A stretch of DNA of 64,000 nt from Sphingomicrobium aestuariivivum (GTDB lineage: Bacteria; Pseudomonadota; Alphaproteobacteria; Sphingomonadales; Sphingomonadaceae): assembly GCF_024721585.1 (NCBI RefSeq), contig NZ_CP102629.1:620001-684000 (forward strand). Reading direction: 5' to 3'. Made by a program: the position numbers and the translations under genes. The notes beneath the pieces are model-generated. The model was not told the origin of the DNA. It ran no database searches and saw only the letters and a program-made list of their open reading frames with translations. Position 1 is the stretch's first letter. Each line of letters opens with the position of its first letter. Positions 1-64,000 of this stretch are shown one piece after another.

Positions 1-487
1 CGAAATAGTCGGTGCTTCCGCTCGAGGCCATCGCGCAGCCGACATGGGTCGTCGCGGGCCAGATGATCTGCGTGTAATGGCCGACATCGTGCCAGCTGCC
101 CGAGCGGCTGACATTGGGGAAGGTGCCCGCGCGGAAGTGGCGCACCTCGTCGGTCATGGTGCCGACGATGACGTCATAGCCGAACACCCCGCGCGGTCCC
201 CGCCACATATTCTCGCCCTGCGATTTGCGGCGGCCCGGCGTGCGGTCGTGATGATAGTTGCCGGTGCGCGCCATGTAGCGCGCGTGGCTGGCCGCGCTGG
301 CGGCAAGCTCGCGGTCCCACTGCAGGGGGCTCACGCCATGCTCGGCGCGCGCACGGTTGTGATTGTCGAGCACTGCCGCGCGAAGATGGTTCTCGCCGCG
401 CGCCGCCGTCGTGCTGGTGGACGAGGCGGCGAGCGCCGGCACCGCCAGTGCGGCCCCCGCGATGATGATGGAAATCCGCTTGATCAT
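1..487 (-). CDS. CAP-domain (SCP/PR-1 family) secreted protein, C-terminus cut by window edge
   Basis: Reading the minus strand from an ATG at 485-487 gives 162 codons open to the window edge. Residues 1-21 look like a signal peptide (basic start, hydrophobic core, PALA-A cleavage), so the protein is exported. The rest matches the CAP/SCP fold: an N-terminal LDNHNRARAEHG motif near residues 40-51 and the family signature GHYTQIIW at 136-143, followed by a conserved Cys. Bacterial CAP proteins have no settled biochemical role. It is divergent from hemW, with about 180 bp between the starts. The last few residues are missing from the window. Confidence 0.85.
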   Translation of the reverse strand, partial: MIKRISIIIAGAALAVPALAASSTSTTAARGENHLRAAVLDNHNRARAEHGVSPLQWDRELAASAASHARYMARTGNYHHDRTPGRRKSQGENMWRGPRGVFGYDVIVGTMTDEVRHFRAGTFPNVSRSGSWHDVGHYTQIIWPATTHVGCAMASSGSTDYF

Positions 488-671
488 GCCGCCATGCTGG
501 CGCGAAACGCTTAACACTTGGTCACCCCCGATACGCTGGAAACAGCGCGCTTAGGCAGCGGGCGCGGCGTTAATTCCAGCGGGTGAAAAGGCGTTTACGA
601 CGAACGGCTTGGCGCGAGGGCCGACCGGTTGGCGATTGACGGCGCGGCAGGGAACGCCGACAGGCGGGCGC

Positions 672-1814
672 ATGTCACCTGCCCCGCTCGCCCTTTATGT
701 CCACTGGCCCTTCTGCGCGAAGAAATGCCCCTATTGCGACTTCAACAGCCATGTGCGCGAGGAGGTCGACCAGGCGGCATGGCGCGAGGCACTGCTCGCC
801 GACCTCGCGCATGAGGCGGCGCTGACCAAAGGGCATGAGCTCACCAGCATCTTCTTCGGCGGCGGCACGCCGAGCCTGATGCCGCCGGCCACCGTCGAAG
901 CGGTGATCGAGGCGGCACAGGCGCATTGGCGCGTGGCGGACGATCTCGAAGTGACGCTGGAGGCCAATCCGCAAAGCGCGGAAGCGGAAAAGTTCAAGGC
1001 GCTCGCCTCGGCGGGCGTCAACCGCCTGAGCCTCGGAATCCAGCGCTTCGACGACGCCAGCCTCGCCTTTCTCGGCAGGCTTCACAACGCCGCCGAGGGA
1101 CTGAAGGCGCTGGAGGCGGCGCAGGCGGCGGTCGAGCGGGTGAGCTTCGACCTCATCACCGCGCTGCCCGGCGACACGCTGGAGAGCTTCGACAAGGTGC
1201 TGACCCGCGCCATCGGGCTCGGCACCAGCCACGTCTCGCTCTACCAGCTCACCATCGAGCCCGGTACGCGGTTCGAGACGATGGTGCGCAAGGGCGAATT
1301 CACGCCATTGGGCGAGGAGCTTGGCGCCGACCTGTTCGAGCTGACGACCGAGCGGATGACCGCGGCGGGACTGCCGCCCTACGAGATTTCGAACCATGCG
1401 CGGCCCGGCATGGAGAGCCGCCACAACCTCGCTTACTGGCGCTATCACGATTATGTCGGCGTCGGCCCCGGCGCGCACGGGCGGCGCGGCGGCATGCGTA
1501 CCTTTCGCCACAAGAAGCCGGAGAATTTCCTCGCTGCCGTCGGTCGTAACGGCCACGGCCTGCGCGAGGAAGCCGCGCTGTCGGCCCGCGAGGCGGCGCG
1601 CGAGGCGCTGGTCATGGGACTGCGGCTGGTCGAAGGGATCGACCCGCGGGCGATGGAGCGGCGCTTCGGCGTCAGCGTCATCGACGAGGCCGCCACGCGC
1701 CGCCTCGTCGATCAGGGCCTCTTGTCATGGCCCGAAGACGGAAACGGCCGACTGGGGCTTACCCCCGCCGGCCGTCTTCTCAACGATGCGATCCTTACGG
1801 AGATCGCGCTCTAA
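672..1814 (+). CDS. hemW: HemW-like radical SAM heme chaperone (formerly oxygen-independent coproporphyrinogen oxidase-like)
   Basis: A 380-residue protein. The radical SAM cluster ligands are C15, C19 and C22 (HWPFCAKKCPYCDFN), followed by the GGGTPS SAM-binding segment. I chose the ATG at 672 because it puts the Cys motif at the usual distance from the N-terminus; an in-frame start at 609 would add 21 unconserved residues. HemW binds heme and is thought to deliver it to haemoproteins; true HemN has a longer N-terminus, which is lacking here. It ends tail-to-tail with the LppC-like gene, overlapping by 4 bp. Confidence 0.92.
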   Translation: MSPAPLALYVHWPFCAKKCPYCDFNSHVREEVDQAAWREALLADLAHEAALTKGHELTSIFFGGGTPSLMPPATVEAVIEAAQAHWRVADDLEVTLEANPQSAEAEKFKALASAGVNRLSLGIQRFDDASLAFLGRLHNAAEGLKALEAAQAAVERVSFDLITALPGDTLESFDKVLTRAIGLGTSHVSLYQLTIEPGTRFETMVRKGEFTPLGEELGADLFELTTERMTAAGLPPYEISNHARPGMESRHNLAYWRYHDYVGVGPGAHGRRGGMRTFRHKKPENFLAAVGRNGHGLREEAALSAREAAREALVMGLRLVEGIDPRAMERRFGVSVIDEAATRRLVDQGLLSWPEDGNGRLGLTPAGRLLNDAILTEIAL

Positions 1815-2980
1815 TCCTCGAAGCGGGTCGAGGCCGGACTGATGATCTCGGTGCCGGTCGCGGTCACGCGGCGCACCTCGAGCGAGCGCTCGGCGATGCC
1901 GTCAGGGCCGAAGCGGAAGATGCCGTCGACGCCGCCGAAGCCGCCCTTGTCGGTCAGTCGATCCTCGGGGAAGGCGCCGCCCGCTTCCCAGTCGCGGGCG
2001 AGACGCACGACGAGCAGCGTGGCGTCATAGCCGAGGCTGGCGAGGCGGTAGGGCGCGCTGCCATAGGTGGCGCGGTAGCGGGTCACGAGGCGGTCGAACT
2101 GGGCATCGGGCACGGCGGCGAAGATCGCGCCGCGCATCGGTGCCACGGTGCCGAGATCGCTGTCGGCGGCCCACAATTCGGTGCCCATCAGCGTGCCCGA
2201 CAGCTGGAGCGTGGGCGCGGCGAGCTGGGCGATGCGGCCCGAATCGGCGATCAGGATCATGTCGACGCCCTCGGTGCCGGCCACCGCGCGCGCGGCGGCA
2301 TCGACGCCCGAGCGGCTGCGCTCGTATGTCTCGAGCCGTGCGACGCGACCGCCGACGCGGTCGACCGCGGTGAGGAAGGCCTGGATCGCGCGCTGGCCGT
2401 AGACGCCGGTCGAGCTCATGCCCGCGAAGGTCGTCGCGCCCTGGCTGTCGGCATAATCGACGATGCGGTCGATCGACTGGGTCGGGGTGAAGCCCATGAT
2501 GTAGACACCGTCACCGGCCACGCCCTCGTCGTTCGAGAAGGCGACCACCGGTACGTCGGCGGCATCGGCCAGCGGGGCGACGAGCTTGACGTTCTCGCCG
2601 CGCAACGGGCCGAGGAACAGCCGGTTGCCCTCGGCGAGCGCGGTCTCGGCGGCAGCGGCGGCACCGCCCGCCCCCGCCGTGTCGTAGATCGAAATGCGGA
2701 TCGATTCTTCCTTGGTGTCGGTCAGCGCCATGGTCGCGGCCTGCGCGATCGAGCGGCCGATCGCGGCATTGTCGCCCGACAGGGGCACGAGGACCGCGAC
2801 CCGATTCTGCTCGGGTTCTTCAACCGGCGCCTCGACCACGGGTTCGGGCTCCTCGGTCGCGACCGGTGCGGCGACCGTCTCCACCGGCGGCGTGGCCTGG
2901 CAGCCTGCCAGCAGCAGTGCCGCGGCGCCTATGGCCGTCAGCTGGAAAAAGCCTCGCGCTTGCGTGCCCGCCTCAATCAT
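1811..2980 (-). CDS. LppC/LpoA-like penicillin-binding protein activator lipoprotein (periplasmic binding protein fold)
   Basis: 389 residues. A lipobox LLLAGC places the lipidated Cys at residue 27, so the protein should be anchored in a membrane facing the periplasm. A Pro/Glu/Val-rich linker (about 30-58) precedes a type I periplasmic-binding fold starting RVAVLVPLSG, as in the LppC/LpoA family that activates PBP1A-type peptidoglycan synthases in gammaproteobacteria. Alphaproteobacterial members lack the N-terminal TPR domain of LpoA, as this one does. It is divergent from rsmI with only 14 bp between start codons, mirroring the lpoA-rsmI(yraL)-yraN neighbourhood of enterobacteria, which strengthens the call. 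Confidence 0.82.
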   Translation of the reverse strand: MIEAGTQARGFFQLTAIGAAALLLAGCQATPPVETVAAPVATEEPEPVVEAPVEEPEQNRVAVLVPLSGDNAAIGRSIAQAATMALTDTKEESIRISIYDTAGAGGAAAAAETALAEGNRLFLGPLRGENVKLVAPLADAADVPVVAFSNDEGVAGDGVYIMGFTPTQSIDRIVDYADSQGATTFAGMSSTGVYGQRAIQAFLTAVDRVGGRVARLETYERSRSGVDAAARAVAGTEGVDMILIADSGRIAQLAAPTLQLSGTLMGTELWAADSDLGTVAPMRGAIFAAVPDAQFDRLVTRYRATYGSAPYRLASLGYDATLLVVRLARDWEAGGAFPEDRLTDKGGFGGVDGIFRFGPDGIAERSLEVRRVTATGTEIISPASTRFED

Positions 2981-2994
2981 GTCTCTTGTCCCTC

Positions 2995-3834
2995 ATGGCA
3001 AATCTCGAACTTCACGCCGGCCTCTATATCGTCGCGACCCCGATCGGCAATCTTTCCGATATCTCGCCCCGTGCAGCAGCAACCATCGAAGCCGCCGACC
3101 TGCTCCTTGTCGAGGACAGCCGCGTCACCGGCAAGCTTCTCGGCCATCTCGGCCTGAAAAAGCCGATGCGGCCCTATCACGACCATTCCAAGGACAGCGA
3201 CCGCGAGGCGATCTTGTCGCAACTGTCCGACAAGGTGGTGGTGCTGGTGTCCGATGCGGGGACCCCGCTCATCTCCGATCCCGGCTACAAGCTCGTCCAC
3301 GAGGCGCGTGCGCGCGGCCTCCATGTCGGCGCGGTTCCGGGACCGAGCGCGCCGACCATGGCGCTGACCCTCTCGGGGCTGCCGACCGACCGTTTCCTGT
3401 TCGCAGGGTTCATCCCCAACAAGGACAAGGCGCGCGCCGACCTGTTCGAGGAGTTCAGGGGCCTTCGCGCCACGCTGGTCTTCTTCGAGACCGGCCCGCG
3501 CCTCGCCAAGAGCCTCGCCGCCGCCGCCGAAGTGCTGGGCAACCGCCCCGCAGCAGTGGCGCGCGAACTCACCAAGATGTTCGAGGAGGTGGCCACCGGC
3601 ACGCTCACCGAGCTCACCGAACGCTATGCGGAGACGCCGCCCAAGGGCGAGATCGTGCTGGTCATCGGTCCGCCGGGCGAGGCCGATGCACCGAGCGAGG
3701 AAGATGTGGATGCTGCCATCGACGCGGCACTTGCCGAAATGAGCGCGAGCCGCGCCGCCAAGGACGTGGCCGCGCGCTTCGGGCTCAAGAAGAATGACGT
3801 CTACGCCCGCGTCCAGGAAAGGATGAAGCGCTGA
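2995..3834 (+). CDS. rsmI: 16S rRNA (cytidine1402-2'-O)-methyltransferase RsmI
   Basis: 279 residues from the ATG at 2995. The N-terminus LYIVATPIGNLSD and the segment VSDAGTPLISDPGY are the diagnostic motifs of this tetrapyrrole-methylase-fold enzyme, with GPSA following. It methylates the ribose of C1402 in 16S rRNA near the decoding centre, using SAM. The longer reading frame upstream of 2995 overlaps the start of the divergent lipoprotein gene and has no family resemblance, so I trimmed it. The stop codon overlaps the presumed start of yraN by 4 bp (CTGA), so the two are probably translationally coupled. Confidence 0.95.
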   Translation: MANLELHAGLYIVATPIGNLSDISPRAAATIEAADLLLVEDSRVTGKLLGHLGLKKPMRPYHDHSKDSDREAILSQLSDKVVVLVSDAGTPLISDPGYKLVHEARARGLHVGAVPGPSAPTMALTLSGLPTDRFLFAGFIPNKDKARADLFEEFRGLRATLVFFETGPRLAKSLAAAAEVLGNRPAAVARELTKMFEEVATGTLTELTERYAETPPKGEIVLVIGPPGEADAPSEEDVDAAIDAALAEMSASRAAKDVAARFGLKKNDVYARVQERMKR

Positions 3835-4184
3835 GGCGCCAGCAAGCCGAAGCGCGCGGGCGGCAGGGCGAGCGCATCGCCGCCTGGTGGCTGCGCCTCA
3901 AGGGCTGGCGCATCCTCGACCGGCGCGTGAAGACGGGGGTCGGCGAAATCGACCTCGTCGCGAAGAAAGGCATGACCGTCGCCTTCGTCGAGGTGAAGAC
4001 CCGCGCCACGATCGAGGAGGCAGAGGCCTTTCTCGAGCCGCGCACCATGCAACGCGTCATCGCCGCCGCCGAAGCGCTCGCGCCATCCTATGCCGCCGAA
4101 GGGCATGACGTGCGCATCGACGCCGTGCTTTGTGCCCCCGGCCGCCGTCCCCGCCACCTTGAAAATATCTGGCAGGGTTGGTGA
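3831..4184 (+). CDS. YraN/UPF0102 family endonuclease-like protein, probable CTG start
   Basis: 117 residues if translation starts at the CTG at 3831. The first conventional start in frame is a GTG at 3927, which would remove 32 residues. Those residues contain the family-typical segment RGRQGERIAAWWLRLKGWRI, so the true N-terminus is upstream. No ATG, GTG or TTG exists in frame between the preceding stop (3795) and 3927, and CTG overlaps the rsmI stop as CTGA. Core motifs VGEIDLVA and FVEVKTR match the PD-(D/E)xK nuclease-like fold of YraN. Cellular role is unsettled; an archaic-type DNA-repair or recombination function is usually suggested. Confidence 0.85.
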   Translation: MRRQQAEARGRQGERIAAWWLRLKGWRILDRRVKTGVGEIDLVAKKGMTVAFVEVKTRATIEEAEAFLEPRTMQRVIAAAEALAPSYAAEGHDVRIDAVLCAPGRRPRHLENIWQGW

Positions 4185-4217
4185 CAAGTTAACCCATTGA
4201 TCCTAGGGGCTTCGCGC

Positions 4218-5158
<941 letters not shown>

Positions 5159-5162
<4 letters not shown>

Positions 5163-5770
5163 CCGACTGGGTGATCGACCTCATCGACCAGGGCGGGCTC
5201 GTCGCGGTCGCCTTCCTGATGTTCCTCGAGACCGTCTTCCCGCCGATCCCGTCCGAGCTCATCATGAGCCTCGCGGGCATCCGCGCCGGACAGGGTGAAT
5301 TGTCGCTCACCGGCATCATCATCGCCGGTACCTTCGGTGCGATGGCGGGCAATGTCGTCTGGTACATGATCGCCCGCTGGCTCGGCATCGAGCGCTTCAA
5401 GCCGCTGATCGACCGCTGGGGCCGCTGGATCACCATGACCTGGGCCGAGGTCGAGCGCGGCCAGAAATGGTTCGAGCGCTATGGCACCTTCTTCGTCTTC
5501 ATGGGGCGCATGCTGCCGACGGTGCGCAGCCTCGTCTCGGTGCCCGCGGGGCTTCTCAAGATGCGCTGGCGCAGCTTCCTCATCGCCTCGACCATCGGCA
5601 CGGCGGGCTGGACCGCGCTGCTTGCGCTGGCGGGCTACAAGCTGGGCTCGAGCTTCGAGGAGATCGACGAGTTTCTCGGGCCGATCTCGACCGCGATCAT
5701 CGTGACGTTGGTCCTCGCTTATGTCTGGCGTCTCTGGACCCACCGCAAGGTCGGCAAGGCCAAGGCCTGA
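5159..5770 (+). CDS. DedA family inner-membrane protein
   Basis: 203 residues from a GTG at 5159 that overlaps the gshB stop (GTGA). Several hydrophobic stretches are separated by the family motifs ETVFPPIPSEL near the N-terminus and GRMLPTVRSLVSVPAG in the middle. DedA proteins are multi-pass inner-membrane proteins, some shown to flip lipid carriers such as undecaprenyl phosphate or phosphatidylethanolamine. Which lipid this one moves cannot be read from sequence. It probably forms an operon with yraN and gshB and ends convergent with xerC. Confidence 0.9.
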
Positions 5771-6694
5771 TCACCCCCTCGGGTGGGCGCTCCGATAGAC
5801 GTCGAGCAGGCGGGCAGCGTCGACCTTGGTGTAGATCTGCGTGGAGGACAGGCTGGCGTGGCCGAGCAGTTCCTGTAGCGAGCGCAAGTCGGTGCCCGCG
5901 GCGAGCAGGTGGCTCGCGAAGCTGTGCCTGAGCGCATGCGGGGTGAGGCTGTCGGGCAGGCCGAGTTCGCGGCGGGCATTGCGCACCGAGCGGCGCACCA
6001 TGTCGGCCGACAACCTTGCGCCCTTCACACCGTAAAAGAGCGGATTGCCGGGCCCCGATGGCCACGGGCAGAGGCGCGCATAGTCGGCCACCGCCTGCGC
6101 CACCGCGGGCACGATCGGTACCACGCGCTGCTTGCCGCCCTTGCCCGTCACCCGCACCGCATCGCCCATCGGCAGGACATTGGCATCGAGCGCCATCGCC
6201 TCCGAAATCCGCAGCCCCGAGCCATAAAGCAGTAGCAGGATCGCAAGGTCGCGCTTGCCGACCCACGGCTCCTTCTGCGCATCCTCGGCCCCCTGCCCCA
6301 GCGCCTCGACGTCGGCGGGGCTGGAGGGGCGTGGCAGGGTCTTGGGGCGCTTGGGCGCGCGGGTCGCGGGCACGCGCGGGGTCTCGCCCGCTTCCTCCGC
6401 AACCCACTTGAGGAAGCTGCGCACCGCCGACAGCTCGCGCGCCGCCGAGGCCGCACCGAGCCCTTCGCCGCGCCTCGCCGCGAGAAAGGCGCGCAGGTCC
6501 ACCGCTTCCAGCGAGAGCAGCGCATATTTGCCGATTTCCTCACCGCGATGCTGGCCGAGGAACTGGATGAAGCGGAATCCTGTGGCGCGATAGGCGCGCA
6601 CCGTATGCGCGCTCATCCGCCGGTCATGGAGGAGATGGTCGGCCCAGCGCACGACCGTGTCGCGCGCGGGGTGGGCGTTCAGCCCCGGCCGCAC
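5771..6694 (-). CDS. xerC: Site-specific tyrosine recombinase XerC
   Basis: 307 residues from a GTG at 6694. The N-terminal SAM-like core-binding domain spans about 10-100. The catalytic set is complete: R162 (GLRISE), K185 (TGKGGKQR), H253 and R256 (HALRH), H279 (LLGHAS) and nucleophile Y288. With XerD it resolves chromosome dimers at dif. The DUF484 gene directly upstream, overlapping by 16 bp, is the usual partner of xerC and argues against a mobile-element integrase. A CTG at 6682 overlapping the DUF484 stop as CTGA is an alternative start. Confidence 0.93.
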   Translation of the reverse strand: MRPGLNAHPARDTVVRWADHLLHDRRMSAHTVRAYRATGFRFIQFLGQHRGEEIGKYALLSLEAVDLRAFLAARRGEGLGAASAARELSAVRSFLKWVAEEAGETPRVPATRAPKRPKTLPRPSSPADVEALGQGAEDAQKEPWVGKRDLAILLLLYGSGLRISEAMALDANVLPMGDAVRVTGKGGKQRVVPIVPAVAQAVADYARLCPWPSGPGNPLFYGVKGARLSADMVRRSVRNARRELGLPDSLTPHALRHSFASHLLAAGTDLRSLQELLGHASLSSTQIYTKVDAARLLDVYRSAHPRG

Positions 6695-7236
6695 CGCACC
6701 AGCATCGCGCCGAGCGTTTCGCCGAGGAAGGCGAGGAGCTTGGCGCCGTGCGCGCCATCGAGCGGCAGGCTGTCTTCCTGCCCGAGCAGGATGAGCCCCG
6801 CGAGGCGCCCCTTCTCGGCTTCGAAGGGAATGAGCGCCTCGGTACGGATCCGCGCGGCGATCTTGCCGAACAGCGGGTCGCCATGGTTGGTCGCGCGCAT
6901 CTGGACCTTGCCGAGGCCCATCGCGCGGGTGATCCACGCGGGCTCGAGCAGGTGGTTGCCATCCTCGTCGATGCGATAGGCCTTGCCGCCCGCCTTAAGC
7001 GCGACGGCGGTATGGTCGACCTCGAGGAGGCGAGCCCAGTCGCGCACGATCGTGTCGAAGAGGCAGGGCACGCTCTCGCAGCGCATCAGCGACAGCGCGG
7101 CATGATGGATCGAGGCGGTCGCACCGCTGTGCCCGCGGGCAAAGGCGATGGCGTCGTCGCGCGCCTCCTCGGCGGCGCCGAGGCGGTCACGCAGGCTCTT
7201 GAGGGCCCGGTCTTCAAAGCGAATCACTTCTGCCAT
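6679..7236 (-). CDS. DUF484 family protein, GAF-like, upstream of xerC
   Basis: 185 residues from the ATG at 7236; a GTG two codons earlier (7242) is possible. The N-terminal third is a charged helix with LRDRLGAAEEARDDAI, probably a coiled coil. The rest resembles a GAF-like domain with the IPFEAEKGRLAGLILLG segment typical of DUF484. No enzymatic residues are apparent. DUF484 genes sit next to xerC across proteobacteria (yigA in E. coli), so a link to recombination or cell division is plausible but unproven. It is the first gene of a two-gene minus-strand unit. Confidence 0.88.
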   Translation of the reverse strand: MAEVIRFEDRALKSLRDRLGAAEEARDDAIAFARGHSGATASIHHAALSLMRCESVPCLFDTIVRDWARLLEVDHTAVALKAGGKAYRIDEDGNHLLEPAWITRAMGLGKVQMRATNHGDPLFGKIAARIRTEALIPFEAEKGRLAGLILLGQEDSLPLDGAHGAKLLAFLGETLGAMLVRCGRG

Positions 7237-7273
7237 GACCACACCCTACCGCCTGATGGTTAATTTCCCGATA

Positions 7274-7300
7274 GGCCCGGTGATTTTTGGTCACCGGGCC
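7274..7300 (-). terminator. Perfect 10-bp hairpin downstream of the transaldolase gene
   Basis: GGCCCGGTGA at 7274-7283 pairs exactly with TCACCGGGCC at 7291-7300 around a 7-nt loop, starting 9 bp beyond the transaldolase stop. On the minus strand no strong U-run follows, so termination may be partial or Rho-assisted. Confidence 0.6.
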
Positions 7301-7309
7301 CGAAACGGG

Positions 7310-7963
7310 TTAACCGATCTTCTGGCCGGTCGATGCCCAGTCCTTGAGGAAGGCGTCGAGGCCCTTGTCGGTGAGCGGGTGGTTGAACATCTTCCAGATC
7401 ACCTCGGGCGGCGCGGTCATGACATCCGCACCCAGCTTGGCCGAATCATGGATGTGGATCGGGCTGCGCACGCTGGCGACGAGGATCTCGGTGGCGAAAT
7501 CGTAATTGTCGTAGATAAGGCGGATGTCGGCGATGAGCTCGATGCCCGGATAGCCGATATCGTCATGACGCCCGACGAAGGGCGAGATGAAGGTCGCGCC
7601 CGCCTTGGCCGCGAGCAGCGCCTGGTTAGCCGAGAAGCACAGGGTCACGTTGACCATCGTGCCGTCGCCCGAAAGCGCCTTGCAGGTCTTGAGGCCGTCG
7701 CGGGTCAGCGGCACCTTGATGGCGATATTGTCGGCGATCTTCCGCAGGACCTCGGCCTCGCGCATCATCTCGTCATGGTCGGTGGCGACCACTTCGGCCG
7801 AGACGGGACCGTCGGTGATGCCGCAGATTTCCCTGGTGACCTCGATGATGTCGCGGCCCGACTTCTTGATCAGCGAGGGGTTGGTGGTGACGCCGTCGAG
7901 CAGGCCGCTGTCGGCAAGCTCCTTGATCGCGTCGATGTCGGCGGTGTCGGCGAAGAATTTCAT
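7310..7963 (-). CDS. Transaldolase / fructose-6-phosphate aldolase-type short transaldolase
   Basis: 217 residues, the length of the short TalC/FSA-type transaldolases. [10 protein letters not shown] at the start, GVTTNPSLI at 24-32 and the Schiff-base lysine K83 in [11 protein letters not shown] are clear family landmarks. It transfers the dihydroxyacetone unit between sugar phosphates in the non-oxidative pentose phosphate pathway; fructose-6-phosphate aldolase activity is the alternative and depends on a few active-site residues that I cannot assign with confidence. It is transcribed alone, divergent from the crotonase gene, with a hairpin downstream. Confidence 0.92.
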
Positions 7964-8050
7964 ATTGTCGCTCCCCTCGGGCTGGCGCTGAAGTCGGCTA
8001 TCCGATAGCCAGTTCGCGCAAGAACGTCACCCGCCGATACGAGGAATTTC

Positions 8051-8824
8051 ATGGCTGAGCATATCAAGGTCACCCGCGACAATGGCAGGCTCGACGTGGT
8101 GCTGGCGCGGCCCGAGCGGCGCAACGCCATCACCATCGCCATGTATGCGGCGATGGCCGAAGCGGTGGAAACCGCCAATGCCGAGGGTTCGGACGTGCGG
8201 CTCATCACCCTGTCGGGCGAAGGCGTCGACTTCACCGCGGGCAACGACCTCATGGACTTCATGCAGGAAATGCCCCAGCCCGGCAGCCATGAGGACATCC
8301 CCGTCTGGCGCTTCCTGCGCGCGATGGCGACCAACCGGGTGCCGGTGCTCGCCAAGGTGCACGGCAATGCGATCGGCATCGGCACGACCATGCTGTTCCA
8401 CTGCGATCTCGTGATCGCGGCGGAGGATACGCGCTTCAAGATGCCCTTCACCGAACTCGGCCTCGTGCCCGAGGCGGCAAGCTCCCTGATCCTGCCCGAA
8501 CTGGCGGGGCGGCGCGCGGCGGCGCGCTACCTCCTCCTCGGCGAGAGCTTCGGGGCGGCCGAGGCCAAGGCGATCGGCCTCTTGAGCCATGTCGCGCAGC
8601 ATGACGAGCTCGACGAGAAATTCGAGGGCATCGCCGCCACCCTCCTGTCACGCCCGCCCGAGGCGATGCGGCAGACGCAGGGGCTTCTCAGGAAGGTCGA
8701 CAGCGACCGTGTGCTCGAGAGGATGACGCTGGAAAATGGCAAGTTCGCCGAACGCCTCGCGTCCGACGAACTCAAAGGGGCGATCGCCGCTTTCTTCGCC
8801 GCGCGCGGCGGCGCGGGCGGCTAA
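8051..8824 (+). CDS. Enoyl-CoA hydratase/isomerase family (crotonase) protein
   Basis: 257 residues, with GAGGAATT upstream of the ATG as ribosome binding site. The crotonase fold is indicated by RPERRNAITIAMY at the start, the oxyanion-hole segment FTAGNDLMDF, and GLVPEAASSLILPEL where one catalytic Glu of hydratases normally lies. Substrate is uncertain. The motif GNDL resembles isomerase-like members more than classical FadB hydratases. No other fatty-acid gene is adjacent; a second crotonase, the much clearer paaG, lies at 52.6 kb. It is convergent with the TadE-like gene, ending 3 bp away. Confidence 0.85.
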   Translation: MAEHIKVTRDNGRLDVVLARPERRNAITIAMYAAMAEAVETANAEGSDVRLITLSGEGVDFTAGNDLMDFMQEMPQPGSHEDIPVWRFLRAMATNRVPVLAKVHGNAIGIGTTMLFHCDLVIAAEDTRFKMPFTELGLVPEAASSLILPELAGRRAAARYLLLGESFGAAEAKAIGLLSHVAQHDELDEKFEGIAATLLSRPPEAMRQTQGLLRKVDSDRVLERMTLENGKFAERLASDELKGAIAAFFAARGGAGG

Positions 8825-8827
8825 CGC

Positions 8828-9226
8828 CTAGTTGGCGACGTAGACGCGCTTGTTGCGCGACAGCGAGACGTCCGGTCCCGGCAGGAACAGGAGGTCGGTC
8901 TTCTGGTTGTAGGTCACCTCGAGATCGACATAGCCCTGGCTGTTGTTCCACACCGGATCGCTGATGCTGAAGGTGCCGGGCCCGATGCCGTAGACGCGGT
9001 CGGTGATCTTGTTGGTGATGTCGTTCGACGTCGGCGTGGGATAGATGGTCGCGAGCCGCGCCCCCTCGCCCAGCGCGTGCTGCATGCCGGCGACGGCGCG
9101 CATGACGAGTCCCATCTGCACCACCATCCACAGGAGCATGATGAAGATCGGCAAGGCGAAGGCCATCTCGATGGCCGCGGCGCCTTCTTCGCGCTTGTTG
9201 AGGCGCGAGATGAATTTCTTGATCAT
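8828..9226 (-). CDS. TadE-like pilus assembly / pseudopilin-type membrane protein
   Basis: 132 residues from the ATG at 9226, which overlaps the stop of the preceding gene as ATGA. The N-terminus has the TadE signature: a short basic leader, EEGAAAIEMAFALPIF with the Glu typical of type IV-like prepilin cleavage sites, and one membrane helix (about 17-40). The C-terminal part is a small periplasmic domain. TadE proteins are minor pseudopilins of Tad/Flp pili. It is the last of three similar genes (9756, 9223, 8828) that appear to form one operon. No tadA, tadB/C, rcpA or flp gene is in the window. Confidence 0.85.
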   Translation of the reverse strand: MIKKFISRLNKREEGAAAIEMAFALPIFIMLLWMVVQMGLVMRAVAGMQHALGEGARLATIYPTPTSNDITNKITDRVYGIGPGTFSISDPVWNNSQGYVDLEVTYNQKTDLLFLPGPDVSLSRNKRVYVAN

Positions 9227-9753
9227 TGCGTGCGGATCCCTGTCTCGACGGTGATCGGGAATTTGCCGTCCTTCGACTGGATCCCGACCAGGCTCGGGTC
9301 GATAACCGGATCGAAATCGTCGGTGATGGTCACGGTGATATAGGCGCGCTGGACGCTGGTACCCGATGCGCAGTCGAGCCCCGACGTGTCGATCGCATTC
9401 CATGCCATGCCGGCGTCGATCGAGGCCTGGACGGTGTCGACCTTCGACGTGATGTCGGTCTCGGTGCCATCGCATTCGAGCATATATTTGACCGACACCT
9501 GGTCCTCGTTGACCTCGGCGGCGGCGGCCGCTTCCTTGCCGAGCGTGCCGTGCACGGTCTCGGTCGTCGTCGTCTGCATCACCTTTTCGATGGCGCGCTG
9601 AGCACCCTGTTCGATGGCGAGCTTGCGGCTGTAGGCCATTGACAGGTCGACCACGCCGACCACCATCAGCGCCATCACCGGCGACACCAGCGCGAGTTCG
9701 ATGGTGGCCGAACCCTCGCGGTTGTCGATAAGCTTGCGGAAGGTCTGGATCAT
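9223..9753 (-). CDS. TadE/TadG-family membrane protein
   Basis: 176 residues from the ATG at 9753. The leader is followed by NREGSATIELALVSPVMALMVVGVVDL, the TadE-like cleavage region and membrane helix at about 12-38. The remaining 135 residues should be periplasmic and contain two Cys (in LECDG and LDCAS) that could form a disulfide. It sits between a larger TadG-like gene (2 bp upstream) and a TadE-like gene (4-bp overlap). The arrangement of three such proteins is typical of Tad loci and of stand-alone TadE/G clusters. Confidence 0.82.
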   Translation of the reverse strand: MIQTFRKLIDNREGSATIELALVSPVMALMVVGVVDLSMAYSRKLAIEQGAQRAIEKVMQTTTTETVHGTLGKEAAAAAEVNEDQVSVKYMLECDGTETDITSKVDTVQASIDAGMAWNAIDTSGLDCASGTSVQRAYITVTITDDFDPVIDPSLVGIQSKDGKFPITVETGIRTQ

Positions 9754-9755
9754 GA

Positions 9756-11102
9756 TCAGGCCACCAGTCGGATCAGGCGTCCGCCTTCGAAGGCCGGGAT
9801 GCCGGCATGGGAGCAGTCGTCCTCGAACTTGTTGGTGTTGCCGGTCGTGTTGTTGCCCGAGAAGGTGACGCGGCGCGAGACGATGCGGGTGCACACGAAG
9901 GTGCTGGTGCCATCGCCGTTATAGGCCAGCCCCTGGTTGGGGAAGTAGAGCACGCCGGTAATGATGCCGGTCGAGCCGCCGTTGATCTTGTTGGGCGTCT
10001 GCTTGGCCTGGTCGACCGCGCGGCGGTCCTGGTAGACCGCCACGCCAGCCCAGTCACCGCTGGTCGGCGCCGTCAGGGTAAGGCTGGCGCCCGCATTCAT
10101 GTCGAAGGTGCCGATGGTGGCATTGCTGGCACTGTCCGAATTGGTCAGGACGATGGTCACGTCGGTGCCCGTCACCGTGCCCTGGATATTCACGTTGCCG
10201 CCGTCGATATAATAGACGCCGGCGGGCAGGTTGACGGTCTCGCTCGGCCCCACGTCGATGCCCGAGAAGCAGTTGATCGCATCGCCGCCATTGGCGGACT
10301 TACTCGCCGCAAAGTCGTAATCGCCGTTGATCTCGGGCGCGACGCTGATGGTCTCGTTCGGACCGCCGCGCACGACGACCTTTTCGGTGTCGCAGTCGAG
10401 CTCGTCGAGGTTGGGATTGAGGTTGGCGTAGGGGTCTTCCATCTTCGAGACATAAGGGTCGTACTTGTCGACCACCCAGTTATCCGATTCCTGGATGCCG
10501 CCGACCGAGGCGATGACGCTCGCCTCCATCGTCACATTACCCTTTGCGATCGCCGAATTGGGGGCGGTCGAGTTGGTGATCATGCCGCAGTCCATCTCGA
10601 CGCCCGCATTGCCCGAGCCGGTGATACCGGTCGTCGCGGTGTCCTCGAGGCTGATGACGCAATATTCGTCGGTCCCCGGCACCGAGGCCGCAACCGAGGT
10701 CGCCCGGATCTCGGGCGCGCTGGTCATGAACATGCTGCTGAACGACAAAGGACGGGCGACCGAGAGCACGACCTGGACGCGCTGGCGCATGTCGCCGCTG
10801 TCGGCCAGCCGGCTGACCTGCGGATAGCCGGTCGAAAGCGCGATACCCGTGTGGTGGTTGAGCGCGATATCCTTGTCGACCGCATCCTTGACGCCCGCCT
10901 CGGTATCGCTCTGGATGCGTTCGTAGACGCCGGCGATGGCGGCGGAGTCCGCCGCGCGCTGCAACTGACGCTTCCACAGCGTCCACTGGATCGTGTCGGT
11001 GGCAAGCCCCGCCGCCCCGATGAACAGCGGCAATGTGGCGCCCATGACGACGAGCACGTTCCCGCGCTCGTCATTCCAGATCTTGTCAAACAGCTTACGC
11101 AT
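9756..11102 (-). CDS. TadG-like pilus assembly protein with large exported domain
   Basis: 448 residues from the ATG at 11102; a frame up to 11177 adds unconserved sequence. The N-terminus (NDERGNVLVVMGATLPLFIGAAGLA) is the Flp-assembly TadE/G-like segment, one membrane helix with a preceding cleavage-type Glu-Arg-Gly. It continues as DTIQWTLWKRQLQRAADSAAIAG, the usual helical extension of TadG. The exported part (about 100-448) is rich in Gly, Thr and Ser with beta-helix-like repeats and several Cys. It lacks a recognisable vWA metal-binding (MIDAS) motif, unlike many TadG proteins. It begins the three-gene Tad block. Confidence 0.82.
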   Translation of the reverse strand: MRKLFDKIWNDERGNVLVVMGATLPLFIGAAGLATDTIQWTLWKRQLQRAADSAAIAGVYERIQSDTEAGVKDAVDKDIALNHHTGIALSTGYPQVSRLADSGDMRQRVQVVLSVARPLSFSSMFMTSAPEIRATSVAASVPGTDEYCVISLEDTATTGITGSGNAGVEMDCGMITNSTAPNSAIAKGNVTMEASVIASVGGIQESDNWVVDKYDPYVSKMEDPYANLNPNLDELDCDTEKVVVRGGPNETISVAPEINGDYDFAASKSANGGDAINCFSGIDVGPSETVNLPAGVYYIDGGNVNIQGTVTGTDVTIVLTNSDSASNATIGTFDMNAGASLTLTAPTSGDWAGVAVYQDRRAVDQAKQTPNKINGGSTGIITGVLYFPNQGLAYNGDGTSTFVCTRIVSRRVTFSGNNTTGNTNKFEDDCSHAGIPAFEGGRLIRLVA

Positions 11103-11332
11103 GATGTCGCCTCCCGGCTTTCTCCCTATTGCGCCACGGCATAGCGTTCGGATGGTGAGCATATGCTTGCATTTCATGGTTAAGGCTTCGTAACCGCGCG
11201 TCCCCTCGCTCCCCCTTGTGACGGCGGCATAGGCGTCTTACATTGCTGATACAGTGAATTTGGCTTGCCTTGGTCGCCTCCTCTGGTCACCCTCATGGGG
11301 AAACTGGGCATCCAGCCGAAAAGAGGGATTCA

Positions 11333-12541
11333 ATGGCTACCGAGACCAAGACTGCGACCGAGACCGCGACCAAGATCAAGCTCGACCCGCCCGAGGCGCT
11401 GCAGCCGATCGCGACCCACCAGGCCGCCGGCCTCGTGCCCTTGAAGGAAGAGGAGCGCACCCAGCTCGACAACAAGGTCGACAGCTTCGTCGACGAGCTG
11501 GCAGCGCTTGACGCCAACAGCCCCGAATTCGGCAAGAAGGTCGACCAGCTGACCGCGATGGGCCGCAAGGAAATCCAGGAAGCCGCCGGCGCTTCCTCGC
11601 GCTTCCTCGACCGCCCCGTGAAGGCGATCGACAGCGACACCGGCATCGGCGCCGACCTCACCAAGCTGCGCCAGACGGTCGAGGAGCTCGACCCCAGCGA
11701 GAATTCGAAGATGTTCACGGGGCGCAAGCTCCTCGGCATCATCCCCTTCGGCAGCAAGGTGAACCGCTACTTCGACAAATATCGCTCCTCCCAGAGCCAC
11801 ATCTCGGCGATCCTCGACCGGCTCGGCAACGGCAAGGACGAGCTCCTGATGGACAATGCCGCGATCGATACCGAGCGCGCAGGGCTCTGGAAGACGATGC
11901 ACAAGCTCGAGCAGATGATCCACATCTCCAAGCAGCTCGATGCCGCGCTCGAGGCCAAGGCCAACGAATTGGACGCGACCGATCCCGCCAAGGCCAAGGC
12001 GATGCGCGAGAGCGCGCTCTTCTACACGCGCCAGCGCACGCAGGACCTTTTGACGCAGATGGCGGTGACGGTGCAGGGCTATCTCGCCCTCGACCTCGTC
12101 AAGAAGAACAATGTCGAGCTGGTGAAGGGCGTGGACCGCGCCTCGACCACCACCGTGGCAGCGCTCCGCACCGCGGTGACCGTGGCGCAGGCCATGTCCA
12201 ACCAGAAGCTGGTGCTCCAGCAGATCACCGCGCTCAACACGACCACGGCGGGCATGATCGACAGCACCGGTGAACTGTTGAAGTCGAACACCGCGCAGAT
12301 CCACGAGCAGGCGTCCTCATCGACCATCCCGCTCGAGACGCTGCAGCGCGCCTTCCAGAATATCTATGACACGATGGATTCGATCGACCAGTTCAAGCTC
12401 CAGGCGCTCGGCAACATGAAGCAGACCGTCGACGTGCTCGAGGGCGAGGTGAAGAAGTCGAAGGGATATATCGCCCGCGCCGAAGGGGTCGAACAGGCCA
12501 AGCTCGAGAAGCAGCCCTCGCCCTTCGAGGCGCTCGAATAG
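11333..12541 (+). CDS. telA: TelA/KlaA family toxic-anion resistance protein
   Basis: 402 residues from the ATG at 11333, preceded by GAGGGA. The protein is almost entirely helical and charged. The conserved TelA block is visible in the middle: NRYFDKYRSSQSHI, then GKDELLMDNAAI, QLDAALEAKA and VTVAQAMSNQKLVLQQITALN. Members were first linked to tellurite resistance on plasmids, and some to cell-envelope stress and lipid II antibiotics; the molecular activity is unknown. It precedes an XpaC-like membrane protein by 14 bp, a common pairing for this family, so the two probably act together. Confidence 0.9.
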   Translation: MATETKTATETATKIKLDPPEALQPIATHQAAGLVPLKEEERTQLDNKVDSFVDELAALDANSPEFGKKVDQLTAMGRKEIQEAAGASSRFLDRPVKAIDSDTGIGADLTKLRQTVEELDPSENSKMFTGRKLLGIIPFGSKVNRYFDKYRSSQSHISAILDRLGNGKDELLMDNAAIDTERAGLWKTMHKLEQMIHISKQLDAALEAKANELDATDPAKAKAMRESALFYTRQRTQDLLTQMAVTVQGYLALDLVKKNNVELVKGVDRASTTTVAALRTAVTVAQAMSNQKLVLQQITALNTTTAGMIDSTGELLKSNTAQIHEQASSSTIPLETLQRAFQNIYDTMDSIDQFKLQALGNMKQTVDVLEGEVKKSKGYIARAEGVEQAKLEKQPSPFEALE

Positions 12542-12555
12542 GACGGCAATAGACG

Positions 12556-13335
12556 ATGAGTATCGAGGAAGGGGTCGCCGCGGTCGAGCGGCAGGTGCGC
12601 GAGCTGGAACGGCTGCCCGCGGTGCAGGCGCGCACCGATGCATCGGTCGACCGCGCCGACCGCGTGCTGGCCAATCTCGACAGCCCCACCCGCCGACGCG
12701 ACCTCGAACAAATGGGGCGCGACCTCACCGACGGCCTCCTGCGCGCAGGGCTCGCCATCGGGGTGGTCAGCGTCATCACCATCGGCATCGGCATGGTCGT
12801 GCCGATCGGCCTGTTCGGCTTCCTCGCCGCGGTCGGCATCGCCATCGGGCTGGCCGCCATCGCGGCCTTCTTCCCGAAGCGCGCCGCCGCGACGATGGGC
12901 GAGATTTCCGCGAAGATCGGCAATGCCGACCTCGTCACCCGCTTCGACACCTTCCTGGGACGGGTGCGCCGCAACCTGCCGCAGGTCGCGCGCACCGAAC
13001 TCGACGCGCTGCGCCAGCGGGTGAAGGCGATGGAAAAGTTGCTCGCCAATGCCGAGCCGGGCGATCCGCAGGTCGCTGATGCACGCCGCCTCATGAGCCA
13101 GCACCTCCCCCTCCTCATCGAGCGCTACGAGCAAGTGCCCGAAAGCTATCGCCTGACGCGCGACAACGAGGGCCTCACTGCCAACCAGCGGCTCGCCGAC
13201 GGGCTGCGTTCGGGCCGCCATGCGCTCGAGGAACTGGGCGAGAGCCTTGCGAAGAAGGACATGCATGCGCTCGAGAGCCACGGCCGCTTCATGCGCGACC
13301 GCTATGGCGAGAAGAAGAGCGAATTCGACCGCTAG
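12556..13335 (+). CDS. XpaC-like membrane protein paired with TelA
   Basis: 259 residues. A charged N-terminal helix (1-58) precedes a hydrophobic stretch at about 62-106 that fits two closely spaced membrane helices. A long helical cytoplasmic tail follows with a LLANAEPGD linker. XpaC-type proteins are regularly encoded next to telA, and the topology and position here agree, but sequence identity to characterised XpaC cannot be judged by eye. A bidirectional palindromic repeat lies between this gene and the convergent CoA-transferase. Confidence 0.6.
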   Translation: MSIEEGVAAVERQVRELERLPAVQARTDASVDRADRVLANLDSPTRRRDLEQMGRDLTDGLLRAGLAIGVVSVITIGIGMVVPIGLFGFLAAVGIAIGLAAIAAFFPKRAAATMGEISAKIGNADLVTRFDTFLGRVRRNLPQVARTELDALRQRVKAMEKLLANAEPGDPQVADARRLMSQHLPLLIERYEQVPESYRLTRDNEGLTANQRLADGLRSGRHALEELGESLAKKDMHALESHGRFMRDRYGEKKSEFDR

Positions 13336-13360
13336 GTTACGCGGCTTTCTCAACGAAATC

Positions 13361-13440
13361 GTCGCCCCAGCGCAGGCTGGGGCCCATGCCAAGGCGAATA
13401 TTCTCAACGACATGGATCCCAGCCTTCGCTGGGATGACGT
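13361..13440. repeat. Two-arm palindromic intergenic repeat, copy A
   Basis: Arm 1 (13361-13387) holds CCCCAGC/GCTGGGG around 4 nt. Arm 2 (13411-13440) holds ATCCCAGC/GCTGGGAT around CTTC. The arms are inverted relative to each other and separated by about 23 bp. Related copies lie at 41845, 43208 and 50146. This copy separates two convergent genes and abuts the stop codon of the CoA-transferase. Confidence 0.88.
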
Positions 13441-14655
13441 CTAGTTGGTGATGCCTGCGGCCTTAAGGACGCCGAGCGTATTGGCGTCGCAATAATGTGC
13501 CAGCACCTCGCTCGTATGCTCACCCAGCGCGGGCGGCGCGAGAGACGCATCGGCGCGCTGCCCGTCGAGCCGGATCGGCGAGCCGACCATCGGCACCGCG
13601 CCCAAGGCCCCCTCCCCGCGCTGCTGCCTTGCGCCGCGATGCTGCGCCTGCGGGTCGGCAAGCGCCTGGCTCACGCTGTTGATCGGGCCGGCGGGAATGC
13701 CGGCTTCGAGGAGCTTTTCCATCCACTGCGCTGCGGGGGCATCGGCGATGACCGCACCGACCTTGGCGACAATGGCCTCGCGGTTGGCGACGCGCGCGGC
13801 ATTGGTGGCGAAGCGCTCGTCCTCCACCCATTCGGGATGGCCGCAGAGCTTGGCGAGGCGTGCGAACTGGCCGTCATTGCCGACCGCGATGATGAGCGGC
13901 TGGTCCGACGCCATGAAGGGCTGGTAGGGCACGATATTGGGGTGGCTGTTTCCCTGCCGCCCGGGATCGCGCCCCGAGACCATGGCATTCGAGGCCTGGT
14001 TGGCCAGCACGGCGAGCTGGGTGTCGAACAGCGCCATGTCGACATGCGCGCCCTTCCCCGTCGTCTCGCGCTCGTGAAGCGCCGCGAGGATCGCACTTGC
14101 GGTGTACATACCGGTGAAAATGTCGGCGATGGCGACGCCGACGCGTAGCGGCCCGCCATTTTCCATGTCGTCGGGAAGGCCGGTCAGGCTCATCATCCCG
14201 CCCATCGCCTGGATGATGTAATCGTAGCCCGCGCGGGCGGCATAAGGCCCGTCCTGCCCGAAGCCCGTGACCGAGGCGTAGATCAGCTTGGGATTGGCGG
14301 CGCGAAGGCTGGCGGCGTCGAGGCCATATTTGGCGAGCCCGCCGACCTTGTAATTCTCGACCAGCACATCGGCGTCGGCGGCCATCTTGCGGACGACGGC
14401 CGCACCTTCGGGGCTGGAGAAATCGAGCGCGACGCTCTTCTTGCCGCGGTTGGCAGCGAGGAAATAGGCTGCAACGCGCTCGTCCCCATGCTCGTGCCAA
14501 GGCGGCCCCCAATGGCGGGTGTCGTCGCCAGCGCCCGGACGCTCGATCTTGACCACCTCGGCGCCGAGATCGGCGAGCAACTGGGTGCACCACGGCCCCG
14601 CCAGTACGCGGCTGAGGTCGAGAACTTTCAGGCCTGTCAGCGGCGTAGCACTCAT
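13441..14655 (-). CDS. CaiB/BaiF family (class III) CoA-transferase
   Basis: 404 residues from the ATG at 14655, overlapping the upstream stop as ATGA; an ATG at 14670 would add five residues. The N-terminus LTGLKVLDLSRVLAGPWCTQLLADLGAEVVKIE is characteristic of the family, and the region with AGYDYIIQAMGGMM carries the Asp that forms the acyl-aspartyl intermediate in formyl-CoA transferase. The enzyme moves CoA between carboxylic acids; the substrate cannot be told. It is the last gene of a tightly overlapping unit with an FAD oxidoreductase, gor and pgi. Confidence 0.9.
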   Translation of the reverse strand: MSATPLTGLKVLDLSRVLAGPWCTQLLADLGAEVVKIERPGAGDDTRHWGPPWHEHGDERVAAYFLAANRGKKSVALDFSSPEGAAVVRKMAADADVLVENYKVGGLAKYGLDAASLRAANPKLIYASVTGFGQDGPYAARAGYDYIIQAMGGMMSLTGLPDDMENGGPLRVGVAIADIFTGMYTASAILAALHERETTGKGAHVDMALFDTQLAVLANQASNAMVSGRDPGRQGNSHPNIVPYQPFMASDQPLIIAVGNDGQFARLAKLCGHPEWVEDERFATNAARVANREAIVAKVGAVIADAPAAQWMEKLLEAGIPAGPINSVSQALADPQAQHRGARQQRGEGALGAVPMVGSPIRLDGQRADASLAPPALGEHTSEVLAHYCDANTLGVLKAAGITN

Positions 14656-16238
14656 GCCGCATTCCTCCATTTACGCTTGTCCGAAAGAATAGTGCGCGCG
14701 GCATTATGCCCCGGCGCACCGGTCACCCCGCCGCCCGGATGCGCACCCGAGCCGCACAAATAGAGACCCTCGAGCGGCATGCGATAGCTTTGGTCTCCAA
14801 GCCGCGGACGGGCGGAGAAGATCTGGTCGAGCGTCATCTTGCCGTGGAAGATGTCGCCGCCGATGAGGCCGAAACGGGTCTCCAGGTCGGCGGGCGAATG
14901 GATCTGGCGGGCGATGACGCTATCGGCAAAACCCGGCGCATAGCTGTCGACGGTCCTGATGACCGCATCGGCGGCGGCCTCGCGCTCCTCGGCCCACGTC
15001 CGCTTGCCGGGCAGCTTGTAGCGGAAGTGCTGGCAGAAAAGGCTGGCGACATGGTGGTGCTTTGGCGCGAGCGTATCGTCGAGGGTCGAGGGCACGAGCA
15101 TCTCGACAATGGGATCCGCGCTCCACCCGTCGAGCACCGCGCTGGCATGCGCGCGCGCCATATGATCGAGGCTCGGCGCCATGATGATGCCCGCCGTCAG
15201 GTGATCGCCGCGCCCGGGGATGCTGGTGAAGCTCGGCAGGCGTTTGAGCGCGACATTCATGCGGAAGGTCGCGCTCTCGCAGGCCCAGCCGGCATAATGG
15301 GCCGCCGCATCCTCGGGCAGCGCGCCCTCGGGCATGAGCTGCGTGGCGAGGAGGCGCGGATTGGCGTTCGATATGACGACCTTCGAGCGGATCGCCTTGC
15401 CGCCAACCACCACGCCGCAGGCGCGCCCGCCCTCGACGATCACTTCCTCGACCGGCGCGCCGAGGCGGATGTCGCCGCCCGCCTCGCGAACGCTACGCGC
15501 CATCGCCTGCGTGATCGCGCCCATCCCGCCGATGGCGTGGCCCCAGGCGCCCTGCACCCCGTTCGCCTCGCCAAGGAGATGGTGGAGGAGCACATAGGCG
15601 GTCCCCGGCTCGTAGGGGCTGGCGAAATGGCCGACGATGCCGTCGAAGCCGAACAATGCTTTCGCCAGCTCGCCCTCGAAGCGCGCATCGAGCACGTCGC
15701 CCGCGCTCTTGAGGAAGAAGCGGCTGAGCGCATCGACCTCGGCGCGCTCCATGCCGACGACATCGCGCGCCAGCCGGAGCCAGTCGCCGAGCCCCGAAAC
15801 GCTTTTCGCGGCCACGGGCGGCGCCTTCAGCATCCACTTGCGGACCAGCGCGACAAGGCCCTGCAGTTCGGCCTCATAGGCGTCATAGGCGGGCCCGTCG
15901 GGCTTGTGGTGACGGACGATCTCGCTGCGGGTCAGCCCGCCGCGCCCGCTCAGCAGGTAATCGGCCCCGCGCGTGGGCAGGAAATTGTCGACCTTGCGCA
16001 GCACCACCTCGAGCCCGTGGCGGTGCAAATCCATATCGCGGATGATCTGCGGCTGGAGGAGGCTCACCGTGTAGCTGGCGGCCGAGTTGCGGAAGCCCTC
16101 GTGGAACTCATCGGTCACCGCCGCGCCGCCGACCGTGTCGGCGGCCTCGACGACGAGCACGTCCAGCCCCTTTTTCGCGAGGTAGAAAGCGCACGTCAGC
16201 CCGTTGTGCCCCGCCCCGATGACCACCGCGTCATGCAT
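14652..16238 (-). CDS. Phytoene-desaturase-like FAD-dependent oxidoreductase (PYROXD2-like)
   Basis: 528 residues. An N-terminal dinucleotide-binding motif VVIGAGHNGLTCAFYLAKKGLDV is followed by EAADTVGGAAVT, and the C-terminus has GLYLCGSGAHPGGGVTG, the second FAD contact of the CrtI/PYROXD2 group. Such proteins are often annotated as phytoene dehydrogenase-related, but this one is not next to any carotenoid gene and the natural substrate is unknown. Its start overlaps the gor stop by one base (TGATG), so translation is probably coupled. Confidence 0.88.
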   Translation of the reverse strand: MHDAVVIGAGHNGLTCAFYLAKKGLDVLVVEAADTVGGAAVTDEFHEGFRNSAASYTVSLLQPQIIRDMDLHRHGLEVVLRKVDNFLPTRGADYLLSGRGGLTRSEIVRHHKPDGPAYDAYEAELQGLVALVRKWMLKAPPVAAKSVSGLGDWLRLARDVVGMERAEVDALSRFFLKSAGDVLDARFEGELAKALFGFDGIVGHFASPYEPGTAYVLLHHLLGEANGVQGAWGHAIGGMGAITQAMARSVREAGGDIRLGAPVEEVIVEGGRACGVVVGGKAIRSKVVISNANPRLLATQLMPEGALPEDAAAHYAGWACESATFRMNVALKRLPSFTSIPGRGDHLTAGIIMAPSLDHMARAHASAVLDGWSADPIVEMLVPSTLDDTLAPKHHHVASLFCQHFRYKLPGKRTWAEEREAAADAVIRTVDSYAPGFADSVIARQIHSPADLETRFGLIGGDIFHGKMTLDQIFSARPRLGDQSYRMPLEGLYLCGSGAHPGGGVTGAPGHNAARTILSDKRKWRNAA

Positions 16239-17602
16239 CAGCGCATGAGCACCAGTTCTTCCGCCATCGTCGGGTGCAGCGCGATCGTGTCGTCGAACGC
16301 CTGCTTGGTCAGCCCCGCCTTCACCGCGATGGCGGCGGCCTGCATGACTTCAGGCGCCTCGGGTCCGATCATGTGGATGCCGACGACGACATCGGTGTTG
16401 GCATCGACGACCAGCTTGTAAAGCGAGCGCTCGTTGCGGCCCGCGAGCACGTTCTTCATAGCGCGGAAATCGCTGGTGTAGGTCTTGTAGGCCCCGCCCA
16501 GCTTCTCGCGCGCCTCGCTCTCGGTGAGGCCGACGGCGGCGATGGGCGGGTGGCTGAAGACGGCGCTCGGGATATTGTCATAATCGACCGTGCGGTCCTG
16601 CCCGTCGAACAAATTGTCGGCCACCGCATGGCCCTCGCGGATCGCCACGGGGGTGAGCTGGACGCGGTCGGTAACATCGCCCACGGCATAGATGTGATCG
16701 ACGCTGGTGCGGCTATAGTCATCGACGCAGATGGCGCCGCGCTCGCCCGTCTTCACGCCCGCTTCCTCGAGGCCAAGACCCTCGACATTGGGCTCGCGCC
16801 CCGTGGCGAACAGAAGCGCGTCCACTTCCATGTCCTCGCAACCGTTCATGGTGAGGTGGAGCGAGCCGTCCTCATTCTTCTCCACCTTGTCGAAGATCGA
16901 GTTGAAGATGAAGCGGATGCCCTTGGTCATCGAGATCTGGAGAAGGCGGTCGCGGACCTGGTGGTCGTAGCCGCGCAGGATACGATCGCCGCGGTTGACG
17001 ATGGTCACGGTCGAGCCGAACTCGTTGAAGATGCCCGCGAATTCATTGGCGATATAGCCGCCGCCCGCGATGGCGATACGCTTGGGCAGCTTGTCCAACT
17101 TGAAGACGTCGTTGGAGACGATCGCATGATCCTGGCATCCCTCGATGTCGGGCACGTGCGGACGTGCGCCGACGGCGATGAGGATGTTCTTGGCGGTGAC
17201 GCTTGTGCCGTCCGACAGCTTCACCTCATGCCCGCCGCCGAGCGAAGCGCGGCAGTCGTGGATGGTGACGTCATTGCCATTGAGCGTGTTGCGGTAGAGG
17301 CCTTCCAGCCGGTCGACCTCGTCGGCGACGTTATCGCGCAGCTTGGCCCACTCGAAGCTCTTGCGCTCCACTTCCCAGCCGAACTTGGTGCAATCCTGCA
17401 AATCCTCGGCGAAATGGGCGCCATAGACGAGCAGCTTCTTGGGCACGCAGCCACGGATGACGCAGGTCCCGCCGACGCGATATTCCTCGGCGATGCCGAC
17501 GCGAGCGCCATGGCTCGCGGCGATGCGCGCGGCGCGCACCCCGCCCGAGCCCGCGCCGATCACGAACAGGTCATAGTCGAAGTTTTTGTCCTTGGCGCTC
17601 AC
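16238..17602 (-). CDS. gor: Glutathione-disulfide reductase
   Basis: 454 residues. The FAD motif IGAGSGG is at 15-21, the redox disulfide C47/C52 is in GGTCVIRGCVPKK, and H443 in LHPTMAEE is the C-terminal catalytic base. The C-terminal HPT and the GTCVIRGC form separate it from lipoamide dehydrogenase. It reduces oxidised glutathione with NADPH in the cytoplasm. Start overlaps the pgi stop by 4 bp, and pgi upstream makes glucose-6-phosphate available to the NADPH-forming pentose pathway, a reasonable though unproven functional link. Confidence 0.95.
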   Translation of the reverse strand: MSAKDKNFDYDLFVIGAGSGGVRAARIAASHGARVGIAEEYRVGGTCVIRGCVPKKLLVYGAHFAEDLQDCTKFGWEVERKSFEWAKLRDNVADEVDRLEGLYRNTLNGNDVTIHDCRASLGGGHEVKLSDGTSVTAKNILIAVGARPHVPDIEGCQDHAIVSNDVFKLDKLPKRIAIAGGGYIANEFAGIFNEFGSTVTIVNRGDRILRGYDHQVRDRLLQISMTKGIRFIFNSIFDKVEKNEDGSLHLTMNGCEDMEVDALLFATGREPNVEGLGLEEAGVKTGERGAICVDDYSRTSVDHIYAVGDVTDRVQLTPVAIREGHAVADNLFDGQDRTVDYDNIPSAVFSHPPIAAVGLTESEAREKLGGAYKTYTSDFRAMKNVLAGRNERSLYKLVVDANTDVVVGIHMIGPEAPEVMQAAAIAVKAGLTKQAFDDTIALHPTMAEELVLMR

Positions 17603-19119
17603 AGGCCGGCCTTTCCGATCAGCGCCTTGGTCGAGGGGTCGAACTCCTCGCGGGTCTCGGGGTCATCGATGGCGCGCGCCATGTCCTTGCCGAGCTCGAC
17701 GCCATATTGGTCGAAGGGGTTGATGCCGAGCATCACCGCTTCGGCAAAGGTGCGATGCTCATAGAAGGCGATGAGCGCGCCCAATGTATGCGCGTCGAGC
17801 TTGTCGAGCAGCAGCGTGGCGGAGGGACGGTCGCCCGGATAGGCGCGCGCGGCATCCTCGTCATTGGCGCGGCCCGCCATCAGCGCGGCGCCCTGCGCGA
17901 AGGCGTTGAGGAGGAGCTGGCGGTGCTGGCGCGGGTCCTGGCTGTCCTCATTCTCGATCACGGCGACGAATTCGACCGGCACGAGGTGGCTGCCCTGGTG
18001 GAGGAGCTGGAAGACGGCATGCTGGCCGTCGGTCCCCACCCCGCCCCACAGGATGGCGCTGGTCGGGCGGTCGAGCGGGGTGCCGTCGGCGGTGACGCCC
18101 TTGCCGTTACTCTCCATCACCAGCTGCTGGAGATAGGGTGCGAGGAGGCGCAGCCGCTCGTCATAGGCGAAGACGGCGCGCGTCTCGGCGCCGCGGTTCT
18201 GCGTGTAATAGAGGTCGCTGAAAGCCGCGAGGACGGGGGCGTTCTTCTCCACGGGGGACAGCTTGAAGTGGCGGTCCATCGCCGCCGCGCCCTCGAGCAG
18301 CTCTTCGAACTTCTCGTAGCCGAGCGCCAGCGCGATCGACACGCCCACCGCGCTCCACAGCGAATAGCGACCGCCCACGCTCTCGGCGAAGGGCAGGATG
18401 CGGGTCTCGTCGATGCCGCTCTCGATCGCCTTGTCGGGGCTCGCGGTCACCGCGATGACGCGGCCATAGGGATCTTCCATCCCCGCGCCCTCGAGCCAGT
18501 CGATGGCGGCGTCGAGGTTGGTCAGCGTTTCCATCGTCGACCAGCTCTTCGACACGGCGACGACCAGCGTGGTCTCAGGATCGAGACCGATCAGCGCCTC
18601 GTCCATCGCCTCGCCGTCGATATTGGCAACAAAGCGCAGGTCGACATTCTGGCCCTCGCGGCCGAGCGCATCGACGATCAGCGCGGGGCCGAGGACCGAG
18701 CCGCCGATGCCGATGTGCAGCACGGCCTCGATCTCGCCGAAGGCATCGGCCTCGATGGCATCGACGAGCTGGCGCATGCGGCGGCGCATCGCGGCGGCAA
18801 ACTGGTTGTCGTCATTGCCGCCCTCGCCGCGCTCGGCGACATGGGTGGCGGCGCGGCCTTCGGTGGGGTTCACCACCGCGCCCGAGAAGAGTGCCTTGCG
18901 CTGGCCGGCAAGGTCGCTCGCCTCCGCCAGCTCGCCGAACATGGCGACGAGGTCGGCATCGAGATGGGTCTTGGAAAAGTCGAAGCGGATGCCGCAATCC
19001 TCGATCACCAACCGGTCGAGCCGGTCGGGCTCGGCATCGAACAGCGCGCCGATTGGCGGGCCTTCATAATTGGCGATAGTGTCGAGGCGGGCGGCGCGGG
19101 GGTCGGTGCTGTCGTTCAT
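17599..19119 (-). CDS. pgi: Glucose-6-phosphate isomerase
   Basis: 506 residues from the ATG at 19119; the frame runs upstream to 19200 but those residues overlap the divergent lepB region and have no family match. Conserved sites include HIGIGGSVLGPAL, VSKSWSTMETLTNLD (sugar-phosphate-binding Ser/Thr), GGRYSLWSAVG and the C-terminal DQYGVELGKDMA. It interconverts glucose-6-phosphate and fructose-6-phosphate. It is first gene of the pgi-gor-oxidoreductase-CaiB unit. Confidence 0.95.
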   Translation of the reverse strand: MNDSTDPRAARLDTIANYEGPPIGALFDAEPDRLDRLVIEDCGIRFDFSKTHLDADLVAMFGELAEASDLAGQRKALFSGAVVNPTEGRAATHVAERGEGGNDDNQFAAAMRRRMRQLVDAIEADAFGEIEAVLHIGIGGSVLGPALIVDALGREGQNVDLRFVANIDGEAMDEALIGLDPETTLVVAVSKSWSTMETLTNLDAAIDWLEGAGMEDPYGRVIAVTASPDKAIESGIDETRILPFAESVGGRYSLWSAVGVSIALALGYEKFEELLEGAAAMDRHFKLSPVEKNAPVLAAFSDLYYTQNRGAETRAVFAYDERLRLLAPYLQQLVMESNGKGVTADGTPLDRPTSAILWGGVGTDGQHAVFQLLHQGSHLVPVEFVAVIENEDSQDPRQHRQLLLNAFAQGAALMAGRANDEDAARAYPGDRPSATLLLDKLDAHTLGALIAFYEHRTFAEAVMLGINPFDQYGVELGKDMARAIDDPETREEFDPSTKALIGKAGL

Positions 19120-19199
19120 CGAGCGCACCCATAGCGAGTGCAGAACCAATTGCCATCCCCGCTTGACGTGCAGGCGCGGTGCGCCGAAGGGGAAAGCCA

Positions 19200-20024
19200 A
19201 TGGCCAAAGCTAAAGAAAAGAAGCCCGAGACGCTGGGTTCGCTGACGCGATTCCTCCTCGGGCTCGCGCTGTTCGCGTGGGTGCTGCGCAGCTTCATCGT
19301 CGCGCCTTTCTCCATCCCCTCGGGCTCGATGCTGCCGACCATGTGGATCGGCGACTATCTGTTCGTCGGTAAATGGCCCTATGGCTATTCCAAATACAGC
19401 TTCCCCTTCGGCTTTCCCGACTTCGACGGGCGCATCATGGCGAGCGATCCGGAACGCGGCGACGTGGTCGTCTTCCGCCCGCCGGGGCAGGAGGACAGCG
19501 ACTTCGTCAAGCGCGTCATCGGCCTGCCGGGCGACCGCGTGGAGCTGCGCGACGGGATCGTCATCCTCAACGGCGAACCGGTCGCGCGCGAACGGCTGGA
19601 GCGCGATTTCGCCATGCCGATCAGCCCCAACAGCCCGTGCCGCGTGGTCGATGGCGCCCAGCGCTTCATCCAGCCCGATGCCGACGGGGTCGAGCGCTGC
19701 TTCTATCCCGCCTTCCGCGAGACGCTGCCGTCGGGTCGCAGCTATACCGTGCTCGACCAGCGCCGCGGCGGTCCGGCCGATGACCGCGCGCCGATCACCG
19801 TGCCCGATGGTCATTACTTCCTGATGGGCGACAATCGCGACGACAGCCTCGACAGCCGCTTCCAGCCGGTGAGCGGCGGGGTCGGCCTCGTGCCCGCCGA
19901 GAATCTCGTCGGGCGCGCGCTCGGCAATTTCTGGTCGACCGACGGCTCGGCGAGCTGGTTCCTGCCATGGACCTGGTTCACCGCGCTGCGCCCCGGCCGG
20001 ATCGGGATCGGCTATGGCGAATAG
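19200..20024 (+). CDS. lepB: Signal peptidase I
   Basis: 274 residues from the ATG at 19200. A short cytoplasmic basic segment precedes one membrane helix (about 15-37). Catalytic Ser43 lies in PSGSMLPT and the general-base lysine K104 in DFVKRVIGLPGD. The box MGDNRDDSLDSR near the C-terminus completes the family signature. It removes signal peptides from exported proteins at the periplasmic face. It starts the lepB-rnc-era operon, a conserved order. Confidence 0.96.
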   Translation: MAKAKEKKPETLGSLTRFLLGLALFAWVLRSFIVAPFSIPSGSMLPTMWIGDYLFVGKWPYGYSKYSFPFGFPDFDGRIMASDPERGDVVVFRPPGQEDSDFVKRVIGLPGDRVELRDGIVILNGEPVARERLERDFAMPISPNSPCRVVDGAQRFIQPDADGVERCFYPAFRETLPSGRSYTVLDQRRGGPADDRAPITVPDGHYFLMGDNRDDSLDSRFQPVSGGVGLVPAENLVGRALGNFWSTDGSASWFLPWTWFTALRPGRIGIGYGE

Positions 20025-20718
20025 GAAGCCCGACGACAGCGACCGCGCGATCGCCCTTTCGCGCGACCTGTTCGACCACGATCCCGCCGATCCCGCGCTG
20101 TTCGTCGCCGCGCTGACGCATGGCAGCCACGCCAGCACCAACAAGGGCGAGGCGAGCTACGAGCGACTGGAATTCCTCGGCGACCGCGTATTGGGCCTGG
20201 TCGTCGCCGACTGGCTCTACGCGCGCTTTCCGCAAGAGGAGGAAGGCAAGATCGCGCGGCGCTACAATGCGCTGGTGGCGCGCGAGACCTGCGCCGAAGT
20301 CGGGCGCACGCTCGGCCTACCCGACCATATCCGCCTCGGCCGGCAGGCGCGCGACGACAAGGCGCAGCAGAGCGACAATGTCATCGGCGATGTCGTCGAG
20401 GCGCTCATTGGCGCGCTCTATCTCGAGGCGGGCATGAAAAAGTGCGAGCGCTTCGTGCAGACGCATTGGGCGCCTTGGCTCGATGAGCAGCGCAAGGCCC
20501 CCATCCACCCCAAGTCGGCGCTGCAGGAACTGGCGGCGGCGAAGAAACTCGGCGCGCCTGCCTACGAGAAGACCGGCACCAAGGGCCCGCCCCACAATCC
20601 GCGCTTCACCGTGCGCGTCACCGTCCGCCATTTCAGTGCCGAGGCCGAAGGCTCCTCAAAGCAGGAAGCCGAAACCGAAGCCGCCAAGGCACTCCTGAAG
20701 GAACTCAAGATATCATGA
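20014..20718 (+). CDS. rnc: Ribonuclease III
   Basis: 234 residues, overlapping lepB by 11 bp. The catalytic signature ERLEFLGDRVL is at 50-60, and the second acidic pair sits in the segment SDNVIGDVVEALIGALYL. A double-stranded RNA-binding domain occupies about 160-230, ending SSKQEAETEAAKALL. It cuts double-stranded RNA in rRNA processing and mRNA turnover. Cotranscription with era is the rule in proteobacteria. Confidence 0.96.
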   Translation: MANRKPDDSDRAIALSRDLFDHDPADPALFVAALTHGSHASTNKGEASYERLEFLGDRVLGLVVADWLYARFPQEEEGKIARRYNALVARETCAEVGRTLGLPDHIRLGRQARDDKAQQSDNVIGDVVEALIGALYLEAGMKKCERFVQTHWAPWLDEQRKAPIHPKSALQELAAAKKLGAPAYEKTGTKGPPHNPRFTVRVTVRHFSAEAEGSSKQEAETEAAKALLKELKIS

Positions 20719-21605
20719 CCAGCTGTGGTCTCGTCGCCGTGCTCGGCGCTCCCAATGCGGGCAAATCAACCCTCGTCAACGCCCTCGTCGGCCAGAAGGT
20801 CGCGATCACCAGCCCCAAGGCGCAGACGACGCGCGCCCGCCTGATGGGCATCGCCATCCAGGACGAGGCGCAGATCCTCCTCCTCGACACGCCCGGCATC
20901 TTCGCGCCGGGACGCCGTCTCGACCGCGCGATGGTCAAGGCCGCATGGGACGGCGCCGAAGATGCCGATCGGCTCGTCGTCATCGTCGATGCCGCCGCGG
21001 GCGTGGGCAAGCGCGTGGAGATGCTCGTCGAGGGCGTGCTCGAACGGAAAGAGCCGCGCATCCTCGTCCTCAACAAGGTCGATCTCGTGAAGAAGGCCAA
21101 GCTACTCGAGCTGGCGCAGCAATTGTCCGAGCGGCTCGAACCCGAAGCGGTATTCTTCGTCTCGGCGACCAGCGGCGACGGCGTGGCCGACCTCAAGGCG
21201 CATCTCGCGGACGCCATGCCCGAGGGTCCGTGGCATTTCCCCGAGGACCAGCTGTCGGATGCCACCGACCGCATGATCGCCGCCGAATTCACGCGCGAGC
21301 AGCTCTACAACCAGCTCCACCAGGAGCTGCCCTACGCCTCCACCGTGGTGACCGAGAAGTGGGAAGAGCGCGAGGACGGCTCGACCGCCATCCACCAGCA
21401 GATCCGCATCGCGCGCGACAGCCAGAAGGGCATCGTGCTCGGCAAGGGCGGCTCGAAGCTCAAGGCGATCGGCGAGCGCGCCCGTGCGGAAATCGCCGAG
21501 CATCTCGGGCGCAAGGTCCACCTCTTCCTCCACGTCAAGGTCGATCCCAAGTGGGACGAGGACCGCGAGGTCTATGACGAGGTCGGGCTCGACTGGAAGG
21601 TGTAG
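20715..21605 (+). CDS. era: GTPase Era, 16S rRNA/30S assembly factor
   Basis: 296 residues, starting inside the rnc stop (4-bp overlap). The G1 loop GAPNAGKST is at about 11-19, the switch II motif DTPG and the guanine-specificity NKVD are present. The C-terminal third is the KH RNA-binding domain with KGIVLGKGGSKLKAIGERAR. Era binds the 3' end of 16S rRNA during small-subunit maturation at the membrane. Confidence 0.96.
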   Translation: MTSCGLVAVLGAPNAGKSTLVNALVGQKVAITSPKAQTTRARLMGIAIQDEAQILLLDTPGIFAPGRRLDRAMVKAAWDGAEDADRLVVIVDAAAGVGKRVEMLVEGVLERKEPRILVLNKVDLVKKAKLLELAQQLSERLEPEAVFFVSATSGDGVADLKAHLADAMPEGPWHFPEDQLSDATDRMIAAEFTREQLYNQLHQELPYASTVVTEKWEEREDGSTAIHQQIRIARDSQKGIVLGKGGSKLKAIGERARAEIAEHLGRKVHLFLHVKVDPKWDEDREVYDEVGLDWKV

Positions 21606-21704
21606 CGGTTTTTCCCGCATCTCGGTGGTGCGATTTCCCAATACCGCCAATCACCTAGCTGTATTAATGTGTTAAGTCACTGATTCGGCTGGAAAGCGCG
21701 TTTC

Positions 21705-21720
21705 TGGCACGCTTCTTGAA
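21705..21720 (+). promoter_or_regulatory. Possible sigma-54-type -24/-12 element (imperfect)
   Basis: TGGCACG-CTTC-TTGAA matches the sigma-54 layout with correct spacing, but the -12 GC is GA here. It lies 57 bp before the small secreted protein gene at 21777. A better match precedes another small secreted protein at 25744, and both are followed by a CTCTCT-(C)GGCATGA stretch. Confidence 0.3.
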
Positions 21721-21776
21721 ACTCTCTCGGCATGAGCGGCGGAGCGGTTCCGTCGCCCGAAAAGGGAGTTTCACTG

Positions 21777-22028
21777 ATGATGATCACCGTTCTGTCGGCC
21801 GCAGCGCTGGCCACCGCCACCCCGACCTTCCCCGCCACCAGCGTCGATACCGTCGTGGTCGAGGGCCAGAAGATCACCTACAAGGCGCATAAGGACGAGC
21901 GCGGCCGCACCATCTATGCCGGCAAGACCGCCGATGGCGAGAAGTTCAACTTCACCGTCCGCAAGAACGGCCTCGTGACCGGCAAGATCGCGCGCCAGTC
22001 GGTGAGCTTCAAACTGCCGAACAAATAG
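21777..22028 (+). CDS. Small secreted hypothetical protein
   Basis: 83 residues from the ATG at 21777, with AAGGGAG 10 bp upstream; an in-frame ATG at 21732 has no ribosome binding site. Residues 1-20 (MMITVLSAAALATATPTFPA) read as a short signal peptide. The mature part is a basic 60-residue domain with TVVVEGQKITYKAHKDERGR and GEKFNFTVRKNGLVTGKI, probably a small beta-rich fold. No known family recognised and no Cys. It stands alone behind its own promoter region and ends convergent with the sirtuin gene. Confidence 0.7.
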   Translation: MMITVLSAAALATATPTFPATSVDTVVVEGQKITYKAHKDERGRTIYAGKTADGEKFNFTVRKNGLVTGKIARQSVSFKLPNK

Positions 22029-22042
22029 GCCTGAAGCCCCGC

Positions 22043-22741
22043 TCAACCCTCGCCGGAGAGCAGCTCGTCGACGAAGGCGGGCACGAGCTCCCCGGCGGGG
22101 CCGTTGCGGCTGTCATGGAAGAAGTCGGAGCCCTGGCTGGGCTCGAGATTGAGTTCGACGCAATGCGCACCGCGATAGCGCGCCGATTGCACGAAGCCCG
22201 CTGCCGGATAGACCGCCCCCGATGTGCCGATCGAGACGAACAGGTCGGCGCGCATCAGTGCCTCCTCGATGCGGTCGAGCCCGTGCGGCATCTCGCCGAA
22301 CCAGACGATGTCGGGCCTCAGTTCGGGCGCGCGGCACCACGGACAGGGCGGGCCGTCGAGCAGGTCGCCCTCGACGGCTGAGCGCTCGGCGCAGTTGAGA
22401 CAGAGCGCGCTCTTCAATTCGCCATGCATGTGGAGGAGGCGCTTGGCCCCTGCCCGCTCGTGCAGGTCGTCGACATTCTGGGTGACGATCAGCAAGTCGC
22501 CGTCCCATTCGGCATCGAGATAGGCCAGCGCCTCATGCGCGAGGTTGGGATGCGCCTCGGCCAGCTGCGCGCGACGCGCATCGTAGAAGCGCTGCACGAG
22601 TTCGGGATCGCGCGCGAAAGCCTCGGGGGTGGCGACGTCCTCGACGCGATGCCCTTCCCACAGGCCATCGGCCCCGCGAAAGGTCTGGAGCCCGCTTTCC
22701 GCGCTGATCCCCGCGCCGGTCAGGATGACGATATTATCCAT
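22043..22741 (-). CDS. cobB: NAD-dependent protein deacylase (sirtuin)
   Basis: 232 residues from the ATG at 22741. NAD contacts are TGAGISAESGLQTFRG at the N-terminus and TQNVDDLHERAG; the catalytic His is in HMHGEL. Two CxxC pairs (CLNC and CPWC) form the zinc site. It removes acyl groups from lysines using NAD; the class III-like sirtuins carry Tyr and Arg for desuccinylation, and the QRFYDARRAQ segment here supplies candidates. It overlaps the upstream small membrane protein gene by 8 bp. Confidence 0.93.
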   Translation of the reverse strand: MDNIVILTGAGISAESGLQTFRGADGLWEGHRVEDVATPEAFARDPELVQRFYDARRAQLAEAHPNLAHEALAYLDAEWDGDLLIVTQNVDDLHERAGAKRLLHMHGELKSALCLNCAERSAVEGDLLDGPPCPWCRAPELRPDIVWFGEMPHGLDRIEEALMRADLFVSIGTSGAVYPAAGFVQSARYRGAHCVELNLEPSQGSDFFHDSRNGPAGELVPAFVDELLSGEG

Positions 22742-22976
22742 GGCGCGCCTCCGCTGCCGCATCCTGCGCCAGCCGCTGGCGTACCGGCTCGATCACGGCC
22801 CAGCGCGCCAACGTCGCGCCCACGCCGACCCAGAAGGGAATGGCCGCCCAGTCGGGCAGGTCGATAAAGCGCGCATGGATGGCGCAGCCCAGCGCGAAAC
22901 AGGCCCAGCCGAGGATGGCGAACAGGCGGCGATGCCGGTCGATGAGGCGGAAGAGACGTCGCATGGGCCCGACCAT
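22734..22976 (-). CDS. Small hypothetical membrane protein
   Basis: About 80 residues from the ATG at 22976; an ATG at 22964 is an alternative. A basic N-terminus (RRLFRLIDRHRR) leads into two hydrophobic helices (about 20-37 and 45-62), with ARFIDLPDWAAIPFWVG between. No domain recognised. The stop overlaps the cobB start by 8 bp, so they are probably cotranscribed. The longer open frame to 23171 runs across the divergent thioesterase promoter region and is unlikely to be translated. Confidence 0.55.
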   Translation of the reverse strand: MVGPMRRLFRLIDRHRRLFAILGWACFALGCAIHARFIDLPDWAAIPFWVGVGATLARWAVIEPVRQRLAQDAAAEARHG

Positions 22977-23112
22977 GACGCGCCCCGCCGGCCCTGTGAA
23001 GCCCGTGTCCCTGGCGCCACGCTCCGGCAGATTTTTCCCGAGGTGGGAAACATCTCCGAATGTAACGCTTTTACGAGTTGACACTGATGTCAACAGGGGC
23101 GAAATTGAGACC

Positions 23113-23508
23113 ATGTCCGAGCGTGCATTCCACCATCCCATCGGCATCGAGCCGGCCGACATCGACCACATGGGTCATGTCAACAATTCGGTGTATCTCA
23201 AATGGGTGCAGGATGCCGTCGTCCATTACTGGTCGAAGGTCGCCCCGCCCGAAGCGGTCGCGCGCCACCTGTGGGTCGCCCTCAAGCACGAGATCAGCTA
23301 CCGCCGTCCGACCTTCCTCAAGGACGTCGTCGTGGCCGATGTCATCGCCGACAAGGTCTCGGGCGCACGCGCCTTCTTCACCACCGTGATCAAGCGCGGC
23401 GATGAAACCATCGCCGAGGTGAAGAGCGTGTGGTGCTGCCTCGATGCCTCGAGCCAACGCCCTGCGCGGCTCGCCAAGGACGTCGTCTCGCGCTTCATCG
23501 AGCGCTAG
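23113..23508 (+). CDS. Hotdog-fold acyl-CoA thioesterase (4HBT/YbgC type)
   Basis: 131 residues from the ATG at 23113. The segment IDHMGHVNNSVYLKWVQDA is the 4-hydroxybenzoyl-CoA thioesterase signature, with the catalytic Asp in DHMGHVNN. HEISYRRPTFLKDVV follows as the usual second strand. It hydrolyses acyl-CoA thioesters; the chain specificity is unknown. It stands alone, with short gaps on both sides. Confidence 0.88.
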   Translation: MSERAFHHPIGIEPADIDHMGHVNNSVYLKWVQDAVVHYWSKVAPPEAVARHLWVALKHEISYRRPTFLKDVVVADVIADKVSGARAFFTTVIKRGDETIAEVKSVWCCLDASSQRPARLAKDVVSRFIER

Positions 23509-23684
23509 GCCCGCCTCCCCCAATAAGCCGACTTTTGCGCGCTTTGACGGTGCGGTAAGACAGGGGCCGAGGACGACGCCGGCCCACGGAGCCACGCGTC
23601 TCCAGTCACGGCCCCGCCCGGGTGACGCCGTCCTCTCGCTCGGAACCGGCCCCGCCACGGGACCGGCAACTAAAGGGGACGATC

Positions 23685-24122
23685 ATGAACAAGCCGATGC
23701 TTGCGGCGAGCCTCGCCGCCGCGACCCTGTGGGCCTCGCCCGCCACCGCGCAGGACTGGCCGATGACACCGGGAAATTACTGGGAAGTCACCGGCGTCAG
23801 TGTCGATGACGGCCACGGCCTGCAATATGCCAACTGGCTCGCCGACAATTGGGTACGCAACCAGGAGTTCGCCAAGGAACAGGGCTGGATCAGCGGTTAT
23901 CACGTGCTCAACAATATCCACGCGCGCGACGACGAGCCCGACCTCTATCTCATCACCATCTTCGACGAGATGGTCTCCGCAGAGGAGGGCGAGCGCCGCC
24001 GCCTCGCCTACCAGCAGTTCATGCAGCGCAGCGCGCAGCAACTGCAGGCAGAGAGCGGCCAGCGCGCCGACTATCGCCATGTCGGCAGCACCATCCTGCT
24101 GCGCGACATGGAGAAGAAGTAG
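23685..24122 (+). CDS. Secreted hypothetical protein, alpha-beta barrel-like
   Basis: 145 residues from the ATG at 23685, preceded by AAAGGGGA. Residues 1-24 form a signal peptide ending ATAQ. The mature part has alternating strands and helices, including GNYWEVTGVSVDDGHGLQYANWLADNW, and DLYLITIFDE. This resembles the dimeric alpha-beta barrel (NIPSNAP/EthD-like) layout, but I recognise no exact family. No Cys in the mature region. A strong hairpin lies between it and dapB. Confidence 0.72.
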   Translation: MNKPMLAASLAAATLWASPATAQDWPMTPGNYWEVTGVSVDDGHGLQYANWLADNWVRNQEFAKEQGWISGYHVLNNIHARDDEPDLYLITIFDEMVSAEEGERRRLAYQQFMQRSAQQLQAESGQRADYRHVGSTILLRDMEKK

Positions 24123-24139
24123 GGGCGCGCCCCACCCGC

Positions 24140-24167
24140 CGCACCGCCTCGCTTGCGAAGCGGTGCG
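24140..24167 (+). terminator. Hairpin between the secreted protein gene and dapB
   Basis: CGCACCGC at 24140-24147 pairs with GCGGTGCG at 24160-24167, extended inward by TCGC/GCGA across one mismatch. No U-run follows. It could attenuate read-through into dapB, whose start codon is 22 bp beyond. Confidence 0.45.
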
Positions 24168-24188
24168 CGGGCGGGCAAGAAGAGCGGC

Positions 24189-24878
24189 ATGAAGATCGCG
24201 CTCATCGCTCCCGACGGCCGCATGGGCCAGGCCATCACCACGGCGGCAGAGGCTGCCGGCATCGCGGTGGTCGAGGAGGGCGCCGACGTCCTCATCGACT
24301 TTTCCGCGCCCGATGCGCTGCGCGCCTCGATCGACCGCGCGCTGAGCGGCAATGTCCCGCTGCTCGTCGGCACGACGGGGCTCGACGAGGGGCACGACCA
24401 GCTGCTGCGCGACGCCAGCAGCGATGTCGCCATCCTGAAGGCGCCCAACACCTCGCTCGGGGTGGCGCTCCTCACCGACCTTGTCGAGCGCGCCGCGCGC
24501 ATCCTCGGGTCGGAGGAGTGGGACATCGAGATCGTCGAGGCGCATCACCGCCACAAGGCCGACGCGCCGTCGGGCACCGCGCTCCACCTCGGCCTCGCCG
24601 CCGAACGCGGGCGCGGCGAGGATGCGCATGACGAACTCGGCCGCTGCGGCACGGGACTCAAGCGCGAGGCCGGCGAGATCGGCTATGCCGCGGTGCGCGG
24701 CGGCACGGTCGCTGGCGACCATGACGTCTTCTTCCTCGGCCCCGAGGAGCGGCTCATCCTCTCGCACCGGGCCGAAAGCCGCAGCATCTTCGCACGCGGC
24801 GCGCTGGCGGCGGCGCGCTTCCTCAAGGGCCGCGAGCCCGGCTTCTATTCGATGGCGGACGTGATCGACGCTTCATGA
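24189..24878 (+). CDS. dapB: 4-hydroxy-tetrahydrodipicolinate reductase
   Basis: 229 residues from the ATG at 24189, slightly short for the family. It reduces hydroxytetrahydrodipicolinate in lysine and diaminopimelate synthesis. The substrate motif EAHHRHKADAPSGTA is intact. The nucleotide loop reads APDGRMGQAI, so the first Gly of the usual GxxGRMG is replaced, which may affect cofactor preference. GTTG and PNTSLGV motifs are present. The stop overlaps nth by 4 bp. lysA, another lysine-pathway gene, is at 48.9 kb. Confidence 0.93.
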   Translation: MKIALIAPDGRMGQAITTAAEAAGIAVVEEGADVLIDFSAPDALRASIDRALSGNVPLLVGTTGLDEGHDQLLRDASSDVAILKAPNTSLGVALLTDLVERAARILGSEEWDIEIVEAHHRHKADAPSGTALHLGLAAERGRGEDAHDELGRCGTGLKREAGEIGYAAVRGGTVAGDHDVFFLGPEERLILSHRAESRSIFARGALAAARFLKGREPGFYSMADVIDAS

Positions 24879-25537
24879 AGAAAGCGGACGTTTTCGAATT
24901 CTACTCGCGCCTCGCCGAGGACAATCCCGCGCCCGAGACCGAGCTCGAATATGGCAACCCCTACCAGCTCGTCGTCGCCGTCGCCCTGTCGGCGCAGGCG
25001 ACCGATGTCGGGGTCAACAAGGCGACGCGCGCGCTGTTCGACAAGGTGAAGACGCCACAGCAGATGCTCGACCTCGGCGAGGAAGGCCTTCGCGAGCACA
25101 TCAAGACGATCGGCCTGTTCAACCAGAAGGCGAAGAACGTCATCAAGGCCGCGCGGATCCTCGTCGACGATTATGGTGGCGAGGTGCCGGAGGAGCGCGA
25201 GGCGCTCGAGCGGCTGCCCGGCGTCGGGCGCAAGACCGCCAATGTCGTGCTCAACACCGCCTTCGGCCATCCGGCGATCGCGGTCGACACGCATATCTTC
25301 CGCGTCTCCAACCGCACCGGGCTGGCGCCGGGCAAGACGGTGCTCGCGGTCGAGAAGAAGCTCGAGAAGGTCACCCCCGAGCCTTTCCTCCTCAATGCCC
25401 ATCACTGGCTGATCCTGCACGGCCGCTACGTCTGCAAGGCCCGCACGCCCGAATGCTGGCGCTGTCCGGTCGCCGACCTGTGCCGCTTCAAGAAGAAGAC
25501 GCCCGCGCCCAAGGGTGGGAAGCCAGCGACCGCCTGA
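24875..25537 (+). CDS. nth: Endonuclease III (DNA glycosylase/AP lyase)
   Basis: 220 residues. The helix-hairpin-helix is LPGVGRKTAN with catalytic K120, and D138 lies in VDTHIFRVSNR. Four Cys (187, 194, 197, 203) give the C-x6-C-x2-C-x5-C pattern of the 4Fe-4S cluster loop. It excises oxidised pyrimidines and nicks the abasic site. The C-terminal tail is Lys/Pro-rich. Confidence 0.96.
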   Translation: MKKADVFEFYSRLAEDNPAPETELEYGNPYQLVVAVALSAQATDVGVNKATRALFDKVKTPQQMLDLGEEGLREHIKTIGLFNQKAKNVIKAARILVDDYGGEVPEEREALERLPGVGRKTANVVLNTAFGHPAIAVDTHIFRVSNRTGLAPGKTVLAVEKKLEKVTPEPFLLNAHHWLILHGRYVCKARTPECWRCPVADLCRFKKKTPAPKGGKPATA

Positions 25538-25602
25538 CCGCCACTCACCAGCCGGCAGCGCCGGCGGCGTGCGTCACAATGGCGATGAGAGGCGTGCGCT
25601 TG

Positions 25603-25614
25603 TCACAAATGTGA
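25603..25614. promoter_or_regulatory. Inverted repeat TCACA-AA-TGTGA upstream of the 25744 gene
   Basis: A perfect inverted repeat in a region with further GTCACAA and TTTGTGA motifs (25573-25655). It lies about 70-80 bp upstream of the candidate sigma-54 element at 25680, the usual distance for an activator site. The protein that binds it is unknown. Confidence 0.35.
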
Positions 25615-25679
25615 AACTGGATTTTACCGGAAAACCGCGCTTTGTGATTTTACAATATGACAGTTCAGTGAAAGATTTG

Positions 25680-25695
25680 CGGCACCTGCGTTGCA
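25680..25695 (+). promoter_or_regulatory. Candidate sigma-54 promoter (-24/-12)
   Basis: CGGCACC-TGCG-TTGCA matches the TGGCACR-N4-TTGCW consensus at all core positions (GG at -24, GC at -12), with only the first T changed. It lies 48 bp before the start codon of the small secreted protein at 25744. Confidence 0.5.
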
Positions 25696-25743
25696 AAACC
25701 GCCGTCTCTCTGGCATGAAGTCGGTCGTAGAAGGAGACCGACC

Positions 25744-26112
25744 ATGCGCCCTCTGACGCTTGCAGCCGCCGTCCTGACGGCCATGACCGCCACTCCCGCC
25801 CTCGCCCAGCCGGGCGGCTATGGCACCCCCGACACGGCCTTCGAGGAAATGATGGCGGGCGACTATGATGCCGCCGAGACCAAGCTGCTCGAAAGCGCCC
25901 GCACCGATGTCGGCGCGCGCATCAACCTTGCCCAGATCTTCGCCACCTCGGGCCGCGAACCGCAGGCCGCCGTCCTTCTCCGCTCGGTCATGCAGAATGA
26001 CGACATCCCGCTCGAAGGCGTCGACGGTCGTATCCTGTCGAGCCACGATGTTGCCGAAACGCTGCTCGGGCGCATGGGCGCGACCGAGATGCTGGCGAGC
26101 AACGGGCGCTAG
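25744..26112 (+). CDS. Small secreted TPR-like protein
   Basis: 122 residues, with AGAAGGAGA just upstream of the ATG. A signal peptide (1-21, ending PALAQ) precedes a short helical domain. It resembles one to two tetratricopeptide repeats: TAFEEMMAGDYDAAETKLLES, then ARINLAQIFATSGREPQAAVLL. Similar short exported TPR-like proteins are common in sphingomonads, with no defined role. Overlaps the alr stop tail-to-tail by 4 bp. It has a candidate sigma-54 promoter, so it may respond to an envelope or nitrogen signal; that is inference. Confidence 0.75.
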   Translation: MRPLTLAAAVLTAMTATPALAQPGGYGTPDTAFEEMMAGDYDAAETKLLESARTDVGARINLAQIFATSGREPQAAVLLRSVMQNDDIPLEGVDGRILSSHDVAETLLGRMGATEMLASNGR

Positions 26113-27146
26113 GCCGACCAGACCCGCTCGAACCGGCCGTTGAGCCCGGTGAGGACTTCATAGGAAATGATGCCGCACTGGCGCGCGACCGCGTTGATGT
26201 CGAAGTCGAGCCCGAGCCAGTCGCCCTCGCGCACGTCGCCGGCGCGGCTGATGTCGACCGCCACGAGATCCATCGACACGCGTCCGACAAGCGGCAGCAG
26301 TGTCCCGGCCCACTTGGCATGGCCCGCCCCCGACATGTTGCGCGGATAGCCGTCTGCATAGCCGGCGTTGAGGATGGCGACCGGCAGGTCGCGCTCGGCC
26401 GAGAATGTCGCGCCATAACCGATCGCCTCGCCCGCCGGGAGGATACGGCGCTGGACCACCTGCGCTTCCATCGACACGACCGGCGCGAACAGCGCGTCGG
26501 ACCCGGGCGCGGGCGCACCGCCGTAAAGCGCGATGCCGGGCCGTGTCAGGTCGAAGGCAAAGTCCGGCCCGAGGAGGATGCCCGCGGAATTGGCGAGGCT
26601 ATAGCGCTGCGCGGCAACCCGCTCTTTCGCAGCGCGGAAGCGCTCGAGCTGCGCGGCGTTCAGCGGATGGTCGGGTTCATCGGCACAGGCAAGATGGCTG
26701 TGCAGCGTGTCGATCGCGAGACCGTCGAGCTCGCCGAGGTCTTCCGCTCCTACCCCCAGCCGGTGCATGCCGGTATCGACCATGACATCGCAAGGGCGCT
26801 CCCCGAAGGCCGCACGCCAGCGGCGCACCTGCGCCATGCTGCACAGCACCGGCCGCGCGGGGCTGGGATTGGCAGCCTGTCCGTCGTCGGGGCCGAGCCC
26901 GTGGAGGACGGCGAGCCGCACGCCTTCGGGCAGCTCGCCGAGCGCGGCGGCCTCGTCCCATGTCGACACGAAGAAGTCGCGTGCCCCCGCCTTGGCGAGC
27001 ACATCCATCACCTCGCGCGCACCGAGGCCATAGCCGTCAGCCTTGATCGCGGCGCCGGTTTCCACCCCGCCCGTCCTGGCGAGATAGCGCCAATTGTCGG
27101 CGAGCGCGGTGGCGGACAGGCGCAGGCGAAGCGGGCGGTGGACCAT
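26109..27146 (-). CDS. alr: Alanine racemase
   Basis: 345 residues. The PLP lysine K35 is in AAIKADGYGLGA and the opposite catalytic Tyr is in EAIGYGATFSA. MHRLGV and the C-terminal segment GRVSMDLVAVDI are also conserved. It makes D-alanine for peptidoglycan. It follows the GFA-like gene by 10 bp on the same strand and may be cotranscribed with it. Confidence 0.95.
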   Translation of the reverse strand: MVHRPLRLRLSATALADNWRYLARTGGVETGAAIKADGYGLGAREVMDVLAKAGARDFFVSTWDEAAALGELPEGVRLAVLHGLGPDDGQAANPSPARPVLCSMAQVRRWRAAFGERPCDVMVDTGMHRLGVGAEDLGELDGLAIDTLHSHLACADEPDHPLNAAQLERFRAAKERVAAQRYSLANSAGILLGPDFAFDLTRPGIALYGGAPAPGSDALFAPVVSMEAQVVQRRILPAGEAIGYGATFSAERDLPVAILNAGYADGYPRNMSGAGHAKWAGTLLPLVGRVSMDLVAVDISRAGDVREGDWLGLDFDINAVARQCGIISYEVLTGLNGRFERVWSA

Positions 27147-27156
27147 GTGAAAAGCG

Positions 27157-27540
27157 CTAACCGCCTTCGGGCTTTCCGTCGAGTGCGGACTTTGCCGCCT
27201 CCCAATTCGCCCCGTCGAAGTCGGTCACATCGAGCGCCACCTCCTCGTCGAGGCAGCGGGCATTAAGGCTCCACGCCTCGGGGTGGCTGCGCGGCTGGTA
27301 ATAGCTTTTCACCCCGCAGAAACGGCAGAAGAGATGCGCCGCCGCGCCGGTGCCGAAGCGGTAGGTGGTGAGCGCGTCACTGCCGCGAAGTAGCAGGAAA
27401 TCGCCATGCGGCACGAAGACGTGGAGGTAGCCCGTCATGCGGCACATCGAGCAGTTGCACGACAGCGCCTTCAGCGGCGGCTCGGGCAATCGGGCCTCCC
27501 AGCGCACCGCGCCGCAGTGGCACCCGCCGCAGGCCTTCAC
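27157..27540 (-). CDS. GFA-family (glutathione-dependent formaldehyde-activating enzyme-like) zinc protein
   Basis: 127 residues from a GTG at 27540 that overlaps the upstream stop as GTGA. Cys pairs fit the GFA/CENP-V zinc fold: GGCHCGAVRW, CNCSMC and CRFCGV. The family binds one or two zinc ions; the founding member was linked to S-hydroxymethylglutathione formation, but most relatives have no proven activity. It is translationally coupled to the hydrolase-OsmC fusion upstream. Confidence 0.88.
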   Translation of the reverse strand: MKACGGCHCGAVRWEARLPEPPLKALSCNCSMCRMTGYLHVFVPHGDFLLLRGSDALTTYRFGTGAAAHLFCRFCGVKSYYQPRSHPEAWSLNARCLDEEVALDVTDFDGANWEAAKSALDGKPEGG

Positions 27541-28754
27541 GGTTCGCTCGTCGTGTGGATGTGCAGCTCGCCCTCGAGCGTGCGGTGGACGGGGCAGCGG
27601 TCGGCGATCTCGATCATCCGCTTGCGCTGCTTTTCGCTGAAGTCGCCCTCGAGCCGGATGTGGCGGTCGATCGCCTCGATCCGCTCGCCGGCTCCCTCCT
27701 CGACGTCCGAACGGGTGTCGGACATATGGTCGCGGCTGTGCTCGAGCTCGATCGAGACATGGCGCAGGTCGATGCCCTTGTGGCGCGCATACATGGCGAT
27801 GGTCATCGACGTGCAGCTGCCGAGCGCGCCGAGCAGCAGGTCGTAGGGCGTCGGACCATCGTCGGTGCCGCCATAGGAAACGGGCTCGTCGGCGAGGAAG
27901 CGGTGCGAAGGCGTGGTCACCCATTGCGCGAACTTGCCCCCCGCCGTCTCGACCCGCACCGTGCCCGACAGCGTTTCTTTCGGCTCTTCCGCCGGCGAGG
28001 GGGCATAGCGCGCCGCCCAGGCGGCGATCACGCCCGCGGCATAGCGCGCATCCGCATCGCGGGTGAGCAAATGGTCGGCGCCGTCGAGCGAGACGAAGCT
28101 CTTGGGATGGCGCGCCGCCTCGAACAACGCGCGGGCATGCTCGATCCCGACGAGATTGTCGGTCGGCGAGTGCATGACAAGAAGCGGGTGGTTAAACTCC
28201 TCGAGCCGCTCGCGCTGGAGCGCGCCGCGCGTCTCCTCGATGAACTGCTTCTTCACGCAGAAGTCGCGCCCGCCGATCTTGACCACCGCCTCGCCCTCCA
28301 CCTCGATTTCCTCGAGATGGTCGCCAAGGTGATGAAGGACATGGTCGGTGTCGGACGGCGCACCGATGGTGGCGACGGCGCTGATGCCCTCGATCCGGCC
28401 CGCCGCGGCAATGACGGCGGCGCCGCCGAGGCTGTGGCCGATGAGGAGGCTGGGAGCGAGGTCGGCTTCGGACAGGGCCTTCGCGGCGGCCTCGAGGTCG
28501 GCGACCTGCGTGGCGAAGCTGGCGAAATCGCCCTCCGATCCGCCGAGGCCTGCAAAGTCGAAGCGCAGCACCGCGATCCCCTCGGCGGCGAGCGCTCGGG
28601 TGATCAGCGTGGCACCGCGGCTGTCCTTCCCGCAGGTGAAGCAATGGGCGAAGATGGCGACCGCGCGCGGCCGCACATAGCGCGGCCGCTCGAGCCGCCC
28701 GTCGAGCCTGTGGCCGCCGTGGCCGGTAAAGGCGAAGCTTTCGGTCTCGTGCAT
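27537..28754 (-). CDS. Bifunctional alpha/beta-hydrolase / OsmC-family protein
   Basis: 405 residues from the ATG at 28754. Residues 1-260 are an alpha/beta hydrolase with oxyanion region FAHCFTCGKDSRG and nucleophile S108 in GHSLGG; a catalytic His is in DGADHLL. Residues about 265-405 are an OsmC/Ohr-like domain with the first redox Cys in LGSCTSMTI and the second in CPVHRTLEG. OsmC proteins reduce organic peroxides with Cys thiols. The fused form occurs in several proteobacteria; how the two domains cooperate is unknown. A terminator separates it from urcA. Confidence 0.92.
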   Translation of the reverse strand: MHETESFAFTGHGGHRLDGRLERPRYVRPRAVAIFAHCFTCGKDSRGATLITRALAAEGIAVLRFDFAGLGGSEGDFASFATQVADLEAAAKALSEADLAPSLLIGHSLGGAAVIAAAGRIEGISAVATIGAPSDTDHVLHHLGDHLEEIEVEGEAVVKIGGRDFCVKKQFIEETRGALQRERLEEFNHPLLVMHSPTDNLVGIEHARALFEAARHPKSFVSLDGADHLLTRDADARYAAGVIAAWAARYAPSPAEEPKETLSGTVRVETAGGKFAQWVTTPSHRFLADEPVSYGGTDDGPTPYDLLLGALGSCTSMTIAMYARHKGIDLRHVSIELEHSRDHMSDTRSDVEEGAGERIEAIDRHIRLEGDFSEKQRKRMIEIADRCPVHRTLEGELHIHTTSEP

Positions 28755-28777
28755 CTCCCCTCCCCAACGATGCGACA

Positions 28778-28815
28778 GGAAAAAGGGTGCCGCAGCCAAT
28801 CCCGCGACACCCTTT
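28778..28815 (-). terminator. Rho-independent terminator after urcA
   Basis: On the minus strand AAAGGGTG (28815-28808) pairs with CACCCTTT (28789-28782), with inner CGC/GCG pairing, and a run of five T follows. It should stop urcA transcription before the hydrolase gene. Confidence 0.75.
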
Positions 28816-28839
28816 CGCCGGGGAGGCGATGGCGCGTCC

Positions 28840-29124
28840 CTAGTTGCGGCGACGGATGACATCCTGTGCAAGGAGCATGGCGTGGGCGCGGCACTGGCGC
28901 ACCTCGCGCTTGCCCTGGAGGTCGATCGGGTGGGCCTTGCCGCACGCCTCGACCGCGACCCGCTCGACGCGTTCACGCAGGGCCTTGCGGCCGGCGGGCG
29001 AACGAAGGTCGAGATCGCCGGTCTCGATGCTGACGGTGGTGACCGGCTTGGCATCGACCGTGGGGGCGATGAGCGTGGTCGAAGTGGCAATGGCGGCGGC
29101 GGCGATGGCGAAACGGTTGAACAT
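28840..29124 (-). CDS. UrcA family secreted protein
   Basis: 94 residues. A signal peptide (1-25, ending VDAK) precedes the UrcA core: ETGDLDLRSPAGRKALRERV, then VEACGKAH and a second Cys in VRQCRAHAM, probably joined as a disulfide. UrcA proteins are short periplasmic proteins frequent in Sphingomonadales and Caulobacterales, with no assigned function. It is divergent from a LysR regulator, with a perfect palindrome in the 131-bp gap, so the regulator may control it. Confidence 0.88.
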   Translation of the reverse strand: MFNRFAIAAAAIATSTTLIAPTVDAKPVTTVSIETGDLDLRSPAGRKALRERVERVAVEACGKAHPIDLQGKREVRQCRAHAMLLAQDVIRRRN

Positions 29125-29221
29125 GGTCTTTCTCCCTTTTGGCAGGGCCCCGGGGGACCCGATGGGGAGATGATCTACAGGCCCGCATTGACCTGCGGCA
29201 GCAACCAGTTTGCCTGCCTGT

Positions 29222-29237
29222 TCTGCATTTTTGCAGA
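29222..29237. promoter_or_regulatory. Palindrome TCTGCA-TTTT-TGCAGA in the urcA/LysR intergenic region
   Basis: A perfect 6-bp inverted repeat with a 4-bp spacer, 18 bp before the LysR start codon and 97 bp before the urcA start. A palindromic site between divergent genes is the usual arrangement for LysR-type autoregulation. Confidence 0.5.
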
Positions 29238-29255
29238 TTGGGCTATGGTGCCGCC

Positions 29256-30152
29256 ATGTATGACTGGAACGACCTGCGCTATTTCCTCGCCGTTGCGGAG
29301 GAAGGCAGCACGCTGAAGGCGGCGGCGCGGCTCGGGGCCAACCAGACCACCGTGGCCCGCCGCATCGGCGCGCTCGAGGCAGCGCTCGGGCACCAGCTGT
29401 TCGAGCGGCGCAGGGCGGGCTACCGGCTGACCGAGACGGGCACGCGCTTCCTCGACCTCGCTCGCCCTGTGCGCGACGCGGCCGACGCGCTCGAAGCCGA
29501 GGCCGATGCGAGCAGCCGCACCCTGTCGGGCACGGTCCGCCTGTCGACCAACGAGCTTTATTCCGAGGCCATGCTGACCCCGCTCCTCATCGCCTACAAG
29601 AAGGAGCATCCCGACGTCCGCATCGAGCTCGACCACAGCCACGAGCCGCGCGACCTTGCCAGCGGCGAGGCCGACATTGGCCTCCGCGTCGCCGAGGAGA
29701 TGAAGGGCGATGCGCTGGTCGCTCGCCGCATCGGGGAGGACCGCTGGACCTTCTATTGCAGCAGGGGATATGCCGAGGCCCACGGCAAACCACGCACGTT
29801 CAGGGAGATCCCCGACCATCCGGTGGTGGGTGGCGGCGGCGCGGGCATCTGGGATGTCTACGGCCGCTGGCTCGAACAATATGCGCCGGGGCTCGAACCG
29901 GTCATGACCTATGATTCATCGACGGGGCTGCTCGCCGCCGTGCGCTCGGGCGCGGGGCTTGCCGCCCTGCCCTGCATGGCGGTCGATGACGACCCGCAGC
30001 TGGTCCGCTGCTTTCCCTCGGGCGGCAGCGTGAAGCGCAGCGTCTGGCTGGTCACCCACGAGCGCGTGCGCCACACGCCCCATGTGCGCAGCGTGATGGA
30101 TTTCCTCGGGGATCGGCTGGCCGAGCGCGCGAAGGCGCTCGGCCTCGCCTGA
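29256..30152 (+). CDS. LysR family transcriptional regulator
   Basis: 298 residues from the ATG at 29256; the frame upstream is not conserved. The N-terminal helix-turn-helix covers 3-62 (LRYFLAVAEEGSTLKAAARLGANQTTVARRIGALE). The rest is the periplasmic-binding-like effector domain, beginning GTVRLSTNE. The effector is unknown. It faces urcA across a palindrome, and ends 2 bp from the convergent glmS. Confidence 0.93.
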   Translation: MYDWNDLRYFLAVAEEGSTLKAAARLGANQTTVARRIGALEAALGHQLFERRRAGYRLTETGTRFLDLARPVRDAADALEAEADASSRTLSGTVRLSTNELYSEAMLTPLLIAYKKEHPDVRIELDHSHEPRDLASGEADIGLRVAEEMKGDALVARRIGEDRWTFYCSRGYAEAHGKPRTFREIPDHPVVGGGGAGIWDVYGRWLEQYAPGLEPVMTYDSSTGLLAAVRSGAGLAALPCMAVDDDPQLVRCFPSGGSVKRSVWLVTHERVRHTPHVRSVMDFLGDRLAERAKALGLA

Positions 30153-30154
30153 CC

Positions 30155-31978
<1,824 letters not shown>

Positions 31979-31980
31979 TC

Positions 31981-33381
31981 CTAGCTATCCTTTTTCGTAC
32001 CGAGCGCGGCCGCGACCTGTCGCTTGCCCACGCCCTCTTTCTTCTTTTCGGCGGCCTTGTCGCGAAAGCTCTTCGCGGCGCCGTCCAACTGTTTCTGCTG
32101 GCCCCGCGCGATGGCGATGGCGTCGGCATCGACGTCCCTCGTCACCACGCTGCCCGCGCCGACGATCGCGCCGTCACCGATGACGACGGGCGCGACCAGC
32201 GCGCTGTTCGAGCCGACGAAAGCATCCGCACCGACAATGGTCGGCCACTTGTTGAAGCCATCGTAATTGCAGGTGATCGTGCCGGCGCCGAGATTGGCGC
32301 GCGGGCCGATCGAGGCATCGCCGACATAGGTCAGGTGATTGGCCTTGGCGCCGGCGCCGAGCACGGCATTCTTCACCTCGACGAAATTGCCGACCTTGGC
32401 GCCATGCTCGAGCCGCGCACCGGGGCGCAGGCGGGCATAGGGACCGACCTCGCAATCCTCGCCGACATCGCAGCCCTCGAGGTGCGAATGGGCGCGGATC
32501 GTGGCACCGTCGGCAACGCTAACGCCGGGGCCGAAGGTGACGAAGGGTTCGACCGTCACGTCCTTGCCCAGCTTGGTATCCCAGCTGAAAAAGACAGTCT
32601 CGGGGGCGCGCAGCGTCACGCCCTCGGCCATCGCTTCGGCGCGGCGGAATTCCTGCCACTGCGCTTCGGCGGCGGCCATTTCGGCGCGGCTGTTGATGCC
32701 CGTGACCTCGCGCTCCTCGCCCTTGACGACGACGGGTCGGCGCCCCTCGCGCTTGGCGATATTGACGATGTCGGGGAGATAATATTCGCCCGCCGCATTG
32801 TCGTTGCCGACCTGTGCGAGCCAGTCGAACAGGTGCGCGCCCTCGACCGCCATCATGCCCGAATTGCACATCCGGCACTGCCGCTCCTCGGGGGTGGCGT
32901 CCTTGTGCTCGACCATCTTGTCGATGGTATCGTCGCCCATGCAGATGATGCGGCCATAGGCCTTGGTGTCCTCGGGCTCGAAGCCGAGCACGACGATGCC
33001 GGGCTTGTCGTCGGCTTCCAGCCGCTCGACCATCGCCGTCATCGTCTCGGCGCTGACCATCGGCACGTCGCCGAACAAGAGGATGACGGGACCGTCATGG
33101 CCCTCGAGCGCGCATTGTGCCTGCTGCACCGCATGGCCGGTGCCGAGCTGCTCGGTCTGTTCGGCAAAGGTGATGCCGCGATCGCCGAGCGCGTCCTCGA
33201 GCTGCTCCTTCCACTGCCCCACGACGACGACCGTGCGGGTCACCGACAACCGGTCCACGCTGCCGAGCAGGTGGTCGATCATCGGGCGGCCGGCGATCGG
33301 ATGGAGCACCTTGTGGAGCGAGGATTTCATTCGGGTGCCCTTGCCCGCGGCAAGGACGATGATGGCGGGAGACTGATGCAT
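31981..33381 (-). CDS. glmU: Bifunctional GlmU (UDP-GlcNAc pyrophosphorylase / GlcN-1-P acetyltransferase)
   Basis: 466 residues. The N-terminal pyrophosphorylase domain opens with VLAAGKGTRMKSSL. The C-terminal left-handed beta-helix has hexapeptide repeats from about 260 onward, including GNFVEVKNAVLGAGAKANHL and GAGTITCNYDG, which carry the acetyltransferase residues. It catalyses the last two steps of UDP-N-acetylglucosamine synthesis and precedes glmS. Confidence 0.97.
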   Translation of the reverse strand: MHQSPAIIVLAAGKGTRMKSSLHKVLHPIAGRPMIDHLLGSVDRLSVTRTVVVVGQWKEQLEDALGDRGITFAEQTEQLGTGHAVQQAQCALEGHDGPVILLFGDVPMVSAETMTAMVERLEADDKPGIVVLGFEPEDTKAYGRIICMGDDTIDKMVEHKDATPEERQCRMCNSGMMAVEGAHLFDWLAQVGNDNAAGEYYLPDIVNIAKREGRRPVVVKGEEREVTGINSRAEMAAAEAQWQEFRRAEAMAEGVTLRAPETVFFSWDTKLGKDVTVEPFVTFGPGVSVADGATIRAHSHLEGCDVGEDCEVGPYARLRPGARLEHGAKVGNFVEVKNAVLGAGAKANHLTYVGDASIGPRANLGAGTITCNYDGFNKWPTIVGADAFVGSNSALVAPVVIGDGAIVGAGSVVTRDVDADAIAIARGQQKQLDGAAKSFRDKAAEKKKEGVGKRQVAAALGTKKDS

Positions 33382-33437
33382 GGCGCGCCCGATAGGATGA
33401 GAATGTTAAAAATTCCAGACTGATCAACAGGCTGGCG

Positions 33438-34037
33438 TTACTTTTTCGCGCTCCCCGCGCCCTTTGGCTTTGCCGCCGCTTTTGTCTTGGGCGCAGCCTT
33501 TTTCGGCGCAGCTTTCCTGGCCGCCGACGCCTTGGTCGAAGGCGCGCGCTTGGCCGCCGTCTTGACCTTGGTCGCCCCGGCGGTCGAGGCCTTCGCCTTG
33601 GCGGTGGCGGTCTTCTTCTTCGCCGCCGGCTTTTTCGGCGCCGGTTTCTTGGCTGCCGGCTTCTTGGCCGTCGCAGCCTTCTTGGCGGGCGCGGCGGGCT
33701 TGGCCTTGGGCGCCTTTGTCGGCTGGTGCGGATCGACGACATGGTCTTCCCATTCGCCCGACAGCATGCGCTGGGCGGCATCGGCGAGCCCCTCGACGAT
33801 CATCGCCCCCATCTTGGTGGCGGTTGTCATCGTGTCGGCGGCGGCCTTGTTGGCCTTGTCCGCCGCCTCGAGCGTGGCTTCCTGGATCTTCTTGCGCGCC
33901 TTGGGGCTGGCCGCGATCGCCGCTGCCGCCGCGGCGAGCCCCGCGGCGATCACCTCGGGGCTCATCGCCACCTTGGCGAATTTCTCCGCCCGCTCCTTGC
34001 CCGACTTGCCGTTCGAAGATTTACCGTTGGACGCCAT
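33438..34037 (-). CDS. Phasin-like protein with lysine/alanine/proline-rich histone H1-like tail
   Basis: 199 residues from the ATG at 34037, with AGGAG 7 bp upstream; a GTG two codons earlier (34043) is possible. Residues about 20-90 form Ala-rich amphipathic helices (MSPEVIAAGLAAAAAAIAAS, then KMGAMIVEGLADAAQRMLSG). From about 105 the protein is a basic tail of AKKPAAKKPAPKK-type repeats. That architecture matches PhaF and PhaM, which tie polyhydroxybutyrate granules to DNA. It is directly downstream of phaR (57 bp, same strand). The family is inferred from composition and context, not from a recognised domain. Confidence 0.65.
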   Translation of the reverse strand: MASNGKSSNGKSGKERAEKFAKVAMSPEVIAAGLAAAAAAIAASPKARKKIQEATLEAADKANKAAADTMTTATKMGAMIVEGLADAAQRMLSGEWEDHVVDPHQPTKAPKAKPAAPAKKAATAKKPAAKKPAPKKPAAKKKTATAKAKASTAGATKVKTAAKRAPSTKASAARKAAPKKAAPKTKAAAKPKGAGSAKK

Positions 34038-34094
34038 CGACACGCTCCTCTCTTGCCTCTTCAGGGAAGGACGGTTGGGGAGCCGAAACGGTTC

Positions 34095-34604
34095 CTAGAG
34101 CTTGTCGACCTTGGCCTTCAACGCGGCCAGTTCGGCGCGCAGTTTCTCGACCTCGCTGTCGTCCTCGGAAGACTTCGCAGCGGCCGGCTTGGCGCCCGGC
34201 GTGAAGGCCGAGGCGGCGGACTGGAACATCTCCATGTTGCGCTTGGCCATCTCGGTCATCATCGTCGGATCGAAGGCCCCGCCCATCGCCTTCTGCTGCT
34301 CGCGGAAGGCCTGCATGGCGGCGTCGAGATAGTTGGGCACCGCGCCCTGCATCGCGCCGCCATACATGCTGATCAGCTCGCGCAGGAAGGAGACGGGCAG
34401 CATGCCGCCGCCATCGGCCTCTTCCTCGACGATGATCTGGGTCAGCACCTGGTGGGTGATGTCCTCGCCCGACTTGGCATCGATCACCTCGACCTCGCGC
34501 CCCTCGCGGATCATCTGCGAAAGGTCATCGAGCGTGATGTAGCTCGACCGGTCGGTGTCGTAGAGGCGGCGGTTCGCATATTTCTTGATGACGACCTTGG
34601 ACAT
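34095..34604 (-). CDS. phaR: Polyhydroxyalkanoate synthesis regulator PhaR
   Basis: 169 residues from the ATG at 34604; an ATG one codon earlier leaves too little room after AAGGAG. The N-terminal PHB/PHA-accumulation DNA-binding domain reads VVIKKYANRRLYDTDRSSYI, followed by the accumulation-regulator domain with QILV-type helices (HQVLTQIIVEEE). A short coiled coil closes the protein (EVEKLRAELAALKAKV). PhaR represses phasin genes and binds PHB granules. No phaC or phaB is in the window. Confidence 0.93.
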   Translation of the reverse strand: MSKVVIKKYANRRLYDTDRSSYITLDDLSQMIREGREVEVIDAKSGEDITHQVLTQIIVEEEADGGGMLPVSFLRELISMYGGAMQGAVPNYLDAAMQAFREQQKAMGGAFDPTMMTEMAKRNMEMFQSAASAFTPGAKPAAAKSSEDDSEVEKLRAELAALKAKVDKL

Positions 34605-34710
34605 CATCGCTCCTTGAAAAATCGCTGTTAACGCCAGCTTAGACCCGCTGATGCGGCACCGCAACAAAAGCGCGCGGGTGCAGCAAAGGCGCACAATTTT
34701 CATCGCCGCT

Positions 34711-34736
34711 GTAACCCTTTCCGTTCCCGCCGCGAA
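34711..34736 (+). promoter_or_regulatory. Candidate ECF (SigF-type) promoter of the bufferin operon
   Basis: GTAACC at 34711-34716 and CGAA at 34733-34736 are separated by exactly 16 bp, and the start codon of the first precursor is 51 bp beyond. This matches, as I recall it, the promoter motif of the Caulobacter sigma-F/NrsF system. I found no second GTAACC-N16-CGAA in the window. Confidence 0.7.
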
Positions 34737-34787
34737 CAGGAAGGCAGCGGGACAGACGCATCCCGTGACAATCAACGGGAGCAACCC

Positions 34788-35123
34788 ATGAACACGATCA
34801 AGTCCACCGCAGCCGCCACCGCGCTGCTCGCCCTCGCCGCCTGTTCGAGCGAGACCGCCACCCCCGCCGCCGAAGGCGAGACGGTCGCCATGAACGGCGC
34901 CGAAGTGGAAGAAGCCAGCGCCGACAAGGTCAAATGCTACGGGGTCGCCATGGCGGGCAAGAACGATTGCGCCGCCGGCCCCGGCACCAGCTGCGCGGGC
35001 ACCTCGACCGTCGATTACCAGGGCAATGCCTGGAAATATGTCGACGGCGGCGAGGAAGCCTGCGCCGACTTGGGCGGCACGCTTGCCGAACAGGACAATA
35101 ACGACCCGGGCCTGCCCGCTTAA
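34788..35123 (+). CDS. Bufferin-type RiPP precursor (DUF2282), predicted lipoprotein
   Basis: 111 residues. A signal sequence ends in the lipobox LALAACSS, with C19 as the lipid site; this is unusual for the family. After a 28-residue acidic linker comes the DUF2282 core: C50 [11 protein letters not shown]61 AAGPGTS C69, then [11 protein letters not shown]92. The same four-Cys pattern is in the second precursor at 35229, with identical [12 protein letters not shown] segments. In bufferins such Cys are converted to thiooxazole-type groups by a DUF692 enzyme and bind copper. It is the first gene after the candidate SigF promoter. Confidence 0.85.
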
Positions 35124-35126
35124 CCG

Positions 35127-35187
35127 GCCCGGCTCATGGTGCCTCGCCCGCCACTCCCTCGAACGCCCCCTCGGGCGCGAGCCGGGC
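35127..35187 (+). other. Long-range intercistronic stem between the two precursor genes
   Basis: GCCCGGCTC at 35127-35135 is exactly complementary to GAGCCGGGC at 35179-35187, beginning 3 bp after the first precursor stop. The enclosed 43 nt are GC-rich and can fold further. It could stabilise or end the first precursor transcript and so set the ratio of the two peptides. Confidence 0.45.
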
Positions 35188-35228
35188 GGGGCGCCACCCC
35201 TCTCCCCCCAGTGATGAAGGAAAACCCC

Positions 35229-35522
35229 ATGTCCAAGTCCGCAGCCTTCGGGGCCGCCGCCGCGCTTCTCACCCTCGCCGCCGCCCCCGCGATGGCCGAC
35301 CATCATGACAAGCCCTCGGGCGCCAAGGAGAAATGCTATGGCGTCGCGCTGGCCGGCAAGAACGACTGCGCCGCCGGCCCCGGCACCAGCTGCGCGGGCA
35401 CCAGCAAGGTCGACTATCAGGGTAATGCCTGGAAGTATGTCGCCAAAGGCGAATGCGTGAAGATGGGCGGTTCGCTCAAGCCCAAGGCCGGCAACGAAAA
35501 GCCGGTCCCGCAGCAGGGCTAG
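35229..35522 (+). CDS. Bufferin-type RiPP precursor (DUF2282), secreted form
   Basis: 97 residues from the ATG at 35229, with GAAGGA upstream. The signal peptide (1-23, ending AMAD) has no lipobox Cys, so the product should be free in the periplasm. The core has C36, C47, C55 and C76 in the same spacing as the upstream paralogue (10, 7 and about 20 residues apart). The short tail is [14 protein letters not shown]. His-His follows the cleavage site (DHHDK) and may add metal ligands. It lies 4 bp before the modifying enzyme gene. Confidence 0.9.
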
Positions 35523-35526
35523 CCCG

Positions 35527-36417
35527 GTGACCCCGCGCCCCGCCTTCGCCCACGCCCCGCTGCCCGCCCGCGGCGGTATCGGCCTCAAGCCCGAGCATTT
35601 CGGGGACTTCCTCGACGCGCGCCCGGGCCGGAGCGAGGGCGGGCGCGGCCCGTCATGGGTCGAGGTCCATCCGCAAAATTACATGATGGCGGGCGGCCCG
35701 ATGCATCGCTGGCTCACCGCCGTGCGCGAGGCCGTGCCCGTCAGCTTCCATTCGGTCGGCCTGTCGATCGGCGACCCCGACGGTTGCGACCGCGACGAAC
35801 TCGAACGGCTCGCACGGCTGTGCGAGCGCTACCAGCCCGCGATGGTTTCCGATCACTTGAGCTGGTCGAGCCTCGGCGGCGAGCTGCTGCCCGACCTCCT
35901 GCCGCTGCCGATGACCGACGCGACCCTCTCGCATTTCGTTACCGAGGTCGGTCGCATCCAGGACCGGCTGCAGCGCCGTATCCTGATCGAGAACCCCAGC
36001 CGCATGGTCGCCTTCGCCGAAGACACATACGAAGAAGCCGGATTCCTCGCCGAATTGTCGCGCCGGTCGGGCTGCGGCCTGCTCGTCGATGTGAACAACA
36101 TCCTCGTCGCGCGCACCAATGTCGGGCTCGACCCCCGCGCCTATCTCGACGCCTTGCCGCATGACGCGATCGGCGAGATCCACGTTGCGGGCCATACGGT
36201 CGAGGAGCATGAAGGCGGGGCGTTGCTCGCGATCGACGATCACGGTTCGCCGGTGAGCGAGGAATGCTGGGCCCTGCTAGGCGAACTGCTCGACCGCACC
36301 GGCCCGCGCCCCGTGCTGGTCGAACGCGACAATGACGTGCCCGCTTTTGCCGAACTCGCCGCCGAGGCCGCCCACGCCGACCGGCTTGTCGAGGGAGCCT
36401 ATCGCCATGCGGCCTGA
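35527..36417 (+). CDS. DUF692/MNIO family multinuclear iron oxidative enzyme (BufB-like)
   Basis: 296 residues from a GTG at 35527. The TIM-barrel iron-binding residues of the MbnB/MNIO family are all present: E46 and H48 (EVHPQNY), H75 (SFHSVG), H110 (SDHLSW), E155/N156 (IENPS), D188 and N190 (VDVNN), H219 and H223 (IHVAGH), D238/H239 (DDHG), and E266 (VERDND). Such enzymes use an Fe(II)/Fe(III) centre and oxygen to convert peptide Cys to azole rings. Substrates here should be the two DUF2282 precursors upstream. It overlaps bufC by 11 bp. Confidence 0.93.
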   Translation: MTPRPAFAHAPLPARGGIGLKPEHFGDFLDARPGRSEGGRGPSWVEVHPQNYMMAGGPMHRWLTAVREAVPVSFHSVGLSIGDPDGCDRDELERLARLCERYQPAMVSDHLSWSSLGGELLPDLLPLPMTDATLSHFVTEVGRIQDRLQRRILIENPSRMVAFAEDTYEEAGFLAELSRRSGCGLLVDVNNILVARTNVGLDPRAYLDALPHDAIGEIHVAGHTVEEHEGGALLAIDDHGSPVSEECWALLGELLDRTGPRPVLVERDNDVPAFAELAAEAAHADRLVEGAYRHAA

Positions 36418-37096
36418 CGCCCAGATCGCCTTCGCCGAGACGCTTGCGGGCGGCCCCGCGCGGCTCCCCGCCGACCTGCTCGTCGGCCCGCGTGCCGCCC
36501 AGCTGCGCGGCCTTCGCGCCTACGCCAACACGATCAGCCATGCGCGCTACAAGGCGCTGGAGGAGACCTTCCCCCGCACCCGTGCCGCCATGGGCGACGA
36601 GGCATTCCACGCCGCCGCCACCGCTTTTCTCGACACGCCGTCGCCGCATCGCCGCCCGATCCGTTTGATCGGCGACACTTTCGCCGACAGCCTCGCCGCC
36701 CCTGCGCACCGCGACCTCGCCACCGTCGAGTGGCTGCTCCTCGAAGCGCATGGCGCTGCCGAGGCGCCCGCCGTCACCCTTGCCGGCATCGCCGGCCTCA
36801 CCCCCTCGGCGCTTCTCGCCGCACGGGTGATGCGCCACCCGGCCACCTGCCTCGCGGTGCTCGAAGCGCCCGCCGCCTTCCGCTGGGATGGCGCGCAAGG
36901 CGGTAGCGACGGCTTTGTCCTCCTCACCCGCCCCGAAGCGCAGCGACAGGTCCGACAGGTAAACGCCGCCATCGCCGCACTCGTGGCCGCGCTCGATGCC
37001 CCCATCGCCTTCGCCGACCTGCTCGAGAGCGACGCCGACGCCGTCACCGCGCTTGTCGAAGCGGGCGCCCTCACCCCTGCCCCGGAGTTCCTCTGA
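36407..37096 (+). CDS. DUF2063 family partner of the MNIO enzyme (BufC/HvfC-like)
   Basis: 229 residues from the ATG at 36407. The N-terminal domain has the DUF2063 pattern: QIAFAETLAGG, then RAAQLRGLRAYANTISHARYKALEETFPRTRAAMGDEAFH. The C-terminal domain is more variable. By analogy with MbnC it should hold the precursor leader and present the Cys residues to the iron enzyme. It overlaps bufB by 11 bp and doxX by 1 bp. Confidence 0.9.
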   Translation: MRPDAQIAFAETLAGGPARLPADLLVGPRAAQLRGLRAYANTISHARYKALEETFPRTRAAMGDEAFHAAATAFLDTPSPHRRPIRLIGDTFADSLAAPAHRDLATVEWLLLEAHGAAEAPAVTLAGIAGLTPSALLAARVMRHPATCLAVLEAPAAFRWDGAQGGSDGFVLLTRPEAQRQVRQVNAAIAALVAALDAPIAFADLLESDADAVTALVEAGALTPAPEFL

Positions 37097-37539
37097 TGAA
37101 GCTGTTCGACACTTTCCGAGCCCTGACCGACAAGCCGGTCGTCACCGACCTCGTCCTCCTCTTCACCCGCATCGGGCTGGGCGCCATCTTCTGGCAGTCG
37201 GGACGCACCAAGATCGAGGAAGGCAGCCTGTTCGAGATCAGCGACACCACCTTCTTCCTCTTCGCCGAGGAATATGCGGGCGTCCCCCTCCTCGCGCCAG
37301 CGACGGCGGCCGTCCTCGCCACCGTCGCCGAGCACCTCCTCCCGCTCCTCCTCGCCATCGGCCTTGCCACGCGGCTCGCCGCCGCGGGGCTGATCGGCAT
37401 GACGCTGGTCATCCAGCTGTTCGTCTATCCGCAGGCCTGGTGGGTGCCGCACATGGGCTGGGTCGCGCTGGGGCTCGTCCTCCTGACGCAGGGGCCGGGG
37501 CGCATCAGCGCGGATAAACTGCTAGGCAGGCGGACATGA
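37096..37539 (+). CDS. DoxX family membrane protein
   Basis: 147 residues with four hydrophobic segments and the DoxX core LFTRIGLGAIFWQSGRTKIEEG near the start and ATVAEHLLPLLLAIGLATRLAA in the middle. DoxX-like proteins are found in many DUF2282/DUF692/DUF2063 loci; a role in quinone or thiol redox at the inner membrane is suspected but not shown. Translationally coupled to bufC (TGATG) and to the sigma factor gene (4-bp overlap). Confidence 0.88.
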   Translation: MKLFDTFRALTDKPVVTDLVLLFTRIGLGAIFWQSGRTKIEEGSLFEISDTTFFLFAEEYAGVPLLAPATAAVLATVAEHLLPLLLAIGLATRLAAAGLIGMTLVIQLFVYPQAWWVPHMGWVALGLVLLTQGPGRISADKLLGRRT

Positions 37540-38063
37540 CGCGGCTCGGCGACCAGGACATGCGCACGCTGATGCGCGCGGCCCAAGGCGGCGACAAGGC
37601 CGCCTATCGCACCGCGCTAGGCGCGCTGTCCGACTGGCTCCACGCCTATTTCGCCCGCCGCATCGCCCCCGCGCAGGTCGACGACCTCGTCCAGGAAACG
37701 CTCGTCTCGATCCATGTGAAGCGCGCCAGTTACGACCCCGACCGCCCCTTCTATCCGTGGGCTGCCGCGATCGCGCGCTTCCGCTGGATCGATGCGCTGC
37801 GCAAGATCACGCGGCAGGCCGAGACCGAACTCGAGATCGACCCGCCCGTGCCCTCCGCCGAGGAACCCGTGCTCGCCCGCCTCAGCCTCGACCAGCTCAT
37901 CGGCCACCTGCCGCAGAAACAGGCCCAGCCCATCACCCTCACCAAGGTCGAGGGGCGCACCATCGCCGAGACCGCCGCCATCACCGGCCAGAGCGAAAGC
38001 GCGGTCAAGGTCAACATCCATCGCGGCCTGAAGAAGCTCGCCGCCCTCGTCGAAAGCGAATGA
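37536..38063 (+). CDS. ECF RNA polymerase sigma factor (SigF-like)
   Basis: 175 residues. Region 2 is visible as ARRIAPAQVDDLVQETLVSIHVKRASYDPDRPFYPWAAAIARFRWIDALRK. Region 4 ends in EGRTIAETAAITGQSESAVKVNIHRGLKKLA. Context (DUF1109 anti-sigma immediately after, bufferin genes before) places it with the Caulobacter SigF group, which responds to heavy-metal or oxidative stress. The upstream GTAACC-N16-CGAA motif suggests it drives its own operon. It overlaps nrsF by 4 bp. Confidence 0.92.
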   Translation: MTRLGDQDMRTLMRAAQGGDKAAYRTALGALSDWLHAYFARRIAPAQVDDLVQETLVSIHVKRASYDPDRPFYPWAAAIARFRWIDALRKITRQAETELEIDPPVPSAEEPVLARLSLDQLIGHLPQKQAQPITLTKVEGRTIAETAAITGQSESAVKVNIHRGLKKLAALVESE

Positions 38064-38695
38064 ACATGCGTACCGAAGATCTCCTCGACCGGCTGAGCCA
38101 CGAGGCCGCCCCCGTCCGCCCCGTCTCGATCGGCCGCGCGCGCCTCGGCCTTGCGCTCGTGGCGCTGGCCACCGTGGCGCTCGTCCTCGCCCTGTGGAGC
38201 CCCCGCCCGCAGCTCATGGACGGCAGCGCCGATGCCATGACGCTGGTGCTCGCCGCGCTCTTCGCGCTGCTGGCGGGCGCGGCGGGCGTGACCGCCACGC
38301 GGCTCGCCCGCCCAGCCGTCGGCGCAGCGCCCGGCGGCGGGCTCTGGGTCTTTGCCGCCATCCTCGTCTTCCCCGCCATCGCGCTGGTCCAGCAAATGCT
38401 CGGCCATGGCGATACCGACCAAGTCGCGCTCGGGATGTCCTGCCTTGCAACCGGCACGGCGATGAGCCTCTTCACCGCGCTCTTCCTCACGCTCCACCTG
38501 CGCCGTGGCGCGCCGGTGCTGCCGCAGCGGGCGGGCCTCGTCGCGGGACTGTCGGCGGGCGCGGTGGGCGCGCTGGCCATCACGCTCGAATGCGACGGCA
38601 CCACCTTCGCGCATCTCGCCTTCTGGCATGTCGCCATCCTTGCCGCCTGGGCCGCGATCGGCCGCTTCGGCATCGCGCGCCTCATTCGCTGGTAA
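38060..38695 (+). CDS. DUF1109/NrsF family transmembrane anti-sigma factor
   Basis: 211 residues with about six hydrophobic helices and an N-terminal cytoplasmic segment (MNMRTEDLLDRLSHEAAPV) that starts like other NrsF proteins. Only two Cys occur, C128 (GMSCLATG) and C178 (LECDGTT), both at the ends of helices, matching the two conserved Cys that NrsF needs to sense metals in Caulobacter, as I recall. It should hold the upstream sigma factor at the membrane until its thiols are modified. Confidence 0.9.
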   Translation: MNMRTEDLLDRLSHEAAPVRPVSIGRARLGLALVALATVALVLALWSPRPQLMDGSADAMTLVLAALFALLAGAAGVTATRLARPAVGAAPGGGLWVFAAILVFPAIALVQQMLGHGDTDQVALGMSCLATGTAMSLFTALFLTLHLRRGAPVLPQRAGLVAGLSAGAVGALAITLECDGTTFAHLAFWHVAILAAWAAIGRFGIARLIRW

Positions 38696-38749
38696 ACACT
38701 TGAACGGTCCGCCCCCCTCGGCTAGGCGCGGGGAACCGGCCGGCAAAAG

Positions 38750-38826
38750 GCACCCATAGCTCAGCTGGATAGAGCGCTGCCCTCCGAAGGCAGAGGCCAG
38801 AGGTTCGAATCCTCTTGGGTGCGCCA
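38750..38826 (+). tRNA. tRNA-Arg (anticodon CCG)
   Basis: A complete cloverleaf with encoded CCA. Acceptor GCACCCA (38750-38756) pairs with TGGGTGC (38816-38822), discriminator G at 38823. Anticodon stem CTGCC/GGCAG encloses loop CTCCGAA with anticodon CCG at 38784-38786, reading CGG. The T-loop TTCGAAT is canonical. Confidence 0.96.
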
Positions 38827-38931
38827 GCCGCGGCATCGCCAAGGTCCCTCCGGGACCGGATTCGCGCCGCGACCCAACCCCCGAAAGCGCCTTTAAACGG
38901 TTAAACCGGCATCAAGTTCCGGATTTCCGCC

Positions 38932-38958
38932 ACTGTCATAAAAAATTTGCAACTGTCA
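38932..38958 (+). promoter_or_regulatory. Direct repeats ACTGTCA spaced 20 bp
   Basis: ACTGTCA at 38932-38938 and again at 38952-38958, start-to-start 20 bp, close to two helical turns. They lie 27 bp upstream of the possible -35 box of the TonB receptor promoter and could be an activator site. Confidence 0.4.
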
Positions 38959-38984
38959 CATTTTGGCAGGTGGCACCCAAGCCA

Positions 38985-39015
38985 TTGAAATTGCTTGATT
39001 TATTTATGGCATAAT
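38985..39015 (+). promoter_or_regulatory. Possible promoter of the TonB-dependent receptor gene
   Basis: TTGAAA (38985-38990) and CATAAT (39010-39015) with a 19-bp spacer, longer than ideal. It is the best -35/-10 pair in the AT-rich stretch. The predicted leader is about 125 nt. Confidence 0.35.
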
Positions 39016-39149
39016 CATGGCATCCCGCCTCGGGACGCGCCCGCGCGGAATCAGGCCTTTTTCTTGTAACAATTCATCGGTTAAGGGCGCCCTGCACCTC
39101 TTCCGGGGTCACTCGCAATCTTTCAAAACCCTTCAGGGAATTCAACGCA

Positions 39150-41753
39150 ATGAAAAAGATGCTTCTGTGCAGCAGCGCCCTCGTGGCCGTTGCCCTCCCG
39201 GGTGTCGCCAGCGCGCAGTCGACCGGCTCGGTCGACTTCGACGATGACGCGATCGTCATCACCGGCACCGCCGAAACCGACGTCGGTGGCGTCGAGATCC
39301 CCGACACGCCGAAGGCCAAGCAGGTCATCGATGACGAGCTGATCCAGAAGCAGCGTCCGGGTCAGACGATCAACGACATCGTCAACCTCGTCCCCGGCGT
39401 CTCGTTCCAGAACAACGACCCCTGGGGTTCGTCGGGCGGTGGCTTCACCATCCGCGGCTTCACCTCGGACCGCATCTCGCAGACCCTCGACGGCATCCCG
39501 CTGAACGATTCGGGCAACTATGCGCTCTACACCAACCAGCAGGTCGACAGCGAAATCCTCGAAGAGGTCAACGTCAACCTCGGCTCGACCGACGTCGACA
39601 GCCCGACCGCTTCGGCCGTCGGCGGCACCATCAACATCCGCACCCGTCGCCCGGGCAAGGAATTCGGTGTCTTCTCGACGCTCAGCTACGGCGACGTCTT
39701 CGCCGACGGCCCCGTCTGGGACCGCAGCTACAAGCGCGTCTTCGGCATGGTCGACACCGGCGACCTGACCGGCAACGGCCTCACCGCCTTCGGTTCGGCC
39801 AGCTACACCACTTACGGTGTTCCGTGGAACGACTACGGTCGCATCCGCAAGCAGCAGTATAACGCCCGCATCCACCAGGACCTCGGTGGCGGCGACTTCA
39901 TCTCGCTGACCGGCCATTACAACCAGAACCGCAACAACTTTGCGGGCTCGGTCCGCTTCAGCGACCTCACCGAAGCGCTCGAGAACGGCGACAAGGAATA
40001 TCGCTTCCGCGCCGACGAAGTCGACGGTGACTGCACCATCCCGGCCCCCGTCGCCGGCGAAGCCGACTTCTACAGCGACCGTTCGGGCTGCGGTGCGGAA
40101 TTCTCGCGTCGTTACAACCCGTCGAACACCGGCAACATCCGTGGTTCGGCGCTGTTCAACCTCACCGACCGCCTGGTCTTCTCGGTCGACCCGAGCTTCC
40201 AGTACGTCAAGGCCAATGGTGGTGGCCCCGAAGGCGTGAACGAAAGCGAATGCTACGTTCGTGCCAACGGCCGCTTCCCCTATTGCGACACGACCGACAA
40301 CGGTAACGACGCGATCACCGGCGTGATCGGTGGCCGTTACTACTTCGGCCGCGATCTCAACGGCGACGGCGACCTGCTCGACGTCGTGGCGGCGAACGAT
40401 CCGAGCCAGACCCGTACCTATCGCTACGCGGTCGTCTCGAACCTCGCCTACGAGATCAACGACGACCATCGCGTCCGTCTCGCCTACACGTTCGACTTCG
40501 CCGACCACCGCCAGACCGGCCAGGTGTCGCTGATGCAGAACGACGGCGAGCCGATCGACGTCTTCTCGGTCAACGAAGCGCTCCTCACGGTCGACGGCTT
40601 CGAGATCAACAAGCGTAACCGTCAGTCCTACGCGATCCTCAACCAGGTCTCGACCGAATATCGCGGTCAGTTCCTGAACGACGACCTCACCGTCGTCGCG
40701 GGTCTGCGTCTGCCGTTCTTCAAGCGCAAGCTCGACAACCGTTGCTACACGACCACGGCCGACGCCGGCCGCGGCTTCGTCGACTGCGTCGGTTTCGATG
40801 CCGGCCAGGACGTCAGCGCCTATGAAGCGGCGAACCCCTACACGATCGATCCGGTGACCGGTGAAGTCACGGGCTTCGCGCCGCCGACCGAGCGTACGCT
40901 GGACTATGACAAGCTGCTGCCGAACGTGGGCTTCACCTACGCCTTCAGCGACTTCTCGGTCTTCGGTAACTACGCCAAGGGTCTTTCGGTCCCCTCGACC
41001 GACACGCTCTACACCGCGCTCTACTATCCGGAAGGCACCGAGCGCGCCGAGCCGACCCCCGAAACCACCGACAGCTTCGACGGTGGCCTGCGTTACCAGA
41101 ACCGCAAGGTCCAGGCGCAGATCGCGGGTTACTTCACCCAGTACAACAACCGTCTCGCGGTCAGCTACGACCCCGAGCTGGACGAATCGGTCACCCGTAA
41201 CCTGGGCCCGGTCGACAAGTACGGCGTGGACGCCTCGGTCGCCTACAACGTGACGCCGAACACGCTGGTCTACGTCTACGGCTCGATCAACGAGTCGGAA
41301 ATCCAGGAAAATGTGCTCGACGGCCGTACCTGCCGCGAGGGCGACCTGACCGATCCGCGTTACTTCTGTGAAGGTGGCCTCGGCGGCACTCGCTTCCTCG
41401 CGACCGCCGGCAAGAACGAAGCCGGTGCCCCGCTGTGGAGCGTCGGTGGCCGTCTGCAGCAGCGCTTCGGCGCGGTCGAGCTCGGCCTCCAGGCCAAGCG
41501 TACCGGCAAGCGTTACGGCAACGACGTGAACACCGTCGAAGTCGATCCCTACACCGTCGTCGATCTCGATGCCCGCATCGACCTCGGCTACGTCGGTAGC
41601 GTGTTCGGCGACGCGGCGCTGCAGTTCAACGTCACCAACCTGTTTGACGAAGGTTACCTCGGCTACGTCAGCCCGGGTCTCGAAAACGAGCCCTTCTTCA
41701 TCCAGATCGGTGCGCCGCGCGCGGCTTCAGCCACGCTGATGCTCGGCTTCTAG
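39150..41753 (+). CDS. TonB-dependent outer-membrane receptor
   Basis: 867 residues. The signal peptide ends near residue 22 (VASAQ). A TonB-box-like DDDAIVITGT precedes the plug domain (about 50-165, QTINDIVNLVPGVSF, FTIRGFTSDRI). A 22-strand-type barrel follows, ending in an aromatic residue (TLMLGF). The codon use favours CGT, GGT and AAC-type codons more than neighbours, as in highly expressed genes. Substrate is unknown; no transporter or sigma/anti-sigma pair is adjacent. It lies alone behind a long leader and is closed by a strong terminator. Confidence 0.93.
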   Translation: MKKMLLCSSALVAVALPGVASAQSTGSVDFDDDAIVITGTAETDVGGVEIPDTPKAKQVIDDELIQKQRPGQTINDIVNLVPGVSFQNNDPWGSSGGGFTIRGFTSDRISQTLDGIPLNDSGNYALYTNQQVDSEILEEVNVNLGSTDVDSPTASAVGGTINIRTRRPGKEFGVFSTLSYGDVFADGPVWDRSYKRVFGMVDTGDLTGNGLTAFGSASYTTYGVPWNDYGRIRKQQYNARIHQDLGGGDFISLTGHYNQNRNNFAGSVRFSDLTEALENGDKEYRFRADEVDGDCTIPAPVAGEADFYSDRSGCGAEFSRRYNPSNTGNIRGSALFNLTDRLVFSVDPSFQYVKANGGGPEGVNESECYVRANGRFPYCDTTDNGNDAITGVIGGRYYFGRDLNGDGDLLDVVAANDPSQTRTYRYAVVSNLAYEINDDHRVRLAYTFDFADHRQTGQVSLMQNDGEPIDVFSVNEALLTVDGFEINKRNRQSYAILNQVSTEYRGQFLNDDLTVVAGLRLPFFKRKLDNRCYTTTADAGRGFVDCVGFDAGQDVSAYEAANPYTIDPVTGEVTGFAPPTERTLDYDKLLPNVGFTYAFSDFSVFGNYAKGLSVPSTDTLYTALYYPEGTERAEPTPETTDSFDGGLRYQNRKVQAQIAGYFTQYNNRLAVSYDPELDESVTRNLGPVDKYGVDASVAYNVTPNTLVYVYGSINESEIQENVLDGRTCREGDLTDPRYFCEGGLGGTRFLATAGKNEAGAPLWSVGGRLQQRFGAVELGLQAKRTGKRYGNDVNTVEVDPYTVVDLDARIDLGYVGSVFGDAALQFNVTNLFDEGYLGYVSPGLENEPFFIQIGAPRAASATLMLGF

Positions 41754-41781
41754 TAAGCCGCATCATCTGCGACAAAAGGGA

Positions 41782-41808
41782 GGGCGGTGCCGCAAGGCGC
41801 CGCCCTTT
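41782..41808 (+). terminator. Terminator of the TonB receptor gene
   Basis: GGGCGGTGCC pairs with GGCGCCGCCC (one G-U pair) around a GCAA tetraloop, followed by TTT. It begins 28 bp after the receptor stop codon. Confidence 0.85.
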
Positions 41809-41844
41809 CCTTATGGGCGCGCAACACGATGCCTCCCCCACCGG

Positions 41845-41911
41845 CGTCATCCCAGCGAAGGCTGGGATCCATGTCCTTGAGAGCAAGGCGCCAGCCTTTG
41901 TTGGGGCGACG
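41845..41911. repeat. Two-arm palindromic intergenic repeat, copy B
   Basis: Arm 1 (CGTCATCCCAGC-GAAG-GCTGGGATCCATG) is intact; arm 2 (GCCAGCC-TTTG-TTGGGGCGACG) is degenerate. It lies between two terminators in the gap of the convergent receptor and E2 genes. Confidence 0.85.
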
Positions 41912-41934
41912 AGGAAGGCTTGCACGCCAAAGAA

Positions 41935-41967
41935 AAGGGCGCCCTACCAAGCCGGCAGGGCGCCCTT
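41935..41967. terminator. Bidirectional terminator between the TonB receptor and the 2-oxoacid dehydrogenase operon
   Basis: AAGGGCGCCCT (41935-41945) pairs exactly with AGGGCGCCCTT (41957-41967). T-rich tails occur on both strands: CGCTGTTTTC on plus and TTCTTTGG on minus. Confidence 0.85.
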
Positions 41968-41988
41968 CGCTGTTTTCATGATGATGCC

Positions 41989-43191
41989 TCAGGCGGCGGG
42001 CCAGCCCTCGAGGATCTCGACGAAGCGCGAGAGCCACGCATTGGTCTGGTGCCCGTCGACGACGCGGTGGTCGATGGTCAGCGTGACATAGGCCATCGGG
42101 CGGATGACCATGACGTCCTGCCCGTCGAGCTCGCGCACGACGACGCGCTTCTCAAGCTTGCCGACGCCGAGGATCGCCGCCTGCCCCTGGTGCAGGATGA
42201 TCGGCGAGGCGAGCAAGCTGCCCGACACGCCATGGTTGGAGATGGTGAAGCTCCCGCCCGACACATCCTTGCGGTCGAGCTTGCCGTCACGCGCCCGCGC
42301 GGTCAGATCGCCGAGCTGCCTGCCGATCCCCTCGAGGCTGGAGCCGCCGCAATCGCGCACGACGGGGACGACAAGGCCCTTGTCGCCGAGCGCGGTGCCG
42401 ACACCCACGTCGATGCTGTCCGAGATGGCGATGCGATCCTCTTCCCAGCGCCCGTTGATCGCGGGGGCGACCGCCATCGCTTCGGCGGCGGCCTTCACGA
42501 TATAGGCGGTGTAGCTGAGCTTGACGCCCTTCGCCTTCATCGCCGCCTTGTGCGCCGCGATGGCCGAGAAATCGGCTTCGAACAGCGCGGTCACATGCGG
42601 CGCGTCGGTGACGGCGCGGACCATATTCTCGGCAATGGTGCGGCGCATCCGGTCGTGCGGGATGTCGGCACTGTCGAAGGCTTCCACGACGCGCGGCTGC
42701 GCGGTCTTGGGCGCGCCGACATGACTGACTGTCGCGCTCGCCACCGCCTTGTCCACATCCTCGAGCGTCACGCGCCCGTCGCGGCCGGTGCCGGTGATGT
42801 GGGCGGGGTCGATGTCATGCTGGAGGACCGCGCGCTTGACCGCGGGCGACAGGCGCGTCTCGCGCAGCACCTCGGCCTTCGCCGTCGCCTTGGGCGCGGG
42901 CGCTTGCGGCCTGGGGGTGTCGTCCGCCACGGGCTGGACGACCGTGTCGCTCGCCTCGCCCGCCGGATCGATCCGCGCGAGCAGCGCGCCGGGCTCGGCC
43001 TCGGCATCGCTGTCGAGGAGGATCTCGACCAGCACGCCGCTGGTGGGCGCGGGCACTTCCTGCGTCACCTTGTCGGTCTCGAGCTCGACCAGCGGGTCAT
43101 TTTCCTCGACCCGCTCGCCCACGGCCTTCAGCCAGCCGCGCACGACCGCCTTGGTGCCTTCCTGCTCCTCGGGAACCAGCACGTCGATCAT
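41989..43191 (-). CDS. 2-oxo acid dehydrogenase E2 component (dihydrolipoyl acyltransferase)
   Basis: 400 residues. One lipoyl domain (1-75) with lipoyl-lysine K41 in ELETDKV, a linker, an E1/E3-binding domain (about 115-150, LSPAVKRAVLQHDIDPAHITGTGRDGRVT), and a catalytic acyltransferase domain with H375 in TIDHRVVDG. It hands the acyl group from lipoamide to CoA. Its E1 is the fused gene upstream; that pairing and the aminotransferase suggest branched-chain or aromatic 2-oxoacids rather than 2-oxoglutarate. No E3 is in the window. It is last gene of the paaBCE-AAT-E1-E2 unit. Confidence 0.9.
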   Translation of the reverse strand: MIDVLVPEEQEGTKAVVRGWLKAVGERVEENDPLVELETDKVTQEVPAPTSGVLVEILLDSDAEAEPGALLARIDPAGEASDTVVQPVADDTPRPQAPAPKATAKAEVLRETRLSPAVKRAVLQHDIDPAHITGTGRDGRVTLEDVDKAVASATVSHVGAPKTAQPRVVEAFDSADIPHDRMRRTIAENMVRAVTDAPHVTALFEADFSAIAAHKAAMKAKGVKLSYTAYIVKAAAEAMAVAPAINGRWEEDRIAISDSIDVGVGTALGDKGLVVPVVRDCGGSSLEGIGRQLGDLTARARDGKLDRKDVSGGSFTISNHGVSGSLLASPIILHQGQAAILGVGKLEKRVVVRELDGQDVMVIRPMAYVTLTIDHRVVDGHQTNAWLSRFVEILEGWPAA

Positions 43192-43207
43192 GACGACACT
43201 CCCTTGT

Positions 43208-43293
43208 CGTCATCCCAGCGAAGGCTGGGATCCATGTCTTCAAATGCAGGGCGCAGCGGCATGGCATGGGCCCCAGCCTGCGCTGGGGCGACG
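43208..43293. repeat. Two-arm palindromic intergenic repeat, copy C (inside an operon)
   Basis: CGTCATCCCAGC-GAAG-GCTGGGATCCATG at 43208-43236 and CATGGGCCCCAGC-CTGC-GCTGGGGCGACG at 43265-43293 face each other. This copy is the only one between two genes of the same direction (E1 then E2), so it may tune the ratio of the two subunits. Confidence 0.88.
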
Positions 43294-43307
43294 GTGGTCT
43301 GCATCGT

Positions 43308-45353
43308 CTAGAACTCCAGCATCTCGGTGATCTTGGCGCGGATGTCCTCGACGGAGGGCACGGCGGCCTCGAGCAACTTGGGGTGATGGGGCGAGGGAAT
43401 GTCGGGCATGGTCACCCGCTCCACCGGCGCGTCGAGATCGAGGAAGGCCTCGTCGGCGACCACCGCGGCGATCTCCGCGCCGAAGCCGCCGGTGCGCAGA
43501 TCCTCGTGGACGACCAAGCAGCGATGGGTTTTCGCGATGCTCTCCAGCACCATCTCCTTGTCCCACGGCTGCAGCGTGCGCAGGTCGATCACGTCCGCGG
43601 AAACGTCCTTCGCCGCTTCCTCGCAGCGCGGCACCATCGCGCCCCAGCTGACGATGGTGATCCTGTCGCCCTCGCGCGTTTTCTTGGCCTTGCCGAAGGG
43701 CAGGACGTAGCCGTCGCCGGGATAGGGCCGCCGCGCCCAGCTTTCATCGAGCATCGCGCGATGTTCGAAGAAGATCGTCGGATCGTTCGAGCGCAGCGCC
43801 ATGCGCAGCAGCCCGACCGCATCCTCGGCATTACTCGGCACCGCGACCTTCCAGCCCGGATTGTGCACGAACTGCACCTCGTTGGTCTGGCTGTGCCACG
43901 GGTCGCCGCATTTGAAGAAGCCGCCCGGGATGCGCAGCACCATCGGCGCGGCAAAACGGTTGTGCGTGCGCCAGCGGATGGTGCCGCAATCGTTGATCTG
44001 CTCGGTCGCCGGCTCGGCATATTTGCGGAACTGGATTTCGGGCACGGGCAGCAGCCCCGCCATCGCCATGCCGATCGCGCGCCCGACAATGCCCTCCTCA
44101 TTGAGGCTGGTGTCGAAGACGCGCTCCTTGCCGAACTTGTCCTGCAGCCCGAGCGTCACCGCATGGACGCCCCCCTTGGGGCCGACATCCTCCCCGAAGA
44201 CGCTCATCTTCGGATTCTGTTCGAGTTCGAGGTCGAGCACCTTGCGGATGGCGGTCACCATGTTGATGCGCTGCCCCACGGGACGCGGATCCTCATGGGT
44301 CCCGTCGAGGCTCAGCCCCGCCTGCCCGCCGACCTTGGCATGTTCGCCCTCGTAGAAGACACCCTTGGTGACGAGCGAGGGGTCGGACACGGCGCGCGCC
44401 TCGGCTTCCTGCCGCGCGGCATCGACTTCCTGCGCGACCGACGCCTCGATCATGTCCCAGTCGAGATTGTTGGCGAGCTTCTTCAGCTTGGGCAGCGGGT
44501 CGCGCGCCCATTCGGCCGCCTTTTCCTCATCCGACTTGTAGGCCTGCGTGTCCTGCGCGCTATGCCCTTCGAGGCGCGGCACGGTGAGGCGGCACAGCAC
44601 CGGCCCTTTTCGCTCGCGCACATGGGCAACTGCATCGCCGATCTGCTTGGCCGCGGCCTCGGGGTCGGTGCCGTCGCCGTCGAAAATGGTGAGGTTCTTG
44701 AAGCTCGCGAGGTTGGCCGCGATGTTGCGCCCCGGCGTCTGGTAATCGCTCGTCACCGAAATGCCGTAGCCATTGTCCTCGATGAAGAAGAGCAACGGCA
44801 ATTTCTGCGTCGTGGCGATGGTCAGCGCCGACCAGAAACCGCCCGTCGCACAGCTCGCATCGCCGCCGAGCACGACCGCGATCGCGCCATCGTCCTTCTC
44901 GCCCAGCACCTTGGCCTTGTAGGTAATCGCCTGCGCCCAGCCGGCCGCGGGCGTATATTGCGCCCCCACCCCGCCGCACATGGGCAGCGCATGGGCACCG
45001 CCCGGATTGGGATAGTTGAAGACGACGCCGATATCGCGCCCGTCCGAATAGCCGCCCTCGCGCCCCATGTTGGAGCCCAGCGCGTCGGCCAGCTCGACGC
45101 CCAGCGCCAGCAGCATGGGCCGCGAGCGATAATAGCCGCAGGCCGCATCGCCATCGCGCAGGTGCAGGCCGAGCATGACCTGCGCCATGTCATGACCGCG
45201 TGCGGAGAATTGGTAGAGCACCTTCCTTGCCGGAACGAGCTCTTCTTCCTCCAGCCGGTCCATCTCGCGGCTCGTCAGGACGAGGCGCGCGACATCCTCC
45301 CACGCAAAGGCGGGTTCGTCGGTCTTCGTCTCGGGGTCGGCGAGGCTAGCCAT
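43308..45353 (-). CDS. Fused E1 alpha-beta 2-oxo acid dehydrogenase (thiamine diphosphate dependent)
   Basis: 681 residues, joining what are usually two genes. The alpha half (about 1-340) has the thiamine diphosphate motif GGDASCATGGFW then DNGYGIS. The beta half (about 345-681) has the transketolase-like pyrimidine domain (VFGEDVGPKGGVHAVT) and C-terminal domain ending HHPKLLEAAVPS. It decarboxylates a 2-oxoacid and loads the acyl group on E2. Fused E1 proteins of this type are often called branched-chain alpha-keto acid dehydrogenases. It overlaps the aminotransferase gene by 8 bp. Confidence 0.92.
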   Translation of the reverse strand: MASLADPETKTDEPAFAWEDVARLVLTSREMDRLEEEELVPARKVLYQFSARGHDMAQVMLGLHLRDGDAACGYYRSRPMLLALGVELADALGSNMGREGGYSDGRDIGVVFNYPNPGGAHALPMCGGVGAQYTPAAGWAQAITYKAKVLGEKDDGAIAVVLGGDASCATGGFWSALTIATTQKLPLLFFIEDNGYGISVTSDYQTPGRNIAANLASFKNLTIFDGDGTDPEAAAKQIGDAVAHVRERKGPVLCRLTVPRLEGHSAQDTQAYKSDEEKAAEWARDPLPKLKKLANNLDWDMIEASVAQEVDAARQEAEARAVSDPSLVTKGVFYEGEHAKVGGQAGLSLDGTHEDPRPVGQRINMVTAIRKVLDLELEQNPKMSVFGEDVGPKGGVHAVTLGLQDKFGKERVFDTSLNEEGIVGRAIGMAMAGLLPVPEIQFRKYAEPATEQINDCGTIRWRTHNRFAAPMVLRIPGGFFKCGDPWHSQTNEVQFVHNPGWKVAVPSNAEDAVGLLRMALRSNDPTIFFEHRAMLDESWARRPYPGDGYVLPFGKAKKTREGDRITIVSWGAMVPRCEEAAKDVSADVIDLRTLQPWDKEMVLESIAKTHRCLVVHEDLRTGGFGAEIAAVVADEAFLDLDAPVERVTMPDIPSPHHPKLLEAAVPSVEDIRAKITEMLEF

Positions 45354-46524
45354 CGATCACCGCCTTCACGCTGTTACAGAAATAGGCGACCTGGTCATCG
45401 CCCATGCCGCAGATGTTGAAGCGGCCCGAGCCGGCGACATAGATGGCGAATTCCTCGCGCAGCCGGACGACCTGTTCGGGGCTGACGGGCAGCATCGAGA
45501 ACATGCCCTTCTGGCGCCCGATATATTCGAGCCGCGGGTCGCAGGCGGCGATCATCTCGCGCAAGCTGTTGATGCGATCGCGCATGCTGTCGAGCTCGGC
45601 GCGCCATTCCTCGCGAAGCTCGTCGTCCTCGAGCACCATGCGCACCACGGCGGCGCCATGATCGGGCGGCATCGACCACAGTTCGCGCGCCAGCTGCATG
45701 ATCCAGTCGAGCGCCAGCTTGGTGGCGTCGGCATCGCGGCCCTTCACGAACAACGTGCCGACGCGGTCGCGGTACATGCCGAAATTCTTGTCGCAGCTCT
45801 GCGCGATGATGGCCTCGTCGACCGCTTCGACCACGCTGCGCGCGCCTGCCGCATCCTCCTCGAGCCCGTCGCCGAGCCCCTGATAGGCGATGTCGACGAA
45901 GGGAACGAGTTTGCGGGCGGCGATGATGCTGCGGACCTTGGCCCACTGGCCTGCATCGAGGTCGGCGCCCGTCGGATTGTGGCAGCAGCCGTGGAGCAGC
46001 ACGACATCGCCCTCGTCGGCGCGCTCGAGCGCCGCGACCATCTCGTCGAACTGCACGCTCGTCGAGGCCTTGTCGTAATAGGGATAGGTCTCGATGGTGA
46101 GGCCCGCGCCCTTGATGAGCGGCTCGTGGTTGGGCCAGGTCGGGGTCCCCACCCAGACCTTCGCTTGCGGCCGCGCCGCCCGGACCAGCGCGAACCCCAG
46201 CGCCAGCGCGCCGCAGCCGCCCGGGGTCTGGAGGCCGACCAGCCGGTCGCCGCCCCACAGGGGCCCGAACAAGAGCTTTCCGATCTCCTCGGCATAGCCC
46301 GCATCGCCGCGCATCCCGAGATAGGACTTGCTCGACTGCGCATCGTGCAGCCGCTGCTCGGCCTTTCGTACCGCGCTCATGACGGGGGTATCGCCGTCAC
46401 TGGTCTTGTAGACCCCGACACCGGCGTCGATCTTCTGCGGGCGATCATCGGCGCGCGCCATCACCATCAGCTGGAGAAGCGCGTCCGGTTGGATGGGCTC
46501 GAGCCCTGAGAACAATCCTGACAT
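45346..46524 (-). CDS. Aromatic/aspartate aminotransferase (class I, PLP)
   Basis: 392 residues, with the class Ialpha layout of E. coli AspC/TyrB. The PLP lysine is K246 in SCDKNFGMY, the PLP-ring Asp is in FVDIAYQG, and HGCCHNPTGADL carries the cofactor-binding Asn. The C-terminal Arg (SGRFNICGM) binds the substrate carboxylate. It interconverts amino acids and 2-oxoacids, so with the E1/E2 genes downstream it could feed phenylpyruvate or related acids. The gap to paaE upstream is only 41 bp. Confidence 0.92.
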   Translation of the reverse strand: MSGLFSGLEPIQPDALLQLMVMARADDRPQKIDAGVGVYKTSDGDTPVMSAVRKAEQRLHDAQSSKSYLGMRGDAGYAEEIGKLLFGPLWGGDRLVGLQTPGGCGALALGFALVRAARPQAKVWVGTPTWPNHEPLIKGAGLTIETYPYYDKASTSVQFDEMVAALERADEGDVVLLHGCCHNPTGADLDAGQWAKVRSIIAARKLVPFVDIAYQGLGDGLEEDAAGARSVVEAVDEAIIAQSCDKNFGMYRDRVGTLFVKGRDADATKLALDWIMQLARELWSMPPDHGAAVVRMVLEDDELREEWRAELDSMRDRINSLREMIAACDPRLEYIGRQKGMFSMLPVSPEQVVRLREEFAIYVAGSGRFNICGMGDDQVAYFCNSVKAVIDG

Positions 46525-46565
46525 GGCGCCGGTCCTAGCGCCGATGCAGCCTTTCCGTAAAGGCG

Positions 46566-47645
46566 TCAGGCGTCATAATCGACGCGGACATCGTCCCCGA
46601 CCGGTACCGACTGGCAGGTCAGCACGTAACCCGCCTCGATTTCCTCGTCGGTCAACCCGTAGCGCGCGCCCTGTTCGACCTTGCCCTTCACGACCTTGGC
46701 ACGGCAGGTCGCGCAGACGCCCGCCTTGCAGGCATAAGGTGCGGGCAGCCCCGCCTCGCGTGCGCTATCGAGGATATTCTCGCCGTTGAACTCGACCTTG
46801 CGGTTGCGCCCGTCGAGATTGACCCAGAAGGTGTGGCCGGCGGCCTCGGCCTTGGCCTGCATCACCTTCTGCGCCTCAGCAGCCGAGGGAGTGGAGGCGG
46901 TAAAGCGCTCGATATGCACGCGCTCCTTGTCCACGCCATGCTCGAGGAGCGAGGCTTCGGCGGCATCCATCATCGGCCCGGGGCCGCAGATGAAGAAGGC
47001 GTCTATCGACTTGGGCTCATCGAGCAGGTCCTCGATCACCGCATCGCAAGTCTCGCGGTCGAGCATGCCGTTGAACAGGTCGACATCGCCCTCCTCGTCC
47101 GAGAGGAAATGGAAGGGCTGGAAGCGCGACAGGTAACGGTCTTTCAAGTCCGAGATGCCGTCGAGGAAGATAACGCTGGCGCTGTCGCGATTGCCGTAGA
47201 AGAGCGTGAAACGCGCCTCCGGCTCGACCGAAAGCGCGGTGCGGATGAGGCTCATCACGGGCGTGATGCCCGAGCCGCCCGCAAAACCGACATAGTGGCG
47301 CGGCGGCGCATCCTCGGCGAAGGGATAGGTGAAGCTCCCGTGCGGCGGCATCACCTCGACCGTGTCGCCCGCCTTGAGGTGGTCGCCGACCCAGTTGGAG
47401 AAACGCCCGCCCGCGATGCGCTTCACCGTGACCTTGAGCTGGCCCTCGTGCGGCGCGACGCAGAGCGAATAGTTGCGGCGCACTTCCTCGCCAGCAATGT
47501 CCGCCTTGAGCGTGAGATGCTGCCCCGCCTTGAAGGCGAAGAGCGGCTTGTGCTCGTCGGGCACGTCGAAACGGATGCTGTTGGCATCCTCGGTCTCGCG
47601 CACGATCTCCGCCACGCGCAGCGGAATGAAATGATCTGAACTCAT
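46566..47645 (-). CDS. paaE: Phenylacetyl-CoA 1,2-epoxidase reductase subunit PaaE
   Basis: 359 residues from the ATG at 47645. An FAD domain (RNYSLCVAP), an NAD-binding domain (GGSGITPVMSLI and CGPGPMMDA) and a C-terminal plant-type 2Fe-2S domain with CKAGVCATC and a distant Cys in LTCQS. It passes NADPH electrons to the diiron epoxidase PaaA. It sits 4 bp after paaC; paaD, normally between them, is missing. Confidence 0.93.
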   Translation of the reverse strand: MSSDHFIPLRVAEIVRETEDANSIRFDVPDEHKPLFAFKAGQHLTLKADIAGEEVRRNYSLCVAPHEGQLKVTVKRIAGGRFSNWVGDHLKAGDTVEVMPPHGSFTYPFAEDAPPRHYVGFAGGSGITPVMSLIRTALSVEPEARFTLFYGNRDSASVIFLDGISDLKDRYLSRFQPFHFLSDEEGDVDLFNGMLDRETCDAVIEDLLDEPKSIDAFFICGPGPMMDAAEASLLEHGVDKERVHIERFTASTPSAAEAQKVMQAKAEAAGHTFWVNLDGRNRKVEFNGENILDSAREAGLPAPYACKAGVCATCRAKVVKGKVEQGARYGLTDEEIEAGYVLTCQSVPVGDDVRVDYDA

Positions 47646-47649
47646 GGGT

Positions 47650-48504
47650 CTACCACTTGGCGTCGGGATAGGTGCGCGGCAGGAACTGCATGACCGCGAG
47701 CAAATGCCCGAGATGCTCCGAATGATGGCCGCGGCGGCCACCGAGGATCGGGCGCTGGTCGGCGGGCGCCTCGAGCGTGGCCTCCTCGAGCGTCTGCACG
47801 AGCGCGGCGCGATATTCGTCCTCGAAGCCGCGCGGATCGACCGCGATGCCGCGCTCGATCAGCCCTTCGAGCTCGTCCGTCACCTCGAACAGTTCGGGGA
47901 TGAAGCGCCAGCACCAGTCGAGCCCCTCGGCCATCCGGCGCTTCGACTCCTCGGTCCCGTCGCCCAGCCGCACGACCCAGTCGGCGCTGAGCTCACGGTG
48001 ATAGGCGACTTCCTTGACGCTCTTGGCGGCGATCCCCGCGATCGCCTCGTCGGACGAGCCCGCGAGCCGCTCCAAGAGCATGTGCTGCCAGGTCGAGAAG
48101 AGGAATTGCCGCGCCATGGTCTGCGCGAAATCGCCATTGGGCTGTTCGACCAGCAGGCTGTTGCGGAAATCGAGCACGTCGCGGTGGAAAGCCAGCGCGT
48201 CGGCATCGGCATGCTTCTCGTCATGCTCGGCCGCTAACGTGAGCCAGTTGGTCGCCTGCCCGATGAGGTCGAGACCCATGTTGGCAAGGCTGAGGTCAAC
48301 CTCGAGCGCGGGGGCATGGCCGCACCATTCGCCCAGCCGCTGGCCGAGAATCAGCGCATCGTCGCCGAGCGCGGTCACATAGGCGATGGTGGCTTCGTCG
48401 CGTTCACCGGCGGTCGGGGCATCGAAGCTGCCCTTGGGCGCGCCGGCATCCTTCGCGGCGGCCTTGGCTTCGTCCTTTTCGGAGATGGTCGGGAGGCTCG
48501 GCAT
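47650..48504 (-). CDS. paaC: Phenylacetyl-CoA 1,2-epoxidase structural subunit PaaC
   Basis: 284 residues from the ATG at 48504. A ferritin-like helical protein with YVTALGDDALILGQRLGEWCGHAP and SVKEVAYHRELSADWVVRLGDG, typical of PaaC. It is catalytically inactive in the known complex and forms the stable core with PaaA. The start overlaps the paaB stop by one base (TGATG). Confidence 0.93.
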   Translation of the reverse strand: MPSLPTISEKDEAKAAAKDAGAPKGSFDAPTAGERDEATIAYVTALGDDALILGQRLGEWCGHAPALEVDLSLANMGLDLIGQATNWLTLAAEHDEKHADADALAFHRDVLDFRNSLLVEQPNGDFAQTMARQFLFSTWQHMLLERLAGSSDEAIAGIAAKSVKEVAYHRELSADWVVRLGDGTEESKRRMAEGLDWCWRFIPELFEVTDELEGLIERGIAVDPRGFEDEYRAALVQTLEEATLEAPADQRPILGGRRGHHSEHLGHLLAVMQFLPRTYPDAKW

Positions 48505-48785
48505 CAGATGTGCTTCACCTCGTCGGGGATCTCGTAGAAGGTCGGGTGGCGATAGACCTTGTCGGCGGCGGGCTCGAAGGTCGGGCCCGACTGGTCGGGG
48601 TCCGACGCCACGATGTCCGACGATTTGACCACCCACAGCGACACACCTTCCATCCGCCGCGTATAGGTATCGCGCGCATGGTTGAGCGCCATCTCCTGGT
48701 CGGGCGCATGGACGCTCCCGACATGGCGGTGGCTGAGGCCTCCCTTGGCCCGAACGAACACTTCCCAAAGCGGCCAGTCTGACAT
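48504..48785 (-). CDS. paaB: Phenylacetyl-CoA 1,2-epoxidase subunit PaaB
   Basis: 93 residues from the ATG at 48785. The sequence WPLWEVFVRAKGGLSHRHVGSVHAPD is the PaaB signature, with RRMEGVSLWVV further on. PaaB bridges PaaAC heterodimers in the epoxidase complex. It is first gene of the minus-strand paaBCE-AAT-E1-E2 unit and divergent from lysA (74 bp). Confidence 0.95.
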   Translation of the reverse strand: MSDWPLWEVFVRAKGGLSHRHVGSVHAPDQEMALNHARDTYTRRMEGVSLWVVKSSDIVASDPDQSGPTFEPAADKVYRHPTFYEIPDEVKHI

Positions 48786-48858
48786 GTTCTCTCCTTGTGC
48801 CCGCTGCTTAGGCCGATGCCGCCCGATAAGGCAACCCGCAGCGCCGATCCGCCGTTTC

Positions 48859-50145
48859 ATGGCGATGGAAAGCCCTTCTCCCTATCGCGGCTATGTCGAG
48901 CACGATGGCGTGCTTCATTGCGAAGGCGTCCCCCTGCCCGCCATTGCCGAGGCGGTCGGCACGCCCGTCTATGTCTATTCCGCCGCCATGCTGCGCGCGG
49001 CGGCGCGGCGGATGAAGGCCGCGCTCGACGGGCTCGATGACCCGCTCATCGCTTATGCGGTGAAAGCCAATCCGAACCCCGCTGTGCTGCACGTCCTCGC
49101 GCAGGAAGGCCTCGGCGCCGACATCGTCTCGATCGGTGAATATGCCCATGCGGTGGACGCCGGCATGGCGAAAGACCACATTCTCTTCTCCGGTGTCGGA
49201 AAGACCCGCGAGGAGATGGAAAAAGCGCTCACGGGCGGGCTCCTCCAGTTCAACATCGAATCGATCGAGGAAGCCCACGACCTCTCCGCCGTCGCCACTG
49301 CGATGGGCAAGACCGCGCCCGTCGGCCTGCGCATCAACCCCGATGTCGTCGCGGGCACGCATGAGAAGATCTCGACCGGCCAGGCCGACACCAAGTTCGG
49401 CATTCCCGGCGAACAGGCGATGGAGGCATTCCGCACCGCCCGCGCCCTTCCCGGCCTCGACGTCACCGGCGTCACCATCCACATCGGCAGCCAGCTCACC
49501 AGCCTCGACCCGCTCGAAACCGCCTTCACGCGCCTCGGCGAGGTCATCCGCGCGCTGCGCCATGACGGTTGCGACTTGTCGCTAGCCGATCTCGGCGGCG
49601 GGCTCGGCGTCGATTACGGCCCCGACCAGCCCGACCCGCCGAGCGTCGAAGCCTATGCCGCGATGGTGAAACGCGTGACGCGGGACTGGGACATTCGCCT
49701 CGCCTTCGAGCCCGGCCGCTCCATCTCGGGCGAGGCCGGCGTGCTCCTCGCGCGCGTCATCCGCATCAAGCCCGGCGCGAAAGCCCCGTGGCTCATCGTC
49801 GATGCGGCGATGAACGACCTCATGCGCCCCGCGCTCTACGACGCTTATCACCATATTGTGCCCGTCGAGCCGCGCGGCGAGCCAGCCAGCTACAATGTGG
49901 TCGGTCCCGTGTGCGAGACGGGCGACACCTTTGCTCGCCGCCGCATCATGCAGCGGGTCGAGCCGGGCGACCTCGTCGCCTTCCGGACGGTAGGGGCTTA
50001 TGGCGCGGCAATGAGCAACGGCTACAACAGCCGCCCGCTCGCGCCCGAAGTGCTCGTGGATGGTGACCGCTGGGCACAGGTGCGCCAGCGCGTCGATCTC
50101 GCGGAAAAGAGCGCGATGCCCCTCCCGGACTGGCTTGAGAATTGA
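48859..50145 (+). CDS. lysA: Diaminopimelate decarboxylase
   Basis: 428 residues from the ATG at 48859 (an ATG at 48865 is also possible). The PLP lysine is in AYAVKANPN. Further conserved sites are HIGSQLT, DLGGGLGVDYG, EPGRSISGEAG and the active-site Cys in GPVCETGDTF. It decarboxylates meso-diaminopimelate to lysine, the last step of the pathway that includes dapB. It is out of place between paaA and paaB on the opposite strand. Its stop codon directly abuts repeat copy D. Confidence 0.95.
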   Translation: MAMESPSPYRGYVEHDGVLHCEGVPLPAIAEAVGTPVYVYSAAMLRAAARRMKAALDGLDDPLIAYAVKANPNPAVLHVLAQEGLGADIVSIGEYAHAVDAGMAKDHILFSGVGKTREEMEKALTGGLLQFNIESIEEAHDLSAVATAMGKTAPVGLRINPDVVAGTHEKISTGQADTKFGIPGEQAMEAFRTARALPGLDVTGVTIHIGSQLTSLDPLETAFTRLGEVIRALRHDGCDLSLADLGGGLGVDYGPDQPDPPSVEAYAAMVKRVTRDWDIRLAFEPGRSISGEAGVLLARVIRIKPGAKAPWLIVDAAMNDLMRPALYDAYHHIVPVEPRGEPASYNVVGPVCETGDTFARRRIMQRVEPGDLVAFRTVGAYGAAMSNGYNSRPLAPEVLVDGDRWAQVRQRVDLAEKSAMPLPDWLEN

Positions 50146-50231
50146 CGTCGCCCCAGCGACGGCTGGGGCCCATGTCATCGAGGTTTTACGACACGGAAAG
50201 GCATGGATCCCAGCCTTCGCTGGGATGACGG
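50146..50231. repeat. Two-arm palindromic intergenic repeat, copy D
   Basis: Arm 1 (CGTCGCCCCAGC-GACG-GCTGGGGCCCATG) starts at the base after the lysA stop. Arm 2 (CATGGATCCCAGC-CTTC-GCTGGGATGACG) ends 8 bp before the paaA stop. It can serve as a terminator for both convergent genes. Confidence 0.88.
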
Positions 50232-50238
50232 ATAAAGG

Positions 50239-51231
50239 TCAGGCGACCTTGCGCGCCGCCTTCTTGGCTTCATGCGCATCCGCCGCCTCGCGGACCCAGG
50301 CATTGTCCTCCCAGGCATCGCGGCGCGCCTTCATGCGCTCCTTGGCGACCGGACCCTCGCCGCGCACGACGGCGTAGAATTCTTCCCAGTCGATCTCGCC
50401 GAAGTCGTAGCCGCCCTTTTCCTCGTTCCACTCGAGGTCGGGATCGGGGACGGTGAGGCCGGCGAACTCGGCCTGCGGGACGGTGATGTCGACGAATTTC
50501 TGCCTGAGTTCGTCATTGGTCTCGCGCTTGATCCGCCAGCGCATCGAGCGCTCGGTGTTGGGCGAATTCTCGTCGGGCGGACCGAACATCATGAGGCTCG
50601 GCCACCACCAGCGGTTGATCGCATCCTGCGCCATCCGCTTCTGCTCCTCGGTGCCGTTCGACAAGGCGAGCATCGCTTCATAGCCCTGCCGCTGGTGGAA
50701 GCTTTCCTCCTTGCACACGCGCACCATCGCGCGGGCATAGGGGCCGTAGCTGGTGCGCTGGAGCGGCACCTGGTTCATGATCGCGGCACCATCGACCAGC
50801 CAGCCGATCGCGGCGATATCCGCCCAGGTGAGCGTCGGATAATTGAAGATGGTGCTATACTTGGCCTTGCCCGCGTGCAGCGCCTCGATCATCTCCTCGC
50901 GGCTCGTGCCGAGCGTCTCGGCAGCGCAGTAGAGATAGAGGCCGTGACCGCCCTCGTCCTGCACCTTGGCGAGCAGGATGGCCTTGCGGCGAAGGCTCGG
51001 CGCGCGGGTGATCCAGTTACCCTCGGGGAGCATGCCGACCACTTCGGAATGCGCGTGCTGCGAGATCTGGCGCACCAGCGTCTTGCGATAGGCCTCGGGC
51101 ATCCAGTCCTTGGGCTCGATGAACTCGTCAGCGGCGACACGCGCCTCGAACGCCTCGACCAGCGCGGGGTCTTCGGCCCCGTCGATCGCGGTAACATTGG
51201 GCTTCTGCTTGTCGAGTTCGGTCGTATACAT
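50239..51231 (-). CDS. paaA: Phenylacetyl-CoA 1,2-epoxidase catalytic subunit PaaA
   Basis: 330 residues from the ATG at 51231. Diiron carboxylate ligands are in [10 protein letters not shown] and [11 protein letters not shown] (ExxH pairs). [14 protein letters not shown] and [16 protein letters not shown] are almost universal in PaaA. It epoxidises the ring of phenylacetyl-CoA with oxygen. It lies apart from paaBCE, separated by lysA on the other strand, and is monocistronic in this window. Confidence 0.95.
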
Positions 51232-51304
51232 GAGGTCCGAGATAGGCGGCTTTCGGGCGATTTTCAATCGCGGCGAAAGGCGGTGTGACGCGTGAGGGGG
51301 ACGG

Positions 51305-52441
51305 ATGGACGCGGGGCCAGTGATCAGGTGGAACAGCTACGGCAGCCCCGCGGTCCTGTGCGAGGGCGAGATGCGGGTCATTGGAGAGGGCCCCGAAGTC
51401 GCCGCATTGGGGCCGCTCCCGACCGGCCCCATCTGGTTCGACGTCGCCCCCGAGGCGAAGAACGTGGCCTTCTTCCTCGAACCGCACGATCCGCCCGACG
51501 ATCATGGCTTCGTCCATCACGGCAAGCGGCTCCTCGTGCTCCGCCTGCCGCAACGCCTCGGCAACTGGCGCGACTTCATGCGACACCAGATGGTAACGGG
51601 CACCCACGCCGTCTTCGAGGTGAGCCGTTCCTATCGTGACGAGGTGCAGCTCAGTAGCGCATGGGGCCTGCCCGACCGGAATTTGTTCGCCATGGGCGAG
51701 GCCTATCGCTGCGAGGCGATGCCAGCGCCGACCGGCACCCGCATCCGCTTCGAGGCAGTCGTGCGCCCGCGCCGTGGCGGCCCCGAGCCGCTCGACGAGG
51801 AGATCCGCGTCGAGGTCGATGCCATCATTCCGCAGCCCTTCGGCGCGCGCCTCCACGCGGTCGAGGACGGGCAAGATACGCTCGACCCGTCCGAGATCGA
51901 CTGGCGCCGCCAGCGCTTCGAGGCCTACATGCCCGGCCGCCTGAGCTGGGGTCAGGAAGCACGCTTCACCGGGCCGTTCGTCCAGTTCTACGAAATGCGG
52001 GACACGCTGGATGCCCCCAAGCTGCTCAGGCTCGTTCCCGCCAGCCTAGCCCGCACGAGCAGCCTAGGCGGCTACACCGCCAGTACGCGGAGTGACGGCC
52101 CGCAGATCAACCTGCCGCTCAACTGGAAGACGATCGCTGCCCTGCTGAGCGAGAAGCCGAGCGCGCGCCTGCGGTTGGAGGGCGATGCCATCGGCTATCT
52201 CGACGGCCAGAGCGGGCGCAGCGTCTATGAATGCGGCGGATACCGCCGACAGGAGATCGAGATGATCGACATGGCGCTGGACTGGGACGGCGAATGGCTC
52301 CGCCTGCGCGCCAACGGCCTTCTCTCCACCCGGCAGTACGACCTCGGCCCCCGCTTCGAGGTCCGTCTCGACATCCACGCGCACTGGCTCGCCGCCAACG
52401 GCCGCCTGCCCCGCGCCAAACCGACAGGAGCAACGCCATGA
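51305..52441 (+). CDS. Hypothetical protein within the paa neighbourhood
   Basis: 378 residues, no signal peptide or membrane segment. It begins [30 protein letters not shown] and has two Gly-poor beta-rich halves with [16 protein letters not shown] and [17 protein letters not shown]-like stretches. I do not recognise a family. The stop overlaps the zinc-ribbon gene start by 4 bp, and paaG follows 4 bp later, so the three probably form an operon divergent from paaA. A link to phenylacetate metabolism or its control is possible from position only. Confidence 0.7.
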
Positions 52442-52650
52442 TGCGCGAATGTCCTAAATGCCAATCGATGCAGATCGAGGAAGGCCACCAGATCGACAAG
52501 GATTATGGCGAAAGCTTCGTCGGCAGCTTCATCCCCGGCGCGCCCGACAAGCGCTGGTGGGGCTATAAAGTCGACAAGAAGGCGGTCATCCCCATCACCC
52601 AATATCGCTGCACCCGTTGCGGCTATCTCGAAAGCTATGCGAAGGGCTGA
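52438..52650 (+). CDS. Small zinc-ribbon protein
   Basis: 70 residues from ATG-ATG at 52438. CPKC near the N-terminus and CTRCGY near the C-terminus form a four-Cys zinc ribbon. Between them is a conserved-looking loop with GSFIPGAPDKRWWGYKV. No catalytic motif. It is coupled to the hypothetical gene upstream (4-bp overlap) and lies 4 bp before paaG. Confidence 0.75.
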   Translation: MMRECPKCQSMQIEEGHQIDKDYGESFVGSFIPGAPDKRWWGYKVDKKAVIPITQYRCTRCGYLESYAKG

Positions 52651-52654
52651 AGCT

Positions 52655-53434
52655 ATGACCGAGCAGACCATCCTCATCGACCGCGACGATCATGTCGCCA
52701 CCCTCACCCTCAACCGCCCCGATCGCCTCAACAGCTTTACCGCCGACATGCATGCCGAGCTGAAGCGCGCGATCCGGCAGGTGCATGACGCGCGCGTCCT
52801 CATCCTCACCGGGGCGGGGCGCGGTTTTTGCGCAGGCCAGGATTTGAACGATCGCAAGGTCGCGCCTGGCGAGGCGGTCGATCTGGGCGAAACGGTCGAG
52901 GAGAGCTGGAACCCGCTCATCCGCACCATCGCCACCCTGCCCCAGCCCGTGCTCTGCGCGGTCAATGGCGTGGCGGCGGGCGCGGGCGCCAATATCGCGC
53001 TGGCCTGCGACCTCACCTTCGCCGCCCGTTCGGCGCGCTTCATCCAGAGCTTCTCGGCGCTCGGCCTCATCCCCGACAGCGGGGGCAGCTGGCACCTCCC
53101 GCGCCTCGTCGGCCAGCAGCGCGCCTTGGGCCTCGCGCTCACCGGCGAACCCCTCGACGCCGAACAGGCCGCCGACTGGGGCATGATCTGGAAGGTCGTC
53201 GACGATGAGCTGCTGATGGAAGAAGTCCGCGCCACCGCGCACAGGCTCGCCAGCCTGCCCCCCCTGGGCCTCGCCGCGATCAAGAAGCTCATCCGCACGA
53301 GCGGCAGCCGCGACCTCGAGAAGGAGCTCGACCTCCAGCGCGACGAAATGCGCCGCTTGGGCTACACCGAGGATTATCGCGAAGGCGTCGCCGCTTTCCT
53401 CGAAAAGCGCAAGCCGACCTTCAAGGGAAAGTAA
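52655..53434 (+). CDS. paaG: 2-(1,2-epoxy-1,2-dihydrophenyl)acetyl-CoA isomerase PaaG
   Basis: 259 residues from the ATG at 52655. A crotonase with GRGFCAGQDLNDRKVAPGE, NGVAAGAGANIALACDLTFAARS, and LGLIPDSGGSWHLPRLVG, and the end DYREGVAAFLEKRKPTFKGK, closely matching E. coli PaaG throughout. It isomerises the ring-epoxide to oxepin-CoA, the step after PaaABCE. Confidence 0.93.
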   Translation: MTEQTILIDRDDHVATLTLNRPDRLNSFTADMHAELKRAIRQVHDARVLILTGAGRGFCAGQDLNDRKVAPGEAVDLGETVEESWNPLIRTIATLPQPVLCAVNGVAAGAGANIALACDLTFAARSARFIQSFSALGLIPDSGGSWHLPRLVGQQRALGLALTGEPLDAEQAADWGMIWKVVDDELLMEEVRATAHRLASLPPLGLAAIKKLIRTSGSRDLEKELDLQRDEMRRLGYTEDYREGVAAFLEKRKPTFKGK

Positions 53435-53458
53435 GGAAAGCCCGCTAGCGTCACCCCC

Positions 53459-54331
53459 ATGTTCCTGACGATCGTCCTCGCCGCCGGCTTGCAGCTGTTC
53501 CCCGCGCCGTCCTTTCCCGTGCCCGAGATGGTCGAGATCGAGGGTGCCGAAACGCTCGGCTTCAGCAAGGCGGGCAGATATGAGGTGACGTGGCGTCAAT
53601 ATGGCGCCGCGGTGGCGGCAGGCGCCTGCCGACCCCCGATCGGTGTCCTCATTCTTCATGAATATGAGCTCGACGAGATCGACGAGGAGCGACGCACCAC
53701 CCTCGATGACCCGCGCTTCGACACCGACCTCGCGGTCGACCGGATCTCCGTCGAGGACATGCATTGCTATGTGGATTGGCTAGGCGCGGCGACCGGACGG
53801 GACTTTGCCCTTCCCACCGAAACACAATGGCGGTGGCTTGCCTATGGCGGGGCCACCACGCAATTCCCCTGGGGCGACGAGCTCGAATACGACCGCGCCT
53901 ACGTCTATCGCAACAGCCGTCCCGTCTTCGACCAGTCCCGCGTCCGCCGTTATCCCGGCCCGGGCAGCGTCACCTTCGTCGGTCAGTTTGCCCCCAACCG
54001 CTTCGGTCTTCACGACGTGGTCGGCAATGCTGCCGAATTTCTCGGCGACTGCGAGGAAAACGTGCTGCCCAACGGCCACCGCAACTTCACCTGCCTGACC
54101 AGCGGCGGCCGCTCTTCCCTCGACAAGCTCCCCGAGCCGCAGCGATATTTCATGTGGCAGGATCGCGCGAGCCCGTCGGTCGGCTTTCGATTGATCGAGC
54201 GCAATGGAGCAACGCCGCAGCAGACAATGCTGCCGGAACAGGAAGCAGGGGCGGAGCACGGAGCGTCAGAGGTGCGTGAAGCATCAGCGGTGGATGGGGC
54301 GATGGCGGAGCACGGATCAGCGCCCGAATAA
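53459..54331 (+). CDS. Exported FGE-sulfatase (SUMF1-like) domain protein
   Basis: 290 residues. A short hydrophobic N-terminus (1-18) may be a signal peptide. The FGE-type fold is shown by EVTWRQYGAAVAAGACRPP, YVDWLGAATGRDFALPTETQWRWLAYGG, WGDELEYDRAY, GLHDVVGNAAEFLGDC and the terminal VGFRLI. Family members bind substrate or generate formylglycine; the Cys pair of true sulfatase-activating enzymes is not evident, so it is more likely a structural or ergothioneine-like relative. The C-terminal 40 residues are low complexity. Its relation to the paa genes is unclear. Confidence 0.8.
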   Translation: MFLTIVLAAGLQLFPAPSFPVPEMVEIEGAETLGFSKAGRYEVTWRQYGAAVAAGACRPPIGVLILHEYELDEIDEERRTTLDDPRFDTDLAVDRISVEDMHCYVDWLGAATGRDFALPTETQWRWLAYGGATTQFPWGDELEYDRAYVYRNSRPVFDQSRVRRYPGPGSVTFVGQFAPNRFGLHDVVGNAAEFLGDCEENVLPNGHRNFTCLTSGGRSSLDKLPEPQRYFMWQDRASPSVGFRLIERNGATPQQTMLPEQEAGAEHGASEVREASAVDGAMAEHGSAPE

Positions 54332-54379
54332 TTTCTGCTCGGGCCGGGCCTATGAGACGGCACTTGTTCGCACGCTGCG

Positions 54380-54724
54380 CTACTTCAGCAGCCCCGCCAG
54401 CGCGGCGATCCCGCTGACGATTCCCTGGGCCAGCGCGGCGCCGCACAGCACGCCCACCACCCCGACGAGGATCGAATGGCCGAGCGATGGCTCCTGATCG
54501 CGCTCGCGTGCGGCATGGCGGCGCGCAGCCATTCGCCGCGCCGCTTCCTGTCGCGCCTCGAGCGCTGTCAGCCCGCCATGCGGCACCAGCAGCGACACGC
54601 TGTCCTCGACCCGGCGCGGGTAGGCGTTCGGCACGTCGTTCGCCGCCCGTGCCCAGGCGGAGCGGCGGAGCTCCCCGGGGGCGGGTCGGCGCGATGCCGG
54701 GTCGAAGCGGTGGCGCATATCCAT
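54380..54724 (-). CDS. Hypothetical protein with C-terminal membrane helix
   Basis: 114 residues on the minus strand between the FGE-like gene and paaZ. The N-terminal two-thirds are highly charged (RRMAARRHAARERDQEP), and the last 30 residues form one hydrophobic helix (HSILVGVVGVLCGAALAQGIVSGIAALAGLLK). No family recognised. Start at 54724; upstream frame has no resemblance. Convergent with the FGE-like gene, divergent from paaZ. Confidence 0.55.
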   Translation of the reverse strand: MDMRHRFDPASRRPAPGELRRSAWARAANDVPNAYPRRVEDSVSLLVPHGGLTALEARQEAARRMAARRHAARERDQEPSLGHSILVGVVGVLCGAALAQGIVSGIAALAGLLK

Positions 54725-54873
54725 GACCTCGCTTCTACCGCGCGGCGCCCGCCAAGGCCCGCGAGAGAGGGTCCGAAACGGACCTCCTCCGCCTTTGCCG
54801 AGAACATCGGTTGCCGCGCGGCCCCGCCCGCCGCTACACGGACCGCCAGACGAGTTCAGGAGAGAGTGACCCC

Positions 54874-56895
54874 ATGAAGACCGCCGAGCTGCTCAATTAT
54901 GCCCGCGACCAGTGGACCCGCGGCGAGGGCGACCTTCGCGCCATCCCCAGCGCCATCGACGGGAGCGAGATCGCCCGCACCGGCTCGGACGGCCTCGACT
55001 TCGCCGCCATGCTCGCCCACGCCCGCGAGGTCGGCGGCCCTGCCCTGCGCAAGATGACCTTCCACGAACGCGCCTGGATGCTGAAGACCCTCGGTCTCGC
55101 CATCATGGAGCGAAAGGAAGAGCTGTACGCGCTCAATCCTCACTCCGGCGCGACGCGCAAAGACGGCTGGATCGACATCGACGGCGGCGCGCTCACCCTG
55201 CTGAGCTACTCTTCGACCGGCCGCAAGAAACTCCCCGACGCCCATGTCCTCCTCGACGGCGAGCAGGAGCCGCTCGCCAAGGAGCCGGGTTTCGTCGGCC
55301 AGCATATCATGACCCCCAAACAGGGAGCGGCGGTGCACATCAACGCCTTCAACTTCCCCGTCTGGGGGATGCTCGAGAAAGTCGCGCCGACGCTGCTCGC
55401 GGGCATGCCCTGTATCGTCAAGCCCGCGACCGCCACTTCCTATCTCGCCGAGGCTGCCTTCCGCATCATGATCGAGACGGGCGTGCTCCCCGAGGGCGCG
55501 GTCCAGCTGATCGTCGGCGGGGTCGGCGACATGTTCGACCATCTCACCGGCCAGGATGTCGTCAGCTTCACCGGTTCGGCGGCCACCGCGAACAAGCTCA
55601 AAAACCACCCCACGGTGCTGCGCGAGAGCGTCACCTTCGTCGCCGAACAGGACAGCCTCAACGCCTCGGTCCTCGGCCCCGACGCCACCCCCGACAGCCC
55701 CGAATTCACGCTCTTCGTCGACGAGGTCGTGCGCGAGATGACGGTCAAGGCGGGCCAGAAGTGCACCGCCATCCGCCGCGCGCTCGTGCCCGAGGCCCAA
55801 CTCGACGCCGTCGAGAAGGCGATGGCTGAAAAGCTTTCCGCCATGACCATCGGCGATCCACGCGAGAAGGAGACCCAGCTGGGCGCCCTCGTCAGCTGCT
55901 CGCAGCGCGACGACGTCCGCTCGAAGATCGCCGAGCTGGTCAAAGGCGGCGCGCGCATCGTCTGCGGCGACCCCGACGCCAATGTCGGCACCGAAGGCGG
56001 CGCCTTCATCGCCCCCTGCCTCCTGCGCGCCGACGATCCGTGGAGCGCCGATGCGGTGCACGATGTCGAGGCCTTCGGCCCCGTCGCCACCATCATGCCC
56101 TACAAGGACGTGGACGACGCCATCGCGCTCGCCAATCGCGGCATGGGCAGTCTCGCGCTTTCCATGTTCAGCCATGACGAGACCGCCGCCGCCACCTTCA
56201 TCCGCGGCGCCGCCGCCTTCCACGGCCGCATGCTCGTCATCAACCGCGACAATGCCAAGCTCTCGACGGGCCACGGCAGCCCGCTCCCCGTCCTCGTCCA
56301 CGGTGGCCCCGGCCGCGCCGGCGGGTCGGAGGAAATGGGCGGCGTGCGCGGCCTGCATCATTACATGCAGCGCACCGCCATCCAGTCGACGCCCGCGATG
56401 ATCGCGGCGATCAGCGGCCAATATGTCGCGGGCGCGCCCAAGACCGAGAGCCCCGTCCACCCCTTCCGCCTCAAGATGAGCGAGATGAAGCTCGGGCAGA
56501 CCTTCTTTTCCAAGAGCCGGCAGGTGAACATCGAGGACATCGAGCGCTTCGCCCGCTTCACCGGCGACACCTTCTACGCGCATATGGACGAGGAAGCCGC
56601 CAAGGCTTCCCCCATCTTCGAGGGCCGCGTCGCCCACGGCTACCTGATCCTGAGCTTCGCCGCAGGCCTGTTCGTCGACCCCGAGCCCGGCCCCGTGCTG
56701 GCCAACACCGGCATCGAGGATTTGAAGTTCCTGACCCCGCTCTATCCGGGTGACAGCATGCGCGTCGAACTCACGGTCAAATCCAAGTCGATCAAGTCGG
56801 AGGAAACCGGCGTGGTGAAGTGGGCGGTCGAGATCTTCAATCAGGATGAAGAGCTCGTCGCGACCTACACTCTCCTCACCGAAAACACGCCCTAG
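54874..56895 (+). CDS. paaZ: PaaZ: oxepin-CoA hydrolase / 3-oxo-5,6-dehydrosuberyl-CoA semialdehyde dehydrogenase
   Basis: 673 residues from the ATG at 54874, with AGGAGAG upstream. The N-terminal aldehyde dehydrogenase domain (1-520) has KPATAT, FTGSAAT, the catalytic Glu in VAEQDSLN and Cys in KAGQKCTAIRR. The C-terminal MaoC/hotdog hydratase domain (about 535-673) has FTGDTFYAHMDEEAA, the D...H pair that opens the ring. It cleaves oxepin-CoA and oxidises the aldehyde. Alone behind its own promoter. Confidence 0.95.
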   Translation: MKTAELLNYARDQWTRGEGDLRAIPSAIDGSEIARTGSDGLDFAAMLAHAREVGGPALRKMTFHERAWMLKTLGLAIMERKEELYALNPHSGATRKDGWIDIDGGALTLLSYSSTGRKKLPDAHVLLDGEQEPLAKEPGFVGQHIMTPKQGAAVHINAFNFPVWGMLEKVAPTLLAGMPCIVKPATATSYLAEAAFRIMIETGVLPEGAVQLIVGGVGDMFDHLTGQDVVSFTGSAATANKLKNHPTVLRESVTFVAEQDSLNASVLGPDATPDSPEFTLFVDEVVREMTVKAGQKCTAIRRALVPEAQLDAVEKAMAEKLSAMTIGDPREKETQLGALVSCSQRDDVRSKIAELVKGGARIVCGDPDANVGTEGGAFIAPCLLRADDPWSADAVHDVEAFGPVATIMPYKDVDDAIALANRGMGSLALSMFSHDETAAATFIRGAAAFHGRMLVINRDNAKLSTGHGSPLPVLVHGGPGRAGGSEEMGGVRGLHHYMQRTAIQSTPAMIAAISGQYVAGAPKTESPVHPFRLKMSEMKLGQTFFSKSRQVNIEDIERFARFTGDTFYAHMDEEAAKASPIFEGRVAHGYLILSFAAGLFVDPEPGPVLANTGIEDLKFLTPLYPGDSMRVELTVKSKSIKSEETGVVKWAVEIFNQDEELVATYTLLTENTP

Positions 56896-56963
56896 GGCCG
56901 GAACGATCGGCAGCAGCCTCCCGTTAATTTGTTGAAACTCAACGAAAAAGTGGGAGCGTAGAT

Positions 56964-57395
56964 ATGCAGATCGACCAAGTCATGACCAAGGACATCAAGA
57001 CGGTGTCGCCTTCGGAATCGGTGCGAAAAGCCGCCAGCTTCATGCTCAGTGAAGACACCGGCTCGATCCCCGTTTGCGATGGTGACAAGCTCGTCGGGAT
57101 GATCACCGACCGCGACGTCGCCGTGCGTGGCATCTCGGAAGGCAAGGATCCCGACTGCGCAGTCTCGGAGCTCATGACCAAGGATCCCGTGTGGATCCGT
57201 TCGAGCGACGATGTCGACACCGCCGCCTTGAAGATGAGCGAATGCCAGGTGCGCCGCCTGCCGGTGATCGATGACAGCGACAAGCTCGTCGGCATGGTCA
57301 GCCTCGGCGACATCGCCCGCCAGACCGATGGCGACGCCGAGAATGTCGCCCTCGAAGGCGTCAGCGAACGCGGCGAGCTTCACCAGCAGTCGTAA
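56964..57395 (+). CDS. CBS-domain protein
   Basis: 143 residues built of two CBS repeats: 1-60 (MTKDIKTVSPSESVRKAASF, IPVCDGDKLVGMITDRDV) and 70-130 (MTKDPVWIRSSDDVDTAALKM, LPVIDDSDKLVGMVSLGDI). Such pairs bind adenosine nucleotides and can sense energy state. No effector domain is attached, so its partner is unknown. It lies convergent with the ATP synthase operon, sharing a terminator. Confidence 0.92.
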   Translation: MQIDQVMTKDIKTVSPSESVRKAASFMLSEDTGSIPVCDGDKLVGMITDRDVAVRGISEGKDPDCAVSELMTKDPVWIRSSDDVDTAALKMSECQVRRLPVIDDSDKLVGMVSLGDIARQTDGDAENVALEGVSERGELHQQS

Positions 57396-57483
57396 CGAGA
57401 GAGATTTCCGCCACTGGCGGAAGATGAGGCAGGGGCGAGGATGGCCATGGCCGTCCTCGCCTCTTCCTTTGTGCGCAAACAGA

Positions 57484-57515
57484 AAGGGCCCGGAAGCAAC
57501 TGCCTCCGGGCCCTT
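57484..57515. terminator. Bidirectional terminator between the CBS gene and the ATP synthase operon
   Basis: AAGGGCCCGGA (57484-57494) and TCCGGGCCCTT (57505-57515), perfect 11-bp stem, 10-nt loop. The plus tail CGCTGTTTGC and minus tail TCTGTTTGCG are both T-rich. Design matches the terminator at 41935. Confidence 0.85.
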
Positions 57516-57537
57516 CGCTGTTTGCTATGCGAGGTGC

Positions 57538-58041
57538 CTAGCCGAGCTTGGTGATCGCTTCGTCGATCAGCTTGGCGTCGGTGTCCTCGTCGGCCTTCTT
57601 GGCGATGATCGCGGCAGAGGCATTCTTCGCGGCAGTGGCGGCGATGGCCTTGAGCTCGGCGACCGCGGCCCGCTGTTCGGCGGCGATCTTGGCTTCGGCC
57701 ATGGCCTGCTTGCGCGCGACCATTTCCTTGGCGTCGGCTTCGGCCTTGGTCACCAGCGCGGTGGCCTCTTCCTCGGCGCGGGCGCGGATCGCGTCGGCGT
57801 CCTTCTTGGCGGCCTTGGCCTTGGCGTCATATTCGGCCTTCAGGGCTTCGGCTTCGGCGCGAAGCTGCTTGGCTTCGTCGAGCTGTTCCTTGATCGCCTC
57901 GATCTTGGCGTCGAGCGACTTGCCGATCGCGGCCGGCACCTTCTTCCACAGCATGAGCGCGATGACCGCGGCCATGGCGAAGGCGACCCAGACGGCGCCG
58001 TCGGTGAAATAGCTCTCGGCAGCGAGGACCATGTTAAACAT
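57538..58041 (-). CDS. atpF: F0F1 ATP synthase subunit b
   Basis: 167 residues from the ATG at 58041, chosen because AAGGAA lies 8 bp upstream. One N-terminal membrane helix (about 15-33, AVWVAFAMAAVIALMLWKKV) is followed by a long charged coiled coil. Subunit b is the stator stalk together with b'. It overlaps the b' gene by 8 bp and is last of the F0 operon. Confidence 0.92.
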   Translation of the reverse strand: MFNMVLAAESYFTDGAVWVAFAMAAVIALMLWKKVPAAIGKSLDAKIEAIKEQLDEAKQLRAEAEALKAEYDAKAKAAKKDADAIRARAEEEATALVTKAEADAKEMVARKQAMAEAKIAAEQRAAVAELKAIAATAAKNASAAIIAKKADEDTDAKLIDEAITKLG

Positions 58042-58528
58042 GGGTGAGTTCCTTCTTCACCGCGCTGGTGGCGGTGCGCTTGTCGACCTTGAGGCCGGCG
58101 ACCTTGAGGACCATGGCCTGCGTCGCCTCTGCAGCAAGGGCTTCGAGTTCGGCGCGCGCGGCGGTGCGCTGCGCCTCGAGTTCGGCGGCCGCCTTCTCGA
58201 GCGTCTTGTCGATGCCCTTGTCGGCCTTGGCCAGCGCCTGTTCGGTCCGCTCGGCGGCGGCTTCCTTGGCGTTGGCGTTAAATTTGGCGGCTTCGGCGCG
58301 GGCGGCATCGAGGTCGGCGCGATAGCCTTCCTCGAGCGCGTCCGCGGCCTTCTGCGCCTCTTCGGCTTCCTTGAGGTCGGCTGCGATCTTGTCGTCGCGC
58401 AGGTCCACCGTCTTCTGGATCTTGGGGACCATGCCATAGCCGATGAAGACCAGGATGGCGCCGAAGAAAACCGTCAGCCAGAAAATCTGCGAGGCGTAGA
58501 TTTCCGCAATTTGTGCAAGTTGCGGCAT
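58034..58528 (-). CDS. F0F1 ATP synthase subunit b'
   Basis: 164 residues. N-terminal helix (about 12-33, SQIFWLTVFFGAILVFIGYGMVP), with MVPKIQKTVDLRDDKIAADLKEAEE then coiled coil. Two unequal stator genes, b' and b, are typical of alphaproteobacteria. Confidence 0.92.
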   Translation of the reverse strand: MPQLAQIAEIYASQIFWLTVFFGAILVFIGYGMVPKIQKTVDLRDDKIAADLKEAEEAQKAADALEEGYRADLDAARAEAAKFNANAKEAAAERTEQALAKADKGIDKTLEKAAAELEAQRTAARAELEALAAEATQAMVLKVAGLKVDKRTATSAVKKELTHV

Positions 58529-58558
58529 GAGCCGACCCCTTGGAAACTAGAAGTGAAG

Positions 58559-58786
58559 TTACGCGACGAAGAGCAGGATCATCGCGACGACGAACGCCAG
58601 CAGGCCGAGAAGTTCGGCAGCGGCGAAGCCGATGAACAGGCGACCCTGCTGGCCGTCAGCGGCGGCCGGGTTGCGAAGCGCGCTCTCGAGGAACGAGCCG
58701 AAGACGTTACCAACGCCAAGGGCGGCCATACCAACGCCGATCGCGGCGAGACCGGCACCAAGCAGCTTTGCGGCTTCTGCGTCCAT
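58559..58786 (-). CDS. atpE: F0F1 ATP synthase subunit c
   Basis: 75 residues, two membrane helices joined by a polar loop with RNPAAADGQQ. The proton-carrying carboxylate is E58 in GFAAAELLGLL. It forms the rotating c-ring. The GxGxGxG-type packing (AIGVGMAALGVGNVFG) in helix 1 is typical. Confidence 0.95.
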   Translation of the reverse strand: MDAEAAKLLGAGLAAIGVGMAALGVGNVFGSFLESALRNPAAADGQQGRLFIGFAAAELLGLLAFVVAMILLFVA

Positions 58787-58816
58787 GATAAAAACTCCCA
58801 GTTGAAAAATCAGTGA

Positions 58817-59599
58817 TTAGTGAAGGTTGATCGCGTCGTTGAGATACAGCGACGTGAGCAGGGCGAAAACATAGGCCTGGATGCCGGCGACGAGGATCTC
58901 GAGCATCGAGATACCGATCATCAGGACGAAACTGGGCACCGAGACGATGGCGAGCGTGGCGATGCCGCCAGCGGTGCCGTTGATCACGAAGCCCGCCAGC
59001 ACCTTGAGCAGGATGTGGCCCGCGGTCATGGCGACGAACAGTCGCAGACCGAGGCTGATCGGGCGGAACATGAAGCTGAACAGCTCGATGAGGAAGATGA
59101 GCGGGACCATGACGGTCGGCGTGCCGTGCGGCACGAACAGGCTGAAGAAGTGCAGCTTGTGCTTCCAGAAGCCGACGATCAGCACCATCGCGAAGCTGAC
59201 CAGCGCGAGCACGCCGGTGACGGTCAGGTGGCTGGTCACGGTAAAGGCATGGACGCCGAAGATCGCGGTCGGCAGCAGGCCGAGCAGGTTGGCGAACAGG
59301 ATGAACATGAACAGCGAGAAGACATAAGGCACGAACTTGCGGCCTTCCTTGCCGATGTTCGTGTCGATCATGCCGGTGATGAAGCCGGTGAAGCCCTCGA
59401 CAGCCATCTGCCAGCGACCGGGGACGAGCTCGCGCTTCATGCCACCCATCATGAACAGGCCAAGCACGACCAGCGTCACGGCCATCCAAGCCGCGCTGTT
59501 GGTGAAGGGAATCGAATAGCCCGCGATTTCCCAGCCCTCGCCAAAGAGGGGGGTCACCTCGAACTGGTACATCGGATCGATCTTGCCGCCTTCAGCCAC
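58817..59599 (-). CDS. atpB: F0F1 ATP synthase subunit a
   Basis: 260 residues with about six membrane helices. The essential Arg is in ISLGLRLFVAMTAGH. It provides the half-channels by which protons reach the c-ring. Gene order a-c-b'-b is standard for the alphaproteobacterial F0 operon. Confidence 0.95.
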   Translation of the reverse strand: MAEGGKIDPMYQFEVTPLFGEGWEIAGYSIPFTNSAAWMAVTLVVLGLFMMGGMKRELVPGRWQMAVEGFTGFITGMIDTNIGKEGRKFVPYVFSLFMFILFANLLGLLPTAIFGVHAFTVTSHLTVTGVLALVSFAMVLIVGFWKHKLHFFSLFVPHGTPTVMVPLIFLIELFSFMFRPISLGLRLFVAMTAGHILLKVLAGFVINGTAGGIATLAIVSVPSFVLMIGISMLEILVAGIQAYVFALLTSLYLNDAINLH

Positions 59600-59602
59600 T
59601 TG

Positions 59603-59941
59603 TCACTCGTCCCTTGCACCCGGCTTTGCGCCGGTAGAAATTCTCACGATGCTCCAGAAGCCGCCCACGATCCCGAGGACCAGGCCGACGATCAGAGCGA
59701 CGCCCCCCGTTCCTGCCAGACGATCGATCGTCCAGCCCACGAGGGTGCCACCGAACAGGCCGCCCAGAAGATAGGACAGCACCCTTCCCCCTTGCGCTTC
59801 GCTATCGTCGCGCGCGGGGCGATTGGCACCGGTCCTTTCCGCCTCCCGTTCCTGCGCTCGCCGGAGCCGCTCTTCGAGCGAATCGATCCGCGCATCCTCG
59901 GGGGTTTCGGGCACCTGCCTGTCGGATCCGTTCTCGGCCAT
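59603..59941 (-). CDS. AtpI/AtpZ-family ATP synthase accessory protein
   Basis: 112 residues from the ATG at 59941; the frame upstream is not conserved. A charged N-terminus (DARIDSLEERLRRAQEREAERTG) precedes two membrane helices with GGRVLSYLLGGLFGGTLVGWTIDR. AtpI/AtpZ proteins assist c-ring assembly or magnesium uptake. First of the F0 operon, 3 bp before atpB. Confidence 0.88.
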   Translation of the reverse strand: MAENGSDRQVPETPEDARIDSLEERLRRAQEREAERTGANRPARDDSEAQGGRVLSYLLGGLFGGTLVGWTIDRLAGTGGVALIVGLVLGIVGGFWSIVRISTGAKPGARDE

Positions 59942-60102
59942 GCTTTCTCCCGTAAACCAAGTGCCAGCTCCAACGATGAAACTGGCACGACGGCCCGGGG
60001 CTTCGAACGAGCCCGCCAGAGGCGCCGCCCCTTTATGAAGCGAGGCACTTAGTGTCAACCGTCGAAGGGAACGATCTATCGCCTTTCTGCGCTTGGAGAG
60101 CG

Positions 60103-60924
60103 ATGACGTTGCTTCCCCCTCCCGGCCCCCGCGCCCTCCTTCCGCTCGGTGTCACGCTGGCCGGCGCGCTGCTGGCCTGCCAGCCCGAAACAGCGGGGGA
60201 AGAGCCCCCCTCCGCGACCATGGCCGACCCGCCCGCGCCCGAGGCCATGGCCGAAACCCCCACCGCCGTGAAGATCGTCGAGAAGGACAATCTCGTCGAC
60301 TTCAGCTGGAGCTGGCCGGCCGAGGCCGCCGCCGTGCCCGCCATTGACGCGCGCTTTCGCAAGGAGGCGCAGGAGGCCCTCGCCGATCTGCGCGGGATGG
60401 CGGAGGAAGGTGCCGCGATGCGCGCCGAACAGAAGATAGCCTTCAATGGCTATGAAGGCAGCAAGGCATGGGAGACGGAGGGAGATACGCACAGGCTCCT
60501 TTCGCTGTCGGCGAAATGGGGAAGCTACACCGGCGGCGCGCATCCCAACCACGGCACCGACGCGCTTCTCTGGGACCGCGAGGATGAGGCGCAAATCGAT
60601 CTCGCCACGCTATTCGGCGACAAAGAGGAGCGCGACGCCGCCTTGCGCGAAGCCTTTTGCACCGACCTTGCCGCGCAGCAGCTCGAACGCCGCGGTGAAG
60701 TGATCAGCGGCATGTTCTCCGAATGCCCGGCCCTCGGCGAGATCACCATCATTCCCGTCGACCGCGACGGCAACGGCCGCTTCGAGCGTTTCGCCCTCAC
60801 CGCCGACCCTTATGTCGCGGGACCCTATGCCGAGGGCTATTACGAGGTCGAACTGCCGATCGGCCCCATGCTCCTCGACGCCCTCGATGCCCGATACGCC
60901 GGCGATTTCGAGACGGCATCGTAA
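60103..60924 (+). CDS. DUF3298/RsiV-like lipoprotein
   Basis: 273 residues from the ATG at 60103, with GGAGAG upstream. A lipobox GALLAC gives lipid Cys26. A 40-residue Pro/Glu/Ala linker precedes a DUF4163/DUF3298 region with SYTGGAHPNHGTDALLWDRE near 145-165. RsiV uses the same fold as a lysozyme-sensing anti-sigma domain in Bacillus, but here no sigma gene is adjacent. Likely periplasmic, function unknown. Confidence 0.8.
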   Translation: MTLLPPPGPRALLPLGVTLAGALLACQPETAGEEPPSATMADPPAPEAMAETPTAVKIVEKDNLVDFSWSWPAEAAAVPAIDARFRKEAQEALADLRGMAEEGAAMRAEQKIAFNGYEGSKAWETEGDTHRLLSLSAKWGSYTGGAHPNHGTDALLWDREDEAQIDLATLFGDKEERDAALREAFCTDLAAQQLERRGEVISGMFSECPALGEITIIPVDRDGNGRFERFALTADPYVAGPYAEGYYEVELPIGPMLLDALDARYAGDFETAS

Positions 60925-61016
60925 CGAGCCTTGGCGGGAGCGCTCCGCCCCGCTAGCCTCGGTCCTGCCGAATCCTCGTGGAGCCCCTCGCCCATGCACC
61001 GTTCGGCCTGCCCCCA

Positions 61017-61703
61017 ATGAACGATCTCGCCCCGCTCGACGCCGCCGGCCATCGCGCGCGCCTGCGCAAGCGCTTTATCGAGGAGGGCGAGACCGCGCTG
61101 CTCGATCACGAGCTGGTCGAATACCTCCTCACCCTCGCCAACCGCCGCGGCGACACCAAGGCGCTCGCCAAGCGGCTGCTTGCCCAATTCGGCGGCTATG
61201 CCGAGCTGCTCGAGGCCGATGTCGGCACGCTCCGGCGCGAGGGCCTTACCGACCCGCAGATCGGCGCCCTGAAGATCGCCGCCGCGACCGCGCGCCGCCT
61301 CCTCGAACATCGCCTGCACGGCCGCGACCTCCTCACCAGCTGGCAGGCGGTGACCGACTATCTCCATGCCAAGATGGCGTGGCGCGGGACCGAGGAGGTG
61401 CGCGGCCTCTTCCTCGACACCAAGAACCGGCTCCTCGCCAACGAGACGCTGTTCGAGGGCACGGTCGATGAGAGCGCGGTCCATGTGCGCGAAGTGCTTG
61501 CCCGCGCGCTGGCACTCGGCGCCTCGGCCCTCATCCTCGTCCACAACCACCCCTCGGGCGATGCGACCCCGAGCCGCGCCGACATCCGCCTCACCCGCGA
61601 ACTGGCCGACGCCGCCCGCCCGCTGAGAATCCTGCTCCACGACCATGTCATCATCGGCGCCACCGGCGAGCCCGTGTCGCTGCGCGCGGCAGGTCACCTT
61701 TAG
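61017..61703 (+). CDS. RadC-like JAMM/MPN-domain protein (UPF0758)
   Basis: 228 residues from the ATG at 61017. The N-terminal helix-hairpin-helix region has LLDHELVEYLLTLANRRGDTK. The JAMM metal motif is EVRGLFLDTKN with HNHPSGDATPSRAD. Despite the name, a direct DNA-repair role is not established. Stand-alone gene, about 65 bp before purB. Confidence 0.9.
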   Translation: MNDLAPLDAAGHRARLRKRFIEEGETALLDHELVEYLLTLANRRGDTKALAKRLLAQFGGYAELLEADVGTLRREGLTDPQIGALKIAAATARRLLEHRLHGRDLLTSWQAVTDYLHAKMAWRGTEEVRGLFLDTKNRLLANETLFEGTVDESAVHVREVLARALALGASALILVHNHPSGDATPSRADIRLTRELADAARPLRILLHDHVIIGATGEPVSLRAAGHL

Positions 61704-61768
61704 TCCGGTTGTAAGCCCCCTCCTGCCCTGCTAGTCGCCGCCGAAACAAATTGCTTTCGGAGCTACTC

Positions 61769-63088
61769 ATGGTCCCCCGCTACGCCCGCCCCGAGATGAC
61801 CGCCATCTGGGATACCGAGAACCGCTACCGCATCTGGTGGGCCATCGAGGTTTTCGCCGCCGAGGCGATGGGACAGATCGGCATGATCGATGCCGACGAT
61901 GCGAAGACCATCCGCCGCGCCTATGACGACAATGTGCTGGGCGAGATCGACGTGCCCGCCATCGACGCCATCGAGGCGGTCACCAAGCATGACGTCATCG
62001 CCTTCCTCACCTGGGCGGGCGAGAAGCTCGGGCCCGAACGCCGCTGGCTCCACCAGGGCATGACCAGCTCGGACGTGCTCGACACCAGCCTCGCGGTCCA
62101 GCTGACCCAGTCGGCCGACCTTCTCATCAAGGGCATGGAAGAACTGCTCGAGACGCTGAAGCGCCGCGCCCAAGAGCATAAGATGACCCCGACCATGGGC
62201 CGCAGCCACGGCATCCATGCCGAACCGACCAGCTTCGGCCTGAAGCTCGCGCAGGCCTATGCCGAGTTCGACCGCGGCCTCACCCGCCTGCGCCACGCCC
62301 GCGACGAGATCGCCACCTGTGCCATCTCGGGCGCGGTCGGCACCTTCGCCAATATCGACCCGCGCATTGAGGAGCATGTCGCCAAGGAACTCGGCCTCAC
62401 CCCCGAGCCCATCTCGACGCAGGTCATCCCGCGCGACCGCCACGCCGAATTCTTCGCCACCCTCGCGGTCATCGCCTCCTCGGTCGAGCGCCTCGCCGTC
62501 GAGGTCCGCCACCTCCAGCGCACCGAAGTGCTCGAGGCGGAGGAATATTTCTCGCCCGGCCAGAAGGGCTCGTCGGCCATGCCGCACAAGCGAAACCCCG
62601 TCCTCACCGAGAACCTCACCGGCCTTGCCCGCATGGTTCGCGCCTATGCGCTTCCCGCGCTCGAGAATGTCGCCCTCTGGCACGAGCGCGACATCAGCCA
62701 CAGTTCGGTCGAGCGCTTCATCGGCCCCGATGCCTGCATCACCCTCGACTTCGCGCTCGCCCGCCTGACCGGCGTCATGGACAAGCTCATCGTCTATCCC
62801 GAGCGAATGCAGAAGAACCTCGACCGCATGGGCGGGCTCATCCACTCGCAGCGCGTCCTCCTCGCCCTCACGCAGAAAGGCCTCAGCCGCGAGGACAGCT
62901 ATGCCATCGTCCAGAAGAACGCGATGCGCGTGTGGGAATCCGACGGCCAGCTCAAGCTGCTCGACCTCCTGAAAGAGGACGAACAGGTGACGGCAAAGAT
63001 GAGCGGGGAAGAACTCGAAGGCCTGTTCGACCTCGACCACCATCTCGCCCGCGTCGACACCATATTCGAGCGCGTGTTCGGCGGATGA
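61769..63088 (+). CDS. purB: Adenylosuccinate lyase
   Basis: 439 residues from the ATG at 61769. The fumarase-superfamily signature is GSSAMPHKRNP, with the catalytic His in GRSHGIHAEPTSFG. It cleaves adenylosuccinate and SAICAR in purine synthesis. The stop overlaps bphO by 4 bp. Confidence 0.97.
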   Translation: MVPRYARPEMTAIWDTENRYRIWWAIEVFAAEAMGQIGMIDADDAKTIRRAYDDNVLGEIDVPAIDAIEAVTKHDVIAFLTWAGEKLGPERRWLHQGMTSSDVLDTSLAVQLTQSADLLIKGMEELLETLKRRAQEHKMTPTMGRSHGIHAEPTSFGLKLAQAYAEFDRGLTRLRHARDEIATCAISGAVGTFANIDPRIEEHVAKELGLTPEPISTQVIPRDRHAEFFATLAVIASSVERLAVEVRHLQRTEVLEAEEYFSPGQKGSSAMPHKRNPVLTENLTGLARMVRAYALPALENVALWHERDISHSSVERFIGPDACITLDFALARLTGVMDKLIVYPERMQKNLDRMGGLIHSQRVLLALTQKGLSREDSYAIVQKNAMRVWESDGQLKLLDLLKEDEQVTAKMSGEELEGLFDLDHHLARVDTIFERVFGG

Positions 63089-63621
63089 ACGTCCGCGCCT
63101 CGCTGAAAGCCGCTACCGATGCGCGGCACGAGGCGCTCGATGACCTCTTCTCCACGCTCGACCTGACGAAGCGCGAGGATTACGTTCGCTTCCTCCTCGC
63201 ACAGGCCGCCGCGCTCCTCCCCTACGAGGCCGCGCTCGACCATGCGGGGGCGGCGACCGTCATTCCCGACTGGCCCGCCCACCGCCGCGGCCCCGCGATC
63301 CTCGCCGACCTCGAGGCGATGGGCCACGACCTGCCCCCGCCGGTCGCCATCCAGCCGGTGCTCGGCACCCCCGACATCCTCGGCGCCGCCTATGTGCTCG
63401 AAGGCTCGCGGCTCGGCGGCGAAGTCATCCGCCGCGGGCTGCCCGAGGGCATGCCGACCGCTTTCCTTCGCCACCCCTCGCCGACGCGCTGGCCCGATTT
63501 CGTTGCGCTCCTTGAACAAAATCTGGCATCACCCGTTGATCGTGCCGTGGCGGAGCGCGCGGCGATCCTGGCCTTCGAGGCATTTGCGCGCGCTGCCGAT
63601 GCGTATGTGGGGAACGAATGA
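63085..63621 (+). CDS. bphO: Biliverdin-producing heme oxygenase (BphO-like)
   Basis: 178 residues from the ATG at 63085. The proximal heme ligand H15 is in ATDARHEALDD. Distal glycines are in LEGSRLGGEVIRRG. It opens heme to biliverdin IXalpha using oxygen and electrons. The bacteriophytochrome gene follows with a 4-bp overlap, so it supplies the chromophore. Confidence 0.9.
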   Translation: MNVRASLKAATDARHEALDDLFSTLDLTKREDYVRFLLAQAAALLPYEAALDHAGAATVIPDWPAHRRGPAILADLEAMGHDLPPPVAIQPVLGTPDILGAAYVLEGSRLGGEVIRRGLPEGMPTAFLRHPSPTRWPDFVALLEQNLASPVDRAVAERAAILAFEAFARAADAYVGNE

Positions 63622-64000
63622 ACAAGCCTGAAGACTTCGACGGTCCCGTTGACCTGACGAACTGTGACCGCGAACCGATCCACCTTCTGGGTGGCATCCA
63701 GCCGATCGGTTTCCTCGTCGCTTTCTCGCTTGACTGGCAGATCATGCGCCATTCGGCCAACCTTGACGACTTCCTTCCCGTCGGTGCCGATCCGCTCGGC
63801 AAGCGCGCGCAGGAATTTCTCTCGGGCGAGGCGATCCATGCTCTGCGCAACCGCCTCGCGCTCCTGCGCGGCAGTGACGCCGTCGAGCGCCTGTTCAACC
63901 TGCCGCTCACCGAGAGCGAGGACGCGCGCCAGTTCGACCTCGCCATCCACATGTCGCAGGGCATGATCGTCGTCGAGGGCGAGCCGAGCCGCGACAAGGG
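63618..64000 (+). CDS. bphP: Bacteriophytochrome photosensor, C-terminus cut by window edge
   Basis: 127 codons plus two bases, open at the right edge. The start VDLTNCDREPIHLLGGIQPI is the N-terminal PAS of bacteriophytochromes, with the biliverdin-binding C16. GIQPIGFLVAFS continues the PAS core. Later GAF, PHY and output domains are outside the window, so whether it signals as a histidine kinase or a cyclase cannot be seen. Coupled to bphO. Confidence 0.9.
   Translation, partial: MNKPEDFDGPVDLTNCDREPIHLLGGIQPIGFLVAFSLDWQIMRHSANLDDFLPVGADPLGKRAQEFLSGEAIHALRNRLALLRGSDAVERLFNLPLTESEDARQFDLAIHMSQGMIVVEGEPSRDK

Follow-up and report, generated by a model that had tools for sequence, protein, structure and literature searches.

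Bufferins form a large family of copper-chelating RiPPs, and some of their clusters contain more than one precursor; tandem bufferin precursors have been reported in general terms. For the Caulobacter Buf1 cluster CC3252–CC3257, the accessible text of two reports (Kohler 2012, PMC3511200; Antoine 2025, PMC12452194) gives the same kinds of gene as the locus analyzed here, the promoter consensus GTAACC-N16-CGAA and a four-Cys core. Lipid anchors have been discussed for related peptides: about 16% of Buf2 proteins are predicted to carry lipoprotein signal peptides (Antoine 2025, PMC12452194), 'a subset' of bufferins and oxazolins is predicted to be lipid-anchored, and NedA and DybA were shown to be lipidated, an experimental precedent for a lipid on an MNIO product (Chen 2025, PMC12636315); a lipid-anchored oxazolin has already been made. 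The first-pass annotation of this DNA knew of no described lipid-anchored bufferin, a statement only partly right in view of these two published predictions. The name captophorins has been proposed for thiooxazole copper peptides, with bufferins proposed as members (PMC12668002), and no word starting with 'lipo' occurs in the accessible main text of that paper.

Unlike in known Buf1 clusters, one of the two precursors of the present locus carries a lipobox (hereafter lipo-Buf1); the lipoprotein signals given in the accessible text of Antoine 2025 concern Buf2 only. The locus resembles the lipoprotein Buf2 proteins (Antoine 2025) and DAG-RiPPs (Chen 2025) in having an MNIO-associated RiPP precursor on the signal peptidase II (SPII) lipoprotein route, here predicted, but this precursor belongs to a Buf1 lineage whose members frequently occur alongside a soluble Buf1. 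No lipo-Buf1 lineage with its members concentrated in a single family was found in the accessible parts of the bufferin and DAG-RiPP literature examined. Chen 2025 (PMC12636315) mined ORFs from MNIO neighborhoods, so distant orphan lipo-Buf1 genes would escape this type of mining, and operon-borne lipo-Buf1 may already be within its supplementary list.

We analyzed a window of 64,000 nt (the whole stretch of DNA studied) from a genome of the genus Sphingomicrobium, to which S. lutaoense belongs. Positions 34711–38695 hold a bufferin operon (Buf1/DUF2282) of the sigma-F type that encodes two precursors. ORFs and profile searches place the two Buf1 precursors first, followed by an MNIO, its DUF2063 partner, DoxX, an ECF sigma factor and its anti-sigma factor, matching the gene content that had been read from the letters:

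34711–34736, + strand: sigma-F-type ECF promoter GTAACC-N16-CGAA, exact match to the consensus of Kohler 2012
34788–35123, + strand: precursor 1, lipo-Buf1 (DUF2282), 111 aa; PF10048 match, lipobox ALAAC
35124–35228, + strand: inter-precursor spacer, 105 nt, stable stem-loop by folding z scores
35229–35522, + strand: precursor 2, soluble Buf1 (DUF2282), 97 aa; PF10048 match, signal peptide
35527–36417, + strand: BufB, MNIO (DUF692) maturase, GTG start; PF05114 and NF050167 matches
36407–37096, + strand: BufC, DUF2063 partner; PF09836, 46.6 bits (cut-off 27.2)
37096–37539, + strand: DoxX-family membrane protein; PF07681, 62.5 bits
37536–38063, + strand: ECF sigma factor, assigned to the sigma-F type from the promoter and the neighboring NrsF
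38060–38695, + strand: NrsF anti-sigma-F factor; PF06532, 105.5 bits over 12–211

The genes had been described as all overlapping, which holds from the MNIO to NrsF; the precursors are separated by 105 nt, and 4 nt precede the MNIO. BufB is the sole PF05114 match in the genome (308 bits) and scores 333 bits on the NCBIfam MNIO_BufB model (NF050167, cut-off 310). Its metal-site motifs align with those of 3BWW, and with MbnB in part only. For BufC, which has a further in-frame ATG at 36332 from which the profile scan began, the score on the NCBIfam HvfC model was 14 vs a cut-off of 142. The anti-sigma factor first labeled DUF1109 is NrsF by its PF06532 match, this entry being presumably the renamed DUF1109; on the NCBIfam AntiSigF_NrsF model it reaches 57.3 bits, below the cut-off of 300. 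The Caulobacter NrsF protein is given as DUF1109 in the accessible text of Kohler 2012 (PMC3511200).

The first base of the promoter lies 77 nt upstream of the precursor 1 start, and the start of the locus as first delimited, 34711, coincides exactly with it. The features of a sigma-F regulon are all present, namely the exact promoter, the ECF sigma factor and NrsF within the operon. Among relatives, we used a family sample (Sphingomonadaceae; 104 DUF2282-positive genomes minus G111 and G187) comprising 151 Buf1 gene rows; two of the match lists were truncated, and counts resting on them are among the matches listed. The motif GTAACN-N16-CGAA was found within 200 nt upstream in 94 of the 151 rows, and each of the other spacings from 10 to 22 in 0 to 2 rows. 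Genome-wide, the motif occurred at chance level (6 sites vs 13 for the reversed control), with sites 51 nt before the operon start and 32 nt before the start of an msrA gene, and a third (N17) 186 nt before an ABC-transporter-like ORF. The folding energy around the inter-precursor spacer (35100–35240) gave a z score of –2.24, with 4 of 200 dinucleotide shuffles folding as well, and the spacer alone (base shuffles) gave only –1.3. In five other pairs with gaps longer than 100 nt the z scores ranged from –2.3 to –5.7, and in five short-gap pairs from –1.2 to 0.7.

Both precursors are Buf1, not Buf2: they match PF10048 (71.1 and 87.5 bits for precursors 1 and 2, cut-off 22.4), and their scores on the BufA2 model, which was built for Buf2 (NCBIfam NF050166), are 14.9 and 29.7 bits, both below 60. 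The paired DUF2282 ORFs with a four-Cys core and a common segment are both real according to this profile and the alignment, and the identical segment has 13 residues; the cores are identical at 43/62 positions, with the core Cys of precursor 1 at 50, 61, 69 and 92. Both N-termini are hydrophobic and of the Sec type, with an SPII-type cut predicted for precursor 1 and a signal peptidase I (SPI)-type cut for precursor 2 by our own script, not SignalP; the lipobox on the first and ordinary signal peptide on the second, as originally read, are seen in the respective ORFs. Precursor 2 would be cut between AMA and DHH and has no Cys ahead of the core. The AlphaFold model of precursor 1 is poor (mean pLDDT 56.8), and the values below 50 over the tether (19–44) are in keeping with a disordered segment. 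The search for PDB relatives of the precursor returned one match only, at chance level (E 0.13); the core matched 242 plasmid records, and none of the 40 listed exceeded 80% of the query.

A lipobox follows a hydrophobic stretch and has the form [LVI][AST][GA]C. Precursor 1 has LAAC at 16–19, with C19 ending ALAAC and followed by SS, Ser at +2 and a linker of 30 residues; one LspA and one Lgt match are present in the host genome. We also considered a falsely called lipobox, in which case SPI would free precursor 1 and the cell would have two soluble bufferins. Our calls were made with our own pattern rather than a dedicated predictor, and precursor 1 stays below threshold on Pfam LPAM_1 (PF08139; 13.0 bits, cut-off 20) and NCBIfam lipo_YgdI_YgdR (17.6 vs cut-off 42); with E values up to 1 allowed, LPAM_1 itself matches one of the 13 lipo members. 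However, 107 of the 111 rows of the family sample that do not pass the lipobox rule lack any Cys ahead of the core, and in 40 of the 44 rows with a pre-core Cys that Cys lies in the lipobox. A pre-core Cys is therefore almost confined to lipobox rows, which argues that the lipobox is beyond chance. The 13 members of set A1 and the 39 described below were chosen by their lipobox, so that the Cys they have in common does not count as independent evidence. Moreover, lipobox genes group together on a tree built from cores only, with signal and linker left out (8 changes of label vs a shuffled mean of 46.3); the resolution of this tree is poor (10 of its 186 inner branches starred). A false lipobox is accordingly very improbable, and from sequence we infer that precursor 1 is lipidated at C19.

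The lipobox search among DUF2282 proteins that had been suggested for this locus yielded lipo-Buf1 in 39 of the 151 gene rows of the family sample, compared with 1 of 95 genes outside the family. In the counts of core Cys, +2 residues, nearby MNIO genes and soluble partners, G301, which passes the lipobox rule and resembles an SPI signal, was taken as soluble (39, not 40), and it was kept as lipo in the pair, pre-core Cys, tree and promoter-motif counts; one gene split by an in-frame stop (G213 L239) is off the pair count and makes two rows among the 151. All 39 keep the four core Cys, and at +2 they carry S (27), G (11) or T (1), never D. All six tandem pairs of the genus sample combine lipo and soluble forms; among the 14 true tandem pairs of the family sample, 7 do so and 2 are soluble with soluble. 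The difference in predicted destination between the two precursors is hence one that recurs in relatives.

An alternative possibility is that precursor 1 is a lipoprotein but no MNIO substrate, serving as an unmodified Cys-containing anchor or decoy. In the family sample, 30 of the 39 lipo-Buf1 have no MNIO within 3.5 kb, 24 of these 30 adjoin tgt/queA, and the sigma-F motif was found at only 2 of these 24; modification of such orphans would have to act in trans. By contrast, an MNIO is present elsewhere in 25/25 genomes with orphan lipo-Buf1 (a count with no control group of genomes lacking lipo-Buf1), the core Cys are conserved throughout as given above, and in four Sphingomicrobium genomes (G002, G006, G052 and G056) DUF2282 is matched by the lipo form alone, which lies in the operon of the only MNIO. 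We regard the non-substrate explanation as improbable.

The same four genomes, together with G025, which has a soluble Buf1 alone, indicate that either form may suffice, and with the similar cores they lend some weight to redundancy, in which both precursors are modified and perform the same periplasmic buffering and the anchor of precursor 1 merely stops peptide loss, with no division of labor. However, a soluble Buf1 is also kept in 33 of the 34 genomes with lipo-Buf1 (family sample), the two lineages are largely distinct on the core tree, and the predicted N-termini differ in kind, the soluble form of this genus starting with DHH and a free amine and the other with an acylated Cys on an Ala/Glu-rich tether. 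Redundancy thus appears rather unlikely. Function and substrate choice can be tested directly across relatives, which differ in having the lipo form alone, the soluble form alone, the two together in an operon or a lipo form at a distant site.

We favor, as the probable explanation, that one MNIO arms two copper buffers, one anchored in a membrane and one free in the periplasm. The first-pass proposal of one enzyme with one anchored and one soluble product is supported, by comparison among relatives, for lipo and soluble Buf1 under one MNIO; a copper relay between the two peptides is speculative. Family membership suggests that both precursors are modified and bind copper: BufB and BufC would act on both in the cytoplasm and turn the central Cys of each core into a thiooxazole, the modification of known bufferins. 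Precursor 2 would then be cut by SPI and released into the periplasm, and precursor 1 would be lipidated on C19 via Lgt and LspA. In E. coli, the +2 residue of a lipoprotein sets its membrane, and Ser directs it to the outer membrane. Precursor 1 would by this rule most likely reside in the outer membrane, with its copper-binding core on a flexible tether. Metal stress would induce the operon through sigma-F/NrsF, so that copper would meet a buffer within the periplasm as well as at a membrane surface.

More tentatively, a two-compartment copper buffer might recur across Sphingomonadaceae, in which a single MNIO would serve one soluble bufferin together with one or two lipo-bufferins of the outer membrane, whose genes usually lie far off beside tgt/queA and which would be modified in trans. 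The two forms would be joined in one operon in Sphingomicrobium, where the soluble form would have acquired Asp-His-His as its predicted N-terminus (ATCUN-type, Cu(II)-binding); copper may then be caught by the free form, with the anchored one keeping it at the membrane or releasing it in vesicles.

We also examined the origin of the pair. Tandem duplication was rejected: when the 196 entries of the core tree are ordered by their distance from precursor 1, precursor 2 comes only 112th, and the G209 orphan lipo-Buf1, from another genus, is identical to precursor 1 at 55/64 core positions, compared with 43/62 for precursor 2. By core sequence, precursor 1 is not a tandem copy of precursor 2 and is closer to a lipo-Buf1 of another genus. 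The lipo core of G281 is closer to the soluble core of the same genome, and a local duplication looks likely there. For the six genus pairs, the within-genome co-variation score of the signals was reached by 56 of 720 permutations and that of the cores by 22 of 720; the values were 2 and 64 of 20000 for all 11 pairs, and 6 and 78 of 20000 for 8 less redundant pairs. Shared ancestry can explain this within-genome tracking of signals and cores, and the slightly stronger signal result in the wider sets leaves open the idea that signal peptides are a shared recognition element.

A copper-binding, His-bearing N-terminus as a general feature of soluble Buf1 was likewise discarded, as only 7 of 232 with a predicted cut have His at mature position 3, 6 of them belonging to this genus; our literature search found no report linking bufferins with ATCUN. 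Two tandem pairs from Rhodobacterales (L110 and L127), outside this set of 232, include three precursors whose N-termini were read by eye as ADNH.

The two DUF2282 (PF10048) precursors that the first-pass annotation had placed in an MNIO (DUF692) operon, the first with a lipobox, were both confirmed. The N-terminus of precursor 1 is [21 protein letters not shown], with Cys19 as the predicted lipidation residue, and the signal of precursor 2 ends in AMA, followed by DHHDK; they are referred to below as lipo-Buf1 and soluble Buf1. The host genome is a single contig of 2.35 Mb, of which the window covers bases 620001-684000; in this genome these two precursors were the only DUF2282 matches and the operon MNIO was the only PF05114 match. 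The locus is arranged as follows.

34711-34736, + strand, sigma-F-type promoter at the operon start
34788-35123, + strand, lipo-Buf1
35229-35522, + strand, soluble Buf1
35527-36417, + strand, BufB MNIO
36407-37096, + strand, BufC DUF2063
37096-37539, + strand, DoxX
37536-38063, + strand, ECF sigma
38060-38695, + strand, NrsF
from 38750, tRNA-Arg, downstream of the operon

The operon MNIO aligned with the solved structure 3BWW at the SDH, EN, DVNN, H-x-AGH, D-x-HG and ERD motifs, which we take to hold the iron ligands, and similar motifs aligned with MbnB. Beyond the tRNA-Arg lies a predicted TonB-dependent receptor (39150-41753; best NCBIfam match below its cut-off).

We searched DUF2282 proteins for further lipobox members, as the first-pass annotation had proposed, using our own pattern rule. 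Among 298 genomes of Sphingomonadaceae, 104 contained DUF2282 among the matches listed, and 151 gene rows at 135 loci from 102 genomes were read. The rule picked out 40 of the 151 rows; with G301 set aside as a doubtful lipobox, 39 lipo-Buf1 remained, in 34 genomes and 13 genus codes. All 39 kept the four core Cys, and their +2 residue was S (27), G (11) or T (1). The linkers had a median of 28 residues, with 25% Ala and 20% Glu (40 rows). A Cys before the core was absent in 107 of the 111 rows outside the rule. Outside the family, a lipobox was found in 1 of the 95 Buf1 genes read at 93 loci, a non-random sample because 39 lower-ranked loci were hand-picked in addition to the 54 best-scoring matches. 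This sole case (L284 in genome G365, 1393-1671) has Asp at +2. In E. coli, Asp at +2 keeps a lipoprotein in the inner membrane, and by that rule this lipo-Buf1 would be retained there.

The first-pass annotation was not aware of a described lipid-anchored bufferin, which does not hold against the literature. The main text of Antoine 2025 (PMC12452194) reports tandem and unlinked precursor genes, and uses the word 'lipoprotein' once, in the sentence on lipoprotein signals in ~16% of Buf2, the other bufferin family. Chen 2025 (PMC12636315), in its main text, demonstrates lipidation of DybA and NedA and gives predicted SPII signals on a subset of bufferins drawn from MNIO neighbourhoods. Lipid-anchored bufferins in general are therefore already known. 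Words beginning with 'Sphingo' or 'Erythrobacter' occur in neither main text, and the lipo-Buf1 lineage, its pairing with soluble Buf1 and the tgt/queA site described below were not found in the main texts and literature searched.

In Sphingomicrobium (61 genomes, 29 with DUF2282), lipo-Buf1 was present in 13 of the 29, and all six tandem pairs combined a lipo with a soluble form. The first-pass interpretation was supported in part: comparison favours the proposed anchored and soluble peptides under one MNIO, and the further idea of a periplasmic metal relay between them was unsupported. The 15 tandem pairs listed for the family comprised seven lipo+soluble (with MNIO), five lipo+lipo (without MNIO) and three soluble+soluble, one of the latter in fact one gene interrupted by a stop. 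Each of four Sphingomicrobium genomes (G002, G006, G052 and G056) had a single DUF2282 gene, of the lipo form and inside the MNIO operon, together with a single MNIO; among the sequence data, this is the strongest argument for the lipo form as a genuine substrate. Another genome of the genus, G025, had the soluble form alone. Relatives of this operon form a useful natural series of strains for comparison.

At L040 (G227), a 244-residue protein (4825-5571) upstream of soluble Buf1 and MNIO showed, by eye, two DUF2282-like domains and an Ala/Glu-rich spacer. At L054 (contig G043:C136, 2545-6049, reversed strand), lipo-Buf1 has in its vicinity, as judged by eye, a reductase resembling MerA and a small protein resembling MerF; the contig also bears a bufferin operon (L055), and the four DUF2282 genes of G043 are perhaps on mobile elements.

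An MNIO was found within 3.5 kb on either strand for 105 of 111 soluble rows versus 9 of 39 lipo rows in the family. By a same-strand rule, and with G301 still counted, 31 lipo rows were orphans: 24 beside tgt or queA, four beside argB or folD and three elsewhere (neighbours named by Pfam and NCBIfam from one example each). The tgt/queA arrangement occurred in several genera (L041, L036, L043, L066, L116, L119 and others), sometimes as a lipo+lipo tandem. Across all sources, 24 lipo loci without MNIO carried tgt, 13 of them with queA and 11 with tgt alone, although the stretch read often ends early at these 11. Neither gene was found at any of 208 loci with soluble Buf1 (28 of these shorter than 4 kb). 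At least one MNIO was present in all 25 orphan-lipo genomes queried.

We built a tree from the cores alone (197 rows, 67 columns), which was poorly resolved. On it the lipo label changed 8 times, compared with a shuffled mean of 46.3, and none of 500 shuffles was that low. In 12 of the 13 lipo rows whose genomes also contain a soluble gene (those of G026 and G043 not in tandem), the core was closer to a lipo core from a different genome than to the soluble core of the same genome. On these comparisons, the pair in the window most probably came together from two old lineages.

The two forms also differ before the core. The predicted mature soluble partner begins with Asp-His-His in 6 of 7 Sphingomicrobium sequences, an N-terminal X-X-His (ATCUN) arrangement, which needs a free amine; soluble Buf1 outside the genus mostly lacks an X-X-His N-terminus. 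No His occurred in 51 lipo linkers. These patterns would fit a difference in metal handling between the lipo and soluble forms. In two Rhodobacterales tandem pairs with both members soluble (L110 and L127), ADNH was read by eye at three of the predicted mature N-termini, possibly another X-X-His end.

The Caulobacter sigma-F binding sequence is GTAACC-N16-CGAA, with 5' RACE at two sigma-F promoters (Kohler 2012, PMC3511200). GTAACN-N16-CGAA was found within 200 nt upstream of 94 of the 151 family rows, and other spacings from 10 to 22 in 0 to 2 rows each. Among orphans it preceded 2 of 24 at tgt/queA versus 6 of 7 others; most tgt/queA copies thus do not share this visible promoter, which weakens a simple co-induction story. 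In the pairs of G001, G018 and G035, a separate GTAAC[TAG]-N16-CGAA precedes the soluble gene, with the first base 78-84 nt upstream, which may allow independent expression of the two peptides in these genomes. GTAAC is absent from 34990-35228 of the window. The spacer region of the window had a more stable fold than its dinucleotide shuffles (z -2.24), and the signal was weak when the spacer alone was compared with base shuffles (z -1.3). In five further pairs with gaps >100 nt, z ranged from -2.3 to -5.7, and in five short-gap pairs from -1.2 to 0.7.

Elsewhere in the genome, at L153 (1501-2212; G000:C1:198114 on, outside the window), the gene for a peptide methionine sulfoxide reductase (PF01625, 183.6 bits) starts 32 nt downstream of another sigma-F-type site, and its product also bears a lipobox, ALAAC. 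GTAACN-N16-CGAA was found at msrA in 6 of 20 Sphingomicrobium loci read from genomes with DUF2282 versus 0 of 10 without (Fisher P 0.07, relatedness ignored).
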